DNA from: Psychroserpens luteolus
GTDB taxonomy: Bacteria; Bacteroidota; Bacteroidia; Flavobacteriales; Flavobacteriaceae
DNA: 64,000 bases
Assembly: GCF_021032705.1 (NCBI RefSeq)
Contig: NZ_JAHVXI010000004.1
Location: 124,001 to 188,000, forward strand
Direction: 5' to 3'
The translations under genes and the position numbers were made by a program. How positions within the stretch are numbered: position 1 is the stretch's first letter; every line of letters begins with the position of its first letter. Below, one piece after another: positions 1-64,000 of the stretch. The notes beneath the pieces are model-generated. The model had not been told where the DNA came from and did no database searches. It saw only the letters and a program-made list of their open reading frames with translations.

Positions 1-412
1 ATCCTCTCGAATGCTTACGTTCATTTGCATGTAAACCAGGACTGATAAACTTCCAAAATTGATAGATAATGTATGGAAAGGCTAGAATAAAACCTGCAAA
101 AATAGAGGTCCATATAGCCGCCGAAAACTGACCAGATACACTGGGATTTTGAATTTTAAAAGGAAATTCAGCCGCACAGAACGTGGTGTCTTCTATTCCA
201 ACCATTGTTGATATGTCGCACAACCATTGATAGGTTGGAAAGCTCATGCGTTTAGGAGCAAATATGATGTCTTCAAAAATAAAGTCACTAAATATAAATG
301 CTACTGTGCCGCAAATTAATATTGCTACTGTAATACGTATTAAATGCCACCTTAAATCTTCAAGATGATCTAGAAAAGACATTTCCTTTTCTTCGGAATT
401 CTTTTTTGCCAT
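1..412 (-). CDS. tatC: Sec-independent protein translocase TatC (partial, N-terminal part)
   Basis: The reverse strand from 412 downward reads MAKKNSEEKEMSFLDHLEDL and continues open to the left edge, giving about 137 residues of the N-terminal part. The FLDHLEDLR motif followed by a first transmembrane helix, a periplasmic loop containing two cysteines, and a second helix with FAGFILAFPYIIYQFW is the standard TatC N-terminus. TatC is the membrane receptor for twin-arginine signal peptides. The ATG shares one base with the TAA stop of the upstream kdsD gene (TAATG), so the two genes are probably cotranscribed and translationally coupled. The C-terminal half lies outside the window. Confidence 0.93.
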   Translation of the reverse strand, partial: MAKKNSEEKEMSFLDHLEDLRWHLIRITVAILICGTVAFIFSDFIFEDIIFAPKRMSFPTYQWLCDISTMVGIEDTTFCAAEFPFKIQNPSVSGQFSAAIWTSIFAGFILAFPYIIYQFWKFISPGLHANERKHSRG

Positions 413-1377
413 TATATAATACCTTCTTTTATTAGATCATGTAAGTGAATGACACCAGCATATTCACCGTTTTTTTCAACTAGTAGTTGAGAGATGCCAT
501 GAGTTTCCATAAGTTCCATAGCATCAACAGCCATGGCATCTTCATCAATTCTTTTTGGGCTACTGCTCATGATATCCTTAGCAGTCAAGTGAAGGAATTC
601 ATCACTTTTTGTTAGCATTCGTCTCAAATCACCATCGGTTATTATTCCTGCAATCTTATTATTGTCAACAACAGCAGTAACACCAAGCATTTTTTCTGAA
701 ATTTCAACAATAACGTCTCTAGCAATAGTGTGAAGTTCCACTTTTGGTTTTTGATTAACTGATGATAAATCACTTACTCTAAGATACAAGCGTTTTCCAA
801 GAGCACCACCAGGATGATATTTGGCAAAATCTTTACTTGAAAAACCACGTAATTCTAATAAGCAAACGGCTAGAGCATCTCCAATAACCAATTGCGCAGT
901 TGTACTCGTGGTAGGTGCTAAATTGTTCGGACAAGCCTCTTGCTCAACATAAGCATTGAGAATAAAATCGGCTTGTTGAGCTAAAAACGATGAATCATTA
1001 CCAGTAATAGCAATCATTTTGTTTTTAGCATTTTTAATTAATGGCACTAACACTTTAATTTCAGGTGTATTTCCGCTTTTAGAAATACAAATTACAACAT
1101 CATCCTCTAAGATCAACCCAAGATCACCATGAATGGCATCGGCTGCGTGCATAAAAACTGATGGTGTTCCAGTAGAATTTAGTGTAGCCACAATTTTATT
1201 GGCGATGATAGCACTTTTACCAATTCCTGTAATGATAACACGACCTTTAGAATTGTATATTAAGCTAACTGCGTTAGCAAAATCGTCGGTTAATAAATCA
1301 CTTAAATTGGCAATGGCATCACGCTCTAAATCTATGGTTTTTCTAGCGGTTTCTAGGATAGATTGTATACTGTTCAA
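412..1377 (-). CDS. kdsD: Arabinose-5-phosphate isomerase (KdsD/KpsF family), SIS plus two CBS domains
   Basis: The 321-residue protein has the KpsF/GutQ/KdsD layout: a SIS sugar-isomerase domain at about residues 35-170 (ITGIGKSAII, CISKSGNTPEI and the TTSTTAQLVIGDALAV stretch), then two CBS domains at about 205-320. The family interconverts ribulose-5-phosphate and arabinose-5-phosphate, the first step to the KDO sugar of lipopolysaccharide. No ATG is available between the upstream in-frame stop and the conserved region, so the start is most likely the TTG at 1377; an ATT one codon earlier is the alternative. The length is normal for the family. It precedes tatC with a one-base overlap and diverges from recQ. 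Confidence 0.93.
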   Translation of the reverse strand: MNSIQSILETARKTIDLERDAIANLSDLLTDDFANAVSLIYNSKGRVIITGIGKSAIIANKIVATLNSTGTPSVFMHAADAIHGDLGLILEDDVVICISKSGNTPEIKVLVPLIKNAKNKMIAITGNDSSFLAQQADFILNAYVEQEACPNNLAPTTSTTAQLVIGDALAVCLLELRGFSSKDFAKYHPGGALGKRLYLRVSDLSSVNQKPKVELHTIARDVIVEISEKMLGVTAVVDNNKIAGIITDGDLRRMLTKSDEFLHLTAKDIMSSSPKRIDEDAMAVDAMELMETHGISQLLVEKNGEYAGVIHLHDLIKEGII

Positions 1378-1394
1378 AATTAATTTTTTTTGAG

Positions 1395-1425
1395 TTTGAT
1401 GGGTTTAAAGAAATTGTTATCTTTA
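1395..1425 (+). promoter_or_regulatory. Predicted recQ promoter
   Basis: TTTG at 1395-1398 and TATCTTTA at 1418-1425 match the Bacteroidota -33 (TTTG) and -7 (TAnnTTTG) elements, the latter 7 of 8, with 19 bases between. They lie 39 bases upstream of the recQ ATG in the gap between divergent kdsD and recQ. Confidence 0.5.
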
Positions 1426-1463
1426 GGTTTATGCAAATGTATCAAAAATACTAATAGGGATTA

Positions 1464-3665
1464 ATGAGTATAAAAGAAATTGATATACATTCTGCACTCA
1501 AACAATACTTCGGATTTACAAAATTTAAAGGCCTTCAGGAAAGTGTTATTAAAAGTGTTGTTGCTGGTGAGGATGTATTCGTTATAATGCCCACAGGAGG
1601 TGGTAAATCATTATGTTATCAACTTCCTGCATTGATAAAAGAGGGAACAGCAATTATTGTATCACCATTAATTGCCTTAATGAAAAATCAAGTAGATGCG
1701 ATTAGAGGTGTTTCAAATGAAGAGGGCGTCGCTCATGTTTTAAATTCTTCACTAAATAAAACAGAAGTTAAACGCGTAAAAGAAGACATTACCAACGGCG
1801 TAACAAAACTATTGTATGTCGCACCAGAATCCTTAACTAAAGAAGAACATGTAGAATTTTTGAGATCGGTGACCATTTCATTTATGGCTGTAGATGAGGC
1901 TCATTGTATTAGTGAATGGGGACACGATTTTAGACCAGAATATAGAAACCTACGACACATCATTAAACGTATTGGAGACAATATCCCAATTATAGGTCTA
2001 ACTGCGACGGCAACGCCTAAAGTACAAGAGGATATATTGAAGAGTTTAGATATACAAAATGCCAAAACCTTCAAAGCGTCTTTTAATAGACCTAATTTAT
2101 ACTACGAAATACGTCCAAAAACCAAAAATGTAGATGCAGATATTATTCGTTTTGTAAAGAAAAATGAGGGTAAATCAGGTATTGTTTATTGTTTAAGTCG
2201 TAAACGTGTTGAAGAATTAGCACAAGTCTTACAAGTTAACGGTATAAAAGCTGTGCCTTATCATGCAGGATTAGATCCCAAAACGCGTGTTAAACATCAA
2301 GATATGTTCTTGATGGAAGATTGTGATGTTGTGGTTGCTACCATAGCTTTTGGGATGGGAATTGATAAACCAGATGTACGTTTTGTAATTCATCATGATA
2401 TTCCTAAAAGTATTGAAAGTTATTATCAAGAAACAGGACGTGCTGGACGAGATGGAGGAGAAGGTCATTGTTTGGCATACTACGCTTACAAAGATATCGA
2501 GAAGTTAGAGAAGTTTATGTCTGGTAAACCTGTTGCTGAACAGGAAATTGGTCATGCTTTGTTACAGGAAGTTGTCGCTTTTGCAGAGAGTTCTGTGTCG
2601 AGACGAAAATTCATTTTGCATTATTTTGGAGAAGAATTTGACAACGCTACTGGTGAAGGTGGTGATATGGACGATAATGTGCGCAACCCTAAAAAGCAAC
2701 ATGAGGCCATGGATCATGTTGTGACTTTATTACAAACTGTTGACAAAACAAATGAAAAATATAAATCTAAAGATTTAGTGCAAGTTTTAATTGGCCAAAC
2801 CAATGCCTTGATTTCTTCTCATAAAACAGATATGCAACCATTCTTCGGAATAGGAAAAGATAAAGACAAGCGCTATTGGATGGCCTTGATTCGTCAGGTT
2901 TTAGTTGTAGGATTCCTTAAAAAAGATATTGAAACTTATGGTGTTTTACGATTACCAGATGCTGGTAAAGCATTTTTAAAATCACCAAAATCATTTATGA
3001 TGACCGAAGACCATGTGTTTGATGAAGGTAGTGACGATGGTATTGTTACGGCAGCTAAAGGTGGCGGAGCAGTAGCGGATGAAACGCTTATGAAAATGCT
3101 TAAAGATTTGCGGAAGCGAAATGCTAAACGTCTCGGAGTTCCACCTTTTGTGATTTTTCAAGATCCTTCTTTAGAAGATATGGCGCTAAAATACCCAATT
3201 ACATTAGAAGAGTTGAGTAATGTGCATGGTGTAGGTGATGGAAAGACAAAAAAGTATGGAAAAGATTTTGTTGCTCTCATTGCTCAATATGTAGAGGATA
3301 ATGATATTGATAGACCAGATGATTTTGTTGTGAAAAGTACAGGTTCTAACTCTGCAATCAAACTATATATTATTCAAAATGTAGATCGAAAATTACCGTT
3401 AACAGACATCGCATCTTCAAAAGGAATGTCTATGCCTGATTTTATAAAAGAAATGGAAGCTATCGTATTCTCTGGGACGAAACTTAATATCGACTACTGG
3501 TTAGATGATATTTTAGATGAGGATCAACAGGAAGAAATTCACGATTATTTCATGGAGTCTGAAACGGATAAAATTTCAGAAGCCATTGAAGAATTTGATG
3601 GTGATTATGACGATGAAGAACTACGACTATATCGCATCAAGTTTATTAGTGAAGTCGCTAACTAG
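1464..3665 (+). CDS. recQ: ATP-dependent DNA helicase RecQ
   Basis: The 733-residue superfamily 2 helicase carries Walker A (PTGGGKS, K48), motif II DEAH (VDEAHCISEWGHDFRP), motif III (LTATATPK) and motif VI (QETGRAGRDG), followed by the RQC region and an HRDC domain (about residues 535-615, with VPPFVIFQD and NVHGVGDGK). It unwinds DNA 3' to 5' in recombination and replication-fork repair. The RQC region lacks the four zinc-binding cysteines of E. coli RecQ: the matching segment reads SSVSRRKFILHYFGEE and then GEGGDMDDNVRNPKK. An acidic tail of about 100 residues follows HRDC. The ATG at 1464 lies well placed behind a predicted promoter. Confidence 0.95.
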   Translation: MSIKEIDIHSALKQYFGFTKFKGLQESVIKSVVAGEDVFVIMPTGGGKSLCYQLPALIKEGTAIIVSPLIALMKNQVDAIRGVSNEEGVAHVLNSSLNKTEVKRVKEDITNGVTKLLYVAPESLTKEEHVEFLRSVTISFMAVDEAHCISEWGHDFRPEYRNLRHIIKRIGDNIPIIGLTATATPKVQEDILKSLDIQNAKTFKASFNRPNLYYEIRPKTKNVDADIIRFVKKNEGKSGIVYCLSRKRVEELAQVLQVNGIKAVPYHAGLDPKTRVKHQDMFLMEDCDVVVATIAFGMGIDKPDVRFVIHHDIPKSIESYYQETGRAGRDGGEGHCLAYYAYKDIEKLEKFMSGKPVAEQEIGHALLQEVVAFAESSVSRRKFILHYFGEEFDNATGEGGDMDDNVRNPKKQHEAMDHVVTLLQTVDKTNEKYKSKDLVQVLIGQTNALISSHKTDMQPFFGIGKDKDKRYWMALIRQVLVVGFLKKDIETYGVLRLPDAGKAFLKSPKSFMMTEDHVFDEGSDDGIVTAAKGGGAVADETLMKMLKDLRKRNAKRLGVPPFVIFQDPSLEDMALKYPITLEELSNVHGVGDGKTKKYGKDFVALIAQYVEDNDIDRPDDFVVKSTGSNSAIKLYIIQNVDRKLPLTDIASSKGMSMPDFIKEMEAIVFSGTKLNIDYWLDDILDEDQQEEIHDYFMESETDKISEAIEEFDGDYDDEELRLYRIKFISEVAN

Positions 3666-3724
3666 AATTTATATCATTTAGTAAATACTGGAGTATATTC
3701 TAAAAATAAATGTTAAATATTTTT

Positions 3725-3747
3725 TATAGTTAGGAATCCTAACTATA
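3725..3747. promoter_or_regulatory. Perfect 23-bp palindromic operator (core TTAGGAATCCTAA)
   Basis: Positions 3725-3747 form a perfect inverted repeat around A3736, with arms TATAGTTAGGA and TCCTAACTATA. The core TTAGGAATCCTAA (3730-3742) recurs, degenerate, at 4036-4048 and 5077-5089. It overlaps the -7 element just downstream. The odd palindrome suits a dimeric winged-helix repressor; the MarR protein at 5122 is the obvious candidate (inference). Confidence 0.75.
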
Positions 3748-3751
3748 TTTG
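3744..3751 (+). promoter_or_regulatory. -7 promoter element of the thioredoxin-like operon
   Basis: TATATTTG is a perfect TAnnTTTG match, 34 bases before the ATG at 3785. Its first four bases lie inside the palindrome, so a bound dimer should block RNA polymerase. Confidence 0.65.
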
Positions 3752-3784
3752 TTGCGCAATAATGCATAACTAAAAATATATCAC

Positions 3785-4018
3785 ATGAGTAAATCAATTT
3801 TTTACCACGCAGGCTGTTCGGTTTGTGTGAGCGCAGAACATGACATTGTTAACTTAGTAGGTAAAGACAATGTTGAGATTGTTAATATAGGCGAAGATCG
3901 ATCTAGAATTTCAGAAGCTGAAAACGCAGGTGTAATATCTGTTCCTGCTTTAGTAACGCCCAACGGACATACATTACATATCAACTTTGGAGCGTCAATG
4001 GCAGACGTGAAGGGTTAA
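3785..4018 (+). CDS. Small thioredoxin-fold protein with CSVC active site
   Basis: A 77-residue protein with no signal peptide, so cytoplasmic. It starts with a beta strand (SIFYHA) followed at once by GCSVC, a C-x2-C redox pair at the start of a helix, and has SVPALV near residue 55, matching the cis-proline loop of thioredoxin and glutaredoxin folds. It is shorter than classical thioredoxin (about 105 residues) and closer to glutaredoxin-like minimal proteins. It is the first gene after the perfect palindrome and heads the presumed MarR-controlled group. A thiol-disulfide role is inferred from the motif; the partner is unknown. Confidence 0.75.
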   Translation: MSKSIFYHAGCSVCVSAEHDIVNLVGKDNVEIVNIGEDRSRISEAENAGVISVPALVTPNGHTLHINFGASMADVKG

Positions 4019-4030
4019 TTTTTTAATTCA

Positions 4031-4067
4031 TATAGTTAGGATTCCTAATTTAATGGAGTCCTAACTA
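4031..4067. promoter_or_regulatory. Tandem operator-like sites between the thioredoxin-like gene and the 240-residue gene
   Basis: TTAGGATTCCTAA at 4036-4048 matches the core TTAGGANTCCTAA exactly. A weaker site (AATGGAGTCCTAA) follows 16 bases later at 4052-4064. The outer arms TAGTTAGGA (4033-4041) and TCCTAACTA (4059-4067) could also pair as an RNA hairpin. A poor -7 candidate (TAATTTAA, 4046-4053) overlaps, so an internal regulated promoter is possible but not shown. Confidence 0.6.
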
Positions 4068-4085
4068 TTCTATATCAACAACAAA

Positions 4086-4808
4086 ATGAAAACAATAATT
4101 TTATCAATAACAGCAATATTTATTTTAAGTACAACATGGTCTTGTGCGCAAGACAATCCATATAATAATGACGACTTCAGTATAAAAGAGGTCACTGTAA
4201 CCCATAAAGCAGATTTAGGCCTAACCGTTTGGGAAATAGCAGTAAAAGGTAAAGCAGCACATACGACTCCAATAAAAGCAGGACAATTAGACGGTGCTCC
4301 TGTATTAGGTTATGTATTTCCTACGTCTTTAAAACCGACAGACGTTGGTTTTAATCAAACCAATGGAATAGTAGCACTAGCATTAACATCACATCCCGAT
4401 TTTGATGATACGCCTCTATGGGATGAAAATAACGACAGGAACTATGATAATGATGGTATTATTTGGCATCCGCATTGGGTGGTTTTACATGAAGACAAAA
4501 GAGTGGCTGGCGGACTTTCAGTTAAGCAATTTAAAAAAGCAGATAAGACCGTTGTTTTACCACCAACTAACCCTGGAATGCCTATGTATATGGATTCTCC
4601 TGGCTATCCTGTAACAGCAAATGATAGTACAATTAAAGTTGTTGTACCAGATTATAGAATTAATAATCAAGTTGATTTTAATTATGATGGTGTTACCGCT
4701 TTTATGAAAGTGAATACGAGTAATGACAATCTACCAATGCTAGGCGTATATAATGTATTTAGTGTTGCTAGTGGAGATTTATCATTGCCTTATAAAGTGA
4801 AGAAATAA
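4086..4808 (+). CDS. Secreted or lipid-anchored protein of unknown function
   Basis: I do not recognise the family. The 240-residue protein has an N-terminal signal (MKTIILSITAIFILSTTWSC) ending in a possible lipobox cysteine, followed by AQDNP; cleavage after SCA by signal peptidase I is also possible. The mature part is rich in Asp, Asn and Thr, with an acidic stretch (DENNDRNYDNDG) next to IIWHPHWVVLH, which could bind metal, and a Pro/Met segment (PGMPMYMDSPGYP). It looks like an all-beta periplasmic or surface protein. It lies between two operator-bearing intervals, and its TAA overlaps the ATG of the DUF2024 gene by one base, so it belongs to the same operon. Confidence 0.6.
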   Translation: MKTIILSITAIFILSTTWSCAQDNPYNNDDFSIKEVTVTHKADLGLTVWEIAVKGKAAHTTPIKAGQLDGAPVLGYVFPTSLKPTDVGFNQTNGIVALALTSHPDFDDTPLWDENNDRNYDNDGIIWHPHWVVLHEDKRVAGGLSVKQFKKADKTVVLPPTNPGMPMYMDSPGYPVTANDSTIKVVVPDYRINNQVDFNYDGVTAFMKVNTSNDNLPMLGVYNVFSVASGDLSLPYKVKK

Positions 4809-5071
4809 TGAAAGTTTCTGTTTGGGATACCTATGTAAAGCGTGATGACGGACGAATAATGCATTTTGATATTCTGGTGCCTAGTGAAGTTACCGATGAG
4901 GTTACAGTGTTTAACTTCGGAAATGAATATTTAAAGCGTAAATCTATTAATAATAAGGTGTTATCTGTAAAAGAGTGTCGTTTATGCCATATCGAACAGG
5001 CGACGCAAGACATCGAGCACGAGATTCTAAATAAGGGTTATTTTATTATTGAAATGGAACATTGTGATTAA
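4808..5071 (+). CDS. DUF2024 family protein
   Basis: An 87-residue cytoplasmic protein starting MKVSVWDTYVKRDDGRIMHF, the characteristic DUF2024 N-terminus, and carrying the family CRLCHIEQA motif before GYFIIEME. Structure and function of the family are poorly described. The C-x2-C-H string resembles a haem c site, but the protein has no export signal and the motif is a family trait, so a thiol or metal role is more likely. The ATG overlaps the previous stop (TAATG). An intrinsic terminator 22 bases after its stop closes the operon just before marR. Confidence 0.8.
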   Translation: MKVSVWDTYVKRDDGRIMHFDILVPSEVTDEVTVFNFGNEYLKRKSINNKVLSVKECRLCHIEQATQDIEHEILNKGYFIIEMEHCD

Positions 5072-5076
5072 TTTAA

Positions 5077-5094
5077 TTAGGATGACTAACTTTG
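5077..5094 (+). promoter_or_regulatory. Operator-like site and -7 element of the marR promoter
   Basis: TTAGGATGACTAA (5077-5089) matches the TTAGGANTCCTAA core at all but two arm positions, and TAACTTTG (5087-5094) is a perfect -7 element overlapping it. The arrangement predicts that the MarR protein represses its own gene. Confidence 0.6.
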
Positions 5095-5121
5095 TCCCGC
5101 AATTAAAGCGGGACTTTTTTT
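5094..5121 (+). terminator. Intrinsic terminator directly before the marR start codon
   Basis: Arms GTCCCGC (5094-5100) and GCGGGAC (5108-5114) form a perfect 7-bp GC-rich stem with loop AATTAAA, followed by seven T (5115-5121) and then the ATG at 5122. It should end the upstream operon. Its left arm begins on the last base of the marR -7 element, so marR transcripts would start within or after that arm and escape termination. Confidence 0.8.
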
Positions 5122-5727
5122 ATGAAAAACAATAGTATTTTTAATCCAGATCAACAGCAAAAGGACTTGTCAAGTAAAATTGTTACAGGTCTTGAACGTA
5201 TCTCCGAAGTATTTAAAATATTACTTTGGGAGAAATCAAAAGTTGTGGGTTTGAGTCCAATTCAAATTCAAATTCTTGTTTTTATTGCTTTTCATAAAGA
5301 ACAGCTGTGTAATGTAAGTCATCTTGCAAAAGAATTTAACGTGACCAAGCCAACAGTTAGTGATGCCATTAAGATTTTAGATAAAAAAGGTCTGATTATT
5401 AAAGACTACTCATCTTCAGATAGTCGTCGCTATACAATTCAATTATCTGGAACTGGAAAGACGATGATTTCAGAAATACATGATTTTGCAAACCCTCTTA
5501 AGTCTCAACTAGATCATTTTAATCAACCAGAATTAGAAAGCCTATTTGAAACGATTAGTGAGCTTATCTATAAACTCAATAGAACAGGTGTGTTGACTGT
5601 GCAACGTACTTGTTTTGGATGTCAATTTTATCAAAAAAATGAAACCTCAGATTATTGCAGATTACTCGAAAAAGAACTGATGAGTAAAGATATTAGACTT
5701 GATTGTCCTGAGTTTGAAGAAAAGTAA
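5122..5727 (+). CDS. MarR family regulator with a four-cysteine C-terminal tail
   Basis: The 201-residue protein has a MarR winged helix-turn-helix at about residues 25-125: IQILVFIAFHKE, the recognition region LAKEFNVTKPTVSDAIKIL, and the wing KDYSSSDSRRYTIQLS. After the dimerisation helices comes an unusual tail with cysteines at 164, 167, 179 and 195, a C-x2-C-x11-C-x15-C-P pattern. That spacing could hold zinc or an iron-sulfur cluster, or act as a thiol switch; ordinary MarR proteins of about 145 residues lack it. Operator-like palindromes precede its own gene and the adjacent operon, which suggests local repression and autoregulation. The start at 5122 follows the terminator T-run directly. 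Confidence 0.88.
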   Translation: MKNNSIFNPDQQQKDLSSKIVTGLERISEVFKILLWEKSKVVGLSPIQIQILVFIAFHKEQLCNVSHLAKEFNVTKPTVSDAIKILDKKGLIIKDYSSSDSRRYTIQLSGTGKTMISEIHDFANPLKSQLDHFNQPELESLFETISELIYKLNRTGVLTVQRTCFGCQFYQKNETSDYCRLLEKELMSKDIRLDCPEFEEK

Positions 5728-5731
5728 TTGA

Positions 5732-6184
5732 TTATTTTTTCTTCTTGTTATTAATTACTGAAAAAGTAATCTCATGCTTTTTACAGGTCAAGACTAATTC
5801 ATTCAGTTTTGAATTGGTAATTTTTGCTGCATCTTCTTCTTCAATTTGAAAATCAATTTTAGTAATGCTACGTCCTTTTACATCGGTAGGGTCAGACTCA
5901 AATTCAACCGAGTCAGATTCTAACTTTAGCTCAAAGTTTTCACCTATCATAATCAATTGTCCTCCTATTTTTGTTTTGACATGAAAATTTCCAACAATAA
6001 CCGTTTGAAAGAAATAATAACCGCCAAGTTCGTTTAGCCCAGCATACAAGACATTTTGTTCAGCAATAGCATATGGTTCATGCTCGATGTCGTTAGTAAT
6101 AGCCTCAATTGTATCTAAAACAGCTTTAGTTTCTGATGGTTTAGAATTTCCGAGGGCAGATTTTAGTTTAGTGAAGAAACTCAT
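5732..6184 (-). CDS. Conserved hypothetical cytoplasmic protein
   Basis: I do not recognise a named family. The 150-residue protein has no signal or membrane segment. It starts with a basic amphipathic region (MSFFTKLKSALGNSKP), then alternating hydrophobic beta strands (GGYYFFQTVIVGNFHVKT, GGQLIMIGENFELKLES), a charged EEEDAA stretch and a lysine-rich end (NNKKKK). The predicted all-beta core suggests a small barrel or lipid-binding-like fold, which is only an impression. It is convergent with marR, with 4 bases between the stops, and diverges from the immunophilin gene. Confidence 0.6.
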   Translation of the reverse strand: MSFFTKLKSALGNSKPSETKAVLDTIEAITNDIEHEPYAIAEQNVLYAGLNELGGYYFFQTVIVGNFHVKTKIGGQLIMIGENFELKLESDSVEFESDPTDVKGRSITKIDFQIEEEDAAKITNSKLNELVLTCKKHEITFSVINNKKKK

Positions 6185-6262
6185 GGTATTGTTATTTTAG
6201 GCAAAGCTAATCTTATAGCATTCAAATTCCAAATCTTGTTTCTCACTTCTAATAGAGTTTGT

Positions 6263-6270
6263 TATCTTTG
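6263..6270 (+). promoter_or_regulatory. -7 promoter element of the cyclophilin-FKBP gene
   Basis: TATCTTTG is a perfect TAnnTTTG match 24 bases before the ATG at 6294. No clear -33 TTTG was found at the usual distance. Confidence 0.55.
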
Positions 6271-6293
6271 CACCTCAATTTAAATAATACACG

Positions 6294-7226
6294 ATGCAAG
6301 ACGGTTTATACGCAAAATTTAATACAACAAAAGGCGAAATTTTAGTCGCTTTAGAATATCAAAAAACACCAGGCACAGTCGGTAACTTTGTAGCTTTAGC
6401 AGAAGGAAATTTAGAAAATGCAGTGAAGCCTCAAGGTACTCCTTATTATGATGGCTTAAAGTTTCACAGAGTGATTCCAGATTTTATGATTCAAGGTGGT
6501 TGCCCTCAAGGTACTGGAACTGGAAATCCAGGTTATAAGTTTGATGATGAGTTTCATCCAGATTTAAAACATGATGGGCCAGGAGTACTATCTATGGCTA
6601 ATGCTGGACCAGGAACAAATGGAAGTCAGTTTTTCATCACACATGTTGAGACACCTTGGTTGGATAATAATCATACAGTTTTTGGAAAAGTAATTGAAGG
6701 TCAAGATGTTGTTGATGCTATTGCTCAAGGTGATCAAATTGATACTTTGGAAATTGTGAAAGTAGGAGCAGATGCTGAAGGTTTTAATGCTATTGAAGCG
6801 TTTAGAGTGTTTGAAGGCGCGAGAGAAAAAAGAGTTGAGGCAGAACGTGAAGCTGCAAAAGCTGAGTTAGATAAATTAGCGGCTGGTTTTGAAGAAACTA
6901 AAAGCGGATTACGTTACCAAATCATTCAAAAAGGAAGTGGAAAAGCTGCCGAGGCTGGTAAAATGGTATCTGTACATTACAAAGGACAATTGGCAGACGG
7001 AACTGTATTTGATTCGTCATACAAAAGAAATGCACCATTAGATTTTCAAGTGGGTGTAGGTCAGGTTATTCCTGGTTGGGATGAAGGGATTTGTTTACTT
7101 AACGTAGGTGATAAAGCACGTTTAGTTATTCCAAGCGATCTAGGTTATGGATCTGCAGGCGCAGGAGGTGTGATTCCACCAAATGCAACTTTGGTTTTTG
7201 ATGTAGAATTAATGGATGTAAAATAA
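6294..7226 (+). CDS. Dual-family peptidyl-prolyl isomerase (cyclophilin-FKBP fusion)
   Basis: The 310-residue protein joins two unrelated proline isomerases. Residues 1 to about 165 are a cyclophilin ([41 protein letters not shown]). A charged helical linker follows (about 170-205, [17 protein letters not shown]). Residues 205-310 are an FKBP domain ([46 protein letters not shown]). No signal peptide is visible, so it should act in the cytoplasm in protein folding. Fusions of this type have been described under names such as CFBP and FCBP. A strong bidirectional hairpin follows the stop. Confidence 0.93.
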
Positions 7227-7245
7227 TCTAATACCGCACATAAAT

Positions 7246-7275
7246 AAAAAAGCACCAAGACTCTGGTGCTTTTTT
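7246..7275. terminator. Bidirectional intrinsic terminator
   Basis: Arms AAAAAGCACCA (7247-7257) and TGGTGCTTTTT (7264-7274) with the six-base loop AGACTC form a strong hairpin with A and T tails on both sides. It serves the convergent immunophilin gene and the minus-strand gene ending at 7286. Confidence 0.85.
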
Positions 7276-7285
7276 ATTTATAAAT

Positions 7286-7666
7286 CTAATTGTTTTTATA
7301 GATTAAATCTACAATTAACTCTGCGGTATTCTTATTAAAAGTGACTTTATAAGTTGAGTTTTTAGTGTCATTTTCCTTGATGTAAAGTTCATTAACTAAG
7401 GTCAATTTATTTTTAGAAATATAATAATCTAAGTCTACTTTGTCTGTATCAATTGTAAATTTCGAAATCTTTTTATTGTTTTCACACGTACATTCTGTTG
7501 AAGTTACATCTGGGATATTAATACCAGTCCTTAATTCGATATTATCGATATTAAAACGCTCGCAGGATTGCGAGTTGTAAATATATCTTCCAAAACCTTG
7601 TAAACTACCATAGAGTATGAGCATTAAAAGTCCAATTAATGCAATACCAAGAAGTAATTTTTTCAT
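7286..7666 (-). CDS. Small membrane-anchored or secreted hypothetical protein
   Basis: A 126-residue protein of unrecognised family. Residues 4-24 (LLLGIALIGLLMLILYGSL) form a hydrophobic anchor or uncleaved signal, followed by an extracytoplasmic domain with three cysteines (SQSCERF and ECTCENNKK) and alternating polar beta strands. The Cys pattern suggests a disulfide. It is a stand-alone gene between a shared terminator and the tandem 142-residue genes. Confidence 0.55.
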   Translation of the reverse strand: MKKLLLGIALIGLLMLILYGSLQGFGRYIYNSQSCERFNIDNIELRTGINIPDVTSTECTCENNKKISKFTIDTDKVDLDYYISKNKLTLVNELYIKENDTKNSTYKVTFNKNTAELIVDLIYKNN

Positions 7667-7788
7667 GAGTTGTTGGTATAGTTTACAATAGAACGGATAA
7701 GATTATGAGTTATTATTATTTTGAAATTTAGATATAGTATTTTCTACTATTACTAGCTTTTCTGGCTTAAAAACGTTAAATTCAGTAT

Positions 7789-8217
7789 ATGATTAGTGTA
7801 AAAGAAACCCCTTTTTATGATAAGGTTTTAAAAGAATTCAATTACGATTTTGGAGATATTTTCGTGTTTGATGGTTTTATTCTTTCTGAAATGAAAGAGG
7901 GTCTCACAATCGGTTGGGAAGAGCATATGATTAGAATGTCTGAGGATATTGCTCAATTTACAGGAAATGATGGTTCAGATTTTATCTATATATCACATCG
8001 TATTCATTCCTATTCCATAATGCCGAGTGACTGGCTTAAGTTTTTTAAACACAGTTATACACTCAAAGGTTATGGTATTGTTGGATATACTCAAGGTAGT
8101 ATTTTGAATGCCGTTATTGAAAACTTATTTTTTCACAAAAAAATTAAACGCTTTTCCAATTTAGAAACTGCTATTCAATGGGCAACAGATAAAGTTTTAG
8201 CAGAATTTGAAGATTAA
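7789..8217 (+). CDS. Hypothetical 142-residue protein, first copy of a tandem pair (STAS/SEC14-like?)
   Basis: No catalytic motif recognised. The 142-residue soluble protein has FVFDGFILSE, FIYISHRIHSY, WLKFFKHSY and the basic helix FFHKKIKRF, then the end helix LETAIQWATDKVLAE. This alternating strand-helix layout, with a strand ending in YISHR, resembles small STAS/SEC14-like proteins common in flavobacteria, but I hold that assignment loosely. By eye it aligns without gaps over its full length to the next gene, with 93 of 142 residues identical (about 65%). No operon partners other than that copy. Confidence 0.65.
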   Translation: MISVKETPFYDKVLKEFNYDFGDIFVFDGFILSEMKEGLTIGWEEHMIRMSEDIAQFTGNDGSDFIYISHRIHSYSIMPSDWLKFFKHSYTLKGYGIVGYTQGSILNAVIENLFFHKKIKRFSNLETAIQWATDKVLAEFED

Positions 8218-8394
8218 TTGACATTCATTATTCTTCTAAAGTTTCATTACTTTATTATTCATTACTATATGACTTTTGCTAATTATTTGGTTTTCAATAA
8301 TGTAGATGACACCATAGATTGTAAGCTTAATTTTTCTTAATAATTAAGTTATTTCCAAGTCAATTATTTCAATAAATAATTTTATTTTAATGCT

Positions 8395-8823
8395 ATGATT
8401 AGTGTTAAAGATTCTGCTTTATATGATAATGTATTGAAAGAATTCAATTACGATTATGGTAATGTTTTTGTTTTTGATGGCTATGTTATTTCAGAAATTA
8501 AACAAGGCATTACCTTTACTTGGGATCATCATGCTAAGCAAATTGTAGAAGATGTGACTTCTTTTTTAGATACAGACGGAAATGATATTGTCTATATTTC
8601 TCATCGTATATATTCGTATGCTGTAAAACCAAATGATTGGCTCAATTTTTTTAAGCATAGTTACAGTTTAAAAGGCTATGGTGTTGTTGGTTATACTCAA
8701 GGAAGTGTATTAAATACAGTTATAGAAAACTTGTTTTTCCATAAAAAAATAAAGCGTTTTAATAGTTTAGAAGCAGCTGTTCAATGGGCAACGGATAAGG
8801 CATTAGCAGAAGTTGAAAATTAA
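8395..8823 (+). CDS. Hypothetical 142-residue protein, second copy of a tandem pair
   Basis: Same length and family as the gene at 7789, with 93 of 142 residues identical in a gapless hand alignment. The segment from residue 81 to 120 is nearly invariant between the copies (DWL-FFKHSY, LKGYG-VGYTQGS, ENLFFHKKIKRF), while residues 41-60 have diverged strongly (IGWEEHMIRM against FTWDHHAKQI). This points to a conserved core and a changed surface. The 177-base gap between copies suggests separate promoters. A hairpin terminator follows the stop. Confidence 0.65.
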   Translation: MISVKDSALYDNVLKEFNYDYGNVFVFDGYVISEIKQGITFTWDHHAKQIVEDVTSFLDTDGNDIVYISHRIYSYAVKPNDWLNFFKHSYSLKGYGVVGYTQGSVLNTVIENLFFHKKIKRFNSLEAAVQWATDKALAEVEN

Positions 8824-8852
8824 AAAAGCACTCTTTTAAAGAGCGCTTTTTT
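8822..8852 (+). terminator. Intrinsic terminator after the tandem pair
   Basis: A-run, GC, CTCTT and the complementary AAGAG, GC, T-run form a hairpin with one internal mismatch, ending in six T. It lies immediately after the stop at 8823, before the convergent serine hydrolase. Confidence 0.7.
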
Positions 8853-8875
8853 AATTAAGACAAGACGTTTAGTAA

Positions 8876-10672
8876 TTATTTGCGTTTCGCAATAAACGTT
8901 CCGTTAGGCTGTATGGCTTTTAACTCATTAATTTTACCGTCTTCAGATTCTATAAATTCAATTTTAAATCCTTCCAATGTTTTAAATGAGAATTTATGTT
9001 TTGCAGTTGGAACCAATTCATATTCGGGTTGCCCTTTGATGAATAAATAAAGCGCTTCATCTTTTATATACACTTTAAATCCTGTTCCCGAAATATCATA
9101 TTCTCCTGCATACAATTCTAATGTTTTAGAATCTACATCAATCGTATTTGGAGTACGTTTAAATACGATTGCATCTACAGTAGGTTCAATTTTTAATTTA
9201 GCCCCAGAAATATCACCAGCATCATTAGAATTAAAAGTGATTTTTAATGATTGTCCATATTCTGTGGTATCTATCTTTCCATCAATAATATCAATAAGTT
9301 CAAATGTATCATAATGGTAATGATGGAGATATAGTTTATCTGAATTAACCTCAGTAAACAACGAGTCATTTTCTACCACAATTTCAAATGTTCCATAACC
9401 TTTGTCAGAATAGTTTCCAGTATAATCTACATTGATATGTGAAGGCTTTGTGTTTTTTACATTAGATGTTTCCGAATCTTCCTTTGCCTCAGCTTGCGCC
9501 TTTTTGTTTTTCTCCTGTCGCTCTATATAACGACCAACCCAATCAGAACGCTCTTCGTTTAACATACGATCTGAAATTGTATTTCTTACCAAAGAAGGAA
9601 CAGCAGACCCATTTTGATTTGCTAATACGACAATCCCTAAGCTATCACTTGGAAAAAATGCAACATTAGCTGAAAAACCGTTAATATTTCCACCATGTTC
9701 CACACGATAATGTCCTTTGAATGATTGTAAAAACCATCCATAGCCATAATTTGCAAAATGGATATCTGGAAAATCCTCATCAGGAGTATTTGGACCAACA
9801 ACCATCTGTGAGCTCATGGCTTCGTTTATATAATTTTCAGGTATAATCTCCTTATCATTATATTTTCCTTCATTGATCCACGTGATCAACCATTTCGACA
9901 TGTCGTTTACACTACTATTTATACTTCCGGCTGGAGACATGCCAGCAATATCATAGTAATCCATTTTACTAATGATATCGCCTTTTTTAAGTTCATAACC
10001 TAAAGCTGCATTTGAGCTTGATTTCATTTCGGATATGGTCGCATTAGATCTGTTCATATCTAATGGTTTAAAGAAATAATCGTTGATGTTATCTTCCCAA
10101 CTTTTACCTGTTATTCTTTCGGCAATAACACCTTGGGCTAAAAACCCAAAGTTATTATAATACCATTGTTGTCTAATTCCAGTAAACGGTTCTTGATACT
10201 TCATTCGCATTAAAAGGCTATCCTTACTATGTGAAGGAAAATAATACCAGGACCCATCATGTCTAGGCAAACCAGTGCTATGTCGCATTAGATCCTTAAT
10301 AATGATATTGTTATTCATATCGTCGTTATAGAATTCTAATTCTGGAATATGATCTCTTGGATTGTCATCAAATGATAGTTTATCATCTGCTCTAAGCAAA
10401 CCTAAAATTGATGATGTGAACGCTTTAGTTGAAGAACCTATTGCAAAAAGGGTATTGGCATCTGCAGGGATTTTATTCTCATAATCTCTGTAACCAAATC
10501 CTTTGGCATAGATAATTTTATCGCCTTCAACGACTGCAACAGCAAATCCAGGCGCTTTAGTAGCTTCTAAGATTTTATTTAATTCTTTTTCAACACCTTT
10601 AAGGCGTTTATCCTGAGCTGAGATTGTAGATGCTATAAATAGACTGAAAACGAGTAAAGCTAATTTTTTCAT
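8876..10672 (-). CDS. Secreted serine hydrolase (class C beta-lactamase-like) with C-terminal DUF3471-type region
   Basis: The 598-residue protein has a signal peptide (MKKLALLVFSLFIASTISAQ) and the penicillin-binding/beta-lactamase fold: S-x-x-K in IGSSTKAFTSS, Y-x-N in QWYYNNFGFLAQG, and HGGNINGFSA as the KTG-box equivalent (HGG). After about residue 400 a Glu/Lys-rich linker leads to a beta-rich C-terminal part (TGNYSDKGYGTFEI, YAGEYDISGTGFKVYI) typical of DUF3471-like extensions. Such proteins act as esterases, peptidases or D-aminopeptidases in the periplasm; the substrate cannot be told from sequence. It is a stand-alone gene and not evidence of beta-lactam resistance. Confidence 0.88.
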   Translation of the reverse strand: MKKLALLVFSLFIASTISAQDKRLKGVEKELNKILEATKAPGFAVAVVEGDKIIYAKGFGYRDYENKIPADANTLFAIGSSTKAFTSSILGLLRADDKLSFDDNPRDHIPELEFYNDDMNNNIIIKDLMRHSTGLPRHDGSWYYFPSHSKDSLLMRMKYQEPFTGIRQQWYYNNFGFLAQGVIAERITGKSWEDNINDYFFKPLDMNRSNATISEMKSSSNAALGYELKKGDIISKMDYYDIAGMSPAGSINSSVNDMSKWLITWINEGKYNDKEIIPENYINEAMSSQMVVGPNTPDEDFPDIHFANYGYGWFLQSFKGHYRVEHGGNINGFSANVAFFPSDSLGIVVLANQNGSAVPSLVRNTISDRMLNEERSDWVGRYIERQEKNKKAQAEAKEDSETSNVKNTKPSHINVDYTGNYSDKGYGTFEIVVENDSLFTEVNSDKLYLHHYHYDTFELIDIIDGKIDTTEYGQSLKITFNSNDAGDISGAKLKIEPTVDAIVFKRTPNTIDVDSKTLELYAGEYDISGTGFKVYIKDEALYLFIKGQPEYELVPTAKHKFSFKTLEGFKIEFIESEDGKINELKAIQPNGTFIAKRK

Positions 10673-10863
10673 TGTTGTGGTTTTTGTTAAAATAGATACT
10701 TGATTAGTAGCTATATGAATAGATAAGTTACTCTTTTTTTGAAATTTTTACAATTCATCTATTAAAAATTACAATTCGGTCAAACTCTTTTTTTTAATGA
10801 AAGCTTCTATATGATATTTGCCTCATCAATCAACACTGAAAATTTCAGATAAAACAAACCATT

Positions 10864-11490
10864 ATGAATACTGTAATTAAAATTTTTATTTTTCTTTTAT
10901 TTAGTCAGATACTATCTGCTCAAACCAATTTTGAAAAAGGAATGGAAAAGGCATTTAAGCTTTGGCAAGAAAATAAAACAGATGAAGCAGAAAACATGTT
11001 TGAACGCATCTCTAACGCAGAGACCGATCAATGGCTTCCACATTATTATATTGCACAAATCAACAGTTTAAAAAGTTGGGGAGAAAAAGACGAGAAGGTC
11101 TTGAAAGCACAGTTAGACAAGGCACAAGAGCATATTAATAGTGCTATGTCGATAAGTAAAGAAAATCCTGAAATATTAGTAATGCAAGCACAAGTTTTAA
11201 CCAATTGGGTAGCGTTTGATGGGAGAACCTATGGGATGAAATATGGTGGAAAAATAGCAGAACTCTATAGTAAAGCGTATACAATAGCACCAAAAAACCC
11301 TAGAGTTGTTTTTGGCAAAGCCGAATGGGGAATGGGAAGTGCTAAATATTTTGGTCAGGATACAAAGCCCTATTGTGCTGAGATAGAAAAATCCATTGAA
11401 CTTTTTACTAACTTTAAACCTGAAAGTGATTTACACCCAAATTGGGGAAAGGAACGCGCAGAACAAGTTGTTAACTCTTGTAAGGAATAA
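10864..11490 (+). CDS. Exported TPR-like protein heading the LytS/LytTR operon
   Basis: A 208-residue protein with signal peptide (MNTVIKIFIFLLFSQILSAQ) and helical repeats typical of tetratricopeptide motifs: FEKGMEKAFKLWQENKTDEA, then pairs around LPHYYIAQI, AQEHINSAMSISKENPEIL and LYSKAYTIAPKNPRVVFGKA. It lies 5 bases upstream of the sensor kinase gene, in the same direction. It may be a periplasmic sensing partner or simply cotranscribed; the position favours a functional link but does not prove it. Confidence 0.75.
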   Translation: MNTVIKIFIFLLFSQILSAQTNFEKGMEKAFKLWQENKTDEAENMFERISNAETDQWLPHYYIAQINSLKSWGEKDEKVLKAQLDKAQEHINSAMSISKENPEILVMQAQVLTNWVAFDGRTYGMKYGGKIAELYSKAYTIAPKNPRVVFGKAEWGMGSAKYFGQDTKPYCAEIEKSIELFTNFKPESDLHPNWGKERAEQVVNSCKE

Positions 11491-11495
11491 ATATT

Positions 11496-12842
11496 ATGAC
11501 AAAATCAATTAAAAATATCATTCTAACTTTTATTATCGGATGTATTGTATTCGTTATTGGAAATGCACTTTCAGACGGGTTTGACTTTAAATCGGTTAAT
11601 GATTTTTTAATTGAATTTGGATTTTACCAATTGTATGCTTTTGCATTAGGTTATAGCAATATGGGATTCTTCGATTATATGGAGAATCGCACTTGGAAAA
11701 AAGGCGATACGATTAAACGTATTCTTGTTGGAATCATTGGGTCAACAACCATCACATTGATTGTCCTATTTCTTTTAAGAGTATTTATTTCAGTTATTAT
11801 TTATGGTACACCCTTTGACGTGTTTATTGAAAGAGAGACATGGGAAGGTTATAGTTTTGGGCTCTGGATCACACTAACCATTGTATCTGTGTTTCATATT
11901 ATTTTCTTTTATAATAGATATCAAAAGAACAAGATCAAAGAACAAAAGGTTATTGCTGGTACTGCAAGCGCAAAGTTTGATGCTTTAAAAAACCAGTTAG
12001 ATCCTCATTTTTTATTTAATAGTTTAAATGTACTAACAAGTTTAATAGAAGAGAACCCTAAAAATGCACAAAAATTCACAACCTCTTTATCTAAGGTATA
12101 TCGCTATGTTCTAGAACAAAAAAATAAAGATTTAATTACAGTAGATGAAGAACTAGATTTTGCCAGAACGTACATGTCGCTCTTAAAGATGCGTTTTGAA
12201 GATAGTATCATTTTTGAAATTCCTGAAAATGCATCAAATCCAGAGAGCAAGGTTGTCCCTTTATCATTACAATTACTATTGGAAAATGCCGTGAAGCATA
12301 ATATGGTTACAACCAATAAACCATTGCATATTAAAATTTTTGAATCTAATGGTATGCTCGTTGTAGAGAATAACCTTCAGCCCAAACAAATAGTAAAAAA
12401 GAGTAGTGGTGTAGGCTTAGAAAATATCAAACAACGCTATAACTTATTATCAAATAAAACAGTATCAATCAATCAACAAGCAAATAGTTTTGCTGTAGCA
12501 ATACCAATGCTTACAAAACAAGTATCAATTATGAAAGCAATAGAACCAAAGTCAAAATTTGACGATAGATATGTAAGAGCACGTAAACGTGTAGAAGAAT
12601 TAAAAGAATTTTATTACAGCCTGCTGTCTTACTGTATAGTTATCCCTTTTCTAGCATTTATTAATTATTATACATCATGGCATTATCAATGGTTTTGGTG
12701 GCCTATGTTGGGTTGGGGAATAGGTTTAGGATTTCACGCCTATAAAGTATATGTAAATGATGGTGTACTAGGAAACAATTGGGAAAAGCGTAAAATCGAA
12801 AAGTTTATGCGCGAAGAGGAAGAAAAACAACCTTGGAACTAA
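11496..12842 (+). CDS. LytS/YehU-type sensor histidine kinase with a C-terminal 2TM domain
   Basis: The 448-residue protein has about four N-terminal transmembrane helices (residues 7-25, 40-58, 75-100, 121-140). A His_kinase domain follows (QLDPHFLFNSLNVL, phospho-acceptor H171), then the ATPase part with N box LLLENAVKHN and G box GVGLENIKQRY. After about residue 350 it carries an extra 2TM domain: a basic amphipathic helix (RARKRVEELKEFYYSLL), two membrane helices around WWPMLGWGIGLGFHAYKVY, and the ending NWEKRKIEKFM. The same domain is encoded alone in the next three genes. Its partner is the LytTR regulator at 13902. Confidence 0.9.
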   Translation: MTKSIKNIILTFIIGCIVFVIGNALSDGFDFKSVNDFLIEFGFYQLYAFALGYSNMGFFDYMENRTWKKGDTIKRILVGIIGSTTITLIVLFLLRVFISVIIYGTPFDVFIERETWEGYSFGLWITLTIVSVFHIIFFYNRYQKNKIKEQKVIAGTASAKFDALKNQLDPHFLFNSLNVLTSLIEENPKNAQKFTTSLSKVYRYVLEQKNKDLITVDEELDFARTYMSLLKMRFEDSIIFEIPENASNPESKVVPLSLQLLLENAVKHNMVTTNKPLHIKIFESNGMLVVENNLQPKQIVKKSSGVGLENIKQRYNLLSNKTVSINQQANSFAVAIPMLTKQVSIMKAIEPKSKFDDRYVRARKRVEELKEFYYSLLSYCIVIPFLAFINYYTSWHYQWFWWPMLGWGIGLGFHAYKVYVNDGVLGNNWEKRKIEKFMREEEEKQPWN

Positions 12843-12854
12843 AGTTTAGAAATT

Positions 12855-13193
12855 ATGGAAAACAATATAGAACCATACGGAAATAGAGATTCTCAAAGAT
12901 CTTTTGAGAGAGAAGAAGCCTATTTAAGAGCACAGAAAAAAGTAAAAGCACTTATCGGATTTTATTGGCATTTAGCCTCTTATGTGCTTGTCAATTTATT
13001 TATAATCATTGTAATTGTTGTTAATGGTGGAAAACTATTCAGTTTTGGAACATTCGCTACAGCACTCTTTTGGGGAATAGGTTTAGGCTTTCATTATTTG
13101 GGTGTTTTTGGAGCAGATTTTTTATTTGGAAAGAACTGGGAAGCACGTAAGATTAAGGAAATGATGGATAAGGAAAATAAACATTGGGAATAA
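12855..13193 (+). CDS. 2TM domain protein, first of three
   Basis: A 112-residue protein made almost entirely of one 2TM domain: basic helix RAQKKVKALIGFYWHLASY, membrane helix one, a short loop (NGGKLFSF), membrane helix two with ALFWGIGLGFHYLGVFG, and the tail NWEARKIKEMMDKE. This matches the C-terminal domain of the kinase at 11496. Both ends are expected in the cytoplasm. Its role is unknown; heteromeric assembly with the kinase is a reasonable guess. Its TAA overlaps the ATG of the next gene by one base. Confidence 0.85.
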   Translation: MENNIEPYGNRDSQRSFEREEAYLRAQKKVKALIGFYWHLASYVLVNLFIIIVIVVNGGKLFSFGTFATALFWGIGLGFHYLGVFGADFLFGKNWEARKIKEMMDKENKHWE

Positions 13194-13495
13194 TGAAAAC
13201 AAGTACATCTAAATATCGTGAACGCTATAAATTTGCAGAACGAAGAGTAAAGCGACTTAAAGGATTTTATACGCATTTGATCATTTATATTATTATTAAT
13301 AGCATAATTGTCTTTAGTAATATTAAAAACTTGGATGATGGTGAAAGCTATTTTCAATGGCACAACTTCATCAGCTTATCAGTTTGGGGAATGTTTCTAT
13401 TAATACATGCCGCTTCGGTATTTATTCCAAATTTTATTTTTGGAGTACAATGGGAAGAACGTAAGATTAGAGAATTTATGGAAAATGAACGTTAA
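13193..13495 (+). CDS. 2TM domain protein, second of three
   Basis: A protein of 100 residues starting at the ATG that overlaps the previous stop (TAATG at 13191-13195); an in-frame TTG at 13184 is less likely. It shows the family pattern: KFAERRVKRLKGFYTHLIIY, two hydrophobic helices, a loop with DDGESYFQWHNF, and the tail QWEERKIREFMENE. It is adjacent to sibling genes of the same domain and the LytS-type kinase. Confidence 0.83.
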   Translation: MKTSTSKYRERYKFAERRVKRLKGFYTHLIIYIIINSIIVFSNIKNLDDGESYFQWHNFISLSVWGMFLLIHAASVFIPNFIFGVQWEERKIREFMENER

Positions 13496-13517
13496 AACTG
13501 AGCGTAATTATATAGTT

Positions 13518-13847
13518 ATGAAATTAAAAAAAGACCAACAAAAGCAATTCATAAAAGCGAAGGAAAAAGTCGAACGCATTAAAATATTCTACTTGCATTT
13601 AGTGCTATATATTATAGTTGTCGCGCTCATTTCATATAATTTTTACATTATTGAAGATGGACCATATACTAGTAATATTACAGCATTAAATGTTTCGGTG
13701 TTAGTGTTATGGACACTATTTATTGGGATACATGCATGGCGTGTTTTTAAAGGTAGATTTCTTTTTAAGAAAAGTTGGGACGAAAAAAAAATAGATAAGT
13801 TTCTAAAGGAAGAAAAGGAGGAAGTTGAGACCACTTTTTGGGAATAA
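13518..13847 (+). CDS. 2TM domain protein, third of three
   Basis: The open frame extends upstream into the previous gene, but the ATG at 13518 gives a 109-residue protein (MKLKKDQQKQFIKAKEKVER) that aligns with its two siblings from the first residues; the ATG at 13485, overlapping the previous stop, is possible. Domain features: basic helix KAKEKVERIKIFYLHLVLY, two membrane helices with loop EDGPYTSN, and the tail SWDEKKIDKFLKEE ending in TTFWE. It is the last 2TM gene before the LytTR regulator. Confidence 0.8.
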   Translation: MKLKKDQQKQFIKAKEKVERIKIFYLHLVLYIIVVALISYNFYIIEDGPYTSNITALNVSVLVLWTLFIGIHAWRVFKGRFLFKKSWDEKKIDKFLKEEKEEVETTFWE

Positions 13848-13901
13848 AACCTTTAAGTGACTTTGTAAGTTTAAAACAAAAATTAAATAAATTTAAGGTT
13901 A

Positions 13902-14657
13902 ATGAATATCATCATCATAGAAGACGAAAAACCATCGGCAAGACGTTTACAACGAATGCTAGCAGAATTGCAAATTGAAGCTCATACCATGCTGCACTCT
14001 GTTGAAGAATCCATAGATTGGTTTCAAAACAATGAGCATCCAGATCTTATATTTTTAGATATTCAACTCAGTGATGGCTTATCGTTCGAAATCTTTGAAA
14101 CGATAGATATTAATTCGGCAGTTATATTTACTACAGCCTATGATGAATATGCTTTGCAAGCTTTTAAACTTAATAGTATAGATTATTTATTAAAACCCAT
14201 CGATGAGGATGACTTGGCTAAAGCCGTGTCAAAGTATAAGAATCGCACACCAAAACAGCAATCGGTTACTTTAGATTTTAATGATATTAAAAAGCTATTG
14301 GTCAATCCTATAGAACGAGAATATAAAAAGCGTTTTTCGGTAAAAGTTGGTCAGCATTTAAAACTGGTTAATATTGATGATATCGAATGTTTTTATAGTG
14401 AAAATAAAGGGACTTATGCTTATACTTCTGAAGGAAGAAACTATTTATTAGATACAACACTTGAACAATTAGAAGATGAACTAGAGCCACATAAATTTTT
14501 TAGAATTAGTCGAAAGTTCTACGTTAATATTAATGCAATCAATGATATGGTAAGTTATACCAACTCTAGACTTCAGATTAAATTAAATACATTTAATGAC
14601 CAAGAGGTTATTGTAGCTAGAGAGCGCGTAAAAGATTTTAAAGAATGGTTGTCTTAA
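13902..14657 (+). CDS. LytTR-family response regulator
   Basis: The 251-residue protein has a receiver domain with acidic pair E7/D8, phospho-acceptor D53 in IFLDIQLSDG, T78 in IFTTAYDEYALQAF and K98 in YLLKPID. A LytTR DNA-binding domain follows (about residues 140-250: KRFSVKVGQHLKLVNIDDI, DTTLEQLEDELEPHKFFRISR, VARERVKDFKEWL). It is the expected partner of the LytS-type kinase in the same operon. A 7-of-8 -7-like element (TGACTTTG, near 13858) may give it its own promoter. Its stop codon overlaps the convergent DnaJ-like gene by four bases. Confidence 0.93.
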   Translation: MNIIIIEDEKPSARRLQRMLAELQIEAHTMLHSVEESIDWFQNNEHPDLIFLDIQLSDGLSFEIFETIDINSAVIFTTAYDEYALQAFKLNSIDYLLKPIDEDDLAKAVSKYKNRTPKQQSVTLDFNDIKKLLVNPIEREYKKRFSVKVGQHLKLVNIDDIECFYSENKGTYAYTSEGRNYLLDTTLEQLEDELEPHKFFRISRKFYVNINAINDMVSYTNSRLQIKLNTFNDQEVIVARERVKDFKEWLS

Positions 14658-15097
14658 AATATATCGAAAATATCTCCTAGAGAGTCACCTAGTCCGTCTA
14701 ATAGATCTTCTGTACCAGAGAGCAGACCGCCAAGTAATTCTGTTTCTAAAAAAATGTCGAGCAACAATAATTCTGCAAGGGAAGTGTTCCAATACTCTTT
14801 AGATTTTTTCTTGGACTCCGCTTTCCACTCTTGATATTGCTGTTCTGCTTTAGGCGCAATTACCATAGGTTTATTGGTTTCCGAAGTATTAAGCATACGA
14901 TCATAGGCCTCACGCTTTTTTGTATTGGACAAGATATTAAAGCCTTCTACTAAGAGTTCAAAACGAGCTCTAGCACCTTCAGATGAATTCTTGTCTGGGT
15001 GATACATGGCAATCTCTTGACGAAATGCTCTTTTAATCGTTTCTAAATCTGCCGTTTTCTCAATGTTGAGTAGCTGATAGTAGTTTTGTAATTCCAT
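14654..15097 (-). CDS. J-domain (DnaJ-like) protein
   Basis: A 147-residue protein with an N-terminal J domain (residues 1-70: NYYQLLNIEKTADLETIKRA, the diagnostic HPD in AMYHPDKN, and FNILSNTKKREAYDRML). The HPD tripeptide stimulates Hsp70 ATPase activity. There is no zinc-finger or C-terminal substrate domain; the rest is a helix-rich region with a hydrophobic, Leu/Gly-rich end (LLGGLLSGTEDLLDGLGDSLG) that could bind membrane or a partner. It lies 6 bases downstream of the membrane protein gene at 15104-16126 and is probably cotranscribed with it. Confidence 0.85.
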   Translation of the reverse strand: MELQNYYQLLNIEKTADLETIKRAFRQEIAMYHPDKNSSEGARARFELLVEGFNILSNTKKREAYDRMLNTSETNKPMVIAPKAEQQYQEWKAESKKKSKEYWNTSLAELLLLDIFLETELLGGLLSGTEDLLDGLGDSLGDIFDIF

Positions 15098-15103
15098 ATT
15101 AGT

Positions 15104-16126
15104 TTATCTTATGATCAGTTGCTCTATTTCGGTTTTAAATGTGTGTTTATCGTCTACAGAAAGCAATAATGTCGTATAAGATTTTGGTTTTCCGTAGAGA
15201 AAATTTAAATGCTGAGGTGTTTTTAAGTGAATAATAATGTTGCTATTTTCCATTTCACCTAACAGCGATAATGTCTTCGTCTCTTTATTTTTTTTGTCAA
15301 TAGCTGAGGAGCCAACGAAGTCAATAGTTTTTATAGCCTCAATAGGGATTGTTGTATCACTTAAAATACCAAATCGTAAATGTAGATAATCATTATTAAT
15401 AACAAGAGGTCGCTTAGGTACAGATCGAATAATACCAATGAGTTGTAAAGCAGAGTAAAAGCTTAACCCTGTAAGTATCCAAGCAAACACTGGACTCCAT
15501 CTTATAACAAGTAAATGAACTACTGTCATTTCTATTCCAATTACAAAAATGAACGCACTTAAGGTGGTTAAGATTCCCGAATCTTTATAATTAGAAAATT
15601 CATTGGCTTTTAATCTTATTTTTTTAAAATTGAAAAAACCATAATAAATAAGAGCAATCTCATTAGCGACTAACTTTGCAGCTCCTTCTGGAAATATTGA
15701 AGCACAAGTCTTTTTTAGAATATTATAAAAGTCAGATTGTTGTTTGGATAAGGAACTATAGTATCGTATAGCTTTTCTAACCTTTAAAATTACAATAGAG
15801 AAAACGCTTAGCTCTATGATAGGTATTAGCCAGGTCTTAACTAAATCTAAGGTGTCTTGATTTGCAGTTGGAATAGTATACGAAGCCACTACCACGCAAA
15901 GTATGAGAAAAGGAGCTATTGTAAGATTTGAGATTTGACGCTTTCTAATTAATAAGAAATAGATAAATGGAATGGTCACAATGAAATCTATAGTTATAAA
16001 TACAGATAGTTGACTTTGATGCGTTGAAAATGCGCCCGAATTTAAAGTGATTACTAATGCCAATAGGAGAGTGAAGGGAATTAAAAAGGCGATTGCATTT
16101 TGCTTTAAAAAGGATGGTTTGGTCAT
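15104..16126 (-). CDS. Multi-pass membrane protein of unknown function
   Basis: A 340-residue protein with about six hydrophobic segments (around residues 12-28, 40-60, 68-86, 98-115, 188-210, 215-235) and a C-terminal soluble part of about 100 residues with beta strands (RPLVINNDYLHLRFGILSD, IPIEAIKTIDFVGSS, IIIHLKTPQHLNFLYG), reminiscent of a PH-like domain after membrane helices. No enzyme motif is visible. It is cotranscribed with the downstream J-domain gene, so a membrane-linked chaperone function is conceivable but unproven. Confidence 0.6.
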   Translation of the reverse strand: MTKPSFLKQNAIAFLIPFTLLLALVITLNSGAFSTHQSQLSVFITIDFIVTIPFIYFLLIRKRQISNLTIAPFLILCVVVASYTIPTANQDTLDLVKTWLIPIIELSVFSIVILKVRKAIRYYSSLSKQQSDFYNILKKTCASIFPEGAAKLVANEIALIYYGFFNFKKIRLKANEFSNYKDSGILTTLSAFIFVIGIEMTVVHLLVIRWSPVFAWILTGLSFYSALQLIGIIRSVPKRPLVINNDYLHLRFGILSDTTIPIEAIKTIDFVGSSAIDKKNKETKTLSLLGEMENSNIIIHLKTPQHLNFLYGKPKSYTTLLLSVDDKHTFKTEIEQLIIR

Positions 16127-16274
16127 AACGTCTCATTTTAATATCAATTGTTGGACGTTTTTTGCACAAAAATGTTACTCTTTTTTACACTTAAAACTCT
16201 AAAAATTACATGTTAGCTGAAATATTTGTCCTTGTATCTCCAAAGTTATAGTTTTCAGAAACAAAAATTTAGCT

Positions 16275-17879
16275 ATGAAACTTAAAATCAGTCTATTATC
16301 AATTTTGTGCGTAATTTGTACGCTTAGTTTTGCTCAGGATTGGAAAATATATCCTTACGCACCAGCAGGTCAAGTTGCATTTCCAGTAGATGAAGGTCGT
16401 CATACAGCCGAACCTATAGAATGGTGGTATTCAGCAGGCCATGTTGTTGGACAAACATCTGGCAAGAGCTATAGCTTTATGTACACTTTTTTTCATTATC
16501 CACAGGCTGGGTTTGACGGATTCCGGATTTTAAATATCACCGATGATGATACTGGGATATTCCTTCAAGATGTAAAGCCTTTAAATTATACGACACTATC
16601 TGCTACTGGTTTCGATATTGAAGCTTCGGTTTTTTTAGCCGGAACAGAATTTTGGCGTAATAAAGAGGATATGAGTAATACACCTATTCCTTTTGAGTAT
16701 GAACTCTTTGCATCAACGACCAATGCTGGTTTAGATATTGAATTTGAAACTTTAAAACGTCCATTAATTTTGGGCGATGATGGTTATTTACTTCAAGGTC
16801 AAAGCAATTATACCTACTATTATTCGCAAACGATGAATGAAATTACAGGTTCGATTACATTTAACGGAACTACAGAGACAGTGGTTGGAACGGGTTGGAT
16901 TGATAGACAATATGGGAATTTTAATCCGTTAACAGGTGAGAAATATGAATGGTTTAGCATGCAATTATCTAATGGTATGGACTTAAATCTATGGAATATC
17001 TTTACACCAGACCGATTGATTCCAGATAATGACAAATACAAGATTTTGTCGGCTTACGTTGATGAAAACACGCAATACACGACAGACGATTTTCAGATTG
17101 AACGATTGGCATTCAATTGTATGCCAGATGGTGAACAGTGTTATTCAAAACAATGGCGATTGACCTCTGTTGTGAATAATTTAGATCTTATAATCACAAC
17201 CTTACATGACAATACCGAAGTACAATTACCATTTCGGTTTTTTGAAGGTGCCACCTCAATAACAGGAACCGTAAATGGTGTGTCTGTTACAGGGATTGGT
17301 TTTGCAGAGTTGCTTCATGATTACGAAGATCCGGATGTGACCATTACATCACCATCTTCAGGAATTTATGATACGTCAATGCCAATTACTTGGACCCTCA
17401 ATAATCCAGATGATGGTCGTCCAATTTTTTACGACCTAGAATATAGTATAGATAATCAAAACAGTTTTAACCCTATCGCTACAGCACTAATCACTCCTTC
17501 ATATTTATGGCAAAACCCTAGTATTTCTGAAGGTGATAACGTGTGGTTTAGAATTTCAGCTTACTCTATAGATGGGGTTTTAAATAATACGGTAGTTAGT
17601 GAGTCGTCATCGTCGGCAACATTGTCAACCAACCATTCGTTTTTAAATTCTATAAAAGCCTATCCAAACCCAGCAACCTCTGTTTTTAATGTAACATTTG
17701 CTTCAGCGCAATCAGGGCATTATACAATTGTGGACATAAGCGGACGCATTATATTATCTTCGGAAATAGGAAATGTTCAAAGTACGAGCGTTTCAACTAA
17801 AGATTTAAAAACGGGAGTTTATTTTATGTTAATTAAGACTGATGAAGGACAGGCGAACTTGCGATTTATCAAGCAGTAA
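16275..17879 (+). CDS. Secreted lipocalin-like (CrtC/AttH-type) protein with T9SS sorting domain
   Basis: The 534-residue protein has a signal peptide (ISLLSILCVICTLSFAQ) and a CrtC/AttH lipocalin-like region over about residues 30-355, with the typical PIEWWYSAGHVVG, MYTFFHYP and GWIDRQYGNF motifs. CrtC is carotenoid 1,2-hydratase, but the broader family includes many secreted proteins of unknown role. Residues 355-455 resemble a fibronectin-like beta domain. The end (KAYPNPATSVFNVTF, YTIVDISGRII, KDLKTGVYFMLI) is a type A sorting tail for export by the type IX system, so the protein is surface-bound or released. A carotenoid function is not indicated. Confidence 0.82.
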   Translation: MKLKISLLSILCVICTLSFAQDWKIYPYAPAGQVAFPVDEGRHTAEPIEWWYSAGHVVGQTSGKSYSFMYTFFHYPQAGFDGFRILNITDDDTGIFLQDVKPLNYTTLSATGFDIEASVFLAGTEFWRNKEDMSNTPIPFEYELFASTTNAGLDIEFETLKRPLILGDDGYLLQGQSNYTYYYSQTMNEITGSITFNGTTETVVGTGWIDRQYGNFNPLTGEKYEWFSMQLSNGMDLNLWNIFTPDRLIPDNDKYKILSAYVDENTQYTTDDFQIERLAFNCMPDGEQCYSKQWRLTSVVNNLDLIITTLHDNTEVQLPFRFFEGATSITGTVNGVSVTGIGFAELLHDYEDPDVTITSPSSGIYDTSMPITWTLNNPDDGRPIFYDLEYSIDNQNSFNPIATALITPSYLWQNPSISEGDNVWFRISAYSIDGVLNNTVVSESSSSATLSTNHSFLNSIKAYPNPATSVFNVTFASAQSGHYTIVDISGRIILSSEIGNVQSTSVSTKDLKTGVYFMLIKTDEGQANLRFIKQ

Positions 17880-17881
17880 TA

Positions 17882-19069
17882 TTAATCTTCGATACGATTA
17901 TCGTCAAACGCTGATGGTAACAAATTAGGAATCAGTTTGGCAAATAAAGGCAATAGTATCGCACCTCCTGGTAGCATAAAAATAGCCAAGCTTGGAACTG
18001 TTTTTAAAATATCGAGAAGCTGATCTTGCATCTGTTTTTGCTCTTCTTTACTGAGATCTGAATGTGTGGATTTTGTAATCAGACGCATTAAATCCTTACT
18101 TTGTTTCATCTCTTTAACCAAACGTTTGCTGTTACGTCTAATTAATTTATTTACCAATTGTGATGAATTCTCATAGAAGTTACTGATTGGATTGGTCTGC
18201 AAAAATAACATGACTTCCTTTTTATGTTTATCATGAAATTTAGAGACACATAAAATAGAATCCTGTAATTCGGAAAGCTCTATCGTCAAGAGTTTTGCCA
18301 ATTGTTTTAAAAACTGATATTCTGATTTTTCTAAGATCTCATCATCCCAAACCGACAAACACATGAGGTCGATAAGATATTTTTTTTCATTGAAGTTGAT
18401 ATTGTAATCAATATCGTAGATGAGGTCTTCAATATCAGTATCATCATCTTCAAGGAAAGAGGTAGACGATTCAAAAATATCAATAATCTCTTTGTCATAA
18501 TCGGTAATCTTGCTTTTCGAATTTAAAGATTGATACAAGGTTCCAACAATGATGCTCTCCAAATTTGCGGCATAGGCCTTTGGATCGATCTGTTCTAATA
18601 AATACTTATCAAAGGTTAATACATCAACAAATAAAAGTGAGTTGGTGATTGATTTGTTAAAATTCCGCGTTAAGATGTTATCATCAATTTGAATACGATC
18701 ATGAATAAGGCGCTCCAACATTGAATGATCACTTTTGCCAATCACCAATTTGTCCCAAAGTGATAGATCAGCAACCTCCAAGGCTTTATAAAAACCTAGT
18801 AGATCTTTGATAAATTCTTTTGCTGTAAATGTAGGCTTATGAAAATGATAGATATGATATAAGCCTGTGATGAGATTTACTTTAGCTAATTCATCTTCAG
18901 AATAGTTATGAATCTTCTCAATTTTATCAGTAAGACTTACATTAACACCATAGATAAAACCATAGTTTTTTAAACTAACATATAGTTTGGTGTAGTTCTC
19001 AAAAGGAATACCCTTTTTAGAAATTTGAGAGCAAAATTTTTCAATCCAACCACTGGAAGATGGGTTCAT
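17882..19069 (-). CDS. LETM1-like protein with a possible TerB-like middle
   Basis: The 395-residue protein is mostly helical. Near the C-terminus (about residues 357-385) it has PSLAIFMLPGGAILLPLFAK, closely matching the hydrophobic signature of LETM1-related proteins. The middle (about 225-295: EKKYLIDLMCLSVWDDEI, EYQFLKQLAKLLTIE) resembles the TerB-like helical bundle, and an acidic stretch (FLEDDDTDIEDLIYDIDY) precedes it. Eukaryotic LETM1 is a mitochondrial cation exchanger; bacterial relatives with one hydrophobic segment are uncharacterised. There is no signal peptide. Its stop is 3 bases from the stop of the convergent CrtC-like gene. Confidence 0.7.
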   Translation of the reverse strand: MNPSSSGWIEKFCSQISKKGIPFENYTKLYVSLKNYGFIYGVNVSLTDKIEKIHNYSEDELAKVNLITGLYHIYHFHKPTFTAKEFIKDLLGFYKALEVADLSLWDKLVIGKSDHSMLERLIHDRIQIDDNILTRNFNKSITNSLLFVDVLTFDKYLLEQIDPKAYAANLESIIVGTLYQSLNSKSKITDYDKEIIDIFESSTSFLEDDDTDIEDLIYDIDYNINFNEKKYLIDLMCLSVWDDEILEKSEYQFLKQLAKLLTIELSELQDSILCVSKFHDKHKKEVMLFLQTNPISNFYENSSQLVNKLIRRNSKRLVKEMKQSKDLMRLITKSTHSDLSKEEQKQMQDQLLDILKTVPSLAIFMLPGGAILLPLFAKLIPNLLPSAFDDNRIED

Positions 19070-19217
19070 TTCTTCAATTTTAGATAGCGTAAAGTTAGTT
19101 TTTTCTTTTAATAATCTCGTGCTTTTTTAGGTTAACAAAATTTTAACAAAACCCGCTTTGTGATTTTCTCGTAGGTAGAAGAGAGACAAATAAACAATTA
19201 ACAAAATCTCATTTATT

Positions 19218-19871
19218 ATGAAAAAATCAAAAATTTTAATTGGAGCTGCAGTATTAACTATTGCTGGCTTTTTTACAATCGCAGCCGATCATATTGATGC
19301 TCCTGCGGTTATTGGCGGTACAAGTGATATTGCTGATGTTTATGCTTTTCAAGGGCAAAACACTAATAATATAGTATTAGCTGCAACTGTACAAGGAATG
19401 CTAAGCCCTGCAAGTACTGCTGGTGCATCATTTGATGAAAATGTGTTGCTAGAGTTTAATGTTGATAATGATGGTGATGCCGTTGAAGATTTAGTGATCC
19501 AAGCCATACCTAGAGATGGTAAGATGTATTTCTTTGGGCCAATAGCACCTTCGCAATCTGGATTAAATAGTACTATTTTGGCAGATACTGCCATACGTAA
19601 TGAGGTTGATATCACAGCATATGGAGGAAGCGCTGTTGTCGAGGCTAACAATGGAATGACCTTTTTTGCTGGTCCGCGTGATGACCCCTTCTTTTTCGAT
19701 TTCGCTCAGTATAGTGAAATCATTGCTGGGAATGCGACGAGTTTTAACAGTCCAGGATCAGATTCCTTTGAAGGTACAAATGTACTTGCCGTTGTAGTGG
19801 AGCTTCCTAAATCTATGCTAGGATCAGGTGATTCTGTAAATGTATGGGTAGAATCAAAAAGAAAACAATAA
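19218..19871 (+). CDS. Exported DUF4331 protein, N-terminal-half type
   Basis: A 217-residue protein with a signal peptide (SKILIGAAVLTIAGFFTIAA). The mature start ADHIDAPAVIGGTSDIADVY is the DUF4331 N-terminal signature, usually near the start of proteins of 300-500 residues. FLEFNVDNDGDAVEDL-like calcium-style acidic loops and FFAGPRDDPFFFDF are also typical. Here the coding sequence stops where other members continue; the gene that follows looks like the missing second half. Function of the family is unknown. Confidence 0.82.
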   Translation: MKKSKILIGAAVLTIAGFFTIAADHIDAPAVIGGTSDIADVYAFQGQNTNNIVLAATVQGMLSPASTAGASFDENVLLEFNVDNDGDAVEDLVIQAIPRDGKMYFFGPIAPSQSGLNSTILADTAIRNEVDITAYGGSAVVEANNGMTFFAGPRDDPFFFDFAQYSEIIAGNATSFNSPGSDSFEGTNVLAVVVELPKSMLGSGDSVNVWVESKRKQ

Positions 19872-19896
19872 TTACAAATAACTTAAATCAAAACAC

Positions 19897-20448
19897 ATGA
19901 AATTCAATAATATAAAATTAGTAGCAATCGCATTACTGGTATCATTTTCTGCTTACAATTGTAGTAATGATGACGATAACGGTCCAACAGGTCCAACAGG
20001 TCCAAACTTTACTGGAACCTTTGCTCAACAAGATCAAATGGCTAGGCCTGCAATTAATACGGTTTTTGTTGAGATGGTCGATAAGAATACTTTTAATACA
20101 ACCGTGCCTTCAAATCAAGGCGCTGCTTTTCAATCAAAATTTGAAGCTAAGCTTTTAAGTTTGAACCCAGGCTATACAACCAATGCTTTAGGTTTTGACG
20201 CTTCCGCCTTCACAGGAGCTTTAGCAACTGATGTATTAACTGTATCTCTAACAGGAACGACAACATTTTTTGACGGAACGAATGTTTTAACAGGGCGTAC
20301 TTTAGCAGATGACGTGATCTCAACCGAATTACTATTGATCTTTGGCGGTCCAACAGGAGCTGATAATCCTGGATTAACAGACGATAATGTTGATGCTAAT
20401 GATAAACCATTTCTGTCATCATTTCCTTACCTAGCGTCACCTTGGTAA
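19897..20448 (+). CDS. DUF4331-like lipoprotein, C-terminal-half type
   Basis: The 183-residue lipoprotein has a signal with cysteine in AYNCSNDDD; the following acids fit the surface-export signal of Bacteroidota lipoproteins. A collagen-like linker (GPTGPTGPN) is followed by QDQMARPAINTVFVEMVDKN, which matches the second half of DUF4331 proteins, and the end DDNVDANDKPFLSSFPYLASP is also typical. Together with the gene at 19218 it would make up one complete DUF4331 unit, but on two polypeptides with separate export signals. The 25-base gap suggests one operon. Confidence 0.78.
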   Translation: MKFNNIKLVAIALLVSFSAYNCSNDDDNGPTGPTGPNFTGTFAQQDQMARPAINTVFVEMVDKNTFNTTVPSNQGAAFQSKFEAKLLSLNPGYTTNALGFDASAFTGALATDVLTVSLTGTTTFFDGTNVLTGRTLADDVISTELLLIFGGPTGADNPGLTDDNVDANDKPFLSSFPYLASPW

Positions 20449-20461
20449 TGAATTAGTCCTT

Positions 20462-20497
20462 ACTCTGAAATGGGCTATAACAAGCCCATTTCAGAGT
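20462..20497. terminator. Perfect 15-bp hairpin between DUF4331 and TPR genes
   Basis: Arms at 20462-20476 (ACTCTGAAATGGGCT) and 20483-20497 are fully complementary around loop ATAACA. There is no proper T-run after it (TACTTTC), so it may be a weak terminator, an attenuator or a processing/stability element rather than a full stop for the operon. Confidence 0.65.
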
Positions 20498-20541
20498 TAC
20501 TTTCAAAACTATACTGATTATAAACTCAAAATACAATTCCA

Positions 20542-21840
20542 ATGAAATATAAACATCTTTATCTAATCACGATACTAACACTAATGCTATGTACTAACTG
20601 TGCAAAGACTGCAGAAGCAAAAGTCTCAGATGCCAATGACTATGATGTATATTTAGCTACTACAGAAAATCTAACAGTAGATCGTGCTAAACAAGACGAA
20701 CTATTCTGGTCTCAAAAACTAGAGCAAGCACCAAACCAATTCCCATATTTGGGAAAATTGGCATCAACCTACACCGAATTGTTTTCAGCTACAGGCGATG
20801 TTGCCTACTTAAAAAAGGCAGAAAAAAAATTACTTGAGGTAAACGAAATTACGACCTATGGGAACCCGTCCTATTTAAGAGGCTTGGCTTATAATTACAT
20901 TTCACAACACCAATTTAAAGAGGCTTTAGAGCTATTAATTAAAGCGGAGTTGCTTGGAGAAAACCTTCAAATGACTCAAAAGATGCTGTTTGATGTATAC
21001 TTAGAATTAGGGAATTATAAACAGGCACAATCGTACTTAAAACGATTTGAAAACCTTAGTGATTTCGATTACCTCATTCGTTTATCAAAATGGAGTGATC
21101 ACAAAGGCAATTTAGATGCTGCTATCAAATACATGGAAAAAGCGATGGGAATAGCAGAGTCGTCTAATTTAAAACACCTTAAACAATGGTCGTACACCAA
21201 TATAGCTGATTTTTATGGTCATGCAGGTGAGATCGATAAATCCTATCGGCATTTTTTAAAGGCTCTAGAACTAGATCCAAACAATGCATACGCAAAAAAA
21301 GGAATCGCTTGGATTGTTTATTCCCACGAAAAGAATCCAGCAGAAGCGTTGCGAATATTAAATGACGTAACCCAATCTTACAAAGCACCAGATTATTATT
21401 TGCTGAAAGCTGAAATAGCAGATTACATGGGACGTGGTGTCATGAGTGAGGCAGAACTTGGCTTGTATAAAACTGCTATGAAAGATGAAGCTTATGGAGA
21501 TATGTATAATAAGTACAATGTACTACTACATGTTGACAAAAAAATAAACCTTGAACAGACCATAGCTATTGCTCAAATAGAAGTTGATAATAGACCAACA
21601 CCACAATCATATGACCTATTGGCTTGGGCTTATTTTAATAATGGGAATTTAGGCGCTGCATTGAACATTGTAGAAAAGCACATTATTGGAGAAACCTTCG
21701 AACCAGAAACCTTATATCATGTGGCTGAGATCTATAAAGCTGCTGGAAAGCAAAAAGAGTTAGAGCCGCTAAAAAAGGAACTATTAGCAAGCATCTTTGA
21801 ATTAGGGCCAACAATGACGTCTAAAATCACGAAACTATAA
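20542..21840 (+). CDS. TPR repeat lipoprotein
   Basis: A 432-residue protein with a lipoprotein-type signal (ITILTLMLCTNC, Cys about residue 20) and multiple tetratricopeptide repeats: NPSYLRGLAYNYISQHQFKE, QMTQKMLFDVYLELGNYKQA, WSYTNIADFYGHAGEIDKSY, FLKALELDPNNAYAKKGIAW and PQSYDLLAWAYFNNGNLGAA. TPR scaffolds mediate protein-protein contacts. It follows the DUF4331 pair and overlaps nothing. The small barrel-like gene starts 3 bases after its stop, so the four genes probably form a unit in the cell envelope. Confidence 0.85.
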   Translation: MKYKHLYLITILTLMLCTNCAKTAEAKVSDANDYDVYLATTENLTVDRAKQDELFWSQKLEQAPNQFPYLGKLASTYTELFSATGDVAYLKKAEKKLLEVNEITTYGNPSYLRGLAYNYISQHQFKEALELLIKAELLGENLQMTQKMLFDVYLELGNYKQAQSYLKRFENLSDFDYLIRLSKWSDHKGNLDAAIKYMEKAMGIAESSNLKHLKQWSYTNIADFYGHAGEIDKSYRHFLKALELDPNNAYAKKGIAWIVYSHEKNPAEALRILNDVTQSYKAPDYYLLKAEIADYMGRGVMSEAELGLYKTAMKDEAYGDMYNKYNVLLHVDKKINLEQTIAIAQIEVDNRPTPQSYDLLAWAYFNNGNLGAALNIVEKHIIGETFEPETLYHVAEIYKAAGKQKELEPLKKELLASIFELGPTMTSKITKL

Positions 21841-21843
21841 CCC

Positions 21844-22329
21844 ATGAAGACCACTTGGATCACATATTTATTATTTAGTTTAAGTCTTAGTGTGTTTTCA
21901 CAGGAGTTGCGACCAATGCCACTAGATTTTGAGACTATGATGACCAATGCGGTGGACTTTAATTTTGAAGAACCTATAACTTCAAACGAGGCGTGTCTTT
22001 TTCAACTAGGAACTGACTTGTACAATTTGCAAGTATTGAGTTTTACAAAAGATGAGTTTTCATTGAGCATTAACACAAGGCTAGAGGAGGAGTTACCTTA
22101 TGAGGATAATCGTTATGACTATGCAGGGTTTTATTATCTGGACATTGGGATTAGTTATGCTATCAACACATTTAATTTTAGTTTGTCTGTTGAGAATATA
22201 TTTAATCTGGATAATGATGGTTTTAGTATTGATCCAATTCTAGAACAATCAAATGGAATTATTAACGAGTATTTCTTTTCTCATGAAACAGATGCTATAA
22301 TATCGTTTGCAATAAGTTACACCTTTTAA
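21844..22329 (+). CDS. Small outer-membrane beta-barrel-like protein
   Basis: A 161-residue protein with signal peptide (ITYLLFSLSLSVFSQ). Its C-terminal 80 residues show alternating amphipathic strands ending in phenylalanine (FYYLDIGISYAINTFNFSLS, VENIFNLDNDGFSID, IISFAISYTF), including the VENIFN phrase common near the end of TonB-dependent receptor barrels. It is too short to be a receptor and may be a remnant or a small barrel-edge protein. It closes the DUF4331/TPR operon and is followed by two hairpins. Confidence 0.6.
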   Translation: MKTTWITYLLFSLSLSVFSQELRPMPLDFETMMTNAVDFNFEEPITSNEACLFQLGTDLYNLQVLSFTKDEFSLSINTRLEEELPYEDNRYDYAGFYYLDIGISYAINTFNFSLSVENIFNLDNDGFSIDPILEQSNGIINEYFFSHETDAIISFAISYTF

Positions 22330-22381
22330 TTTAGGGAAGTTGATTGATGAACACTAACATAAGATAGAATTGGTTTAAAGG

Positions 22382-22417
22382 TATATCATAGATCTCTTAT
22401 GATATATCAGGGTTTTT
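22382..22417 (+). terminator. Predicted intrinsic terminator
   Basis: TATATCATA (22382-22390) and TATGATATA (22398-22406) pair around a seven-base loop, and GGGTTTTTTT follows. The stem is AT-only, so strength is uncertain. Confidence 0.5.
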
Positions 22418-22430
22418 TTGTTAGTGGAAA

Positions 22431-22459
22431 GCACCTGCTCTTTGGAGTAGGTGTTTTCT
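22431..22459 (+). terminator. Second intrinsic terminator in tandem
   Basis: GCACCTGCTC (22431-22440) pairs with GAGTAGGTGT (22445-22454) around TTTG, followed by TTTCTTT. It lies 25 bases after the first hairpin and ends the DUF4331/TPR operon. Confidence 0.7.
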
Positions 22460-22494
22460 TTAGTACTCATAATAGGTGATTTTAGTTTTATAAG

Positions 22495-22968
22495 TTAGTA
22501 TGACTGATCGTAATGCATCGGATTAAAAAATTTCTTACAGATTTTATCTATAAAATAAAATCCCCATAGTAGACTACAAATTATAAGTATTAATAATGCA
22601 GTTTCTGTGTTTAAAACACTTTCCGCATAAGAAAGATCAATATCTAACCCTATACTTGCTATGATTGTTGAAAGAATAGCTAAAACAAATCCACATAGGA
22701 TCATATATGGAAGGAATTTAGCAGAAAATATATGTTTACGCTTCGAAGTCATTTCGTTTTCAACTTTCAGCGTTACAGCTTCCGAAAATCCAAAAGAAGG
22801 CGTGTCTTCATCTACTTTATAAAGTGTAGATTCAATTTGACTAAGCAGCTCAAATTCTCGCATACAATCTTTACAATTGGCAAGGTGCTTTTTTACCAGT
22901 AGTGTTTGGTCAGGGCTTGTGTCTCCAACCAAATAGTGCCACAACGTATTACTGTCTATATGTTTCAT
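22495..22968 (-). CDS. Anti-sigma factor with zinc-finger motif
   Basis: A 157-residue protein. The N-terminal region (HIDSNTLWHYLVGD, then KKHLANCKDCMREFELL) has the H-x3-C-x2-C signature of zinc-binding anti-sigma domains. Two membrane helices follow (about residues 88-112 and 122-145). The gene starts 6 bases after the stop of the ECF sigma gene, the usual arrangement in which the membrane anti-sigma factor holds its sigma factor. No long periplasmic sensor domain is present, so the signal is probably sensed in or near the membrane. Confidence 0.85.
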   Translation of the reverse strand: MKHIDSNTLWHYLVGDTSPDQTLLVKKHLANCKDCMREFELLSQIESTLYKVDEDTPSFGFSEAVTLKVENEMTSKRKHIFSAKFLPYMILCGFVLAILSTIIASIGLDIDLSYAESVLNTETALLILIICSLLWGFYFIDKICKKFFNPMHYDQSY

Positions 22969-22974
22969 TTTTAA

Positions 22975-23541
22975 TTATAAAAGATCATTAATTTCATGTT
23001 TAAATGCTCTACTAATCATTAACCTAAGAGAATTTCGAGCTCTGTATAATTTTACTTTTACATTACTTATTGTCATTCCTGTAATTTCTGAAATATCTTT
23101 TACCGATCTATCTTGTAAGTAATATAAACTTATAATTGTCGCTTCTTGGGTATCTAGTTTATTAATGATTTTCGTTAGTAATTCTTTTCTATTCTCAAGA
23201 CTGGTTAATACAAAGGGTGTTTCTAACTGTTGGTATACGGCCTCGTTTACTTGGCTAATGTCTGTTTTTTTTATCTGCTTTAGTCGTTTGCGATCAATCG
23301 CTTTGGTATAAGCAATTTTAAGTATCCAATTGGGGAATTTGGTATGATCTTTTAACGTTTTCAACAATTTAAATCCTTTTATAAAAACATCTTGTGCTAC
23401 TTCTTCGGCCTCTTCTCGATTTCTCAAGATTTTTATACAGACAGTAAATACGCTACGCTCATACTTCTCAACCAGCGCGCGATACGCTCTTGGAGAGTTC
23501 GAATCGATAATGTTTTTTATTAATAGTTGGTCGTCTGTCAT
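22975..23541 (-). CDS. ECF-type RNA polymerase sigma factor
   Basis: A 188-residue sigma-70 family member of the extracytoplasmic group. Region 2 carries NREEAEEVAQDVFIKGFK and FPNWILKIAYTKAIDRKR; region 4 carries IISLYYLQDRSVKDISEITG and SNVKVKLYRARNSLR. It is cotranscribed with the anti-sigma gene downstream and diverges from the small membrane protein and serine hydrolase genes at 23670-25402, which are candidate targets by position only. Confidence 0.92.
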   Translation of the reverse strand: MTDDQLLIKNIIDSNSPRAYRALVEKYERSVFTVCIKILRNREEAEEVAQDVFIKGFKLLKTLKDHTKFPNWILKIAYTKAIDRKRLKQIKKTDISQVNEAVYQQLETPFVLTSLENRKELLTKIINKLDTQEATIISLYYLQDRSVKDISEITGMTISNVKVKLYRARNSLRLMISRAFKHEINDLL

Positions 23542-23669
23542 TGATATATTATAAATGACGTGTTTAGATTGCTAAATGGTTACAACTTTTATTTTTTTAA
23601 TTGTAACCAAAAGTGATTAGCACAACGTCATTACTTATAGAACACCTTTAATTTAATCTTTTTGACATT

Positions 23670-24020
23670 ATGAAACTATTTGCTGTTGCCTTACTATTTC
23701 TAACGAGTGTTATTCTCATCGTATCTCTATTTTATATTATTACAAATACACGTCATAAGGAGAGGATGGCTTTAATAGAAAAAAACCTTGATCCTAAGAC
23801 CTATTTAATCAATCAGTTTATGCCGCAAACATTACGTGCAGGTATGTTATTAACAGGTGTAGGTTTTGGGTTTTTAATTGCACTACTGTTAGACGAATAT
23901 ATTTTAACATCTGTAGATAACCCTGCAATTTATGCAGGTTCAATTCTGCTCTTTGGAGGTTTGGGATTACTGTTATTCTATAAGATCAATAAAAAAAAAG
24001 AAGAACATTTAAATCGCTAA
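23670..24020 (+). CDS. Small membrane protein (DUF6249-like)
   Basis: The 116-residue protein has three predicted membrane helices: residues 3-25 (FAVALLFLTSVILIVSLFY), about 57-78 (LLTGVGFGFLIALLLDEYI) and about 88-106 (AGSILLFGGLGLLLFY). A cytoplasmic segment HKERMALIEKNLDP is typical of the DUF6249 group found beside ECF sigma pairs. It ends in a lysine-rich tail. Only 2 bases separate it from the serine hydrolase gene, so they form one operon divergent from the sigma factor. Confidence 0.7.
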   Translation: MKLFAVALLFLTSVILIVSLFYIITNTRHKERMALIEKNLDPKTYLINQFMPQTLRAGMLLTGVGFGFLIALLLDEYILTSVDNPAIYAGSILLFGGLGLLLFYKINKKKEEHLNR

Positions 24021-24022
24021 TT

Positions 24023-25402
24023 ATGAAACTCATCAATCTTAAATCGAACAAATTCATCATCATTATTGTGTTATTAACATCTCTTTTTACTGTGGATGTT
24101 CAGGCACAAATACCAGGACGTCAATGGGAACAATATCAAAATGTGACAGACGCGGGATTTTCTGAAGAAAAGCTAGCTTTGGTAAGTCAACAATTCAATA
24201 ATTCTCAAGGTTCAGCACTTATGGTTGTTCATAGCGGAAAAGTGGTCATTGCACATGGTGATATCACGCGCAGATATATGGTGCATTCAATAAGAAAAGC
24301 ATTTATGAATGCACTCTACGGCATATATGTAGACAGAGGAACACTTAATTTAGATGCTACACTTCAATCGATGGGTATAGATGATATAAATCCTTTAACG
24401 TCAGAAGAGAAAAAAGCGACCATAGAAGATTTACTTTCAGCGCGTTCAGGTGTTTACTTACCGTCATCTTATTCGCCAAGAGGAATGGAAAAAAACCTGC
24501 CAGAAAGAGGGAGTCATGCATCTGGTGCACATTGGTATTATAACAACTGGGACTTCAATGTATTGCATACTATTTTTGAACAGCAAAGCGGAAAGGAATT
24601 TTCTAAAGCGTTCGCTAAGCAGATTGCAGAACCTATTGAAATGGAGGATTTTAGGCAAGGTGATATTTTCTTAAGGTATGAAAAAGAGCGATCTATACAT
24701 CCTGCTTATTTGTTTAATATGTCCACTAGAGATATGGCAAGATTTGGAGTGTTATATCTCAACAACGGAAAATGGAAATCTAAACAAGTCGTACCAGCCA
24801 ATTGGATATTGAAATCTACGTCGATAGTCTCTTCAGATTTAGGAAGATTTGCCGATAGAGAAGGTTTTGGTTATCTGTGGTGGGTTTCTAAAGGGATCAA
24901 AGGAGAGCCTATGTATTATACTAGTGGTTCAGGAGGTCATAGAATTATAGTACTGCCTCAGTCAGACTTGGTTGTTGTTCATCGTGCGAACACTTATGAA
25001 GGTAGAAATGTAAGCGAAAGTGAGATTAAACAATTGGTAGAAAAAATACTTGAGGCAAAATCGGGAGCAGTAAAAAAAGATGCAGCAACAATTAGGTTAA
25101 CACCAAGTTATAATTTGCCTAAAACAATAAAACTTGATCGTTCTACTTTGGAAAAATATACGGGAAGCTACAAGCATCCATTTCTAGGGTATTTTAAAGT
25201 ACGAAACGAAAAGCATAAAATGTTTTTAGACACTAATGTTGGTGTTTTTAGGTTATTTGCTACTAGTACAGATACATTTTTCCCTGAGGATTTAGTGACT
25301 CCAATGCAATTTGTACCTGCCCCTGACAAAGAGAGCAAGTACACTATTAAACCAATGTTTTCAAAAGACAAACAGCTACAAAAAGCCATTATGTATTACT
25401 AG
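24023..25402 (+). CDS. Secreted serine hydrolase (beta-lactamase family)
   Basis: The 459-residue protein has a signal peptide (IIVLLTSLFTVDVQAQ) and class C beta-lactamase/PBP-like motifs: S-x-x-K in MVHSIRKAFMNALYG, Y-x-N in HWYYNNWDFNVL, and SGSGGHRIIVLP in the place of the third box. It lacks the long Glu/Lys linker of the other serine hydrolase at 8876 but has a short beta extension after residue 365 (YTGSYKHPFLGYFKVR). Likely a periplasmic esterase or peptidase. Cotranscribed with the DUF6249-like gene and followed by a strong terminator. Confidence 0.86.
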   Translation: MKLINLKSNKFIIIIVLLTSLFTVDVQAQIPGRQWEQYQNVTDAGFSEEKLALVSQQFNNSQGSALMVVHSGKVVIAHGDITRRYMVHSIRKAFMNALYGIYVDRGTLNLDATLQSMGIDDINPLTSEEKKATIEDLLSARSGVYLPSSYSPRGMEKNLPERGSHASGAHWYYNNWDFNVLHTIFEQQSGKEFSKAFAKQIAEPIEMEDFRQGDIFLRYEKERSIHPAYLFNMSTRDMARFGVLYLNNGKWKSKQVVPANWILKSTSIVSSDLGRFADREGFGYLWWVSKGIKGEPMYYTSGSGGHRIIVLPQSDLVVVHRANTYEGRNVSESEIKQLVEKILEAKSGAVKKDAATIRLTPSYNLPKTIKLDRSTLEKYTGSYKHPFLGYFKVRNEKHKMFLDTNVGVFRLFATSTDTFFPEDLVTPMQFVPAPDKESKYTIKPMFSKDKQLQKAIMYY

Positions 25403-25455
25403 TAAATACGTTTTAATAACTCCTACCTTATAGTTAGAGAGTGAACTGATAGAAG

Positions 25456-25489
25456 ACACTTACACTTTAGATGTAAGTGTTTTCTTTTT
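25456..25489 (+). terminator. Intrinsic terminator after the serine hydrolase
   Basis: ACACTTACA (25456-25464) and TGTAAGTGT (25472-25480) form a perfect 9-bp stem with loop CTTTAGA, followed by TTTCTTTTT. Confidence 0.8.
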
Positions 25490-25615
25490 ATCTAGTACAC
25501 GGTTAGATATATGACGATGTTTTTCGTGAGAGATTTATCTAAAAAGAAAAATCTTCTCGTTTCCCATTTCGTACAATCCATGATAGATAATCAACACCTT
25601 TATTTGTAAATTGAT

Positions 25616-27199
25616 TTAACGGTTTTTAACAGCAGTTACAGCTGCTTTTAGTCGTTTTGCAAGATCCTTAACTGTTACTGCTTCTGCCAATTTTGGTAAA
25701 TTAAGCTTATCAATCTCTTCGTCGCTTAGATCTTCCTTTTTTAGTAAACGATCTAATAAACTATGAGCCATTCGTAAATGTATATCGTTTGGAGGTGTTG
25801 TGTTTTTAATGCCTTCAATAGTCTTTGGATGTTTGTTCACCTCTACAACTGGGATGTCATTACGTACAGGGTTGCCTTCAAAGACATTTTCAAAGGTTGG
25901 CGCATTAGCTGTTCTAGCACCTAAACCCCAACTAGATTTTGGGATGCCAAACATATTAAGTATGGTTGCTATTACTGAAGTGTGATCATATGGTGTATGG
26001 CCTTCAGCTCGAAATACTGTGAATTCTTGTACACGTGGCGATATTAATAATAAAGGGACACGTACACCAAAACGTTTGAAGTTAAAGTGTTCTTCTTTTT
26101 TATCTGGTATTGGTGTACCATCACTTGCCCAAGGTTCTGTAGCACATGGTGATGGTCCTACATGATCGTAAGTACCACCGTGCTCATCGAAGTTGATGAT
26201 AAACAAGGTATTTGCCCAGGCCTCTTTATTAAATGTCAAATGATCATAAATCTTTTTTACAAAAGTTTCACCAGGAATTAAATTTGTTGGTGGATGGTAA
26301 TCGTTTCCATTAATACCAATATCATGGTCGTCAACAGTTATTTCTAATCCCCATTCGGGTTCTAGAAAGCAAACTTTTGGCAAGGTGCCAGCTTTAGCGC
26401 GCTTAAAAAAGACGTCTATTTTATCAAAATGCGGATTGAAAATTTCAGGCTGCAATTGGGTCATAATATCTCGGGTATACGTATAGCCTTCAACACCTAT
26501 AAAATCTTCTATCCAACTACCATGACTATAATAATGCATCCAATCTGATGGTTGATCAAACCCATTATCACTTAATACATTCCACATAGTTTTTTGGTTA
26601 AACTGTTTTCCAACAGGTTGACCAGCATGTGGCGGGATATGGCTAAAGTTTCTATTATTTACAAAAGCTTCTAACTGGTCATCGTTATTATAGCCTAATG
26701 AATTTCCTGCTGCAGCAAAGGCACGATTACAGTTGGTTTGTGTAGGTACGGAGCAAAAGTAATGATCAGAAACACTAAAGGCTTTTGCCAAGCCATTAAG
26801 TACAGGCAGGTCTTTAGGTGTATAGGTTTGCATAATTTGATGTACTTGATCATCATAACTTGCAAAGTCTTTATAAAATCCACTCATTGGAGGTTTTTTT
26901 CCACAGGGTTGGTTGACTGCCGTATCAAAAAGTTGCACATTCACATGTTGGTACTTTTCATGTGGATCATGAATAGGAACATTCATATGGTCAACACCTT
27001 TTACGACGAAATGTTTATTGCCATATTTGTCATAATTAAAATAAGTGTGTTCTTTGAGCCCGTTATAAGTAGGCTTATCTTGTGGAGGGATATTATTTAT
27101 TAATGGTTTGGTTTTTTCATCATATAGCCATCCCAATAGTTGGTCTAATGACCTGTTTTCGAGCATTAAATAGACAATGTGTTTGATTTCAGTTTTCAT
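25616..27199 (-). CDS. Phosphoesterase family protein (phospholipase C/acid phosphatase type)
   Basis: The 527-residue protein starts MKTEIKHIVYLMLENRSLDQ, the metal-binding E-N-R-S/H-x-D motif of the phosphoesterase superfamily that includes bacterial phospholipase C and AcpA. Further signatures are NFDEHGGTYDHV (metal-binding Asp, Glu, His) and FGVRVPLLLISPRV, and HTPYDHTSVIATIL near residue 420. Family members cleave phosphodiester or phosphomonoester bonds of lipids and nucleotides and are usually exported. Here I see no signal peptide before the core, so it may stay in the cytoplasm or leave by another route. The following gene at 27238 is probably in the same transcript. Confidence 0.85.
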   Translation of the reverse strand: MKTEIKHIVYLMLENRSLDQLLGWLYDEKTKPLINNIPPQDKPTYNGLKEHTYFNYDKYGNKHFVVKGVDHMNVPIHDPHEKYQHVNVQLFDTAVNQPCGKKPPMSGFYKDFASYDDQVHQIMQTYTPKDLPVLNGLAKAFSVSDHYFCSVPTQTNCNRAFAAAGNSLGYNNDDQLEAFVNNRNFSHIPPHAGQPVGKQFNQKTMWNVLSDNGFDQPSDWMHYYSHGSWIEDFIGVEGYTYTRDIMTQLQPEIFNPHFDKIDVFFKRAKAGTLPKVCFLEPEWGLEITVDDHDIGINGNDYHPPTNLIPGETFVKKIYDHLTFNKEAWANTLFIINFDEHGGTYDHVGPSPCATEPWASDGTPIPDKKEEHFNFKRFGVRVPLLLISPRVQEFTVFRAEGHTPYDHTSVIATILNMFGIPKSSWGLGARTANAPTFENVFEGNPVRNDIPVVEVNKHPKTIEGIKNTTPPNDIHLRMAHSLLDRLLKKEDLSDEEIDKLNLPKLAEAVTVKDLAKRLKAAVTAVKNR

Positions 27200-27237
27200 G
27201 ATATTATAAATTGGTTGGGAGAGCGTTATAGTTATTC

Positions 27238-27648
27238 TTAAATGTATGATTCTACAGTGACAGTATGTTTTCCATTAGCATCTTCTACAATGATTGTACT
27301 AGGAATATTTACCATGCCTAATCCTGAAGTCCATTGCGCAGTATGGTATGTGGCTAAATTAAATCCAGCATTTGAGTTGTTTTGCATAAGTTGGTATTCA
27401 AATTTCCCACGAACAGGTTCAAAATAAAGTTTGACTTCAGGTGTTGGGAAATACCAACCATTGGCAATAATTATTAATACATTGTCTCCAGTATTTACAT
27501 AAGGACGCTTATAAGCTTTATAAGCTAAATCGTGTGCACTTGCTAATACAGGTGTTCCAGATGTTGCTTGTTTGCGATGTTGTTGTAATAACTCTTGTGC
27601 TTCTTTTGATTGTAATTGTTGAATAGCATCTTCTTTTGAAATTGACAT
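27238..27648 (-). CDS. Hypothetical protein upstream of the phosphoesterase
   Basis: I do not recognise the family. The 136-residue protein has no signal or membrane helix. It starts with a Gln/Glu-rich helix (KEDAIQQLQSKEAQELLQQH), then a beta-rich domain (DNVLIIIANGWYFPTPEVKL, FEYQLMQNNSNAGFN, IPSTIIVEDANGKHTVTVES). Its 38-base distance to the phosphoesterase gene on the same strand suggests they work together, for example as an accessory or binding protein, but this is only positional. Confidence 0.55.
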   Translation of the reverse strand: MSISKEDAIQQLQSKEAQELLQQHRKQATSGTPVLASAHDLAYKAYKRPYVNTGDNVLIIIANGWYFPTPEVKLYFEPVRGKFEYQLMQNNSNAGFNLATYHTAQWTSGLGMVNIPSTIIVEDANGKHTVTVESYI

Positions 27649-27780
27649 AACTAAAATATTTTGATGATATCCAAAATTACAACATCATAGTAAAGGTGTT
27701 ATGCGTATAAACACCTGATTTTCAGTAAAAAAATATCAAATTTGTGTTTGATGCTCTTTAATAACTAATTTCTTTTTCAT

Positions 27781-28584
27781 TTAAGGTTGTGACACCACAC
27801 CTAAGGTATAGAGTTGTTCCATGGTTGGTGAATCGCTTCCACCAGTTGGTTCTAAGGTGATGCCAAATGCCTGACTTTCATTGTTATTAGCAATGGTAAA
27901 TATTTTATTATCGTCGTCGTTAAAGTTATCTATGGTGCCTAAACTAGTTGGTGTTAATGGGTTTAAGGTTAGTGACCAGACTTGCCATACTTTTCCAGAT
28001 GGTGCTTGAGGTAAGCCTTGAGCGTCTAGATATATAGTATTATCGGTTTTATTCCAGTAGACTTTTGCATAGCTGCTTTCAAAATTGCCTTGACCACCTA
28101 ATGGGATTGAGATAATATCTTTGTCACGTAATATATTAAGTAAGTTCTCTTTTACAGCCAAATCGGTTTTGGCTTGTTCTATTTGTTGTTCGAGATAGAG
28201 GTTTTCAATATCCATATCGGAAACCTGAGTTTCCAATTGTTGCTTCTGGTTGATGGTCCATAACAGTCCTGCAACAACAATTAAAGCAGCAGCCCAACCT
28301 GTGTAAGCAAACCAGTTGGTTTGTGATTGTGACATCTTTACGACCTTGGTATCATCCTTATCAAATCGTAACTGGTCTTTAATGCGTTGTAAAAGTTGAG
28401 TGTTTTCTCCAGGGGATATGGCAGAAGAGAGTTCGATTACAGCAGCTTCGATCTCTAACACTTCTTGAAGAATTTCTGGATGCTCTTGCATAAGTGTATA
28501 GATCTCCTTATTCTCTTGTTCTGAAAGAGAACCAGCGACATACTGTTCCAGTATTCCTGAATCTATGTAAGCTTTTATATCCAT
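27781..28584 (-). CDS. Anti-sigma factor (RskA-type C-terminal domain)
   Basis: A 267-residue protein. The N-terminal cytoplasmic helical region (SGILEQYVAGSLSEQENKEI and EILQEVLEIEAAVIEL) is the sigma-binding part, lacking a zinc motif. One membrane helix (about residues 92-110, AYTGWAAALIVVAGLLWTI) leads to a coiled coil (EQQIEQAKTDLAVKENLLN) and the periplasmic RskA-like beta domain (KVYWNKTDNTIYLDAQGLPQ, PSGKVWQVWSL, GITLEPTGGSDSPT). It is encoded immediately after the ECF sigma gene (1 base between), consistent with cotranscription and sigma sequestration at the membrane. Confidence 0.88.
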   Translation of the reverse strand: MDIKAYIDSGILEQYVAGSLSEQENKEIYTLMQEHPEILQEVLEIEAAVIELSSAISPGENTQLLQRIKDQLRFDKDDTKVVKMSQSQTNWFAYTGWAAALIVVAGLLWTINQKQQLETQVSDMDIENLYLEQQIEQAKTDLAVKENLLNILRDKDIISIPLGGQGNFESSYAKVYWNKTDNTIYLDAQGLPQAPSGKVWQVWSLTLNPLTPTSLGTIDNFNDDDNKIFTIANNNESQAFGITLEPTGGSDSPTMEQLYTLGVVSQP

Positions 28585-28585
28585 A

Positions 28586-29116
28586 CTATTCTAGCACCAT
28601 AGCTCTTAAATCTTTGATGCAATTTCTATTTCTTGTTTTAATCGTTCCTATTGGGATATTGAGTTCTTCGGCAGCTTCTTTTTGGGTATAGCCTTTAAAG
28701 TACAAGAACTCTATTATTTTTTTACATTTTTCACCAAGTGCTTTTACATATTTTGTAATGCCAATAGCGTCTATCTTATCATTCAGGTTTTCAGAGCTTT
28801 CTAAAATATCTACGAAAAATTCGGCATTGAGGTTTTTGCCAGAATTCTTGAAGGCCTTAGATCGTGTTTTATCAATAGCTGCATTACGAGCAATATTCAA
28901 AAGCCACGTAAAAAAACGCCCTTTGCTAGAATTATAAGAATCGGCTCTATGCCATGCCTTAATAAACACATCTTGCATCACCTCTTCAGCAATATCATGA
29001 TCTCTCACAATATTATAAATCACACCATGCATACTATTACTATACATCGTATAAAGCTTTTCAAAGGCTTTTTCGTCTTTGTTTTGAAATTGTGTAACTA
29101 AGGTGTCTAATGACAT
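28586..29116 (-). CDS. ECF-type RNA polymerase sigma factor
   Basis: The ATG at 29116 gives 176 residues; an in-frame GTG three codons earlier is possible. Region 2: DHDIAEEVMQDVFIKAWHRA and FFTWLLNIARNAAIDKTRSK. Region 4: CKKIIEFLYFKGYTQKEAAE and IPIGTIKTRNRNCIKDL. Pattern and length fit an ECF sigma of the SigK/RskA type. It forms a pair with the RskA-like anti-sigma factor downstream; the superoxide dismutase gene precedes it on the same strand. Targets are unknown, but oxidative or envelope stress is a common theme for this pair. Confidence 0.91.
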   Translation of the reverse strand: MSLDTLVTQFQNKDEKAFEKLYTMYSNSMHGVIYNIVRDHDIAEEVMQDVFIKAWHRADSYNSSKGRFFTWLLNIARNAAIDKTRSKAFKNSGKNLNAEFFVDILESSENLNDKIDAIGITKYVKALGEKCKKIIEFLYFKGYTQKEAAEELNIPIGTIKTRNRNCIKDLRAMVLE

Positions 29117-29197
29117 AAACAACACTATATGAATGTTAAAGATAACAGAAAAAGCTACACGATGGTAGCTTTTCTATGAACTTAATGTTGCGATTCA

Positions 29198-29821
29198 TTA
29201 TTCTATAATGCCACCACAACTCACACGACTTCCGGCTGCTCCAGAAGGTTGTGATTTAAAATCGTCAACACCTTGGTGTACGATAATCGCTTTTCCAAGA
29301 ATATCTTTAGTATCATCGCCACAACCAATACACCATTCGTTAGTAACCTTGGTAATGGTTGCATGGCCTTTATCATTTGCTGTAAAGTTACCAATGTCTC
29401 CTTTGTGATATCCTGTTTCGTCACCCCATTTTCCATGTTGTTGTCCAGTTGGATTCCAATGTCCTCCAGATGATTTTCCGTCATCAGATGAGCAATCTGC
29501 TTTTTCATGAATATGAATGGCATGCTCACCTTCAGTTAAGCCACTCAGAACGGCAATCATAGTCACTACACCTTGATCTTGCGTAAATACCACATTTCCA
29601 GTGACACCACTATTGCTTTTAGAATCAAGTGCTAAAGTTACTTTTTTCTTGTCCTTATAATATGCAGGCTCATCAGTAACTGTCGGACGCTTCTTTGTGT
29701 TATCTTCAGCTGGTGTTTCAACCTCGGTGGCATCATTAGAGACTTCTTCTTTTTTATCTTTTTTACACGAAAAGTTTAAGCACAAGGCTAACATAGTTAT
29801 GTATACAATAGAACGTTTCAT
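29198..29821 (-). CDS. sodC: Copper/zinc superoxide dismutase lipoprotein
   Basis: The 207-residue protein has a lipobox (LALCLNFSCKKDKK), an acidic linker, and the SodC domain from about residue 55. Copper and zinc ligands are visible in EHAIHIHEKADC, GGHWNPTGQQHG and IIVHQGVDDF, and the disulfide pair in KADCSSDD and RVSCGGIIE, followed directly by the C-terminal IIE. It converts superoxide to peroxide outside the cytoplasmic membrane. A second C-x2-C (NEWCIGCGDDTKD) lies in the loop before the His-copper strand. It precedes the sigma/anti-sigma pair on the same strand. Confidence 0.94.
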   Translation of the reverse strand: MKRSIVYITMLALCLNFSCKKDKKEEVSNDATEVETPAEDNTKKRPTVTDEPAYYKDKKKVTLALDSKSNSGVTGNVVFTQDQGVVTMIAVLSGLTEGEHAIHIHEKADCSSDDGKSSGGHWNPTGQQHGKWGDETGYHKGDIGNFTANDKGHATITKVTNEWCIGCGDDTKDILGKAIIVHQGVDDFKSQPSGAAGSRVSCGGIIE

Positions 29822-29891
29822 TAGTTATTTGTTTTAAGTATTATTGAAGTTGAAAGATAATCATTATTTGAAATGATAAAAAACAATTCCA

Positions 29892-30380
29892 TCAAAATTG
29901 TTTGAGCCATAGTTTGGGATCTGTGATACCTCGTTTGAGATTTTCGGTAAGCAAAATGGCTTTATCTACTCTAGTCTGCGTCGATTTATAGCGTTTGATT
30001 GTATAGATGATGCTGCGTTGCCTGCCTGGTGTTAATGCTTCAAAAATAGTATAGGCCTCATGGTCGCTCATTAAGACTGCATCTAACTCTTCTGGCATGT
30101 CTACACCATATTTGGATTGATCTTCAAAGAGTTGCATTTCAAAATAGTCATTCATAAATATACCAAGAGCTTTCTGTTTTTCATTACTAAAATACATCAC
30201 ACATAAACCGTTTTTTTTCGGAATTAAAGCGCCATGATAATTGATGCTCTGTTCCTTGAATGTTACCACAACTTTGACCCGTTTATGATCGTTTTTCAGA
30301 AATAAATGCGCAATAGCTTCAGGTAAAATAATACTCTGCTTGTTGGCTAAGGTAACTTCAAAGGGTTCACTTTTAAGCAT
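29892..30380 (-). CDS. YdeI/OmpD-associated family protein with N-terminal DUF1905-like domain
   Basis: The 162-residue cytoplasmic protein combines a small beta-barrel-like N-terminus (SEPFEVTLANKQSIILPEAI and VKVVVTFKEQSINYHGALIP, DUF1905-like) with the C-terminal helical YdeI/OmdA motif (MPEELDAVLMSDHEAYTIFE, TPGRQRSIIYTIKRYKSTQT, LTENLKRG). Members were linked to bacteriocin protection in enterobacteria; the molecular role is unknown. It diverges from hemN. A second YdeI-type protein is encoded at 62076. Confidence 0.75.
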   Translation of the reverse strand: MLKSEPFEVTLANKQSIILPEAIAHLFLKNDHKRVKVVVTFKEQSINYHGALIPKKNGLCVMYFSNEKQKALGIFMNDYFEMQLFEDQSKYGVDMPEELDAVLMSDHEAYTIFEALTPGRQRSIIYTIKRYKSTQTRVDKAILLTENLKRGITDPKLWLKQF

Positions 30381-30412
30381 AAAATATATCCGATTTAATT
30401 TATTTTCAAGAT

Positions 30413-30456
30413 ATGATATATATCATGTTTTTTGCAAACAAATGCACGTAATTTTG
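30413..30456 (+). promoter_or_regulatory. FNR-like box and -7 element upstream of hemN
   Basis: The perfect palindrome ATGATATATATCAT (30413-30426) fits TGATnnnnATCA. A perfect -7 element TAATTTTG lies at 30449-30456, 29.5 bases from the box centre to its first T, and the ATG follows at 30476. The box therefore sits close to -41.5, the class II activator position of FNR/CRP proteins. Confidence 0.72.
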
Positions 30457-30475
30457 AGTTATAATTGTTATAGGT

Positions 30476-31840
30476 ATGTGCAATTCATTAGTCAATAAGT
30501 ATAATGTGGCTGGACCACGTTATACAAGTTATCCAACAGTTCCTTATTGGGACAACACATCTTTCTCATTAAAGCAATGGAAAGCGTCATTATCTGTGTC
30601 TTTTAACGAAAGTAATAATACAGAAGGTATTAGTCTCTACATTCATTTGCCTTTTTGTGAAAGTATGTGCACGTTTTGTGGTTGCAATAAGCGTATTACA
30701 AAGCGTCATGATGTTGAAGGTCCTTACATTAGAGCAGTACTAAAAGAATGGAGTTTGTATTGTAATCTCTTAGATGGGCGACCAAAAATTAAGGAACTTC
30801 ATCTTGGAGGAGGAACACCAACATTCTTTTCTCCTGAAAACTTAGAATTTTTAATCAAAGGAATTTTGAGAAAAGCAAATCTCGCTGAAGATTATGAATT
30901 TAGTTTTGAAGGACATCCTAATAATACAACCCGTGAACATTTACAAACACTTTATAACTTAGGGTTTTCTCGTGTGAGTTTTGGAGTTCAAGATTATAAT
31001 GAAACCGTTCAAAAAGCAATTCATCGTATTCAACCTTTTGACAATGTAAAGCAAGCAACACTTTCTGCTAGAGCGATTGGTTATACATCTATTGGTCATG
31101 ATATTATTTTTGGTTTACCATTTCAAACCGAAGCTCATGTTGCTAAAACTATTGAACTCACCAAAACATTGATGCCAGATCGTATAGCATTTTACAGCTA
31201 TGCACATGTGCCATGGTTAAAAGGAAATGGACAACGCGGATATAAGGAAGCAGATTTACCATCAGGTGCATCAAAGCGTGCACAATACGAGTTAGGTAAA
31301 AGTCTACTTAGTGAAACAGGCTATCATGAAATAGGAATGGATCATTTTGCTTTGGAAACCGATTCACTATTTCGAGCAATGAAGACCAATACATTACACC
31401 GAAATTTTATGGGGTATACAGCCTCTAAAACACAAGCAATGATTGGTCTGGGTGTATCCTCTATTAGCGATAGTTGGTATGGGTTTGCTCAAAATGTGAA
31501 AGGCATTGAAGAGTATTACCATTTGGTAGAGCAAAACATAATTCCGGTATATAGAGGTCATATTTTAAATACAGAAGATCTCATTGTTAGACAACACATC
31601 TTAAACCTGATGTGCCATTTTGAAACCCAATGGACTGATAAGTCATTATATATAGATGAACTAAAAGATATAGCCATTAAATTAAAAGAAATGGAAGATG
31701 ATGGGTTGGTTGAATTTCATAAAGATGCCATCAAAGTAACTCAAAAAGGGCAACCATATGTGAGAAATGTTTGTATGGCCTTTGATGTATTGCTACAACG
31801 AAGACAACCAGAAACCAGATTGTTTTCAATGACAGTTTAA
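30476..31840 (+). CDS. hemN: Oxygen-independent coproporphyrinogen III oxidase
   Basis: The 454-residue radical-SAM enzyme has the HemN cluster motif C-x3-C-x2-C-x-C in FCESMCTFCGC, the glycine-rich GGGTPTFF, and the HemN-type C-terminal domain (HFALETDSLFRAMK, HRNFMGYTASK, GLGVSSISDSWYGFAQN). It decarboxylates coproporphyrinogen III to protoporphyrinogen IX without oxygen, in the cytoplasm. Length is almost that of the E. coli enzyme, and the residues that separate true HemN from HemW are present (long N-terminus YNVAGPRYTSYPT). An FNR-like box and promoter directly upstream predict induction at low oxygen, in step with the cytochrome-rich operons in this window. Confidence 0.95.
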   Translation: MCNSLVNKYNVAGPRYTSYPTVPYWDNTSFSLKQWKASLSVSFNESNNTEGISLYIHLPFCESMCTFCGCNKRITKRHDVEGPYIRAVLKEWSLYCNLLDGRPKIKELHLGGGTPTFFSPENLEFLIKGILRKANLAEDYEFSFEGHPNNTTREHLQTLYNLGFSRVSFGVQDYNETVQKAIHRIQPFDNVKQATLSARAIGYTSIGHDIIFGLPFQTEAHVAKTIELTKTLMPDRIAFYSYAHVPWLKGNGQRGYKEADLPSGASKRAQYELGKSLLSETGYHEIGMDHFALETDSLFRAMKTNTLHRNFMGYTASKTQAMIGLGVSSISDSWYGFAQNVKGIEEYYHLVEQNIIPVYRGHILNTEDLIVRQHILNLMCHFETQWTDKSLYIDELKDIAIKLKEMEDDGLVEFHKDAIKVTQKGQPYVRNVCMAFDVLLQRRQPETRLFSMTV

Positions 31841-31923
31841 ATGATTGTTAAATTAATACTTGAGGTTTTGAAAGACCTCTAAAACATGTAACTTACGAAC
31901 ACTTAACCCAAAAACATAATCAA

Positions 31924-32745
31924 ATGAAAAAGATAATAGTACCAATAGATTTTTCCGAATATTCTGAATACGCCCTAGAAACTGCAGCTATTCTTGCTAA
32001 ACGAAATAATGCTGAAATTTTAGCATTGCATATGCTCGAGATTGAAAAAGGACGTGTAACCGATTCAAGTAATGAGCTCAATGAAAAAATGGTGTTCTTC
32101 TTGAAATTGGCCGAACAAAAGTTTGACAATTTTTTATCTAATGACTACCTCGAAGGTGTTAGTGTAACACCTATTGTAAAACATTTTAAAGTATTTAGTG
32201 AGGTTGCTGAAGTAGCCAAAGAACACGATGCTGATATGATTGTCATGGGGTCTCATGGCGCTAGTGGTTTATCTGAGATTTTTGTAGGCTCGAATACCGA
32301 AAAAGTGGTACGTCATTCTGAAATTCCAGTATTGGTGGTGAAACAGAAACCAGTGAATTTGAGTTTTGATACAGTGACGTTTGCTAGTGACTTTTCTACT
32401 GAAATGGTAGAACCTTATTTAAAAGCACGACAGTTGTTCGATAACTTGAAATTAGTCCACGTTAATGTGCCAGGAGAAGGTTTTAGTAGCTCTTCGGAAA
32501 TGGAAGTGAAAGTGGCCGATTTTCTTAAAAAAGCCGATGGTAATTTAGATAAGCTAAATGATGTGCATTATACATCAGATTATACCGTAGAAAAAGGGAT
32601 TTTAAATGCTTCTAATCTTTTAGGAGCTGACCTTATTGCTGTTCCTACACATGGTAGAAAGGGCTTGGCTCATTTTTTTACTGGAAGTGTTTCTGAAGAT
32701 GTTGCTAATCACGCATCACTCCCTGTGATAACGTTTAAAATATAG
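31924..32745 (+). CDS. Tandem universal stress protein (UspA family)
   Basis: A 273-residue protein of two Usp domains. Domain one (MKKIIVPIDFSEYSEYALET) ends in the ATP-binding motif G-x2-G-x9-G-S (MGSHGASGLSEIFVGS); domain two (residues 145-273) has the related PTHGRKGLAHFFTGS, in which the first Gly is Thr. Usp proteins bind ATP and influence survival under starvation or respiratory stress. It stands alone 83 bases after hemN, and FNR-regulated genomes often carry such genes, but I found no FNR box here; an imperfect hairpin in the gap may terminate hemN. Confidence 0.88.
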   Translation: MKKIIVPIDFSEYSEYALETAAILAKRNNAEILALHMLEIEKGRVTDSSNELNEKMVFFLKLAEQKFDNFLSNDYLEGVSVTPIVKHFKVFSEVAEVAKEHDADMIVMGSHGASGLSEIFVGSNTEKVVRHSEIPVLVVKQKPVNLSFDTVTFASDFSTEMVEPYLKARQLFDNLKLVHVNVPGEGFSSSSEMEVKVADFLKKADGNLDKLNDVHYTSDYTVEKGILNASNLLGADLIAVPTHGRKGLAHFFTGSVSEDVANHASLPVITFKI

Positions 32746-32779
32746 TTTTAGTTAGTTATTAGGTCAATTACTAAAACAA

Positions 32780-32812
32780 AAAAAAGCTTGGGCGATTAGC
32801 TCAAGCTTTTTT
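32780..32812. terminator. Bidirectional intrinsic terminator
   Basis: Arms at 32780-32793 and 32799-32812 pair over 14 bp with one G-T wobble; the core is GCTTGGGC against GCTCAAGC around loop GATTA, with six A before and six T after. It separates the convergent universal stress gene and S9 peptidase gene. Confidence 0.88.
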
Positions 32813-32830
32813 AATTTTCTGATTTACAGA

Positions 32831-34783
32831 CTACTCACTGTCTTCAACTTCAATTTCAGTGCCTTCAGTTTCGCCATCAATTGGCATTTTTTCTTTTTTA
32901 AGATGTGTGTCTAAAAATTTAAGAATTCTACTGTAAGATTCAATTTGGTTTTCTTTTTTAACAAAGCCATGACCTTCATCTTCAAAGAGGACATATTCAA
33001 CAGGCACGTTGTTTTTTCTAACGCCCGCAACAATTTCGTCAGATTCTACCTGCAACACTCTAGGATCTTGAGCACCTTGCAATACAATCAAAGGTTTCGT
33101 TACCTTATCTGTGTGAAATAACGGTGAGATACGTTTTAAGCGCACAGAATCTGCAGAAAATGGGTCGCCCAATTCTTTATAAAGGGATTCTCTAAACGAT
33201 TCCCAATATGGCGGAATACTTTTTAATGTTCGTATCCAATTGGTCACTCCAAATAAATTTACACCAACGTCAAATTCTTCAGGAGTATAAGTTAATGCAG
33301 CCATAGTCATATAGCCACCATACGAACCTCCAATGATTCCAATTTTATCACCATCAATTTCAGATTGAGTCGTTAACCAGTTTTTACCTTCAACACAATC
33401 TTGTAGATCTTTCTCTCCGTGATTTAGATCATCCATTTGATAGAATGTTTTTCCATAACCACTACTTCCACGATTATTAACGGCTAATACAGCATAACCA
33501 TGATTAACCATGTACTGAATTAAAGAGCTAAATCCCTGACGTGTTTGTCCTCCTGGGCCACCATGAACCCAAACCATAGCTGGTACTTTGTTTTCTGCCG
33601 ATGCTTGATGAGGTAAGTAATAAATGGCAGGAATAATAGTGCCATCAAATGATTTATAACGGATCACTTTTGCAGTTACAAGATCTTCAGCATTGATATC
33701 GTCATTAAGAACATCTGTAAGCTTGTGTTGTTCTTTAGTATCTAAATTGTAGGTGTATAAATCTGAAGGTGAATTTGAGCCACCAACATACATGCGCATC
33801 CATTGTTCATCATCACTAAAACTAACACTCGTAATACTTTTATCACCAAAATCAGGAAGATCTATAGGCATAGACGTTTCAGTATCAATAACTTCTATGG
33901 CATTTTTTCCATCTTCATTAACATAAACGACCATATAGGTCCCTTCAGAAGTAAATCCACTTCCCATAATATCCCATTTCTTCTCTACGACTTTTTTCTT
34001 TTCTTTTGTCTCCAAATTATAAGACATTAAATATGAAAATTCAGCACCATCATCTGTAGTATAATAGAACATTCCATTGTCTTTTGAAAAATCTTGAGCC
34101 GAATTTCCACTTTGTGTATCATTGATTTTTGTCATTTCTTTGGTCTTCGAATCATAGACAAATAGATCACTATCATTCGTATTTACTGTTTTTGAAAGCG
34201 CAAAATAATTCTCATCATCAGACATGCCACTAAAATTTAGTCCGTCATTATTTTGATAGATCATTTCTGAAGCATAGTCATCAATAGACATTTTATAAAC
34301 GTCAAAAAATCGAGGGTCTCTTTTATTTGAACCAAAGTAAAGGTGTTTGTCGTCTTTTGACCAACCATAAAAACTAGATTTGGCTCCTTTTTCTGGAGTG
34401 ATATCCTTTATTGTGCCATCTAATTCTCTAACAAATAAGTGATCAATTTCATCACCATTTCCATCAGCATTTAATAGCATTCTGTCATCATTTGGAAAAT
34501 ATGAACGTGCAGTTATTGACGTGCTATCCGATTGCGTTATAGGTGTCATTTCACCTCCTGTTGATGGGATCGTATAGACGTTGTAAATTCCGGAACGATT
34601 ACTCGAGACTAGTAATTTACTATTGTCTGCCGAAAAACTTCCGCCTCCAACGGCTTCGTTATCCATAAATTGTTCAATAGTATATTGCTTAATTTCTCGT
34701 TTGGCAATAGCCTTGTCATTTCCGTCCTCTTTACATGAAAGGAGAAGGGCTACTAGGCATAATCCTAAAAGTTTTGTTTTCAT
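32831..34783 (-). CDS. S9 family peptidase lipoprotein (prolyl oligopeptidase type)
   Basis: The 650-residue protein has a lipobox (CLVALLLSCKEDG), an N-terminal beta-propeller of about 350 residues with repeated SDDE and SKDDKHLYFGS-type WD/PD40 blades, and a C-terminal alpha/beta hydrolase: nucleophile Ser in GGSYGGYM, Asp in QGAQDPRV and His in DEGHGFVK. It probably cleaves peptides after proline or acylated residues in the periplasm or at the surface. The end is acidic (DGETEGTEIEVEDSE). It starts 21 bases after the stop of the BNR-repeat gene on the same strand, and the two are probably cotranscribed. Confidence 0.92.
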   Translation of the reverse strand: MKTKLLGLCLVALLLSCKEDGNDKAIAKREIKQYTIEQFMDNEAVGGGSFSADNSKLLVSSNRSGIYNVYTIPSTGGEMTPITQSDSTSITARSYFPNDDRMLLNADGNGDEIDHLFVRELDGTIKDITPEKGAKSSFYGWSKDDKHLYFGSNKRDPRFFDVYKMSIDDYASEMIYQNNDGLNFSGMSDDENYFALSKTVNTNDSDLFVYDSKTKEMTKINDTQSGNSAQDFSKDNGMFYYTTDDGAEFSYLMSYNLETKEKKKVVEKKWDIMGSGFTSEGTYMVVYVNEDGKNAIEVIDTETSMPIDLPDFGDKSITSVSFSDDEQWMRMYVGGSNSPSDLYTYNLDTKEQHKLTDVLNDDINAEDLVTAKVIRYKSFDGTIIPAIYYLPHQASAENKVPAMVWVHGGPGGQTRQGFSSLIQYMVNHGYAVLAVNNRGSSGYGKTFYQMDDLNHGEKDLQDCVEGKNWLTTQSEIDGDKIGIIGGSYGGYMTMAALTYTPEEFDVGVNLFGVTNWIRTLKSIPPYWESFRESLYKELGDPFSADSVRLKRISPLFHTDKVTKPLIVLQGAQDPRVLQVESDEIVAGVRKNNVPVEYVLFEDEGHGFVKKENQIESYSRILKFLDTHLKKEKMPIDGETEGTEIEVEDSE

Positions 34784-34804
34784 AATGTTTGTTTTAGTGT
34801 GTTG

Positions 34805-37800
34805 CTAATCTAATTTAAAAGTCTTTAAGTCTTTAAATGGATTTGTTTGTACCTGTTCCATTTTTGTACGATAAGGAGCCCAAGTTTCAGTGAAGAACGT
34901 ATTGACTTCATTAAGCACATCTTCTAGAGCTTCTTTTGCGTTTTTAATTAATGTGGTTTCGGTAGTTGTAATACCATTTTGTCTGGAACCTACATAACGT
35001 CTCGCCAGACCCAAACGTTGCATCACAGTAACCTCAGGATTTCTTGTAATCCCTTGTCTACTGTCTTCTTTGCCTAAAAATTTATCGACAATACTATCAA
35101 TACTTTTTACAACCTCTTTAGAAGCTTTAATATCATCTTTGTACTTGTCTTTATCTAATTTACCGAGTAAAGATTGGTAATCTTTAGCAATGTTTTTGTT
35201 TTCGATAAGTTGTTTTACAGCATCAGCTGCAGTTTGTTGCATGGTCTCCAAACGCTTTGAAGTATCATAAACGGCATTGATGTTAGCCATAGATACATTA
35301 ACTCTAGGATCTAGTTTTACGGTTACCATTTCTTCGGAAGACTGATCGCCAAAACTCATCACAGCTTTATAACTTCCTGGCTTTACAGATACACCACCTG
35401 GTTCACTAGTACGTTTTCTAATGCGCTTAGAAGGAAAATCTACTCCAGCTTCATTCATAAACCATGTCCATTTGTATAAGCCAGTAGAATCTGGAGCCTT
35501 ACGTTTTAGGGTTCTTATTAAACGATCACCATCATAAATTTTAAGATGGATAGAATCCCATTTCACTTTTTTAGCTTCTTTTTCTTCTGAAGCCATATCT
35601 TTTTTATCTGCTTCTTTATCTTTTTTTCCTTTTTTGTCTTCGGATGCTTTTTTCTTCGCATCGATTTTCACAAAATAGGATAAAATGGCCCCATAACCTC
35701 TATTATCTCCATGATACATGGCATCTGCTCCAAAACGACTTCCTGTAGGCTGTTGGTAAGCAGCTTGATAGGCCGTTGGAGGTTCGAAAAGTTCAAGCTT
35801 TTGATTGAGTACTTCTTTGTTTTTTGCTAAGGCACGTAACGGACGAATATCATCCAGAACCCAAGCCGCACGACCAAAAGTTCCGATAATTAAATCGTGT
35901 TCACGCGGATGAATTACTAAATCTTTTACAGAAACTGTTGGAAAACCATTGGTCCATTTGGTCCACTTATTTCCAGCATCAAATGAAATATAGAGACCGT
36001 CATCAGTTCCTAAGAACATCAGATTTTTTTCTATAGGGTCTTCAACAATAGATAAGGTATAACTTTGAGCGTCGTTAGCATCTACGATTCGTTGCCATGT
36101 TTTTCCATAGTCTTTTGTTCGGTAAGCATAAGGTGTATAATTAAAGCGTCTGTAATCATTTGCAATGAGTAAAGCTTCACCTTTATTTTTATTAGACGCT
36201 TTTATTTGTGCAATCCAACTTCCTGCAGGTAAACCTTTGATGTTTTTTGTAACATCATTCCATGAATCTCCACCATTTGTTGTGTAATGTACTTTTCCAT
36301 CGTCTGTTCCAACCCATAACATATTGCGTTCGAGCGGAGAAGGTTCAATGACTAAGATTGTTGTATGATTTTCTGCTCCTGTGGCATCCATTGTCAGACC
36401 GCCACTTTCAGATTGTTTTTGCTTTTCGGGATCGTTCGTTGTTAAATCTGGAGAAATAACGGTCCATGTATCTCCTTTATCTGTTGATTTGTGAACAAAC
36501 TGGCTTCCAAAGTAAAGTGTGCTATTATAAAAAGGGTCAATATTAATAGCTGAATTCCAATTAAAACGCAATCTTACTTCTGGATCTGGATGTGTTGGTC
36601 TCACCGAATAATTATTTCCTGTTTGCCAGTCGTATCGACTTACAAAACCTTGTTGACTCATCGACCATCCGTATCTAGAATCGTCCTTGTCTGGTACGAC
36701 ATCAAAACCATCACCAAAACTTATTTCTTGCCAATAACTGTTACGAATTCCCTGAGATCTCCATACATAAGCCGGCCCTCTCCAAGAGCCATTATCCTGC
36801 ATTCCTCCGTAAACATTATACGGAATCTCGTTATCGACATTGATGTGGTAAAATTGAGCCACAGGTAAGTTTCCAATAAAACGCCATGATTTTCCACCGT
36901 CTTTCGTGATGTTCATACCACCATCATTACCATCAATCATGAAATTTCCATTTTTTGGATGAATCCACCATGCATGATGATCTGGATGAACACCGTTACT
37001 CACGCCATAGGCAGGCATCAATTGTCTAAAGTTTTTTCCGCCATCTTCAGATACATTCACATAGGTATATATAGAATACACGCGATTTTCATTTTGCGGA
37101 TCTACATAAATTTCAGAATAATAAAATGGACGGTTACCGATATCTCTTTTATTATTGATCATTTTCCATGTAAAACCACCATCTTCACTTTTATATAAGG
37201 CATTTTTCTTTGCTTCAACTAAAGCGTAAACAATATTGGGTTTATTAGCAGCTATTGCGACACCAATTCGGCCAAGATTCCCTTTAGGAAATCCTTCTTT
37301 ATCTGTGATTTTTTTCCAAGTTGCTCCACCATCATGAGTGATATGTAATCCAGATCCTTCACCACCAGAATTAAAAAACCAAGGTTCACGTTTGTGTTCC
37401 CATAGCGTTGCAATTAACTTGTTAGGGTTTTTAGGATCCATAATTAAATCTGCCGCTCCAGTTTTATTATTAGCAAATAAGACTTTATTCCATGTTTTAC
37501 CACCATCTGTAGTTTTAAAAACACCACGTTCTGGATGTTCTCCCCATGGCGAACCTATAGCCGCTACATAAACAATATTAGGATTTGTTGGATCGATAAT
37601 CACACGATGAATGTGACGCGTTTTTTCGAGTCCCATCGCTGTCCAACTCTTTCCGCCATCTAAAGATTTAAAGATGCCATAACCACCATTTAAACTATTT
37701 CTAGGATTACCTTCTCCCGTTCCAACCCAGATGACACTCGGGTTTGATTGCTGAATGGCAACAGCACCAATTGAAGCCGTGACTTCATCGTCAAAAATTG

Positions 37801-38029
37801 GTGTCCAAGTAATACCTCCAGATTCACTTTTCCAGAGACCACCCGAAGCCGTACCCACATACATAATATCAGGATTACTATGAACGGCGTCAATAGCAGT
37901 TACACGTCCAGACATACCACCAGGGCCAATATTACGAGGTTCCATGTTTTTTAATACATCAAGCGAAATATCTTGAGCAAAGAGAGATAATGATGCAAAG
38001 AGAAGCATCAGGAAATTTATTTTTTTCAT
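34805..38029 (-). CDS. Large secreted BNR/sortilin-like repeat protein
   Basis: The 1074-residue protein has a signal peptide (MKKINFLMLLFASLSLFAQ) and many BNR (Asp-box) blades of the form S-x-D-x-G-x-T-W: SESGGITWTPI, SLDGGKSWTAM, TTDGGKTWNKV, THDGGATWKKI, SEDGGFTWKMI, TNGGDSWNDV. These make 8-10-bladed propellers related to VPS10/sortilin. The sequence is interrupted near residues 790-825 by a Lys/Glu-rich low-complexity stretch (KKKASEDKKGKKDKEADKKD), followed by a beta domain and a helical tail. No type IX tail is seen. It probably binds or hydrolyses an extracellular ligand; function unproven. Cotranscribed with the S9 peptidase. Confidence 0.85.
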   Translation of the reverse strand: MKKINFLMLLFASLSLFAQDISLDVLKNMEPRNIGPGGMSGRVTAIDAVHSNPDIMYVGTASGGLWKSESGGITWTPIFDDEVTASIGAVAIQQSNPSVIWVGTGEGNPRNSLNGGYGIFKSLDGGKSWTAMGLEKTRHIHRVIIDPTNPNIVYVAAIGSPWGEHPERGVFKTTDGGKTWNKVLFANNKTGAADLIMDPKNPNKLIATLWEHKREPWFFNSGGEGSGLHITHDGGATWKKITDKEGFPKGNLGRIGVAIAANKPNIVYALVEAKKNALYKSEDGGFTWKMINNKRDIGNRPFYYSEIYVDPQNENRVYSIYTYVNVSEDGGKNFRQLMPAYGVSNGVHPDHHAWWIHPKNGNFMIDGNDGGMNITKDGGKSWRFIGNLPVAQFYHINVDNEIPYNVYGGMQDNGSWRGPAYVWRSQGIRNSYWQEISFGDGFDVVPDKDDSRYGWSMSQQGFVSRYDWQTGNNYSVRPTHPDPEVRLRFNWNSAINIDPFYNSTLYFGSQFVHKSTDKGDTWTVISPDLTTNDPEKQKQSESGGLTMDATGAENHTTILVIEPSPLERNMLWVGTDDGKVHYTTNGGDSWNDVTKNIKGLPAGSWIAQIKASNKNKGEALLIANDYRRFNYTPYAYRTKDYGKTWQRIVDANDAQSYTLSIVEDPIEKNLMFLGTDDGLYISFDAGNKWTKWTNGFPTVSVKDLVIHPREHDLIIGTFGRAAWVLDDIRPLRALAKNKEVLNQKLELFEPPTAYQAAYQQPTGSRFGADAMYHGDNRGYGAILSYFVKIDAKKKASEDKKGKKDKEADKKDMASEEKEAKKVKWDSIHLKIYDGDRLIRTLKRKAPDSTGLYKWTWFMNEAGVDFPSKRIRKRTSEPGGVSVKPGSYKAVMSFGDQSSEEMVTVKLDPRVNVSMANINAVYDTSKRLETMQQTAADAVKQLIENKNIAKDYQSLLGKLDKDKYKDDIKASKEVVKSIDSIVDKFLGKEDSRQGITRNPEVTVMQRLGLARRYVGSRQNGITTTETTLIKNAKEALEDVLNEVNTFFTETWAPYRTKMEQVQTNPFKDLKTFKLD

Positions 38030-38164
38030 TTGTGTTTGGTTTAGTTGCTTTAAAGATAAGCAAAAGATGTGGTCAAGTTATTGGTTGGTAGAAGCGTACT
38101 TAAAGTTTTAACATAAATATGAAAGAAGACTGTATTCATTTTTAATTAGGACAATTTTATCCTT

Positions 38165-38211
38165 AATATGATAATTGTCATATTTTATGAGGTCTCTGAG
38201 TCTTAATTTTG
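38165..38211 (+). promoter_or_regulatory. FNR-like box and -7 element of the nos operon
   Basis: The near-palindrome 38165-38184 contains TGAT-AATT-GTCA flanked by AATA and TATT. A perfect -7 element TAATTTTG lies at 38204-38211, 29.5 bases from the box centre (38174.5) to its first T, the same geometry as at hemN. The first gene starts at 38232. Confidence 0.75.
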
Positions 38212-38231
38212 TTAAATAAAATCGATTTAAT

Positions 38232-38735
38232 ATGAAAACAGCACTAAGACTAATGCTCGTATTTTTTGTGACACTGCTATTGAGTTGTGGTGGCAAAGAG
38301 GAGGAGAAAAAAGAACAGGTTACCGTTGTAAAAAAAGAAAAAACGGTAAAAAAGGATACGCCTAAATCAACTTCAGTAAAGGCTTCAGAAAAAGTAGATC
38401 TCACTAACAAAGGTGTAGGACCAATTACCTCGTTAACGTTGAGCGATGGAATAGATCAAACACTGGCAGATGAGGGAGCAGAGGTTTTTAAAAAAATGTG
38501 CACAGCTTGCCATAGACCAAACAAAAAGTTTATTGGTCCCGCTCCATCAGGGATTTTAGAAAGGAGAACACCAGAATGGGTTATGAATATGATTTTGGAT
38601 CCAGAAGGTATGGTTAAAAATGACCCCTTGGCAAAGGAACTTTTAATTGAGTTTAACGGCTCACCAATGGCTAATCAAAATCTCACTGAAGCAGAGGCAA
38701 GAGCCGTATTAGAGTATTTCAGAACACTAAAATAA
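38232..38735 (+). CDS. c-type cytochrome lipoprotein
   Basis: A 167-residue protein with a lipobox (VTLLLSCGGKEE), a Lys-rich linker of about 50 residues, and one cytochrome c domain with haem site CTACH in KKMCTACHRPNKKFIGPAP and a likely axial Met in NGSPMANQNL. It sits first in the nos operon under the FNR-like box, so it probably carries electrons to the N2O reductase from the membrane. The 15-residue spacing of its acidic/Lys-rich tether would let it reach partner proteins in the periplasm. Confidence 0.85.
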   Translation: MKTALRLMLVFFVTLLLSCGGKEEEKKEQVTVVKKEKTVKKDTPKSTSVKASEKVDLTNKGVGPITSLTLSDGIDQTLADEGAEVFKKMCTACHRPNKKFIGPAPSGILERRTPEWVMNMILDPEGMVKNDPLAKELLIEFNGSPMANQNLTEAEARAVLEYFRTLK

Positions 38736-38741
38736 CATATT

Positions 38742-39320
38742 ATGAAAACAGCCAAACAATTCTTTTTTGTTCTTGCATTTGTAGCATTGATTTGCTCTTG
38801 CAAAAATGAAAATAATGATGCCTCAACGAACACGACCGCTACTGAAACTAAAGCTAAATCTAATGAAAAAACTGGTCAGGCTTTTATTAAAGACGATGAA
38901 AGTACGCCAACAGTTTTAGATATAGCGATTGGATCAAAAGATCATTCAACCTTGGTCGCAGCTGTACAAGCTGCAGAGTTAGAAAATGCCTTAGTTAATG
39001 CAGGACCATTAATGGTTTTTGCACCAACTAATGATGCTTTCGCTGCTTTACCAGAAGGAACAGTTGACAATTTATTAAAGCCAGAGAATAAAGATGCTTT
39101 GGCTAATATCTTAAAATATCATGTGACACCAGGTAACTATTCTAAAGATTTTTTAAAAAAATTCAAAAGACTTGGTCAAGCCAATAATCAATATGTTAAA
39201 GTTGAAGTTATAGATGGTGAGCCTATGATTGGAGGAGCGAAGATATTAGGTAGCGTTAAAGCTGGCAATGGTATTGTACATGTTATAGATAAAGTACTGT
39301 TGCCACCAACAGAAGAATAA
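38742..39320 (+). CDS. Fasciclin (FAS1) domain lipoprotein
   Basis: A 192-residue protein with lipobox (VALICSCKNENND), a Thr-rich linker, and a FAS1 domain (residues 60-190): TVLDIAIGSKDHSTLVAAVQ, the H1 motif LMVFAPTNDAFAALP and the H2-region GNGIVHVIDKVLLPP. FAS1 domains mediate adhesion or protein contact. It is the second gene of the nos operon, 6 bases after the cytochrome c. FAS1 genes occur in flavobacterial nos clusters, but its role in N2O reduction is unknown. Confidence 0.87.
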   Translation: MKTAKQFFFVLAFVALICSCKNENNDASTNTTATETKAKSNEKTGQAFIKDDESTPTVLDIAIGSKDHSTLVAAVQAAELENALVNAGPLMVFAPTNDAFAALPEGTVDNLLKPENKDALANILKYHVTPGNYSKDFLKKFKRLGQANNQYVKVEVIDGEPMIGGAKILGSVKAGNGIVHVIDKVLLPPTEE

Positions 39321-39347
39321 AAACACTAATCAAATTATTAAGAAAAC

Positions 39348-41318
39348 ATGAAGAATTTATTTAAATTAAGTATTGCTCTTGTATTCATATTTACAACGTA
39401 TACAAGTTGTAATAACTCAAAATCATCTGATAGTAAATCAGGTGCATTAGCAGACAATGTTGCCGAAAAAGTTTATGTGGCGCCAGGAGAGCATGATGAA
39501 TTTTATGCATTTATCTCTGGAGGATTTAGTGGGCAATTATCTGTTTACGGATTGCCTTCTGGACGGCTCTTTAAGGTCATTCCTGTATTCTCTCAAGATG
39601 CAGAAAAAGCCTATGGGTACAATGAAGAAACAAAGCCAATGTTAAACACATCACATGGTTTTGTGCCTTGGGATGATGCCCATCACCCAGATATTTCTCA
39701 AACTAACGGTGTCGTTGATGGACGTTGGGTATTTATAAATGGGAATAATACACCTCGTATAGCAAAAATAGATCTATCAACTTTTGAGACAACAGAAATT
39801 ATAGAAGTGCCAAATAGTGCTGGTAATCACAGTTCTTCATTTGTTACTGAAAATAGTGAGTATGTTGTAGCTGGAACACGTTTCTCTGTACCGATTCCTC
39901 AAAAAGATATGCCTATTAAAGATTATAAAGGAAACTTCAAAGGGTCTTTAACATTTATCTCTGTTGAACCTGAACATGGTCATATGGATATTAAATTTCA
40001 ATTAATCATGCCAGGTTTTGATTATGATTTAGCACATCCAGGCCGTGGTGCTTCTCATGGTTGGTTCTTCTTCTCAACATATAATTCTGAGGAAGCAAGT
40101 ACACTTATGGAAGTAAATGCTTCCCAAAATGATAAAGATTTTATTGCTGCAATTAACTGGAAGAAAATTGAAGAGTATGTCAATAATGGAGGTGGAACAA
40201 TGATGCCAACAAACTATGCGCATAATGTCTATGATGAAAGTACACACATGGCAACATCTACAATGAAAAAAGAAGTGAGAGTTGTTAATCCGTCTGAAGT
40301 TCCTGGTGCAGTATACCTTCTACCTACGCCTAAGTCACCTCATGGTTGTGATGTTGATCCAACCGGAGAGTATATTGTTGGTAACGGTAAATTATCTGCT
40401 AATTTAACAGTACACTCCTTTACAAAAATGCTGGATGCCATTGAAAACAAAAAATTCGCAGGTGATGCTTATGGAATTCCAATTATCAATTTTGAAGATG
40501 TATTAGCAGGTGTTGTAGAGCAACCAGGGTTAGGACCGTTACATACAGAGTTTGATGACAAAGGAAACGCATATACAACATTCTTTATTTCTTCTGAAGT
40601 TGTTAAATGGAAAGTAGGAACTTGGGAAGTTTTAGACAGGCAACCTTGTTATTATTCAGTGGGTCACTTAATGATTCCGGGTGGAAATTCGCAAAAACCT
40701 TGGGGTAAATATGTGGTAGCCATGAATAAGATTACTAAAGATCGTTATTTACCAACTGGTCCAGAAGTGACGCAATCTGCACAGCTTTATGATATCTCAG
40801 GTGATAAAATGGAATTATTATTAGATTTTCCAACGATTGGAGAACCGCATTACGCTGCTGGTTGCCCTGCAGATTTAATCAAACCCCGTTCTAAGAAGAT
40901 TTTCAACCTTGAAGATAATAATCATCCATATGTTGCTAAAAGTGAAATGGATACTAAAGTAGTTCGTGATGGAAAAACCGTACATGTTTATATGACCACC
41001 ATACGTAGTCACTTTGCACCAGATAATATTGAAGGTATTAAAGTAGGAGATAAGGTGTACTTCCATATTACCAACTTAGAGCAAGATTATGATGTGCCAC
41101 ATGGTGTAAGTATGATTGGAGCTAATACTTCTGAATTATTAATTATGCCAGGTCAAACAGAAACTTTCCTTTGGGAACCAAAACAAGTTGGGGTATGGCC
41201 ATTCTATTGTACCGATTTCTGTTCTGCGCTTCATCAAGAGATGCAAGGTTATGTTAGAGTTTCACCAGCAAATTCTGATACGCCATTAAAATGGTCACTT
41301 GGGGAAGACATCGAATAA
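39348..41318 (+). CDS. nosZ: Nitrous oxide reductase, Sec/lipoprotein type (clade II)
   Basis: The 656-residue enzyme has a lipoprotein-type signal (LVFIFTTYTSCNNSK) instead of the twin-arginine signal of clade I. The propeller region carries CuZ-ligand segments DDAHHPD, GRGASHGWFFF and SPHGCDVDP. The C-terminal cupredoxin domain carries the CuA site C-T-D-F-C-S-A-L-H-Q-E-M and the upstream DVPHGVSM histidine. It reduces N2O to N2 in the periplasm. There is no C-terminal haem domain; the cytochrome c is a separate upstream gene. Placement between cytochrome c/FAS1 and nosL/nosDFY confirms the assignment. Confidence 0.97.
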   Translation: MKNLFKLSIALVFIFTTYTSCNNSKSSDSKSGALADNVAEKVYVAPGEHDEFYAFISGGFSGQLSVYGLPSGRLFKVIPVFSQDAEKAYGYNEETKPMLNTSHGFVPWDDAHHPDISQTNGVVDGRWVFINGNNTPRIAKIDLSTFETTEIIEVPNSAGNHSSSFVTENSEYVVAGTRFSVPIPQKDMPIKDYKGNFKGSLTFISVEPEHGHMDIKFQLIMPGFDYDLAHPGRGASHGWFFFSTYNSEEASTLMEVNASQNDKDFIAAINWKKIEEYVNNGGGTMMPTNYAHNVYDESTHMATSTMKKEVRVVNPSEVPGAVYLLPTPKSPHGCDVDPTGEYIVGNGKLSANLTVHSFTKMLDAIENKKFAGDAYGIPIINFEDVLAGVVEQPGLGPLHTEFDDKGNAYTTFFISSEVVKWKVGTWEVLDRQPCYYSVGHLMIPGGNSQKPWGKYVVAMNKITKDRYLPTGPEVTQSAQLYDISGDKMELLLDFPTIGEPHYAAGCPADLIKPRSKKIFNLEDNNHPYVAKSEMDTKVVRDGKTVHVYMTTIRSHFAPDNIEGIKVGDKVYFHITNLEQDYDVPHGVSMIGANTSELLIMPGQTETFLWEPKQVGVWPFYCTDFCSALHQEMQGYVRVSPANSDTPLKWSLGEDIE

Positions 41319-41366
41319 TTAAATAGCATAGGAGGATTTTGTTTTAGTGTTTATTTTCCTATACAA

Positions 41367-41399
41367 AAAGGCGAGAGTTATTTTTTCGCTCTCGCCTTT
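41367..41399 (+). promoter_or_regulatory. Stable hairpin downstream of nosZ
   Basis: AAAGGCGAGAG (41367-41377) and CTCTCGCCTTT (41389-41399) form a perfect 11-bp stem with an 11-base loop. Only three T follow, so it is a poor full terminator. It may attenuate transcription into the following genes or stabilise the 3' end of the nosZ message. Confidence 0.65.
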
Positions 41400-41438
41400 C
41401 TAATCTAAAACACTAAAAAAAACACTAAATATTTCAAG

Positions 41439-42038
41439 ATGAAAAAGTCAAATATCATCATGTTACTTGCGGCTATTCTGCCATTAGGATTGTTTTTATT
41501 TCCACTTTGGAAGATTACATTGGAAGCACCACAATATCCAACACCATTAGGGATGTACATACACATTAATGACTTTTCTGATGCTAATCCACATGACATC
41601 AAGAATATAAATTTGATGAATCATTATGTTGGTATGAAGTATATACCAGAAGCGATTCCAGAGTTTAAGATATTCCCTTTAGGTATTATCATTACTAGTG
41701 TAATAGGTCTTCTTATTGCATTTAAAGGAAATTATAAATGGTTTTTAGGATGGTTTATTTTAATGATTGCTTTGAGTGCAGCAGGGATGTATGATTTTTA
41801 TTTGTGGGAGCATGATTACGGTCATAATCTTGACCCTAAGGCAATCATGAAATTTACTAATCCTGATGGGACTCAAATGGGGTTTCAGCCACCATTATTT
41901 GGAAGTAAAGACATATTAAATTTTAGAGCACACTCTTATCCGCAATTTGGTGCTTTATTTCTAGCCTTAGGTATTGCAACTTCATTTGTTGCTTTTCTAA
42001 TTGGAAAGAAAACACATAAAAAATCTATGACTATGTAG
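41439..42038 (+). CDS. Integral membrane protein of the nos cluster
   Basis: A 199-residue protein with about four membrane helices: IIMLLAAILPLGLFLFPLW, FPLGIIITSVIGLLIAF, WFLGWFILMIALSAAGMY and FGALFLALGIATSFVAFLIG, and hydrophilic loops with histidines (PHDIKNINLMNHYVGMKY, EHDYGHNLDPKAIM). Clade II nos clusters often carry an uncharacterised membrane protein at this position; the histidines in the loop suggest metal handling, which is inference. It lies between the nosZ hairpin and nosL. Confidence 0.75.
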   Translation: MKKSNIIMLLAAILPLGLFLFPLWKITLEAPQYPTPLGMYIHINDFSDANPHDIKNINLMNHYVGMKYIPEAIPEFKIFPLGIIITSVIGLLIAFKGNYKWFLGWFILMIALSAAGMYDFYLWEHDYGHNLDPKAIMKFTNPDGTQMGFQPPLFGSKDILNFRAHSYPQFGALFLALGIATSFVAFLIGKKTHKKSMTM

Positions 42039-42068
42039 ACAAGATCAAAACACTAAAACACTAAAATC

Positions 42069-42509
42069 ATGCAAACACTAAAACACTATTCAATTATTGC
42101 ATTATTACTACTCTTATGTAGCTGTAATGTCTCACCAAAACCTATAGATTATGGAAATGATGGTTGTCATTTTTGTAAAATGACTATAGTAGATAAAGTA
42201 CATGCAGCAGAAATTGTTACTACAAAAGGAAAAGTATACAAGTTTGATGCTACCGAATGCATGGTAAACTTCCTTGATGAATTTGATACCTCACAAATTA
42301 AACTGTATTTATCAAATAATTATACCGAGCCAGAAGCACTTATAGATGCTACTAAAGCTACGTTTTTAATTAGCGAGAATATCCCAAGTCCGATGGGTGC
42401 TTTTTTATCAGCTTTTGAGAATAGGACCGATGCAGAAAAGGCAAAATCTGAAAAAGGAGGAACACTTTACAACTGGAGTGAACTTCAAGATCATTTAAGC
42501 AAGAATTAA
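42069..42509 (+). CDS. nosL: NosL copper-binding lipoprotein
   Basis: The 146-residue lipoprotein has lipobox ALLLLCSCNVSP. The mature region contains GCHFCKMTIVDKVHAAE (C-x2-C-x-M), YKFDATECMVNFL and PSPMGAFLSAF, which match NosL. NosL binds Cu(I) and is thought to deliver copper to NosZ. It is followed by a second NosL-like domain in the next gene. Confidence 0.93.
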   Translation: MQTLKHYSIIALLLLLCSCNVSPKPIDYGNDGCHFCKMTIVDKVHAAEIVTTKGKVYKFDATECMVNFLDEFDTSQIKLYLSNNYTEPEALIDATKATFLISENIPSPMGAFLSAFENRTDAEKAKSEKGGTLYNWSELQDHLSKN

Positions 42510-42536
42510 AATTTATTTCAATTAAAATCGAATCTT

Positions 42537-43937
42537 ATGAAACGTATATATATGCTTTCAATACTCTTTGTATGTCTATTTTTAAATGGCGTACAAGCTC
42601 AAAACCCAGATCAATGTGTGCATTGCAAGATGACTATTGAAGATAATTTGCATAGAGCTTCGGCTGAAAAAAATGAAGAAATCATTCAGTTTGATGCTAT
42701 AGAATGTCTTATCAATTATTTAAAAGTTACTAATGAATCATTAGTGTCTTCTATGAAAGTTTCAGATTATAATACAGGAGAACTCATAGATGCAGAAACG
42801 GCTATCTACTTAAAGAGTAAATCCATTCCCAGCCCGATGGGAGCTAATCTTTCAGCATTTAAAACTAAAGATATTGCTAAAGATGTTAAATCAAGAAAAG
42901 GAGGAGAGATCTATTCTTGGGAAGAGATTAAGTTAAAATTTAAAACTTCAAAATTTGGAGCTTTAGATCATACGCATCATGATCATAATAGACCTGATGC
43001 TCATGCACCTATTGGTGTGATGGGAGACCATTTACATCAAAAAGGTGGTTTAATGGTGTCGTTTAGATATATGAATATGGTAATGGATGGGAATAAATTT
43101 GGCACCAGTGATATTAGCAATAATGAGATCTATAATAGTTTTATGGTAGCACCTCAAGATATGACTATGGACATGTATATGTTGGGAGTTATGTACGCTC
43201 CTTCTAATAAACTCACATTGATGCTTATGCAAAATTATGTTACAAAAAGTATGGATCTTACTGCAAGAATGATGATGAATGAGATGGTTATGTTTAGAGA
43301 TTTTTCTACGAGTTCTAGTGGGTTTGGTGATTTAAAAATTAATGCGATGTATGGCTTATTTAATAATCACAAAACAGCATTGCATTTAAATGCAGGGATT
43401 AATATTCCTATTGGTGGTATTAAAAACAGAGATGATACACCAATGTCAGATAATATGAAACTACCTTATGCTATGCAATTGGGAAGCGGTACTTTTGATA
43501 TGACATTAGGTGCGACTTTAAAAGGTAATTATACCAATACATCATGGGGAACACAATTTTTGAGTATATTTAGAATAGGAGAAAACAGTGAGGATTATCG
43601 TTTTGGAAACCTATATCAACTAAATATTTGGGGTGCTTATAAGCTATCTGACAACTTTAGTATTTCTGCTCGTGTATTAGGATTAACAGAAGGCAATATT
43701 GAAGGAATGGATACAGAGCTCAATCCAATGATGGTGACTACGGCAAGTACAGCTAACTATGGTAGTGATAAAATAAAAACCTTTTTAGGTGTTAATGTGT
43801 CGTTTCCTGAAACGTCTAGTTTGAAAAATTTTCGCTTGGGTTTAGAGGCAGGGGGCCCAGTATATGAAGATTATAATGGTATTCAGATGAATGAAAATTT
43901 AAATCTCAATTTTGGATTAAAATATACTGTGTTATAA
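42537..43937 (+). CDS. NosL-like domain fused to an outer-membrane beta-barrel
   Basis: The 466-residue protein has a signal peptide (SILFVCLFLNGVQAQ). Residues 22-138 are NosL-like (CVHCKMTIEDNLHRASAE, FDAIECLINYL, SIPSPMGANLSAF, GEIYSWEEIK), paralleling the previous gene. A His-rich linker (DHTHHDHNRPDAHAP, about 144-158) follows. From about 169 to the end, alternating amphipathic strands (GGLMVSFRYMNMVMDG, KTALHLNAGINIPIGG, NLNLNFGLKYTVL) form an outer-membrane barrel of the kind annotated as a transporter in phenol-degradation loci. Several strands or loops are methionine-rich (QDMTMDMYMLGVMY, ARMMMNEMVMF). I infer copper handling at the outer membrane; transport direction is unknown. Its stop abuts nosD. 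Confidence 0.78.
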   Translation: MKRIYMLSILFVCLFLNGVQAQNPDQCVHCKMTIEDNLHRASAEKNEEIIQFDAIECLINYLKVTNESLVSSMKVSDYNTGELIDAETAIYLKSKSIPSPMGANLSAFKTKDIAKDVKSRKGGEIYSWEEIKLKFKTSKFGALDHTHHDHNRPDAHAPIGVMGDHLHQKGGLMVSFRYMNMVMDGNKFGTSDISNNEIYNSFMVAPQDMTMDMYMLGVMYAPSNKLTLMLMQNYVTKSMDLTARMMMNEMVMFRDFSTSSSGFGDLKINAMYGLFNNHKTALHLNAGINIPIGGIKNRDDTPMSDNMKLPYAMQLGSGTFDMTLGATLKGNYTNTSWGTQFLSIFRIGENSEDYRFGNLYQLNIWGAYKLSDNFSISARVLGLTEGNIEGMDTELNPMMVTTASTANYGSDKIKTFLGVNVSFPETSSLKNFRLGLEAGGPVYEDYNGIQMNENLNLNFGLKYTVL

Positions 43938-45182
43938 ATGAAATCTCTGGTTCTACATATCATTTTATGCCTTTCACTACTAGTCAGTAGTATAAGTTTT
44001 TCACAAACGGTAGAGGTTTGTGATAGTTGCTCAACGACAACATTAAAAAATGCTATAGCAAAAGCCAACCCTTTTGACACTATAAGTATTAAAAAAGGAA
44101 CCTATAAAGAGTATGGTATAAAAGTAGACAAACCGTTAACCATTATTGGTGAAGATTATCCTGTTATTGACGGACAATTAAAAGGGGAAGTGATTACTGT
44201 TATATCTGATAATGTTACTATAGACGGCCTTTTTGTTATTAATGTTGGAACAAGTTATACTGAAGATTATGCTGCAATTCGTGTTAGAAAGAGTAAGCAT
44301 TTTGTGATTCAGAATGTGGTTTTAGAAAAACTGTTTTTTGGAATTTATATTGAAAAATCTAGCTACGGAAAATTATATCATAATAAGATTATTGGAGATG
44401 CTAAAGAAGAGTATAATTCTGGAAATGGGATTCAATTGTGGTATAGTAATCACATTGAAATTGAGCATAATTACGTAGAGCATGTACGTGATGGGATTTA
44501 TTTAGAATTTTCTGATGATTGCTTAATCAAAAACAATGTTAGTGCCGAGAATTTGCGTTACGGATTACATTTTATGTTTTCTAATAATGATATCTATCAA
44601 GATAATACGTTTGAAAATAATGGAGCTGGAGTGGCAGTGATGTTCTCTAAGAAAATCAAAATGTATAATAATATTTTTAAAGAAAATTGGGGAACCGCAT
44701 CTTATGGGATGCTTTTAAAAGAGATTAATGATGCCGAAATTATTGGGAATACTTTTGAAGAAAATACTATAGGAATAAACATAGAAGGCTCTAATAGAAT
44801 TTTGTATAAACACAATAATTTTAAAAAAAATGGTTGGGCTGTTAAAGTCCGTGGCGCTTGTTATACAAATCGATTTATAGAAAATAATTTTCTATATAAT
44901 TCATTTGATATTGCTTATAATAGTAAGATTAATGACAATGTGTTTGACCGCAATTACTGGAGTAATTATACAGGTTACGATTTAGATAAAGATGGTATTG
45001 GAGATGTACCGTACCGACCAGTAAAACTATTTTCATATATCGTAAACCGAACACCAGAAACCATTATTTTACTTCGAAGTTTATTTATAGACATTATTGA
45101 TTTTTCTGAAAAAGTGTCACCTGTATTTACGCCAGACAATTTATTAGATCATAATCCGCTAACAAAAAAAATAACATGGTAA
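43938..45182 (+). CDS. nosD: NosD, periplasmic beta-helix protein
   Basis: The 414-residue protein has a signal peptide (LCLSLLVSSISFSQ) and right-handed beta-helix repeats (NGIQLWYSNHIEIEHNYVEH, DGIYLEFSDDCLIKNN, RYGLHFMFSNNDIYQDN, GAGVAVMFSKKIKMYNN, IGINIEGSNRILYKHN) ending with NRNYWSNYTGYDLDKDGIGD, the NosD signature. It works with NosFY to mature the CuZ centre. The ATG follows the stop of the barrel gene directly, and the stop overlaps nosF by 7 bases. Confidence 0.95.
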   Translation: MKSLVLHIILCLSLLVSSISFSQTVEVCDSCSTTTLKNAIAKANPFDTISIKKGTYKEYGIKVDKPLTIIGEDYPVIDGQLKGEVITVISDNVTIDGLFVINVGTSYTEDYAAIRVRKSKHFVIQNVVLEKLFFGIYIEKSSYGKLYHNKIIGDAKEEYNSGNGIQLWYSNHIEIEHNYVEHVRDGIYLEFSDDCLIKNNVSAENLRYGLHFMFSNNDIYQDNTFENNGAGVAVMFSKKIKMYNNIFKENWGTASYGMLLKEINDAEIIGNTFEENTIGINIEGSNRILYKHNNFKKNGWAVKVRGACYTNRFIENNFLYNSFDIAYNSKINDNVFDRNYWSNYTGYDLDKDGIGDVPYRPVKLFSYIVNRTPETIILLRSLFIDIIDFSEKVSPVFTPDNLLDHNPLTKKITW

Positions 45183-45883
45183 GTATTCAAGGATTATATA
45201 AAAAATTTGGAAAGAACAAAGTGTTAAGTGGATTAGACTTAGAAATAGAAGAAGGCGGCATCTTTGCTGTACTTGGACCAAATGGTTCGGGTAAAACAAC
45301 ATTGATAAAGTCTATTTTAGGCATGGTTATTCCTAATAAAGGAGAAATATCTGTACTTGGGAAAAACATAAAGAACAGTTCTAAGTATCGCAATAAAATT
45401 GATTATTTGCCGCAGATTGCCAACTTTCCAAGTAATTTAAAAGTGAAAGAATTGATTAAAATGATTAAAGATTTGCGTGGAAAAACTGCAGAAGACGAAT
45501 CATTAATCAAGTTGTTTAAATTAGAACCTTTTTTAAATAAAAAGTTAAATACACTTTCAGGAGGCACCAAACAAAAAGTAAATATTGTTTTGACCTTTAT
45601 GTTTGATAGCCCTCTAATTATTTTAGATGAGCCAACCACCGGATTAGATCCTATTTCTTTGATACGATTAAAGACGCTTATACAAACTGAAAAATCAAAA
45701 GGGAAAACCATTCTAATCACATCACATATTATGAGTTTTGTCGAAGAAGTATCAGACGAGATCGTGTTTTTGTTAGAAGGAAACATTTACTTTAAAGGGT
45801 CTATTTCAGAATTAAAACAAATGACCAGTCAGCCAGATTTTGAACACGCTATTGCGTCTATATTAACTACTAATCATGTTTAA
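45176..45883 (+). CDS. nosF: NosF, ABC transporter ATPase
   Basis: A 235-residue ATPase with Walker A GPNGSGKTTL, Q-loop LPQI, ABC signature LSGGTKQKV, Walker B LIILDEPTTGLDP and the switch His region LITSHI. It powers NosY for assembly of the copper sites of NosZ. It overlaps nosD and nosY. Confidence 0.95.
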   Translation: MVSIQGLYKKFGKNKVLSGLDLEIEEGGIFAVLGPNGSGKTTLIKSILGMVIPNKGEISVLGKNIKNSSKYRNKIDYLPQIANFPSNLKVKELIKMIKDLRGKTAEDESLIKLFKLEPFLNKKLNTLSGGTKQKVNIVLTFMFDSPLIILDEPTTGLDPISLIRLKTLIQTEKSKGKTILITSHIMSFVEEVSDEIVFLLEGNIYFKGSISELKQMTSQPDFEHAIASILTTNHV

Positions 45884-46658
45884 AATATTAAAATATAGTT
45901 TTTTTGATTTAATGCGTAGTCGTTGGAGCTATGTCTACTTTGCATTTTATTTACTACTCGGAATTGTGCTTTTGTTTTTGAATAATGATCTTTCAAAAGC
46001 CGTTATAACATTAATGAATGTCATTATTGTGTTAGTTCCTTTAATAGGAACCATTTTTGGTGTCATGTATTATTACAATTCTAGAGAATTTACCGAACTA
46101 TTATTAGCTCAACCTTTAAAGCGACCATCTATATTTTTAGGTCAGTATTTAGGTGTTGCTCTGTCGCTTAGCATGAGTTTGGTTTTAGGATTGGGAATCC
46201 CATTTATATTTTATGGTTTATTGAAGAGTAATGCTATTTGGGACTTTTCACTACTGTTGATTACAGGTGCTTTTTTAACCTTCATATTTACAGCACTAGC
46301 GTTTAACATCGCTATGTCTAATGAGAATAAAATTAAAGGGTTTGGATATGCCATTCTGTTATGGCTGTTCTTAGCGATAATTTATGACGGTCTTTTTCTA
46401 ATGACTCTAATTATGTTTGAAGACTATCCGTTAGATAAGGTGTCATTAATTGGTACGATGCTAAATCCTATTGATTTATCTCGGACGCTTATTCTTTTAA
46501 AGTTAGATATTTCGGCACTGTTAGGCTATACTGGAGCAGTGTTCAAACAGTTTTTCGGCACAAGCTTTGGGCTTATTATATCTTTTATTATGCTTATAGT
46601 ATGGGTAATCTTACCTGTTTTAAGAATACTCTACAAATCGAAACGAAAAGATTTTTAG
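45876..46658 (+). CDS. nosY: NosY, ABC transporter permease
   Basis: A 260-residue multi-pass membrane protein with about six helices (RSRWSYVYFAFYLLLGIVLL, MNVIIVLVPLIGTIFGVMYY, SLVLGLGIPFIFYGL, LLITGAFLTFIFTALAFN, AILLWLFLAIIYDGLFLM, LIISFIMLIVWVILPVLRIL), matching NosY/ABC-2-type permeases. It overlaps nosF by eight bases and ends the nos operon, four bases into the convergent Rrf2 gene. Confidence 0.93.
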   Translation: MFKILKYSFFDLMRSRWSYVYFAFYLLLGIVLLFLNNDLSKAVITLMNVIIVLVPLIGTIFGVMYYYNSREFTELLLAQPLKRPSIFLGQYLGVALSLSMSLVLGLGIPFIFYGLLKSNAIWDFSLLLITGAFLTFIFTALAFNIAMSNENKIKGFGYAILLWLFLAIIYDGLFLMTLIMFEDYPLDKVSLIGTMLNPIDLSRTLILLKLDISALLGYTGAVFKQFFGTSFGLIISFIMLIVWVILPVLRILYKSKRKDF

Positions 46659-47089
46659 ATCTTTAAAAAAGAGGTTCCAGATGTAATATCTAAAGCCAAT
46701 TGTTTTAGGTTGGTATTTTCTAACATGTCCTTTAACTCTGTTCGTACAATTTTAAATTTATCATGAACAGGGCATGGATGGCTTTCATCACAGGTTTTTA
46801 ATCCCAAACCACAGCCACTATAAATAGCATCACCATCAATTGCACTTACAATTTGAGAAAGTTGTATTGAAGCAATATTTTCTTTATCAATTTCAAAACC
46901 ACCATAAGCGCCTTTGACAGAATTGATAATATTGTGTTTTACTAAGGCTTGTAATATTTTAGCAGTAAATGCTTGAGGAGAATCAATTTCTTCGGAAATC
47001 TCTTTCGGACTAACACGTCTGTTCTCAAGAGAGTTAATCGCGATAAAAATAGTGGCTTTGATACCGTACTGACAAGCTTTAGAAAACAT
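46655..47089 (-). CDS. Rrf2 family transcriptional regulator with Fe-S cysteines
   Basis: The 144-residue protein starts MFSKACQYGIKATIFIAINS, with a winged helix (VSPKEISEEIDSPQAFTAKI and NSVKGAYGGFEI) typical of Rrf2. Three cysteines in SGCGLGLKTCDESHPCPVHD (C-x6-C-x5-C) resemble the cluster ligands of NsrR and IscR, so NO or Fe-S sensing is likely. It is convergent with nosY and may control the nos genes or local NO-linked genes. A long palindrome lies upstream of its start. Confidence 0.88.
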   Translation of the reverse strand: MFSKACQYGIKATIFIAINSLENRRVSPKEISEEIDSPQAFTAKILQALVKHNIINSVKGAYGGFEIDKENIASIQLSQIVSAIDGDAIYSGCGLGLKTCDESHPCPVHDKFKIVRTELKDMLENTNLKQLALDITSGTSFLKI

Positions 47090-47113
47090 TAAATTTAATT
47101 TTTTTTGGTAAGA

Positions 47114-47157
47114 TAAAGATACGGAAATATTTAATTAAGACAAAGATGTCTTAATTA
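47114..47157 (-). promoter_or_regulatory. Palindromic Rrf2 operator and -7 element
   Basis: Positions 47132-47157 form an inverted repeat with 11-base arms TAATTAAGACA and TGTCTTAATTA around AAGA. On the minus strand a 7-of-8 -7 element (TATCTTTA, 47121-47114) follows 10 bases on, so the operator covers the -33 region of the Rrf2 gene. A half-site (ATTGTCTTATAAT, near 47162-47174) follows upstream. Autoregulation is likely. Confidence 0.72.
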
Positions 47158-47192
47158 GATTAATTGTCTTATAATTTTAAAAATGAATGCTG

Positions 47193-47891
47193 CTATAACG
47201 TACTCAATGCTATTTCTATCATCGTATTAAATGTAGATTCTCTCTCATCAGCTGAGGTATGTTCATTAGTAACTAAAGAATCTGAAATAGTTAATATAGA
47301 TAGGGCTTTTATATTGTGCTTTGCAGCAATAGTATACAAACCAGCCGTTTCCATTTCGACACAAAGTACTCCAAATTCTGCCCATTTTTTATACGAGTCA
47401 AAATCATCTTCATAAAACTCATCAGATGACAAAACATTACCAGCTTTAATACTAATATTATTGACTTTTGCGTATGTCGCAGCCTTCATAAAGAGGTCAA
47501 AATTAGCCGTAGGTGCATAATCAGCATTTATGAATCGTGAATTATTGATGCCAGAATTTGAAGAGGCAGACATGGCAATAACGATATCTCTAATTTTTAC
47601 TTCTTTTTTATAGGAACCAGCCGAACCAACACGTATCAGATTTTTTGCACCATAATTATTAATGAGTTCATGACAATAAATCAAACAAGATGGAATCCCC
47701 ATACCAGTTCCTTGAACAGAAACACGTTTACCCTTATATTCACCAGTATAACCTAGCATTCCTCTAACATCATTGTAGAGTTTTGGGTTTTCAAAAAATG
47801 TTTCTGCAATCCATTTCGCTCGCATTGGATCACCAGGCAGTAAGACCGTTTCTGCAATCTCTCCTGATTTAGCTTCTATGTGTGTGCTCAT
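47193..47891 (-). CDS. deoD: Purine-nucleoside phosphorylase DeoD type
   Basis: A 232-residue enzyme: LPGDPMRAKWIAETF, GYTGEYKGKRVSVQGTGMG, IPSCLIYCHELI, RVGSAGSY and CVEMETAGLYTIAAKH match DeoD (hexameric PNP). It splits purine nucleosides with phosphate to base and ribose-1-phosphate in nucleoside salvage. It lies between the Rrf2 gene and a CBS protein gene on the same strand. Confidence 0.95.
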   Translation of the reverse strand: MSTHIEAKSGEIAETVLLPGDPMRAKWIAETFFENPKLYNDVRGMLGYTGEYKGKRVSVQGTGMGIPSCLIYCHELINNYGAKNLIRVGSAGSYKKEVKIRDIVIAMSASSNSGINNSRFINADYAPTANFDLFMKAATYAKVNNISIKAGNVLSSDEFYEDDFDSYKKWAEFGVLCVEMETAGLYTIAAKHNIKALSILTISDSLVTNEHTSADERESTFNTMIEIALSTL

Positions 47892-47927
47892 TTGTGTTCG
47901 TTATTTTTCTTTATGAAATTACAAAAT

Positions 47928-47965
47928 AAATCCTGAAAGATCCGATTAAAAACCTTTCAGGATTT
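47928..47965 (-). terminator. Hairpin terminator after the CBS gene
   Basis: AAATCCTGAAAG (47928-47939) and CTTTCAGGATTT (47954-47965) form a perfect 12-bp stem with a 14-base loop. On the minus strand it is followed by ATTTTGTAATTT. It separates the CBS transcript from deoD. Confidence 0.72.
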
Positions 47966-47985
47966 AAGGTTTTAATGATGACACA

Positions 47986-48405
47986 TTAAAACTGTTCAAT
48001 CAAAAAATTTATCAAATCCGTAGTAGTAACAATACCAACCAATTTATTATTATCTACCACTGGCAATGCATGAAATTCTTTTTTTGCAAGCATTTCTGCT
48101 ACGTCTTTTATAGTAGAATTTGAGCCTACGCTTACTACATTTTTTGCCATTACTTGCTCGATAGTGAACATATTATAAACTACAGTGTCTACATCTTGTT
48201 CGCCTTCATCTACGGCATCTGCAAAACTAATTCGCAGTAAATCGGTGTAACTCAACATTCCTATAATTTTATCTCCACTTACTACTGGAATGTGACGAAT
48301 ATTATTTTTTTTGAATAATAATTCGGCAGTTTCCAAATTGTCAGTAAGATTTAAAGTGATGATATCTTTTGTCATTATTGTTGAAATGGGCATTCTTTTT
48401 TTCAT
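47986..48405 (-). CDS. CBS domain-pair protein
   Basis: A 139-residue stand-alone Bateman module: two CBS domains (MPISTIMTKDIITLNLTDNL, FKKNNIRHIPVVSGDKIIGM; EQVMAKNVVSVGSNSTIKDV, FHALPVVDNNKLVGIVTT). Such proteins bind AMP, ATP or SAM and regulate other proteins. It has an FNR-like box and matching promoter upstream, so it is probably induced at low oxygen and may monitor adenylate energy state in that condition. Partners are unknown. Confidence 0.9.
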   Translation of the reverse strand: MKKRMPISTIMTKDIITLNLTDNLETAELLFKKNNIRHIPVVSGDKIIGMLSYTDLLRISFADAVDEGEQDVDTVVYNMFTIEQVMAKNVVSVGSNSTIKDVAEMLAKKEFHALPVVDNNKLVGIVTTTDLINFLIEQF

Positions 48406-48429
48406 GATCTTAGGTTTTTAATTCTAAAT

Positions 48430-48473
48430 TAAAGTTACTATAAGATGGGCTGAAATTATATGATATATATCAG
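48430..48473 (-). promoter_or_regulatory. FNR-like box and -7 element of the CBS gene
   Basis: TGATATATATCA (48461-48472) fits the FNR-like box. On the minus strand TAACTTTA (48437-48430) matches the -7 element at 7 of 8 positions, with its first T 29.5 bases from the box centre (48466.5), as at hemN and nos. Confidence 0.62.
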
Positions 48474-48498
48474 CTATAAGTTATTTATTCTGAAGATG

Positions 48499-49941
48499 TC
48501 ATGACATACTATTTTTAGCAATAGATTCACACAATGCTAGAGTGTCTTTTATATCATTAAGTGTTGTTCTTGGATTGATTAAGCACATTCTTAGAACAAT
48601 TTGATTCTGGAGGATAGTCGTCACTAATAGTGCCTCTCTTGATTCCAATATTTTTTGAGATATATGTTGATTGAGTACATCTAATTTTTTTTCAGAGAAC
48701 GCCATTTCAATAGGATTATATCTAAAATTAATAACCGCTAAGGTTGCAGGAGAAATGACTTCCCAGTTTGAACTTTTTCTTAAATAAGCTTCAACATTTT
48801 CGGTAAGATCAATAGAGTAGGATATAGCAGTTTTAAACGCTTCTAGTCCAAATGTTTTCATTGACATATAGAATTTTAAAGCTCTAAAACGTCTAGTGAG
48901 TTGAATGCCGTGATCATAAAAATTAATTTCCGAAGTATTACCTTCAATATCACGGAGATATTCAGGTTTTTCGCTAAATGTTTTGCTTAACCATTTATGA
49001 TTACGTACGAGTAAACATCCCATTTCGTAGGGCTGAAATAGCCATTTATGAGGATCTATAGTTAAAGAGTCTGCCTTTTCTATTCCTTTTAGTAGTAATT
49101 TACCTTTTTTTGATAGTACAGCGGCTCCGCCATAAGCACCATCTACATGAAACCAGAGTTTTTCAGTTTTACAAATAGCGGCTATTTCATCTAAAGGATC
49201 AACACTACCTGTGTTTGTGGTTCCTGCCGAAGCGATAATACAAAACGGTTGGAGCCCTTTTAATCGGTCTTTAGCAATCGCATTTTTTAATTTATTAATG
49301 GCCATTTTAAAGGCAATATCTGTTGGTATGATTCTAACCTGTTCTTTCTTAAAACCTAATACTCTAATGGCTTTTATATTAGACGAATGTGCTTGATCAG
49401 ACATGTAAATTATGGCCTTTGAAAAGTCATCGCCACAGCGTTGTCTTCTTGCAGTAACCAATGCAGTTAAATTAGCCATTGAGCCACCACTTGTAAAGAT
49501 TCCTCCTCCTTTTTTCTTAGGGAATTTAAATAATTTCAATAGCCAATTCATGGTTACTATTTCGAGTTCTGCTGCAGCGGGAGAAGCCGCCCAACCGCCA
49601 GAAAAAACATTAAATCCTGTAGCTAACGTATCTGCCATAACACTAACATAATTGCTAGGTCCAGGAACAAAGGAATAAGATTTGGGATGTGATACGATAT
49701 TGCTATTAGGTAATACTTCTTTAACAACGAAATCTAAAACATCTTGAAAATTGGTCTCTTTTTCTGGAGCTTCAATGTTAAAAAGCGTATCCATTTCTTC
49801 CCTTGATGCATATGCGACAGGTTTTTTTAGATGTTCTGTATCAAAATGATCAACTATAGAATCAATAACTTGATAACCATAGTTTTTCATTTCCTCTTTG
49901 TTTAGCTGTAATTTATGTGTATTATTTAAGTTTTTTGACAT
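48499..49941 (-). CDS. PLP-dependent amino-acid decarboxylase
   Basis: The 480-residue enzyme belongs to the group II decarboxylases (aromatic-L-amino-acid, glutamate and diaminobutyrate type). Signatures are GGSMANLTALVTAR, WFHVDGAYGGAAVLS (the HVDGAYGG cofactor motif) and the PLP lysine in SLTIDPHKWLFQPYEMG. Family substrates differ and cannot be told here; the sequence after the lysine (YEMGCLLVRN) is common to the aromatic/diaminobutyrate group. Cytoplasmic. It is not obviously part of the neighbouring respiratory operons. Confidence 0.88.
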   Translation of the reverse strand: MSKNLNNTHKLQLNKEEMKNYGYQVIDSIVDHFDTEHLKKPVAYASREEMDTLFNIEAPEKETNFQDVLDFVVKEVLPNSNIVSHPKSYSFVPGPSNYVSVMADTLATGFNVFSGGWAASPAAAELEIVTMNWLLKLFKFPKKKGGGIFTSGGSMANLTALVTARRQRCGDDFSKAIIYMSDQAHSSNIKAIRVLGFKKEQVRIIPTDIAFKMAINKLKNAIAKDRLKGLQPFCIIASAGTTNTGSVDPLDEIAAICKTEKLWFHVDGAYGGAAVLSKKGKLLLKGIEKADSLTIDPHKWLFQPYEMGCLLVRNHKWLSKTFSEKPEYLRDIEGNTSEINFYDHGIQLTRRFRALKFYMSMKTFGLEAFKTAISYSIDLTENVEAYLRKSSNWEVISPATLAVINFRYNPIEMAFSEKKLDVLNQHISQKILESREALLVTTILQNQIVLRMCLINPRTTLNDIKDTLALCESIAKNSMS

Positions 49942-50005
49942 AATTGAAATGTATGAATACGTTGTCCCTTAGGGACGGTTTTAAGAAAACAAGATGCTCC
50001 TATTT

Positions 50006-50707
50006 TTAATGACAATCAATAGTACTAGAAGCCATTTCAGCAACTGGAGTAGGAGATAAGTAAGGAATTCCTAACCCCATACCTCGTATAATAAACAACA
50101 GACCAATAATGACCACGAAAACAGGGATAGCTTTTTGAATTCGACGCTTAACAGCTGTGTTTAAGAACTTACCAAGATATATTGCAGTTGTCATCAAAGG
50201 AATAGTACCAATACCAAATAGTAGCATGTATAAGGCACTGTATGAGGCATTTTGCATAGTTAAAGACGCTATAACTGCCATGTAAACTAAACCACACGGA
50301 AGAAAACCATTAAGAAATCCTATAGTTAAAAATGTGTCTGCAGTTTTCTTTTTTAAGGCTTTCCCTAAAGACGTCTTTACTTTTGAAATCAGTTTATATA
50401 TTGGTTTAGAGAAATTGTATGTATTGAATTTTTGCACTGGGATAAGCACTATTACAATCATTAAAACTCCAATGGCAATAGATAACTGCTGTTGTATTCC
50501 AAAGAGGTATAATCCTTTGCCTACGAGACCAAATACTAATCCAATAAGACCATAGGCAAAAAGTCTTCCGAAGTGATATGCAAAGGTTTGAACTATTTTT
50601 TTTGTTGAGTTGCTTCTATCCACAGGTAGCATAAAGGCAATAGGACCACACATTCCAACACAGTGGAAGCTTCCTAAAAGACCAAATATGAGAGCAGACC
50701 AAAGCAT
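50006..50707 (-). CDS. TauE/SafE-type membrane protein at the end of the cco operon
   Basis: A 233-residue multi-pass protein with N-terminal SFHCVGMCGPIAFMLP, then helices around VQTFAYHFGRLFAYGLIGLV, FLTIGFLNGFLPCGLVYMAV and LLFGIGTIPLMTTAIYLGKF. The cysteine motifs HCVGMCGP and LPCGLVYMA are typical of the TauE/SafE-like proteins encoded next to FixH/CcoG genes in Bacteroidota, often proposed to aid copper handling during cbb3 oxidase assembly. It overlaps or abuts ccoH and is the last gene of the operon. Confidence 0.88.
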   Translation of the reverse strand: MLWSALIFGLLGSFHCVGMCGPIAFMLPVDRSNSTKKIVQTFAYHFGRLFAYGLIGLVFGLVGKGLYLFGIQQQLSIAIGVLMIVIVLIPVQKFNTYNFSKPIYKLISKVKTSLGKALKKKTADTFLTIGFLNGFLPCGLVYMAVIASLTMQNASYSALYMLLFGIGTIPLMTTAIYLGKFLNTAVKRRIQKAIPVFVVIIGLLFIIRGMGLGIPYLSPTPVAEMASSTIDCH

Positions 50708-51154
50708 TTAATACACGATTTCTTTTTTGTAGAGATATGATTTTCCTCTATATTGCCAATCCACTTTAATGTTCCAGCGACCATCTAACAAACGCTTGTC
50801 AGGTATGAGCAAATTGTGATGAGACAATGAAATTGCAGTTTCAAAGTCTACTTGTTCATTAGATGGTCTGTAAAGGAACACTTTTCCTGTAATTTGACTA
50901 ATATCCATAGATTCTGGAAAGTTAATTTCCAGTCCTTTTTCTGTTCGTTTCCAAGTAATATTTTGAGCTAGATTTCTAGCGTTCTTTTCTTTGTCGATAT
51001 CGTTTTGATACTCTAATTCTGCTTTGTAATAATCTTCAGTGACTAATGAGGTGTTATACTTTTCAGATGTATTCATATTAATTACAAAATACATGATGAA
51101 GCTTATAAAGCCTATAAATGCCAATACGATTCCTGTTCCCCAATTTAATTTCAT
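50708..51154 (-). CDS. ccoH: CcoH/FixH family cbb3 assembly protein
   Basis: The 148-residue protein has an N-terminal membrane helix (TGIVLAFIGFISFIMYFVIN) and a beta-rich periplasmic domain (YKAELEYQNDIDKEKNARNL, GKVFLYRPSNEQVDF, GRWNIKVDWQYRGKSYLYKK), as in FixH. It is needed for assembly of the cbb3 oxidase. It lies between ccoG and the TauE/SafE-like gene with almost no spacing. Confidence 0.87.
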   Translation of the reverse strand: MKLNWGTGIVLAFIGFISFIMYFVINMNTSEKYNTSLVTEDYYKAELEYQNDIDKEKNARNLAQNITWKRTEKGLEINFPESMDISQITGKVFLYRPSNEQVDFETAISLSHHNLLIPDKRLLDGRWNIKVDWQYRGKSYLYKKEIVY

Positions 51155-51165
51155 AATACTTGGTT

Positions 51166-52590
51166 TTAATTATAAGTTCTAGGCCCTGAAAAACTAACAG
51201 TTGTGGTTTCTATGATTTCAGTATCATTGTAAACTTCAATCATTAGTTTTATAGTATCATCAGAGAGCTCACTTTTTTTGATTTCTATAAATAATGTACC
51301 TTCGGCTAAACCTTGAGCTGGAATTTCAAATGTTTCTGAAGTTGAAACCGGTTTAATCTCGCCTTCATACTTCCGTAATTTAAACCTTACATTGCTTATT
51401 GTGTCTGTTGTTTTATTTATTAATTTGTAGGTATATACATTACTAATAATATGTCCTTCTTTTAATTGATAGGTTTGTCCAGGCAGCTTTAGAATTTTAG
51501 CTTCAACTTCATTTCTCAATAGAAGTAAACCTGTTAGTATACCGACCAAAATGATAAGTACAGCTGTATATCCTTTTAACCTAGGCGTAAATTCAAATTT
51601 CTTTTTCTTTTCAATGTTATCTTCACTAGCATATCGTATTAAGCCTTTTGGTAAATTAATGCTTTCCATAATATGATCGCATTCATCTATGCACGCTGTA
51701 CAGTTAACACATTCTAATTGTGTTCCGTTTCTAATATCAATTCCAGTCGGGCATACATGTACACATTGCAAACAGTCGATACAATCGCCATGACCAAGAG
51801 CGGTTCTATCTTCATTTTTCCTAAATTTTTTTCGACCGCTTTCCCCTTCACCGCGTTTATGATCATAAGCCACAACTATAGATTTATTGTCTAGTAGCAC
51901 ACCTTGTAAACGTCCATAAGGACAAGCGATAATACAAACTTGCTCTCTAAACCAAGCAAAGACAAAATAAAATACAGCTGTAAAAATTACAAGTGGAAGC
52001 AGCGTACTTAAATGCTCAAATGGTCCTTCGGTGATATATCTAATTAATTTGTCACTTCCAATCAAATAGGCTAAAAACACATTTGCTATTAAAAACGAAA
52101 TCACTAAAAAAACGAACCACTTTATAAGTCGTTTTTTTATTTTCTCGGCATTCCACTTTTGTCTATCTAGTTTTCGCTGTTTATTTCTATCGCCTTCAAT
52201 CCAATATTCTATTCTGCGGAAAACCATTTCCATAAAAATAGTTTGCGGACAAATCCATCCACAGAAAATTCGTCCAAAACCAACCGTAAATAGTGTTACA
52301 AATACAACACCAATAAGCATTGAAATTACAAATAGATAAAAATCTTGTGGCCAAAACGGAAATCCAAAAATATTAAAACGACGTTCTAGTACATTAAAGA
52401 GTAAAAATTGATTACCACTTACTTTTATAAATGGTGCAGCAAATAAAAATGCTAAAAGTCCGTAACTAACAATTTTTCGTCTTTCATAATAACGACCACT
52501 TGGTTTTTTTGGATACACCCAAGCACGTTTTCCTTCGTCGGTTACTGTACCAATCGAATCTCTAAATGTTTCGTTCTTGGGTGTTTCCAT
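51166..52590 (-). CDS. ccoG: CcoG/FixG cytochrome c oxidase accessory protein
   Basis: The 474-residue membrane protein has several helices and two bacterial ferredoxin-like 4Fe-4S motifs: CIDCLQCVHVCPTGID and CVNCTACIDECDHIM, plus the CcoG-typical GRIFCGWICPQTIFMEM and VCIIACPYGRLQGVL. A periplasmic beta domain forms the C-terminus. CcoG is proposed to reduce copper(II) for cbb3 assembly. It is flanked by ccoP and ccoH in one operon. Confidence 0.94.
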   Translation of the reverse strand: METPKNETFRDSIGTVTDEGKRAWVYPKKPSGRYYERRKIVSYGLLAFLFAAPFIKVSGNQFLLFNVLERRFNIFGFPFWPQDFYLFVISMLIGVVFVTLFTVGFGRIFCGWICPQTIFMEMVFRRIEYWIEGDRNKQRKLDRQKWNAEKIKKRLIKWFVFLVISFLIANVFLAYLIGSDKLIRYITEGPFEHLSTLLPLVIFTAVFYFVFAWFREQVCIIACPYGRLQGVLLDNKSIVVAYDHKRGEGESGRKKFRKNEDRTALGHGDCIDCLQCVHVCPTGIDIRNGTQLECVNCTACIDECDHIMESINLPKGLIRYASEDNIEKKKKFEFTPRLKGYTAVLIILVGILTGLLLLRNEVEAKILKLPGQTYQLKEGHIISNVYTYKLINKTTDTISNVRFKLRKYEGEIKPVSTSETFEIPAQGLAEGTLFIEIKKSELSDDTIKLMIEVYNDTEIIETTTVSFSGPRTYN

Positions 52591-52592
52591 TA

Positions 52593-53561
52593 TTATTGTT
52601 CTGTAGTACTAATAGAGTCTGTTTGTACTTCAATTGTTTCTGGTGCAATGGTGTCTGTCGCTTCAGTTTCTTCTTCTGAAACAGCACTGTCATCAACCCA
52701 TATTTCGCCTTCTGAAGCTTTAGGTTTTTCAGGTGTTGTACCTTGAAATTTAAGAACGTAGCTAGACACTTGAGCAATTTCCGCAGGACTCAAATTTTGA
52801 TTCCAGGCAATCATCCCTTTACCGTCACGACCACCTTCGGAAACCGTTTTAAAGACATTGTTGATGCCACCACCTAAAATCCAATACTTATCAGTTAGGT
52901 TTGCACCAATTCCACCGCCACCATCAATAGCATGGCAGGCCACACAATTCAATTCAAAAATTTCTTTTCCGCTTGCTAGATCGGCAGGGTCAGTTAGTAC
53001 AGTTACTGTATTAAAATCGACTAGGTTTTTAGCATTCTTTCTATATTCTTCAAGTTCTATGTTAGCCTGAACAATATTAGCTTCTAACTCTTGGTACTGG
53101 TCTGGTCCATTAAAAATGTGATACTTGGCCATATATACAAAACCGAAGATAATAGACGCATAGAAACCATATAACCACCATGGTGGTAAGTCGTTATCTA
53201 ACTCTTTAATACCATCATAATTATGATCAAGAATAATATCGTGTTCTTCTTCAATAGGTTTTTGTCCTAATGATTTTTTGTACAGTTCTTTAATCCAACT
53301 AATGAATTTTGGAGGAGCAGCTCTTTTCGCTTCATATCTAGCTTTAGCTTCCGCATCTAAACTTTGATATAATACATTATCTAGAGCACCAACAATAGCT
53401 TCGATCGCAACTAGAATAAGGAATACAAGTACCAAAAATAATGATATCAAAGGTTCTGCTATAAATGCTGGCTCATCGCCAGAATCAATAAAATATTCTG
53501 TAAGTCCGAAAATGATAAAGAATACAACAGGTACTCTTATCCATGATGGTATATTTCTCAT
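52593..53561 (-). CDS. ccoP: CcoP-like subunit of cbb3 oxidase with a single haem c site
   Basis: The 322-residue protein starts with two N-terminal hydrophobic segments, has a further membrane helix (WWLYGFYASIIFGFVYMA), a coiled linker (YQELEANIVQANIELEEYR), and one cytochrome c domain (haem CVACHAIDGGGGIG, axial Met in GMIAWNQN). It then ends in an acidic, Ser/Thr/Glu-rich tail. Classical CcoP has two haem motifs; only one CxxCH is present here. It overlaps ccoQ by four bases. Confidence 0.88.
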   Translation of the reverse strand: MRNIPSWIRVPVVFFIIFGLTEYFIDSGDEPAFIAEPLISLFLVLVFLILVAIEAIVGALDNVLYQSLDAEAKARYEAKRAAPPKFISWIKELYKKSLGQKPIEEEHDIILDHNYDGIKELDNDLPPWWLYGFYASIIFGFVYMAKYHIFNGPDQYQELEANIVQANIELEEYRKNAKNLVDFNTVTVLTDPADLASGKEIFELNCVACHAIDGGGGIGANLTDKYWILGGGINNVFKTVSEGGRDGKGMIAWNQNLSPAEIAQVSSYVLKFQGTTPEKPKASEGEIWVDDSAVSEEETEATDTIAPETIEVQTDSISTTEQ

Positions 53562-53743
53562 AATTCTGATGGATTTTGGTTGTCTAATGGAATATTACTC
53601 ACGGTAGTGATGTATTCTTTTTTTGCAGTTATTACCCACCAAAATAAGATGACAAAAAAACTGAAAAAAATAACTAAAGAGATCAAAGGATAGATTTCTA
53701 TACCTGTGATACTTTCCATATGGTTTTTTACAAATTTTAGCAT
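53558..53743 (-). CDS. ccoQ: CcoQ-like small membrane protein
   Basis: A 61-residue protein with one membrane helix (IYPLISLVIFFSFFVILFWWVIT) followed by KKEYITTVSNIPLD, as in CcoQ/FixQ. It overlaps the ccoP start by four bases (ATGA) and lies 3 bases after ccoNO. The small size, position and motif support the call. Confidence 0.82.
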   Translation of the reverse strand: MLKFVKNHMESITGIEIYPLISLVIFFSFFVILFWWVITAKKEYITTVSNIPLDNQNPSEL

Positions 53744-53746
53744 AAT

Positions 53747-55951
53747 CTATTCGTTTTCTGTGGTTGTTAATTCTTCTATGTCAGATACTTTAATATCTGT
53801 TCCTAATCTTTGGAGATAAGCAATTACAGCTATAATCTCACGTTCTTTTATTTCAATGTATGTTTCACCTTTAGCTAAGGCTTCTTCTTTACCTTCAACG
53901 AAAGAGGTAGCTAGATCAGGGTCTTCTTTTAGATTTTCAACTATAGTCTCAGCTTGAGCATTCATTTGCTGTTGTGCAGTATTAATGTCTTCATCTGTGT
54001 ATGGTACACCCAGTTTGACCATAGCTCTCATTTTAGCTTCGGTTTGTGATTTATCCAATCCGTTTTTAATAAGCCATTGGTAAGCAGGCATTATTGAGCC
54101 ATCAGAGATTTCTTGAGGATTGTACATATGCTTGAAGTGCCACGAATCTGTATACCTACCGCCTACACGGTGAAGGTCAGGTCCTGTACGTTTACTTCCC
54201 CATAAGAATGGATGATCATAAACAAATTCTCCAGCTTTCGAATATTCGCCATAACGAGCAACTTCATTTCTAAATGGCCTTACCATTTGTGAATGGCAAC
54301 CCACACAACCTTCTCTAATATAAATATCTCTTCCTTCTAGTTCTAAAGGTGTATACGGTTTTACACTGGTTATAGTTGGGATATTGGATTTTACCAATAA
54401 GGTTGGAACGATCTGTACGATACCACCAATTAAGATAGCGATTGTAGCAAAAATGGTTAACTTAACTGGTTTACGCTCTAACCAAGTATGCCATCCTTCA
54501 CCAACAACACGTCTTTTAGAGACACGTTTCAAAGCAGCAGCTTCTGCTAATTCATCACTTACTTTGCTACCATTTCTAATCGTGATAATCACATTTATAA
54601 CCATGATAATCATACCTGTGATAAATAAAGTACCTCCAATGGCACGCATCCAGTACATAGGCATTATAGCTGTTACTGTTTCAAGGAAATTGCCATATTC
54701 TAATCTACCATCTGGACTAAATTGTTTCCACATAGCCCATTGCTGGAAACCAGCAACATACATTGGTAATGCATAGAAAATGATTCCTAGCGTTCCTATC
54801 CAAAAGTGTAAATTGGCTAATGCTAAAGAATGTAATTTTGTTTTAAATAACTTCGGAACTAAGTAATAGATCATTCCAAAGGTTAAAAAGCCATTCCAAG
54901 CAAGAGCACCAACGTGGACGTGTGCAATAATCCAATCTGTAAAATGCGCCATGGCATTCATACTCTTAAGGGATAGCATAGGACCTTCAAATGTTGCCAT
55001 ACCATAACCTGTTATGGCTACCACCATAAATTTTAAAACAGGATCTGTTCTTACCTTGTCCCAAGCACCACGAAGTGTAAGGAGTCCGTTAATCATTCCT
55101 CCCCAAGATGGCATTAATAGCATTACAGAAAATGCAACACCAAGATTTTGTGCCCAACCTGGAAGTGATGTATATAATAAGTGATGTGGACCAGCCCAAA
55201 TGTAAATGAAGATGAGCGACCAAAAGTGAACAATGGATAACCTGTAAGAGTAAACAGGTCTATTAGCAGCCTTAGGAACAAAGTAATACATCAATCCTAA
55301 GAATGGTGTTGTTAAGAAAAAGGCAACAGCATTATGACCATACCACCATTGTACCAACGCATCCTGAACACCTGCATAAACAGAGTAACTTTTAAGTCCG
55401 CTAACAGGTATTTCCAAACTGTTGAAAATATGTAAAACGGTAACAGTCACGAATGTGGCGAGGTAAAACCAGATGGCTACATATAAATGGCGTTGTCGTC
55501 TTTTTAATATGGTTCCAATTAAGTTCCAACCAAAAACAACCCAGATAACGGCAATAGCAATATCAAAAGGCCATTCTAATTCGGCATATTCTTTTGATGT
55601 TGTATAACCTAAAGGCAGAGTAATGGCTGCACCAACAATAATAAGTTGCCAACCCCAAAAGTTTATTTTACTTAAGGTGTCGTTGAACATTCTGGCCTTT
55701 AATAAACGTTGCACCGAATAGTAAACACCTGCAAAGATGGCATTCCCAACAAAGGCAAAAATGACAGCATTAGTGTGTAAAGGTCTTAATCGACCAAAAC
55801 TCAACCAGGAAATACCGTCGGTCATGTTAGGGAATAAAAACATAAATGCCAATAGTAAGCCTATTAACATTCCTACAACTCCCCAAAGCATGGTTGCATA
55901 GAGGAAATTTTTAACGATTTTATTATCGTAATGAAACTGTTGAACTTCCAT
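53747..55951 (-). CDS. ccoNO: Fused CcoN-CcoO, cbb3-type cytochrome c oxidase
   Basis: The 734-residue fusion begins with a CcoN-type subunit I of 12 membrane helices (about residues 15-470) containing haem and copper ligands (RLRPLHTNAVIFAFVG, WWYGHNAVAFFL, WAGPHHLLYTSLP, DWIIAHVHVGALAWNG). It continues, after a basic loop (LKRVSKRRVVGEGWHTWL), into the CcoO cytochrome c part with CVGCHSQMVRPF and axial-Met regions (GSIMPAYQW). It is the high-affinity terminal oxidase reducing oxygen at micro-oxic levels. The fusion is typical for Bacteroidota. A FNR-like box lies upstream of the operon. Confidence 0.96.
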   Translation of the reverse strand: MEVQQFHYDNKIVKNFLYATMLWGVVGMLIGLLLAFMFLFPNMTDGISWLSFGRLRPLHTNAVIFAFVGNAIFAGVYYSVQRLLKARMFNDTLSKINFWGWQLIIVGAAITLPLGYTTSKEYAELEWPFDIAIAVIWVVFGWNLIGTILKRRQRHLYVAIWFYLATFVTVTVLHIFNSLEIPVSGLKSYSVYAGVQDALVQWWYGHNAVAFFLTTPFLGLMYYFVPKAANRPVYSYRLSIVHFWSLIFIYIWAGPHHLLYTSLPGWAQNLGVAFSVMLLMPSWGGMINGLLTLRGAWDKVRTDPVLKFMVVAITGYGMATFEGPMLSLKSMNAMAHFTDWIIAHVHVGALAWNGFLTFGMIYYLVPKLFKTKLHSLALANLHFWIGTLGIIFYALPMYVAGFQQWAMWKQFSPDGRLEYGNFLETVTAIMPMYWMRAIGGTLFITGMIIMVINVIITIRNGSKVSDELAEAAALKRVSKRRVVGEGWHTWLERKPVKLTIFATIAILIGGIVQIVPTLLVKSNIPTITSVKPYTPLELEGRDIYIREGCVGCHSQMVRPFRNEVARYGEYSKAGEFVYDHPFLWGSKRTGPDLHRVGGRYTDSWHFKHMYNPQEISDGSIMPAYQWLIKNGLDKSQTEAKMRAMVKLGVPYTDEDINTAQQQMNAQAETIVENLKEDPDLATSFVEGKEEALAKGETYIEIKEREIIAVIAYLQRLGTDIKVSDIEELTTTENE

Positions 55952-55957
55952 AATAAT

Positions 55958-56146
55958 TTAATTAGTCTTTTTTATTTTAATAGATGGTTTTGGTTGCTCT
56001 TTTACGAGTTCGTCGTCAAAAAGCATTCTAACAGAAGGCGTATAGCTATCGTCATATTGTCCTTTTTTTACTGCAGTTATAAACGCAATGAAAAACACAA
56101 TAGCAACAACAATGCTGATACTTAATAAAATATATATAACACTCAT
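55958..56146 (-). CDS. ccoS: CcoS cbb3 assembly protein
   Basis: A 62-residue protein with one membrane helix at the N-terminus (VIYILLSISIVVAIVFFIAF), then a short tail YDDSYTPSVRMLFDDE typical of CcoS. It is the first gene of the cco operon, 6 bases before ccoNO. CcoS is needed for cofactor insertion in the oxidase. Confidence 0.88.
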   Translation of the reverse strand: MSVIYILLSISIVVAIVFFIAFITAVKKGQYDDSYTPSVRMLFDDELVKEQPKPSIKIKKTN

Positions 56147-56166
56147 ACCTATTAGAAGTTATGGTT

Positions 56167-56210
56167 CAAAATTACGCTTGAGATGGTTCTTAAAACATGA
56201 CTTATATCAT
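56167..56210 (-). promoter_or_regulatory. FNR-like box and -7 element of the cco operon
   Basis: ATGACTTATATCAT (56197-56210) fits the box. On the minus strand a perfect -7 element TAATTTTG runs from 56174 to 56167, with its first T 29.5 bases from the box centre (56203.5). The ccoS ATG is at 56146. Strongest prediction among the cco sites. Confidence 0.75.
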
Positions 56211-56253
56211 GTTTGATAATTATTTTTATTTTTTTATGCATGTTTATTTTCAT

Positions 56254-58635
56254 CTATTCTTTCTCATTTATTTTTTTACCCAAAATAGTTGTTGCTATAG
56301 TGGTAAACACAACAATACTGATTGAGCTTAATGGCATTAAAATAGCAGCGACAACAGGGGCTAATTGACCAGTTACTGCGAAGTAGAGTCCGATAATATT
56401 ATAAAGAAATGATAAGGCAAAGCTCCATTTTATGATATCGATGGCACGTTTTGAAGCCTTAATGAATTTATTCAGTTGGTTAAATTTTGAAGCATCTAAA
56501 ATAGCATCGCAAGCTGGAGAAAATACATTCACATTTTCAGAGAGTGCAATGCCAACATTACTTTGAGCTAAAGCGCCTGCATCATTTAATCCATCACCAA
56601 CCATTAGTACTTTCGCGCCTTCAGATTGATGATATTTGATGTACTCCAATTTATCATCTGGTTTTTGATTAAAAATGAGTTTGGTTTTTGAGGGCAATAG
56701 TTTTTTTAGATTTTCAAGTTCTCCTTCATTATCACCAGACAAGATCACTAAATCATAGTGTTTTTTAAGTTGATTAAATAGTTTTGAGAGACCTTTCCTG
56801 TAGCTATTGTAAAATGTGAATTTTCCTTTGTAATGATCATTTGTACTTACGTGAACCGTTGTATTTAAAACTGAAGATTCCGTTGTACCGACAAAACTTG
56901 CAGATCCAATTTTGATATGATTGTTGTCATGAGTTGCTTCAATACCTTTTCCGAGGTGTTCTTCAAAATGATTGAGAGCAATAATATGATGTTCATCCAG
57001 AATATCATATAATGTTCTACTCAACGGATGATTAGAACCACGAAGCGTGTTTTTTAGTAATATTTCTTCGGAAGATGTGAGTGCTACACCTTCATAATTG
57101 GCTGTGCTTTTTTGGTTAGAGGTTATCGTTCCTGTTTTATCAAAAATAATCGTATTCACCGTTGCTAATTGTTCAATAACTGATGCGTTTTTGACATAAA
57201 ATTTTAGCTTTCCGAAGATACGTAGCAAATTTCCGAAGGTAAAAGGCGCCGATAATGCAATTGCGCACGGACAAGCAATAATCAATACTGCTGTAAATAC
57301 ATTCATAGCCTTAGAAGCATCTGTAGCCAACCAAAATAGGGTTGCTATTACAGCAATGCTGAGTACAGCTATTGTAAATCGTTTACTGATAGCATTGGTT
57401 AACGTGGTAAAACCGTCTTCTTTATTCTTGTTAAATACATCATTACTCCACAATTGCGTGAGATAACTTTGTTCAACCGATTTAATGGCTTCCATTTCAA
57501 TCACTCCTGAAGTTTGCTTTCCTCCAGCATATAATTTATCACCAGATTGTTTGCTAACCGTTTCAGATTCGCCAGTAACAAAACTATAGTCGATTCTTGC
57601 TTTTCCATTAATAAGAATGCCATCAACAGGAATAAGTTCTTCATTTCTAATGAGTAATCGATCACCTTTTTTGATATCATAAACTTGAATTGGCGATTCA
57701 TCACCATCTGATGTTATTTTAGTAACCGCAATTGGAAAGTAAGATTTGTAATCGCGTTCAAATGATAAGAACGTATATGTTTTTTGCTGAAAGAACTTTC
57801 CCAATAATAAAAAGAAGACCAAGCCAGTAAGACTATCAAAAAAACCAGAACCTAAGTCGAAGAAGATCTCTACAGTACTTCTAATGAATAGTACAGCAAT
57901 ACCTAAAGCGATAGGCACATCAATATTTAATAACTTAGAGTTTAAACCTTTATAAGCAGATATGAAATAGTCACGACCAGCATAGAAAACTACTGGAATT
58001 GAAAAAGCAAACATCAACCAACGAAATAGATGCTTGTATTGCTCTAGCCAGAATTCGCCTACTTCAAAATACTCAGGAAAAGATAAAAACATCACATTTC
58101 CAAAGGCAAAACCAGCAATACCTAGTTTATAGATAAGACTTCTATTGACATGTTGTTGCCCAGTTTTAAAATCGTCTAGTGAAATATAGGGTTCGTAACC
58201 AATAGTACTTAAAAGTAAGACCGTATCTTTAAGTGTAACCTTTTCTGAATTGTAAGTAATACGAACGGTTTTCTTTCCAAAGTTCACTTGTGAAGTGGTA
58301 ATATCTTCATTTAATTTATTGAGATTCTCTAAAATCCAAATGCAAGAACTACAGTGAATATGAGGAATATAGAGCGTCGCAATTTGAATGCCTCCATCAT
58401 TAAATTCAGTGAGCTTTTCGATGATATCATCTTGAGATAAAAAATCGTATTTGCCTTGTATTTCTTTTGGTACAGCGCCAGGAGAAGCCTGCAAATCATA
58501 ATAACAGGTGAGATCATTTTCTGAGAATATCTCATAAACGGTCTTACAGCCATTACAGCAGAAGTTCTTTTCGTTGAAGGTGATATTTGTATTGTCACAA
58601 TCATCACCACAGTGGAAACAAGATAACTTGTCCAT
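56254..58635 (-). CDS. ccoI: Copper-translocating P-type ATPase CcoI/FixI
   Basis: The 793-residue ATPase has an N-terminal cysteine-rich domain (CFHCGDDCDNTN and FCCNGCKTVYEIF), an HMA domain (IPHIHCSSCIWILENL), membrane helices, the transmembrane copper motif CPCAIALSAPFTFGN, phosphorylation site DKTGTI and hinge GDGLNDAGAL. It is the FixI type that supplies copper to cbb3 oxidase. Gene order (upstream of ccoS on the same strand) supports this. It has its own FNR-like box. Confidence 0.95.
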   Translation of the reverse strand: MDKLSCFHCGDDCDNTNITFNEKNFCCNGCKTVYEIFSENDLTCYYDLQASPGAVPKEIQGKYDFLSQDDIIEKLTEFNDGGIQIATLYIPHIHCSSCIWILENLNKLNEDITTSQVNFGKKTVRITYNSEKVTLKDTVLLLSTIGYEPYISLDDFKTGQQHVNRSLIYKLGIAGFAFGNVMFLSFPEYFEVGEFWLEQYKHLFRWLMFAFSIPVVFYAGRDYFISAYKGLNSKLLNIDVPIALGIAVLFIRSTVEIFFDLGSGFFDSLTGLVFFLLLGKFFQQKTYTFLSFERDYKSYFPIAVTKITSDGDESPIQVYDIKKGDRLLIRNEELIPVDGILINGKARIDYSFVTGESETVSKQSGDKLYAGGKQTSGVIEMEAIKSVEQSYLTQLWSNDVFNKNKEDGFTTLTNAISKRFTIAVLSIAVIATLFWLATDASKAMNVFTAVLIIACPCAIALSAPFTFGNLLRIFGKLKFYVKNASVIEQLATVNTIIFDKTGTITSNQKSTANYEGVALTSSEEILLKNTLRGSNHPLSRTLYDILDEHHIIALNHFEEHLGKGIEATHDNNHIKIGSASFVGTTESSVLNTTVHVSTNDHYKGKFTFYNSYRKGLSKLFNQLKKHYDLVILSGDNEGELENLKKLLPSKTKLIFNQKPDDKLEYIKYHQSEGAKVLMVGDGLNDAGALAQSNVGIALSENVNVFSPACDAILDASKFNQLNKFIKASKRAIDIIKWSFALSFLYNIIGLYFAVTGQLAPVVAAILMPLSSISIVVFTTIATTILGKKINEKE

Positions 58636-58660
58636 ATTATTTGCTCATTTATACCTGATG

Positions 58661-58704
58661 CAAAGTTTGAAAATGAACTGTGATTATAATATGATATTTG
58701 TCAT
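58661..58704 (-). promoter_or_regulatory. FNR-like box and -7-like element of ccoI
   Basis: ATGATATTTGTCAT (58691-58704) matches the box. On the minus strand AAACTTTG (58668-58661) matches TAnnTTTG at 7 of 8 positions, again 29.5 bases from box centre (58697.5). The regulator gene at 58743 starts 39 bases to the right, so the same site could also act on it, though no -7 element stands at the matching place on the plus strand. Confidence 0.62.
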
Positions 58705-58742
58705 GTTTTGATTAATTTTACAAGATTACCTAAACATCGATT

Positions 58743-59420
58743 ATGAGTAAATGTGAACAATGTATTATTAGGCAATTCAATTCTCTTAAAGCACTAACCA
58801 GAGAAGAGTTAGTGCGAATATCTGGATGTAAGACATCTAGAATTATCAAAAAAGGTGAGGTTATTTTTGAAGAAGGTGATGCCGTTAATGGTGTGTTTTG
58901 TGTAAAAGACGGTGTTTGTAAGTTGTCTAAATTAAGCTCTAATGGAAAAGATCATATTGTAAAGTTGGTAGTTAAAGGTGATTTATTGGGACAGCGTTCT
59001 TTGGTAGGTGAAGAGTCGGCAAATTTGAGTGCCGTAGCATTAAACGATATGGAAGTGTGTTTTATTCCAAAGAGTGAAATTATGCAAGACCTTCAAAAAA
59101 ACCCAAAATTCACTTTAGATATGCTTCAGCAAATGGCTCATGATTTGAAAGAATCTGATAATGTGATTGTCGATATGGCTCAGAAATCGGTTAAGAATAG
59201 ATTGGCCGATGTTCTTATCTATTTGAATGACCATTTTGGAGTTGATGATGATGGTTTTTTAGCCATTAATTTGTCTCGAGAAGATTATGCTAATGTTGTT
59301 GGAACTGCAACCGAATCTGCTATTCGAATCTTATCTCAATTTAAAAAAGAGGGTTTTATTTCAACCCAAGGGAAGCAAATAAAAATTGAGAATCTTCATA
59401 AATTAAAACTCATCGAGTAG
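58743..59420 (+). CDS. Crp/Fnr family transcriptional regulator
   Basis: The 225-residue protein has a cNMP-like sensory barrel (about residues 20-140: IIKKGEVIFEEGDAVNGVFC, KGDLLGQRSLVGEES), a dimer helix (NPKFTLDMLQQMAHDLKESD) and a HTH domain (NLSREDYANVVGTATESAIR). The recognition helix has E-S-A-I-R, keeping the Glu and Arg that read the G of TGA in FNR and CRP. Cysteines at positions 4, 7 and 29 could bind a 4Fe-4S cluster together with one of C53, C59 or the VCFIP cysteine. Likely oxygen-responsive regulator of the five FNR-like promoters listed here. Confidence 0.9.
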   Translation: MSKCEQCIIRQFNSLKALTREELVRISGCKTSRIIKKGEVIFEEGDAVNGVFCVKDGVCKLSKLSSNGKDHIVKLVVKGDLLGQRSLVGEESANLSAVALNDMEVCFIPKSEIMQDLQKNPKFTLDMLQQMAHDLKESDNVIVDMAQKSVKNRLADVLIYLNDHFGVDDDGFLAINLSREDYANVVGTATESAIRILSQFKKEGFISTQGKQIKIENLHKLKLIE

Positions 59421-59474
59421 TTTTATAAAAACTTTACCAAAATTAAATTGTAATAGTTGTATTTTTATACAGCT

Positions 59475-60602
59475 ATGAAAGAGAGAACTAATTTCAAAAA
59501 AGGCTTTGTTTTTAAATCGTACGAAGCACCTAATCAGTCCCCTTTTGAAAAACTTTTTGAAATCTTTAAAGAGTTGATTACACATACATCTGGAGATTTT
59601 GATGAAGCGATTTCTTGGCTTCGAGAATTGGATAAGGAATACGAGCTCACCACAGCCGAATATACTATTGATGATTTCATCGAAGATTTAAAAAAGAAAG
59701 GCTACATCAAAGAAGAAATCGATCCTGACGGAAAAGGTGGAATGGCTATAACCGCAAAAACAGAACGTGCTATACGACAACAAGCTTTGGACCATATCTT
59801 TGGAAAAATAAAGAGAAGTGGACAAGGCAACCACAAAAGTAAAAGTCCGGGAATAGGAGATGAGCACACAGGTGATTTTAGACGTTACCAATTTGGTGAC
59901 GCTTTAGATAAAGTCTCTATGACTGAAAGTTTGCGTAATGCGCAAATTAATCATGGTATTGGCGATTTCAGTATTACTGAAGATGACCTCGTCGTAGAAG
60001 AAACATTGCATAAATCTCAAATGAGTACCGTTTTGATGATTGATATTAGTCATAGCATGATTCTTTATGGTGAAGATCGTATCACACCAGCCAAGCGTGT
60101 AGCCATGGCTTTAGCAGAACTCATTACGACGCGTTACCCAAAGGATACTTTGGATATTATTGTCTTCGGAAATGATTCTTGGCAGATCGAAATCAAAGAT
60201 CTTCCTTATCTCAAAGTTGGTCCTTACCATACTAATACGGTTGCAGGTTTGCAGTTAGCCATGGATCTACTCAGAAGAAAACGAAACACGAATAAACAAA
60301 TCTTTATGATTACCGACGGTAAACCAAGTTGCTTGCGATTACCAGACGGACAGTATTACAAGGATAGTAACGGACTCAACCCTTACATCACCAATAAGTG
60401 TTATGCTATGGCACAACAGGCAAGGAAATTACATATTCCTATTACTACATTTATGATTGCTCAAGATCGCTACTTGATGCAATTTGTTCAAGAATTTACT
60501 AGAGCCAATCAAGGAAAAGCCTTTTACACAGGTTTGAAAGGCTTAGGGGAAATGATTTTTGAAGATTATGAAACGAATAGAAAAAAAAGAATAAGAGGAT
60601 AA
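59475..60602 (+). CDS. VWA domain protein paired with an AAA+ ATPase
   Basis: An upstream TTG in frame exists, but the ATG at 59475 (MKERTNFKKGFVFKSYEAPN) is the more credible start, giving 375 residues. The C-terminal half is a von Willebrand A domain with MIDAS motif D-x-S-x-S (VLMIDISHSMILYG), and later TDGK (FMITDGKPSC). The N-terminal half is charged and helical. Such VWA proteins work with MoxR/chelatase-type AAA+ ATPases as metal-chelatase-like assembly machines. The AAA+ gene starts six bases later. Confidence 0.87.
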   Translation: MKERTNFKKGFVFKSYEAPNQSPFEKLFEIFKELITHTSGDFDEAISWLRELDKEYELTTAEYTIDDFIEDLKKKGYIKEEIDPDGKGGMAITAKTERAIRQQALDHIFGKIKRSGQGNHKSKSPGIGDEHTGDFRRYQFGDALDKVSMTESLRNAQINHGIGDFSITEDDLVVEETLHKSQMSTVLMIDISHSMILYGEDRITPAKRVAMALAELITTRYPKDTLDIIVFGNDSWQIEIKDLPYLKVGPYHTNTVAGLQLAMDLLRRKRNTNKQIFMITDGKPSCLRLPDGQYYKDSNGLNPYITNKCYAMAQQARKLHIPITTFMIAQDRYLMQFVQEFTRANQGKAFYTGLKGLGEMIFEDYETNRKKRIRG

Positions 60603-60608
60603 ATAGAT

Positions 60609-62075
60609 ATGAAAATAGAAACGATAAAAACCTTAGGCGAATTAAAGACATCAGGTTATCAATCTAAATCTATAAAAGATGAATTGCGTGATAACTTAAT
60701 TGAAAAAATAAAGAATAAAGAGACAGCTTTTGAAGGTGTGCATGGTTATGAGAATACAGTAATTCCTGAGTTGGAGCGCGCTATTCTATCAAGACATAAT
60801 ATTAATTTATTGGGTTTACGCGGACAAGCAAAAACACGTTTGGCGCGTTTGATGTTAAACCTCTTAGATGAGTATATTCCTTATGTAGAAGGCTCAGAAA
60901 TTAATGACGACCCATTCCAGCCTATTTCACGTTTTGCTACAGAATTAATTGCTGAAATGGGAGACGATACACCAATTTCATGGTTACACAGAAGTGAACG
61001 CTTTGCTGAAAAATTGGCAACACCAGATGTGACTGTAGCTGATCTTATTGGAGATGTTGATCCCATAAAAGCAGCAAATTTGAAATTGAGCTATGCCGAT
61101 GATCGTGTAATTCACTACGGTATGATCCCAAGAGCAAATCGAAGTATTTTTGTTATTAACGAATTACCCGATTTACAAGCTCGAATTCAGGTGGCTCTAT
61201 TTAATATTTTACAAGAAGGTGATATCCAAATTCGCGGATTTAAATTAAGATTACCATTAGATGTTCAATTCATTTTTACGGCAAATCCAGAAGATTACAC
61301 TAACAGAGGAAGTATAGTAACACCATTGAAAGACAGAATTGGAAGTCAGATTCTTACACATTATCCTATTGATATTGAAACAGCACGACTCATTACAGAG
61401 CAGGAGGCTAAATTGGTCGAAAGCCAAAAAGAATCGGTTATGGTCCCAGATCTTGCTAGAGATTTACTAGAGCAGATTGTATTTGAAGCTCGAGAAAGTG
61501 AATATATTGATGCTAAAAGTGGTGTAAGTGCACGTTTAAGTATTACAGCTTTGGAGAATTTGTTAAGTACGGCAGAACGTCGTGCATTAAAAGCAGGTGA
61601 TGATAAGACGATGTTGCGTTTAAGTGATTTTGTCGGTATTATTCCGTCCATTACAGGAAAAGTAGAGTTGGTGTATGAAGGTGAGCAGGAAGGTGCAGCA
61701 ATGGTAGCCTATAATTTAATAGGAGAGGCCGTAAAGCGCTTGTTTCCAGAGTTCTTTCCGAAGATAGAAAAACTAAAAAAAGACGATGACGAAACCCCTT
61801 ATGATGGTATTGTCTCATGGTTTTTTAATCAGCAAGATGGTTTTGAAATTCTTGATGATCTTAGAGATAAAGAGTATAAGGCATTACTCGATGCAATTTC
61901 TCCATTAGATGATCTTTTAGGTGAGTACCAGCCTAATTTAAGAAAGGAAGATAGTTATTTTGTTAAAGAATTTGTGCTTTGGGCATTAGTAGAATTTAAA
62001 CAGCTCAGCAAATACCGTTTTACCGAAGGCATTCAATTTAAAGATCCTTACGGAAGTTATATAAGAGGGATTTAA
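60609..62075 (+). CDS. Magnesium-chelatase-subunit-I-like AAA+ ATPase
   Basis: The 488-residue ATPase has Walker A in GLRGQAKTRLARL (G-x4-G-K-T variant), Walker B in SIFVINELPDL, sensor segment FIFTANPEDYTNRGSIVTPL and arginine-finger region DRIGSQILTHYP, related to the ChlI/BchI and MoxR families. The C-terminal third is helical, with an acidic stretch (LKKDDDETPYDG). It pairs with the VWA gene upstream. The cellular target is unknown. Its stop abuts the stop of the convergent YdeI-like gene. Confidence 0.88.
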   Translation: MKIETIKTLGELKTSGYQSKSIKDELRDNLIEKIKNKETAFEGVHGYENTVIPELERAILSRHNINLLGLRGQAKTRLARLMLNLLDEYIPYVEGSEINDDPFQPISRFATELIAEMGDDTPISWLHRSERFAEKLATPDVTVADLIGDVDPIKAANLKLSYADDRVIHYGMIPRANRSIFVINELPDLQARIQVALFNILQEGDIQIRGFKLRLPLDVQFIFTANPEDYTNRGSIVTPLKDRIGSQILTHYPIDIETARLITEQEAKLVESQKESVMVPDLARDLLEQIVFEARESEYIDAKSGVSARLSITALENLLSTAERRALKAGDDKTMLRLSDFVGIIPSITGKVELVYEGEQEGAAMVAYNLIGEAVKRLFPEFFPKIEKLKKDDDETPYDGIVSWFFNQQDGFEILDDLRDKEYKALLDAISPLDDLLGEYQPNLRKEDSYFVKEFVLWALVEFKQLSKYRFTEGIQFKDPYGSYIRGI

Positions 62076-62639
62076 CTACCAAGTATCTCTACTTTTAATA
62101 TTTGCTTCACAAAGTTTTATAATCTCTGCGATTCTTTTTTGTCGCGTCACCTCACGTTTTGCCTGATTTAACCAGTATAGATAACCTTTTCTATATGAAG
62201 GCGCGAAGTTTTTAAAATTTTCAAAGGCCTTAGAGTTTTTATCAAATTCTAACTGCAACTCGGTAGGCACGATTCCTTTTTCTACGTTGTCTAATGCTGT
62301 CCAACTGCCATTCTTTTTAGCTATTTTTATACTATTTAATCCACTTTCATGAATTAGATTTTTAGCAGAAAGTTCTTTAATGTGTCTTTTGTTTAAGGCG
62401 CTCCAAACACTTTTAGGTTTTCTCGGACAAAAATATTGCCTGCGTTTTCCATTACCAAGACTTTTAACAGTAGAATCAATCCAACCATAACAAAGCGCTA
62501 CTTTAACGGCTTCTTCCCATCGCATCGAAGCCTCTTTGTTTTCAACTTTATAAAAAATTAAGTAGATGCCTGTTGAAGAATTGTGGTTCTCAAGGAGCCA
62601 ATTACGCCATTCTATGTCTGTTTTGAAGTAGTATTCCAT
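62076..62639 (-). CDS. YdeI/OmpD-associated family protein
   Basis: The 187-residue protein matches the YdeI/OmdA family along its length: DIEWRNWLLENHNSSTGIYL, RWEEAVKVALCYGWIDSTVK, GNGKRRQYFCPRKPKSVWSA, APSYRKGYLYWLNQAKREVT and RQKRIAEIIKLCEANIK. It lacks the N-terminal DUF1905-like domain of the protein at 29892. It is cytoplasmic, with no known reaction. Confidence 0.85.
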   Translation of the reverse strand: MEYYFKTDIEWRNWLLENHNSSTGIYLIFYKVENKEASMRWEEAVKVALCYGWIDSTVKSLGNGKRRQYFCPRKPKSVWSALNKRHIKELSAKNLIHESGLNSIKIAKKNGSWTALDNVEKGIVPTELQLEFDKNSKAFENFKNFAPSYRKGYLYWLNQAKREVTRQKRIAEIIKLCEANIKSRDTW

Positions 62640-63187
62640 GGTTTTTTAAAGACTTTACTTACAATTTTAACGTATCAAAATCGCTAAAACATTGATTATG
62701 TTGTTTTTACGATTTTTGGGTTTTTATAGGCTTAGTGCTGTTTTTTAGCGATTTTTTTAACATTTATGTGTATTTCGTCGAATATTTTGTGCATTTAATC
62801 GATTTATTCTGTATACTTGTATTGCGTAAGTTTACATTTACGCCGTTATTGAAATTGTGATTTATATCACTTTTAAATATTTGGCCCCAAGCCTATGAAA
62901 CAAAAATACCTATTTAATGTAGTTCATACTACAGCGTTATGTTCTTTTCTTTCCAAGTCTGTTCAGCAGATAATTTTAGGATCGTTTTGATACATGTCGT
63001 AATACCCAAATTGGTAATACACTTTCATAATATTTATTCAATATCTAATTAATCCAAAATACTTTTCATAGCTAGAAAGTATTTCCCTCATAGTGCTATG
63101 TGTTAGCTATAGTTAACACTGCATAACCTAATTAAACTAAAAATAAGGGATTTACTATGGTGCAATGCACCTTAAAAATTATTATGT
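62640..63187. other. 548-base gene-free region and leader of the last gene
   Basis: No ORF or RNA gene is supported. It contains an FNR-like palindrome (62857-62870) and three successive inverted repeats near the downstream gene: AATACTTT/AAAGTATT (63058-63083), GTGTTA/TAACAC (63100-63119) and the 13-base palindrome GGTGCAATGCACC (63159-63171), 16 bases before the ATG. No convincing TAnnTTTG element was found. Confidence 0.5.
62857..62870. promoter_or_regulatory. Possible FNR-like box in the long intergenic region
   Basis: GTGATTTATATCAC is a perfect palindrome with the TGATnnnnATCA core. At the canonical 29.5-base distance the minus strand has only TAAACTTA (6 of 8), and the plus strand nothing. 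It is therefore weaker than the other five sites. Confidence 0.35.
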
Positions 63188-64000
63188 ATGAAAGCTATTA
63201 AGAATTTTGGTAGACCCGCTATTACCAAATTATGTATTTTAATTATCTTCTTTTTGTTCAATACCATTACTGTATTTGGACAAGTGGTGAGTGAACAAGC
63301 ATATGAAGCTCCAGAAACTTCTGTTGTCATCTCAACTTCACCTGGTAATGTGAGTACACAATTACAACTATGGATGAAGGCAGATGCTTCAACAAGTACA
63401 ACTACAAATAATCAACGTGTGAATACTTGGGGAGATAATTCTTCAAACGCGTTTAGTATTGTAAAGGGATCAACTAACGGTCCTACCTATATAACAGATG
63501 CTATTAATTTTAATCCAGCACTACGATTTACAAGAAGTGGTGGAGAGTATATGAAAATAGCAACAGCTTCTATCGCAGGAACAGGTTTAGATATAACACC
63601 ATCTCCTGATGCTGCCATAACAAATCCTTCAAGTATGTCAATCTTTGCGGCTTTTTTAACCGATCAAAGTGGTGCAGGAACAATATTATCAAGAGCAACT
63701 GGGAGTAGTAGAAGTTATCAATTATGGTTAGGAGATAGAGATCGTGTAGTGCATTATACACTAGGAAGAACTTCAGGAACCAGCCAATCAGATCCCAATA
63801 GTGGAATTAACTACGGAATTACACATGCTAGAAATGATCCAAAAATTTCATCTTTAGTTGTTGATATTAGTGGAGCCTCACTAGCAAATGATCCTAATGA
63901 AGCATCAGGGAAAATAAAGAAATATGTAAACGGATACCTCGATCCATTAACAACTTACACAGATGGTGATGCTGGTTTTGGTACTGGAGAAACCACAGAT
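63188..64000 (+). CDS. Large secreted protein, N-terminal part (runs off the window)
   Basis: The frame opens at the ATG at 63188 and stays open for 271 codons to the right edge; the ATG at 63184 is out of frame and stops after five codons. The product starts MKAIKNFGRPAITKLCILII with a signal peptide ending in VFGQ, followed by a region containing LQLWMKADASTST, which opens many flavobacterial surface proteins with concanavalin-like (LamG-type) domains, then LRFTRSGGEYMKIA and SSRSYQLWLGDRDRVV. Thr/Ser-rich composition and lack of cysteines suit a surface adhesin or a type IX cargo. The C-terminus is not seen. Confidence 0.8.
   Translation, partial: MKAIKNFGRPAITKLCILIIFFLFNTITVFGQVVSEQAYEAPETSVVISTSPGNVSTQLQLWMKADASTSTTTNNQRVNTWGDNSSNAFSIVKGSTNGPTYITDAINFNPALRFTRSGGEYMKIATASIAGTGLDITPSPDAAITNPSSMSIFAAFLTDQSGAGTILSRATGSSRSYQLWLGDRDRVVHYTLGRTSGTSQSDPNSGINYGITHARNDPKISSLVVDISGASLANDPNEASGKIKKYVNGYLDPLTTYTDGDAGFGTGETTD

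Follow-up and report, generated by a model that had tools for sequence, protein, structure and literature searches.

The window, a stretch of 64,000 nucleotides of Psychroserpens luteolus DNA, contains at positions 38232-46658 a clade II nos cluster in which genes for a cytochrome c, a fasciclin-domain protein, NosZ, a 199-aa membrane protein, NosL, a fusion of a NosL domain to a predicted outer-membrane barrel, NosD, NosF and NosY follow one another in that order:

38232..38735, + strand: c-type cytochrome (Pfam PF00034; context)
38742..39320, + strand: fasciclin-domain protein (Pfam PF02469)
39348..41318, + strand: nosZ, clade II (Sec-dependent) nitrous oxide reductase (TIGR04246, 936 bits, cut-off 625)
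41439..42038, + strand: membrane protein of 199 aa, at the site termed NosB-like in flavobacteria (conserved in nos clusters; PMC9697520)
42069..42509, + strand: nosL, ordinary copper chaperone gene (PF05573, 9.8e-16)
42537..43937, + strand: NosL-outer-membrane barrel fusion gene, 466 aa (ORF; Pfam NosL and PF13557; structure model and fold matches)
43938..45182, + strand: nosD (TIGR04247, 451 bits)
45176..45883, + strand: nosF, ABC ATPase (PF00005; position)
45876..46658, + strand: nosY, ABC permease (position; ABC2 match below cut-off)
46655..47089, - strand: Rrf2-family regulator, convergent (PF02082)

An earlier note on this DNA had placed a NosL-barrel protein at 42069..43937; the fusion gene does lie within that interval, which also takes in the separate, ordinary nosL beside it, the product of which has a lipoprotein-like LLCSC. 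Approximately 7-12 kb downstream of the nos cluster, at 53747-58635, the window encodes another copper enzyme and a likely copper pump, namely a ccoNO fusion gene for a cbb3 oxidase and a PF12156-containing P1B-type ATPase. NosB-NosL fusion proteins are known from flavobacteria and Dyadobacter (PMC9697520), and we observed the NosB-like membrane protein and NosL as one gene at L024:727-1860, L027:1477-2493 and L030:817-1854; such proteins resemble the window fusion in joining NosL to another nos-cluster component, but there the partner is a multi-span membrane protein and here it is an outer-membrane barrel. Among other variations on the cluster, a short additional gene, judged cupin-like only by eye, occupies the nosL-nosD gap of L057, L058, L017 and L021, and another (L098:9556-9930) lies between nosL and a fusion gene. 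For Bizionia, a TonB receptor and NosL are named in PMC11213822.

The product of the fusion gene can be divided as follows:

42537..42602, + strand: signal peptide, about residues 1-22, by eye, no lipobox (sequence)
42597..42947, + strand: NosL domain, about residues 21-137, with C27-x-x-C30-x-M32, FDAIEC, and SPMGA with M101 (Pfam 21-132; 7og7 match 22-140)
42948..43001, + strand: His-rich linker, residues 138-155 (His counts across 11 fusions)
43002..43046, + strand: conserved segment before strand 1, HAPIGVMGDHLHQKG, residues 156-170 (alignment of 55 barrels)
43047..43928, + strand: predicted 12-strand barrel, residues 171-464 (model)
43047..43277, + strand: strands 1-3 with the methionine ladder (Met column counts, 55 barrels)
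43269..43292, + strand: additional methionine cluster at residues 245-252, in the turn between strands 3 and 4, found almost only in fusions (alignment of 55 barrels)

At E up to 1, Pfam returns only NosL and PF13557 for this protein, and NCBIfam has no family for it at the same threshold. The NosL domain matches PF05573 with 49.8 bits (cut-off 24) over residues 21-132, and residues 22-140 of the predicted model match the solved NosL 7og7. PF13557 covers residues 234-376 at a modest 26.1 bits (cut-off 22), and the model of the C-terminal part is a 12-strand barrel like 4rl8, the COG4313 protein Pput2725 being the nearest solved fold; the model is itself modest, its quality having fallen with a thinner alignment (5 rows: pLDDT 49.2). 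These matches bear out what the earlier note had read from the letters, a NosL domain, a His-rich linker and a Met-rich barrel in one chain, and the barrel is likewise recovered by the structure prediction which it had proposed as a check.

Across 11 fusions the CxxCxM and SPMGA motifs are kept without exception, in agreement with the earlier note, which read both as retained in the window protein; the MGDHxH motif is also kept in 11/11, and in each fusion the 25 residues preceding it include 4-6 His. For clade II, CXXCXM and one more conserved Met have been discussed as Cu(I) ligands in a report that gives an attomolar Cu(I) affinity for the NosL of P. denitrificans and predicts that this protein is held on the outer membrane via a lipid (PMC6530538). 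With ordinary NosL (PF05573; 7og7, 7osf) the fusion thus shares the domain fold, the clade II CxxCxM with a conserved Met and the place in the nos cluster, but its C-terminus continues into a barrel, an ordinary NosL is encoded alongside, and no lipobox pattern was found upstream of CxxCxM in any of the 11 fusions (in that of L096 the first Cys of the motif is itself part of a lipobox-like ISSC). Because of the missing upstream lipobox we would not class the whole fusion protein as an ordinary NosL. Its NosL domain should hang in the periplasm, with the barrel, in place of a lipid, anchoring it at the outer membrane.

The most prominent feature of the barrel is a ladder of methionines on strands 1-3 (M173, 179, 181, 183, 203, 209, 211, 213, 215, 219, 229, 231 and 239). 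In an alignment of 55 barrels, 11 fused and 44 free, M173, M209, M213, M215 and M219 are invariant, as are H165 and H167 in the conserved segment 156-170 that precedes strand 1; M162 (53 barrels), M179, M181, M183, M211, M231 and M239 are Met in 53-54 of the 55, M229 in 50 and M203 in 48, and H156 is kept in 52. All 13 ladder methionines share one parity, which marks the better conserved face of each of strands 1, 2 and 3 whether the Met columns are counted or left out. The ladder face of strand 1 is clearly polar (mean hydrophobicity -0.74; other face 0.27), and on strands 2-3 the faces differ little (0.08 and -0.07; 0.06 and -0.11). Going by residue parity, on which the assignment of faces rests, the ladder methionines probably point into the lumen. 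The strand 3-4 turn should lie outside the cell, because the N-terminus is periplasmic, and its methionines distinguish fused from free barrels: M246 is found in 8/11 fusions against 1/44 free barrels, M247 in 10/11 against 1/44, M250 in 11/11 against 1/44 and M252 in 10/11 against 0/44. Two other PF13557 proteins of the window genome are Met-poor.

Among the 397 genomes of the family sample, relatives of the barrel that lack NosL are common, and others come from the phylum sample of 395 genomes and from a single Kordiimonas record; where their annotation was seen, ladder barrels are called only 'transporter' or 'outer membrane beta-barrel protein'. A profile built from ten ladder barrels (E up to 1e-10) matches 52 of 378 Pseudomonadota genomes, the weaker matches being mixed, and 20 of the better-scoring loci, of 7-15 kb each, were taken for inspection. 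The ladder is present in 16 of these 20 barrels, with 8-13 of the 13 Met, and the remaining four (L173, L175, L177, L178) have no ladder Met at all. Ten of the 16 are like the window type, most of them with the HxH motif, and in the other six (L176, L179-L183) a Cys-rich segment, GxCCGKCGGNMPMN, stands before strand 1 in place of HxH. Nine plasmid records have a match; in the three inspected, the barrel of Ruegeria has 12 of 13 ladder Met, that of Methylosinus nine and that of Methylocystis none. No Paracoccus match was obtained in the plasmid protein search. Some ladder barrels form part of longer chains with other sequence ahead of them (L171:5266-8001, 912 aa; L184:6780-8996, 739 aa), and that of Methylosinus lies near PepSY_TM and feoB genes. 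Our own ORF calls misplaced or missed genes at L066/L094, L177 and L183.

We examined the gene neighborhoods of 44 free barrels, 43 from Bacteroidota and one from Kordiimonas. A small Cys-containing protein is encoded within five ORFs of 37 of them, directly upstream in 35 (listing read by eye); these proteins, of a CNGKC or CDGFC type (e.g. L044:7805-8182, L038:8111-8476, L048:11553-11936), gave no Pfam match in the three scanned and no NCBIfam match in two, and are candidate copper-binding partners. Among the Pfam families listed for the 69 downstream co-directional genes, the commonest are PCuAC (5) and SCO1 (5), followed by PepSY_TM, GDSL lipase and metallophosphoesterase (4 each) and DUF1853 and the TonB receptor (3 each); GDSL lipase, metallophosphoesterase and DUF1853 have no copper link. 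The PCuAC and SCO1 genes come after the same 5/44 barrels, all from one family, with SCO1 on the opposite strand within five ORFs of two further barrels, and most free barrels have no recognised copper gene downstream. The 25 families listed, of 56 in all, include no copper ATPase, multicopper oxidase or RND pump.

By profile, seven of the 20 Pseudomonadota loci encode one of these chaperones (L166, L176, L179-L183): six have PCuAC and two have SCO1. Four of the PCuAC calls and one SCO1 call were confirmed by Pfam, those at L180, L181 and L183 being profile matches alone. PCuAC or SCO1 accompanies 7/16 ladder barrels against 0/4 barrels without the ladder. Six of the seven linked loci make up the Cys-rich subgroup lacking HxH, each member of which has PCuAC or SCO1; the window type is represented by L166 alone. 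Both chaperones have been assigned to CuA sites, that of NosZ included, in a review (PMC7558416). In one genome from another Bacteroidota family (G211) the order is nosZ, membrane protein, nosL, nosL, free barrel, nosD, nosF, nosY, which is an unfused layout parallel to the fusion, with the free barrel between the second nosL and nosD.

The survey for the same fusion which the earlier note had suggested recovered the full-length gene in 10 of the 397 family genomes; 208 of the same genomes have a NosZ match, over cut-off in 175, and all ten fusion genomes have a NosZ match, that of G535 being weaker and partial. In the genus of the window, the fusion occurs in the window genome alone among 23 genomes. 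In the window and in 8/9 other wide loci it lies inside the nos cluster, ahead of nosD, with a small extra gene between nosL and the fusion in G613; the G494 copy (L097) lies on an 8.8-kb contig without nos genes, and the nos cluster of that genome has no fusion. The existence of 11 distinct fusions rules out an assembly artefact. All 11 fused barrels group together (100/100) inside the Flavobacteriaceae barrels, and the 11 NosL domains attached to them likewise make a single clade (99/97) distinct from ordinary NosL, which excludes the adjacent nosL as the source of a recent local duplicate. That the fused barrel shares its origin with the barrel in the nos cluster of G211 is only weakly disfavoured (AU p 0.0487, two long rows having been dropped to leave 53, and the G211 row itself being long), so that independent recruitment of the barrel there may be entertained but is not firm. 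The idea that the fusion replaces the free barrel failed, as the two coexist in at least five genomes (G434, G489, G613, G674, G726); none was seen in the window genome, and the fusion-free G414 of the same genus has one.

G414 also preserves the trace of a loss. The flanks of its nos cluster are 95.6% and 95.7% identical to those of the window, but the stretch between two copies of a direct repeat is gone, leaving the last 13 codons and the stop of the fusion gene:

42508..42515, + strand: direct repeat AAAATTTA, left end of the G414 deletion
43894..43901, + strand: direct repeat AAAATTTA, right end of the G414 deletion

A second scar is found in Aestuariivivens sediminicola (L037:9349-9513), where approximately the last 30 codons remain between nosL and nosD. 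With 30 nosL-nosD gaps extracted and L066 excluded, as it holds a fusion behind a mis-called start, scars are present in 2/29 fusion-free gaps, and the gene was deleted at least twice.

We propose, with a probability that we put at slightly under one half (roughly 0.48), that the fusion acts as a copper port of the outer membrane and carries its own acceptor, supplying NosZ assembly mainly under copper scarcity. Copper would be caught at the outer mouth of the barrel, bound and relayed along the strand 1-3 methionines and the HxH segment that precedes strand 1, and would then travel via the His-rich linker to the tethered NosL domain; this would take it as Cu(I) and feed the NosL/NosDFY machine that builds the NosZ copper sites. 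We infer the passage of copper, its inward direction and NosZ as the client. Since the copper genes recognised nearby encode assembly chaperones, we favour inward over outward flow. No direction is set by a passive barrel itself, but a high-affinity acceptor on its inner side could set one; no TonB-type energisation was seen for the fusion, so flow would follow the gradient. A comparable outer-membrane entry of copper serving NosZ is found in the TonB-dependent receptor NosA/OprC, NosA being an outer-membrane protein needed for copper in NosZ (PMC7558416). In contrast to that receptor the fusion has a small barrel, and the absence of a Plug or TonB-receptor match in Pfam together with the 12 strands of the model rules out a NosA-like protein. 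In Paracoccus denitrificans, deletion of Pden_4445, to which no function is assigned, is reported to lower N2O reduction at low copper, like pcuC and senC2 (PMC7558416). The first 50 kb of plasmid 1 of PD1222, whose record omits old locus tags, did not show this gene.

The earlier note had gone as far as a dedicated copper route for NosZ. A copper route at the outer membrane is the best reading of a barrel joined to a NosL that retains its copper site and related to barrels that are chaperone-linked in two phyla, but strict dedication to NosZ is argued against by the 10 genomes with the fusion against 175 with NosZ over cut-off, the two deletion scars and the G494 copy away from nos. More tentatively, and at appreciably less than even odds, we posit that the barrels constitute an unnamed class of outer-membrane copper channels of Bacteroidota and Pseudomonadota, in which the ladder would hand copper to a partner chaperone, SCO1/PCuAC for CuA and NosL for NosZ, the window protein combining channel and acceptor in one chain; in the genomes sampled, the chaperone linkage is concentrated in one Bacteroidota family and one Pseudomonadota subgroup. 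As six of the seven Pseudomonadota loci with a chaperone link fall into a single variant subgroup, our confidence in both the copper port and the channel class is slightly reduced.

The flow could also be outward, the NosL domain gathering excess periplasmic Cu(I) and the barrel releasing it as a safety valve that spares NosZ assembly from overload. Pfam includes a CopB family, and the fusion is ruled out as a CopB/PcoB by sequence, since NosL and PF13557 are its only matches; it further differs from PcoB/CopB (7pge) in that its extension is a folded NosL domain and its context a respiratory enzyme rather than resistance. For Caulobacter PcoB, copper efflux and resistance are reported to depend on a disordered N-terminus rich in His and Met (PMC12509749), and the His-rich linker resembles this N-terminus, so that the same anatomy fits export; PcoB is elsewhere reported as a 12-strand outer-membrane protein that permits Cu import (PMC9210255), and both directions have thus been argued for it. 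We nevertheless consider export unlikely, as the listed downstream families of the free barrels include SCO1 and PCuAC and none of the pumps or oxidases named above, and the reported affinity of P. denitrificans NosL (PMC6530538) suits acquisition better than release.

Alternatively, the barrel might merely hold a second NosL at the outer membrane as a substitute for the lipid anchor and buffer copper without letting it pass. The predicted lipid-bound outer-membrane location of NosL (PMC6530538) and the want of an upstream lipobox in the fusions agree with this, and the ladder could serve as a buffer. The barrel is nevertheless free-standing in 44/55 aligned sequences with the ladder among the best conserved columns, which therefore calls for a function of its own, and we regard a simple anchor or store as rather improbable.

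We give still less credence to a port that passes a complex of copper or some other small hydrophobic compound, at which the methionines would bind copper merely as a gate. The COG4313/Phenol_MetA_deg channels (PF13557; 4rl8) share with the fusion the 12-strand barrel of the predicted model and the Pfam match, Pput2725 has been proposed to carry hydrophobic molecules (PMC4493636), and three free barrels adjoin TonB receptor and PepSY_TM genes. In such channels an N-terminal segment reaches into the lumen; in the fusion, the conserved segment 156-170 precedes strand 1. To these channels, however, the fusion adds the methionine ladder, the HxH segment and the NosL domain, and both ladder and HxH are wholly absent from the four plain relatives; the ladder is therefore a separate specialisation. 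A domain shuffle of no particular role, with a nosL copy joined to a porin gene and now drifting and being lost, would account for the rarity (10/397), the two scars and the one copy away from nos, but is highly improbable given that fusions only 54-73% identical to the window protein keep CxxCxM, SPMGA and MGDHxH in 11/11 and the ladder methionines in 10-11 of 11.

The preferred reading, a copper port joined to its acceptor, bears on a step for which little is described beyond porins, NosA/OprC and methanobactin uptake, namely the passage of copper across the outer membrane for cuproenzymes (PMC7558416). In the open-licence literature we found neither a NosL-barrel fusion, in keeping with the earlier note's view that the architecture is uncharacterised, nor a methionine-ladder barrel tied to SCO1, PCuAC or NosL. 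NosL fusions with NosB are known (PMC9697520). The barrels have a fair chance of being a new class of copper channels. Where channel and acceptor chaperone are covalently tied, the two partners in the hand-over are identified and the question can be tested directly, and the near-identical nos clusters of the window genome and G414, with and without the fusion, offer a natural comparison. The methionine signature provides a means of telling likely copper barrels from the mixed PF13557 set, and the enzyme of the operon in which the fusion lies removes the greenhouse gas nitrous oxide.
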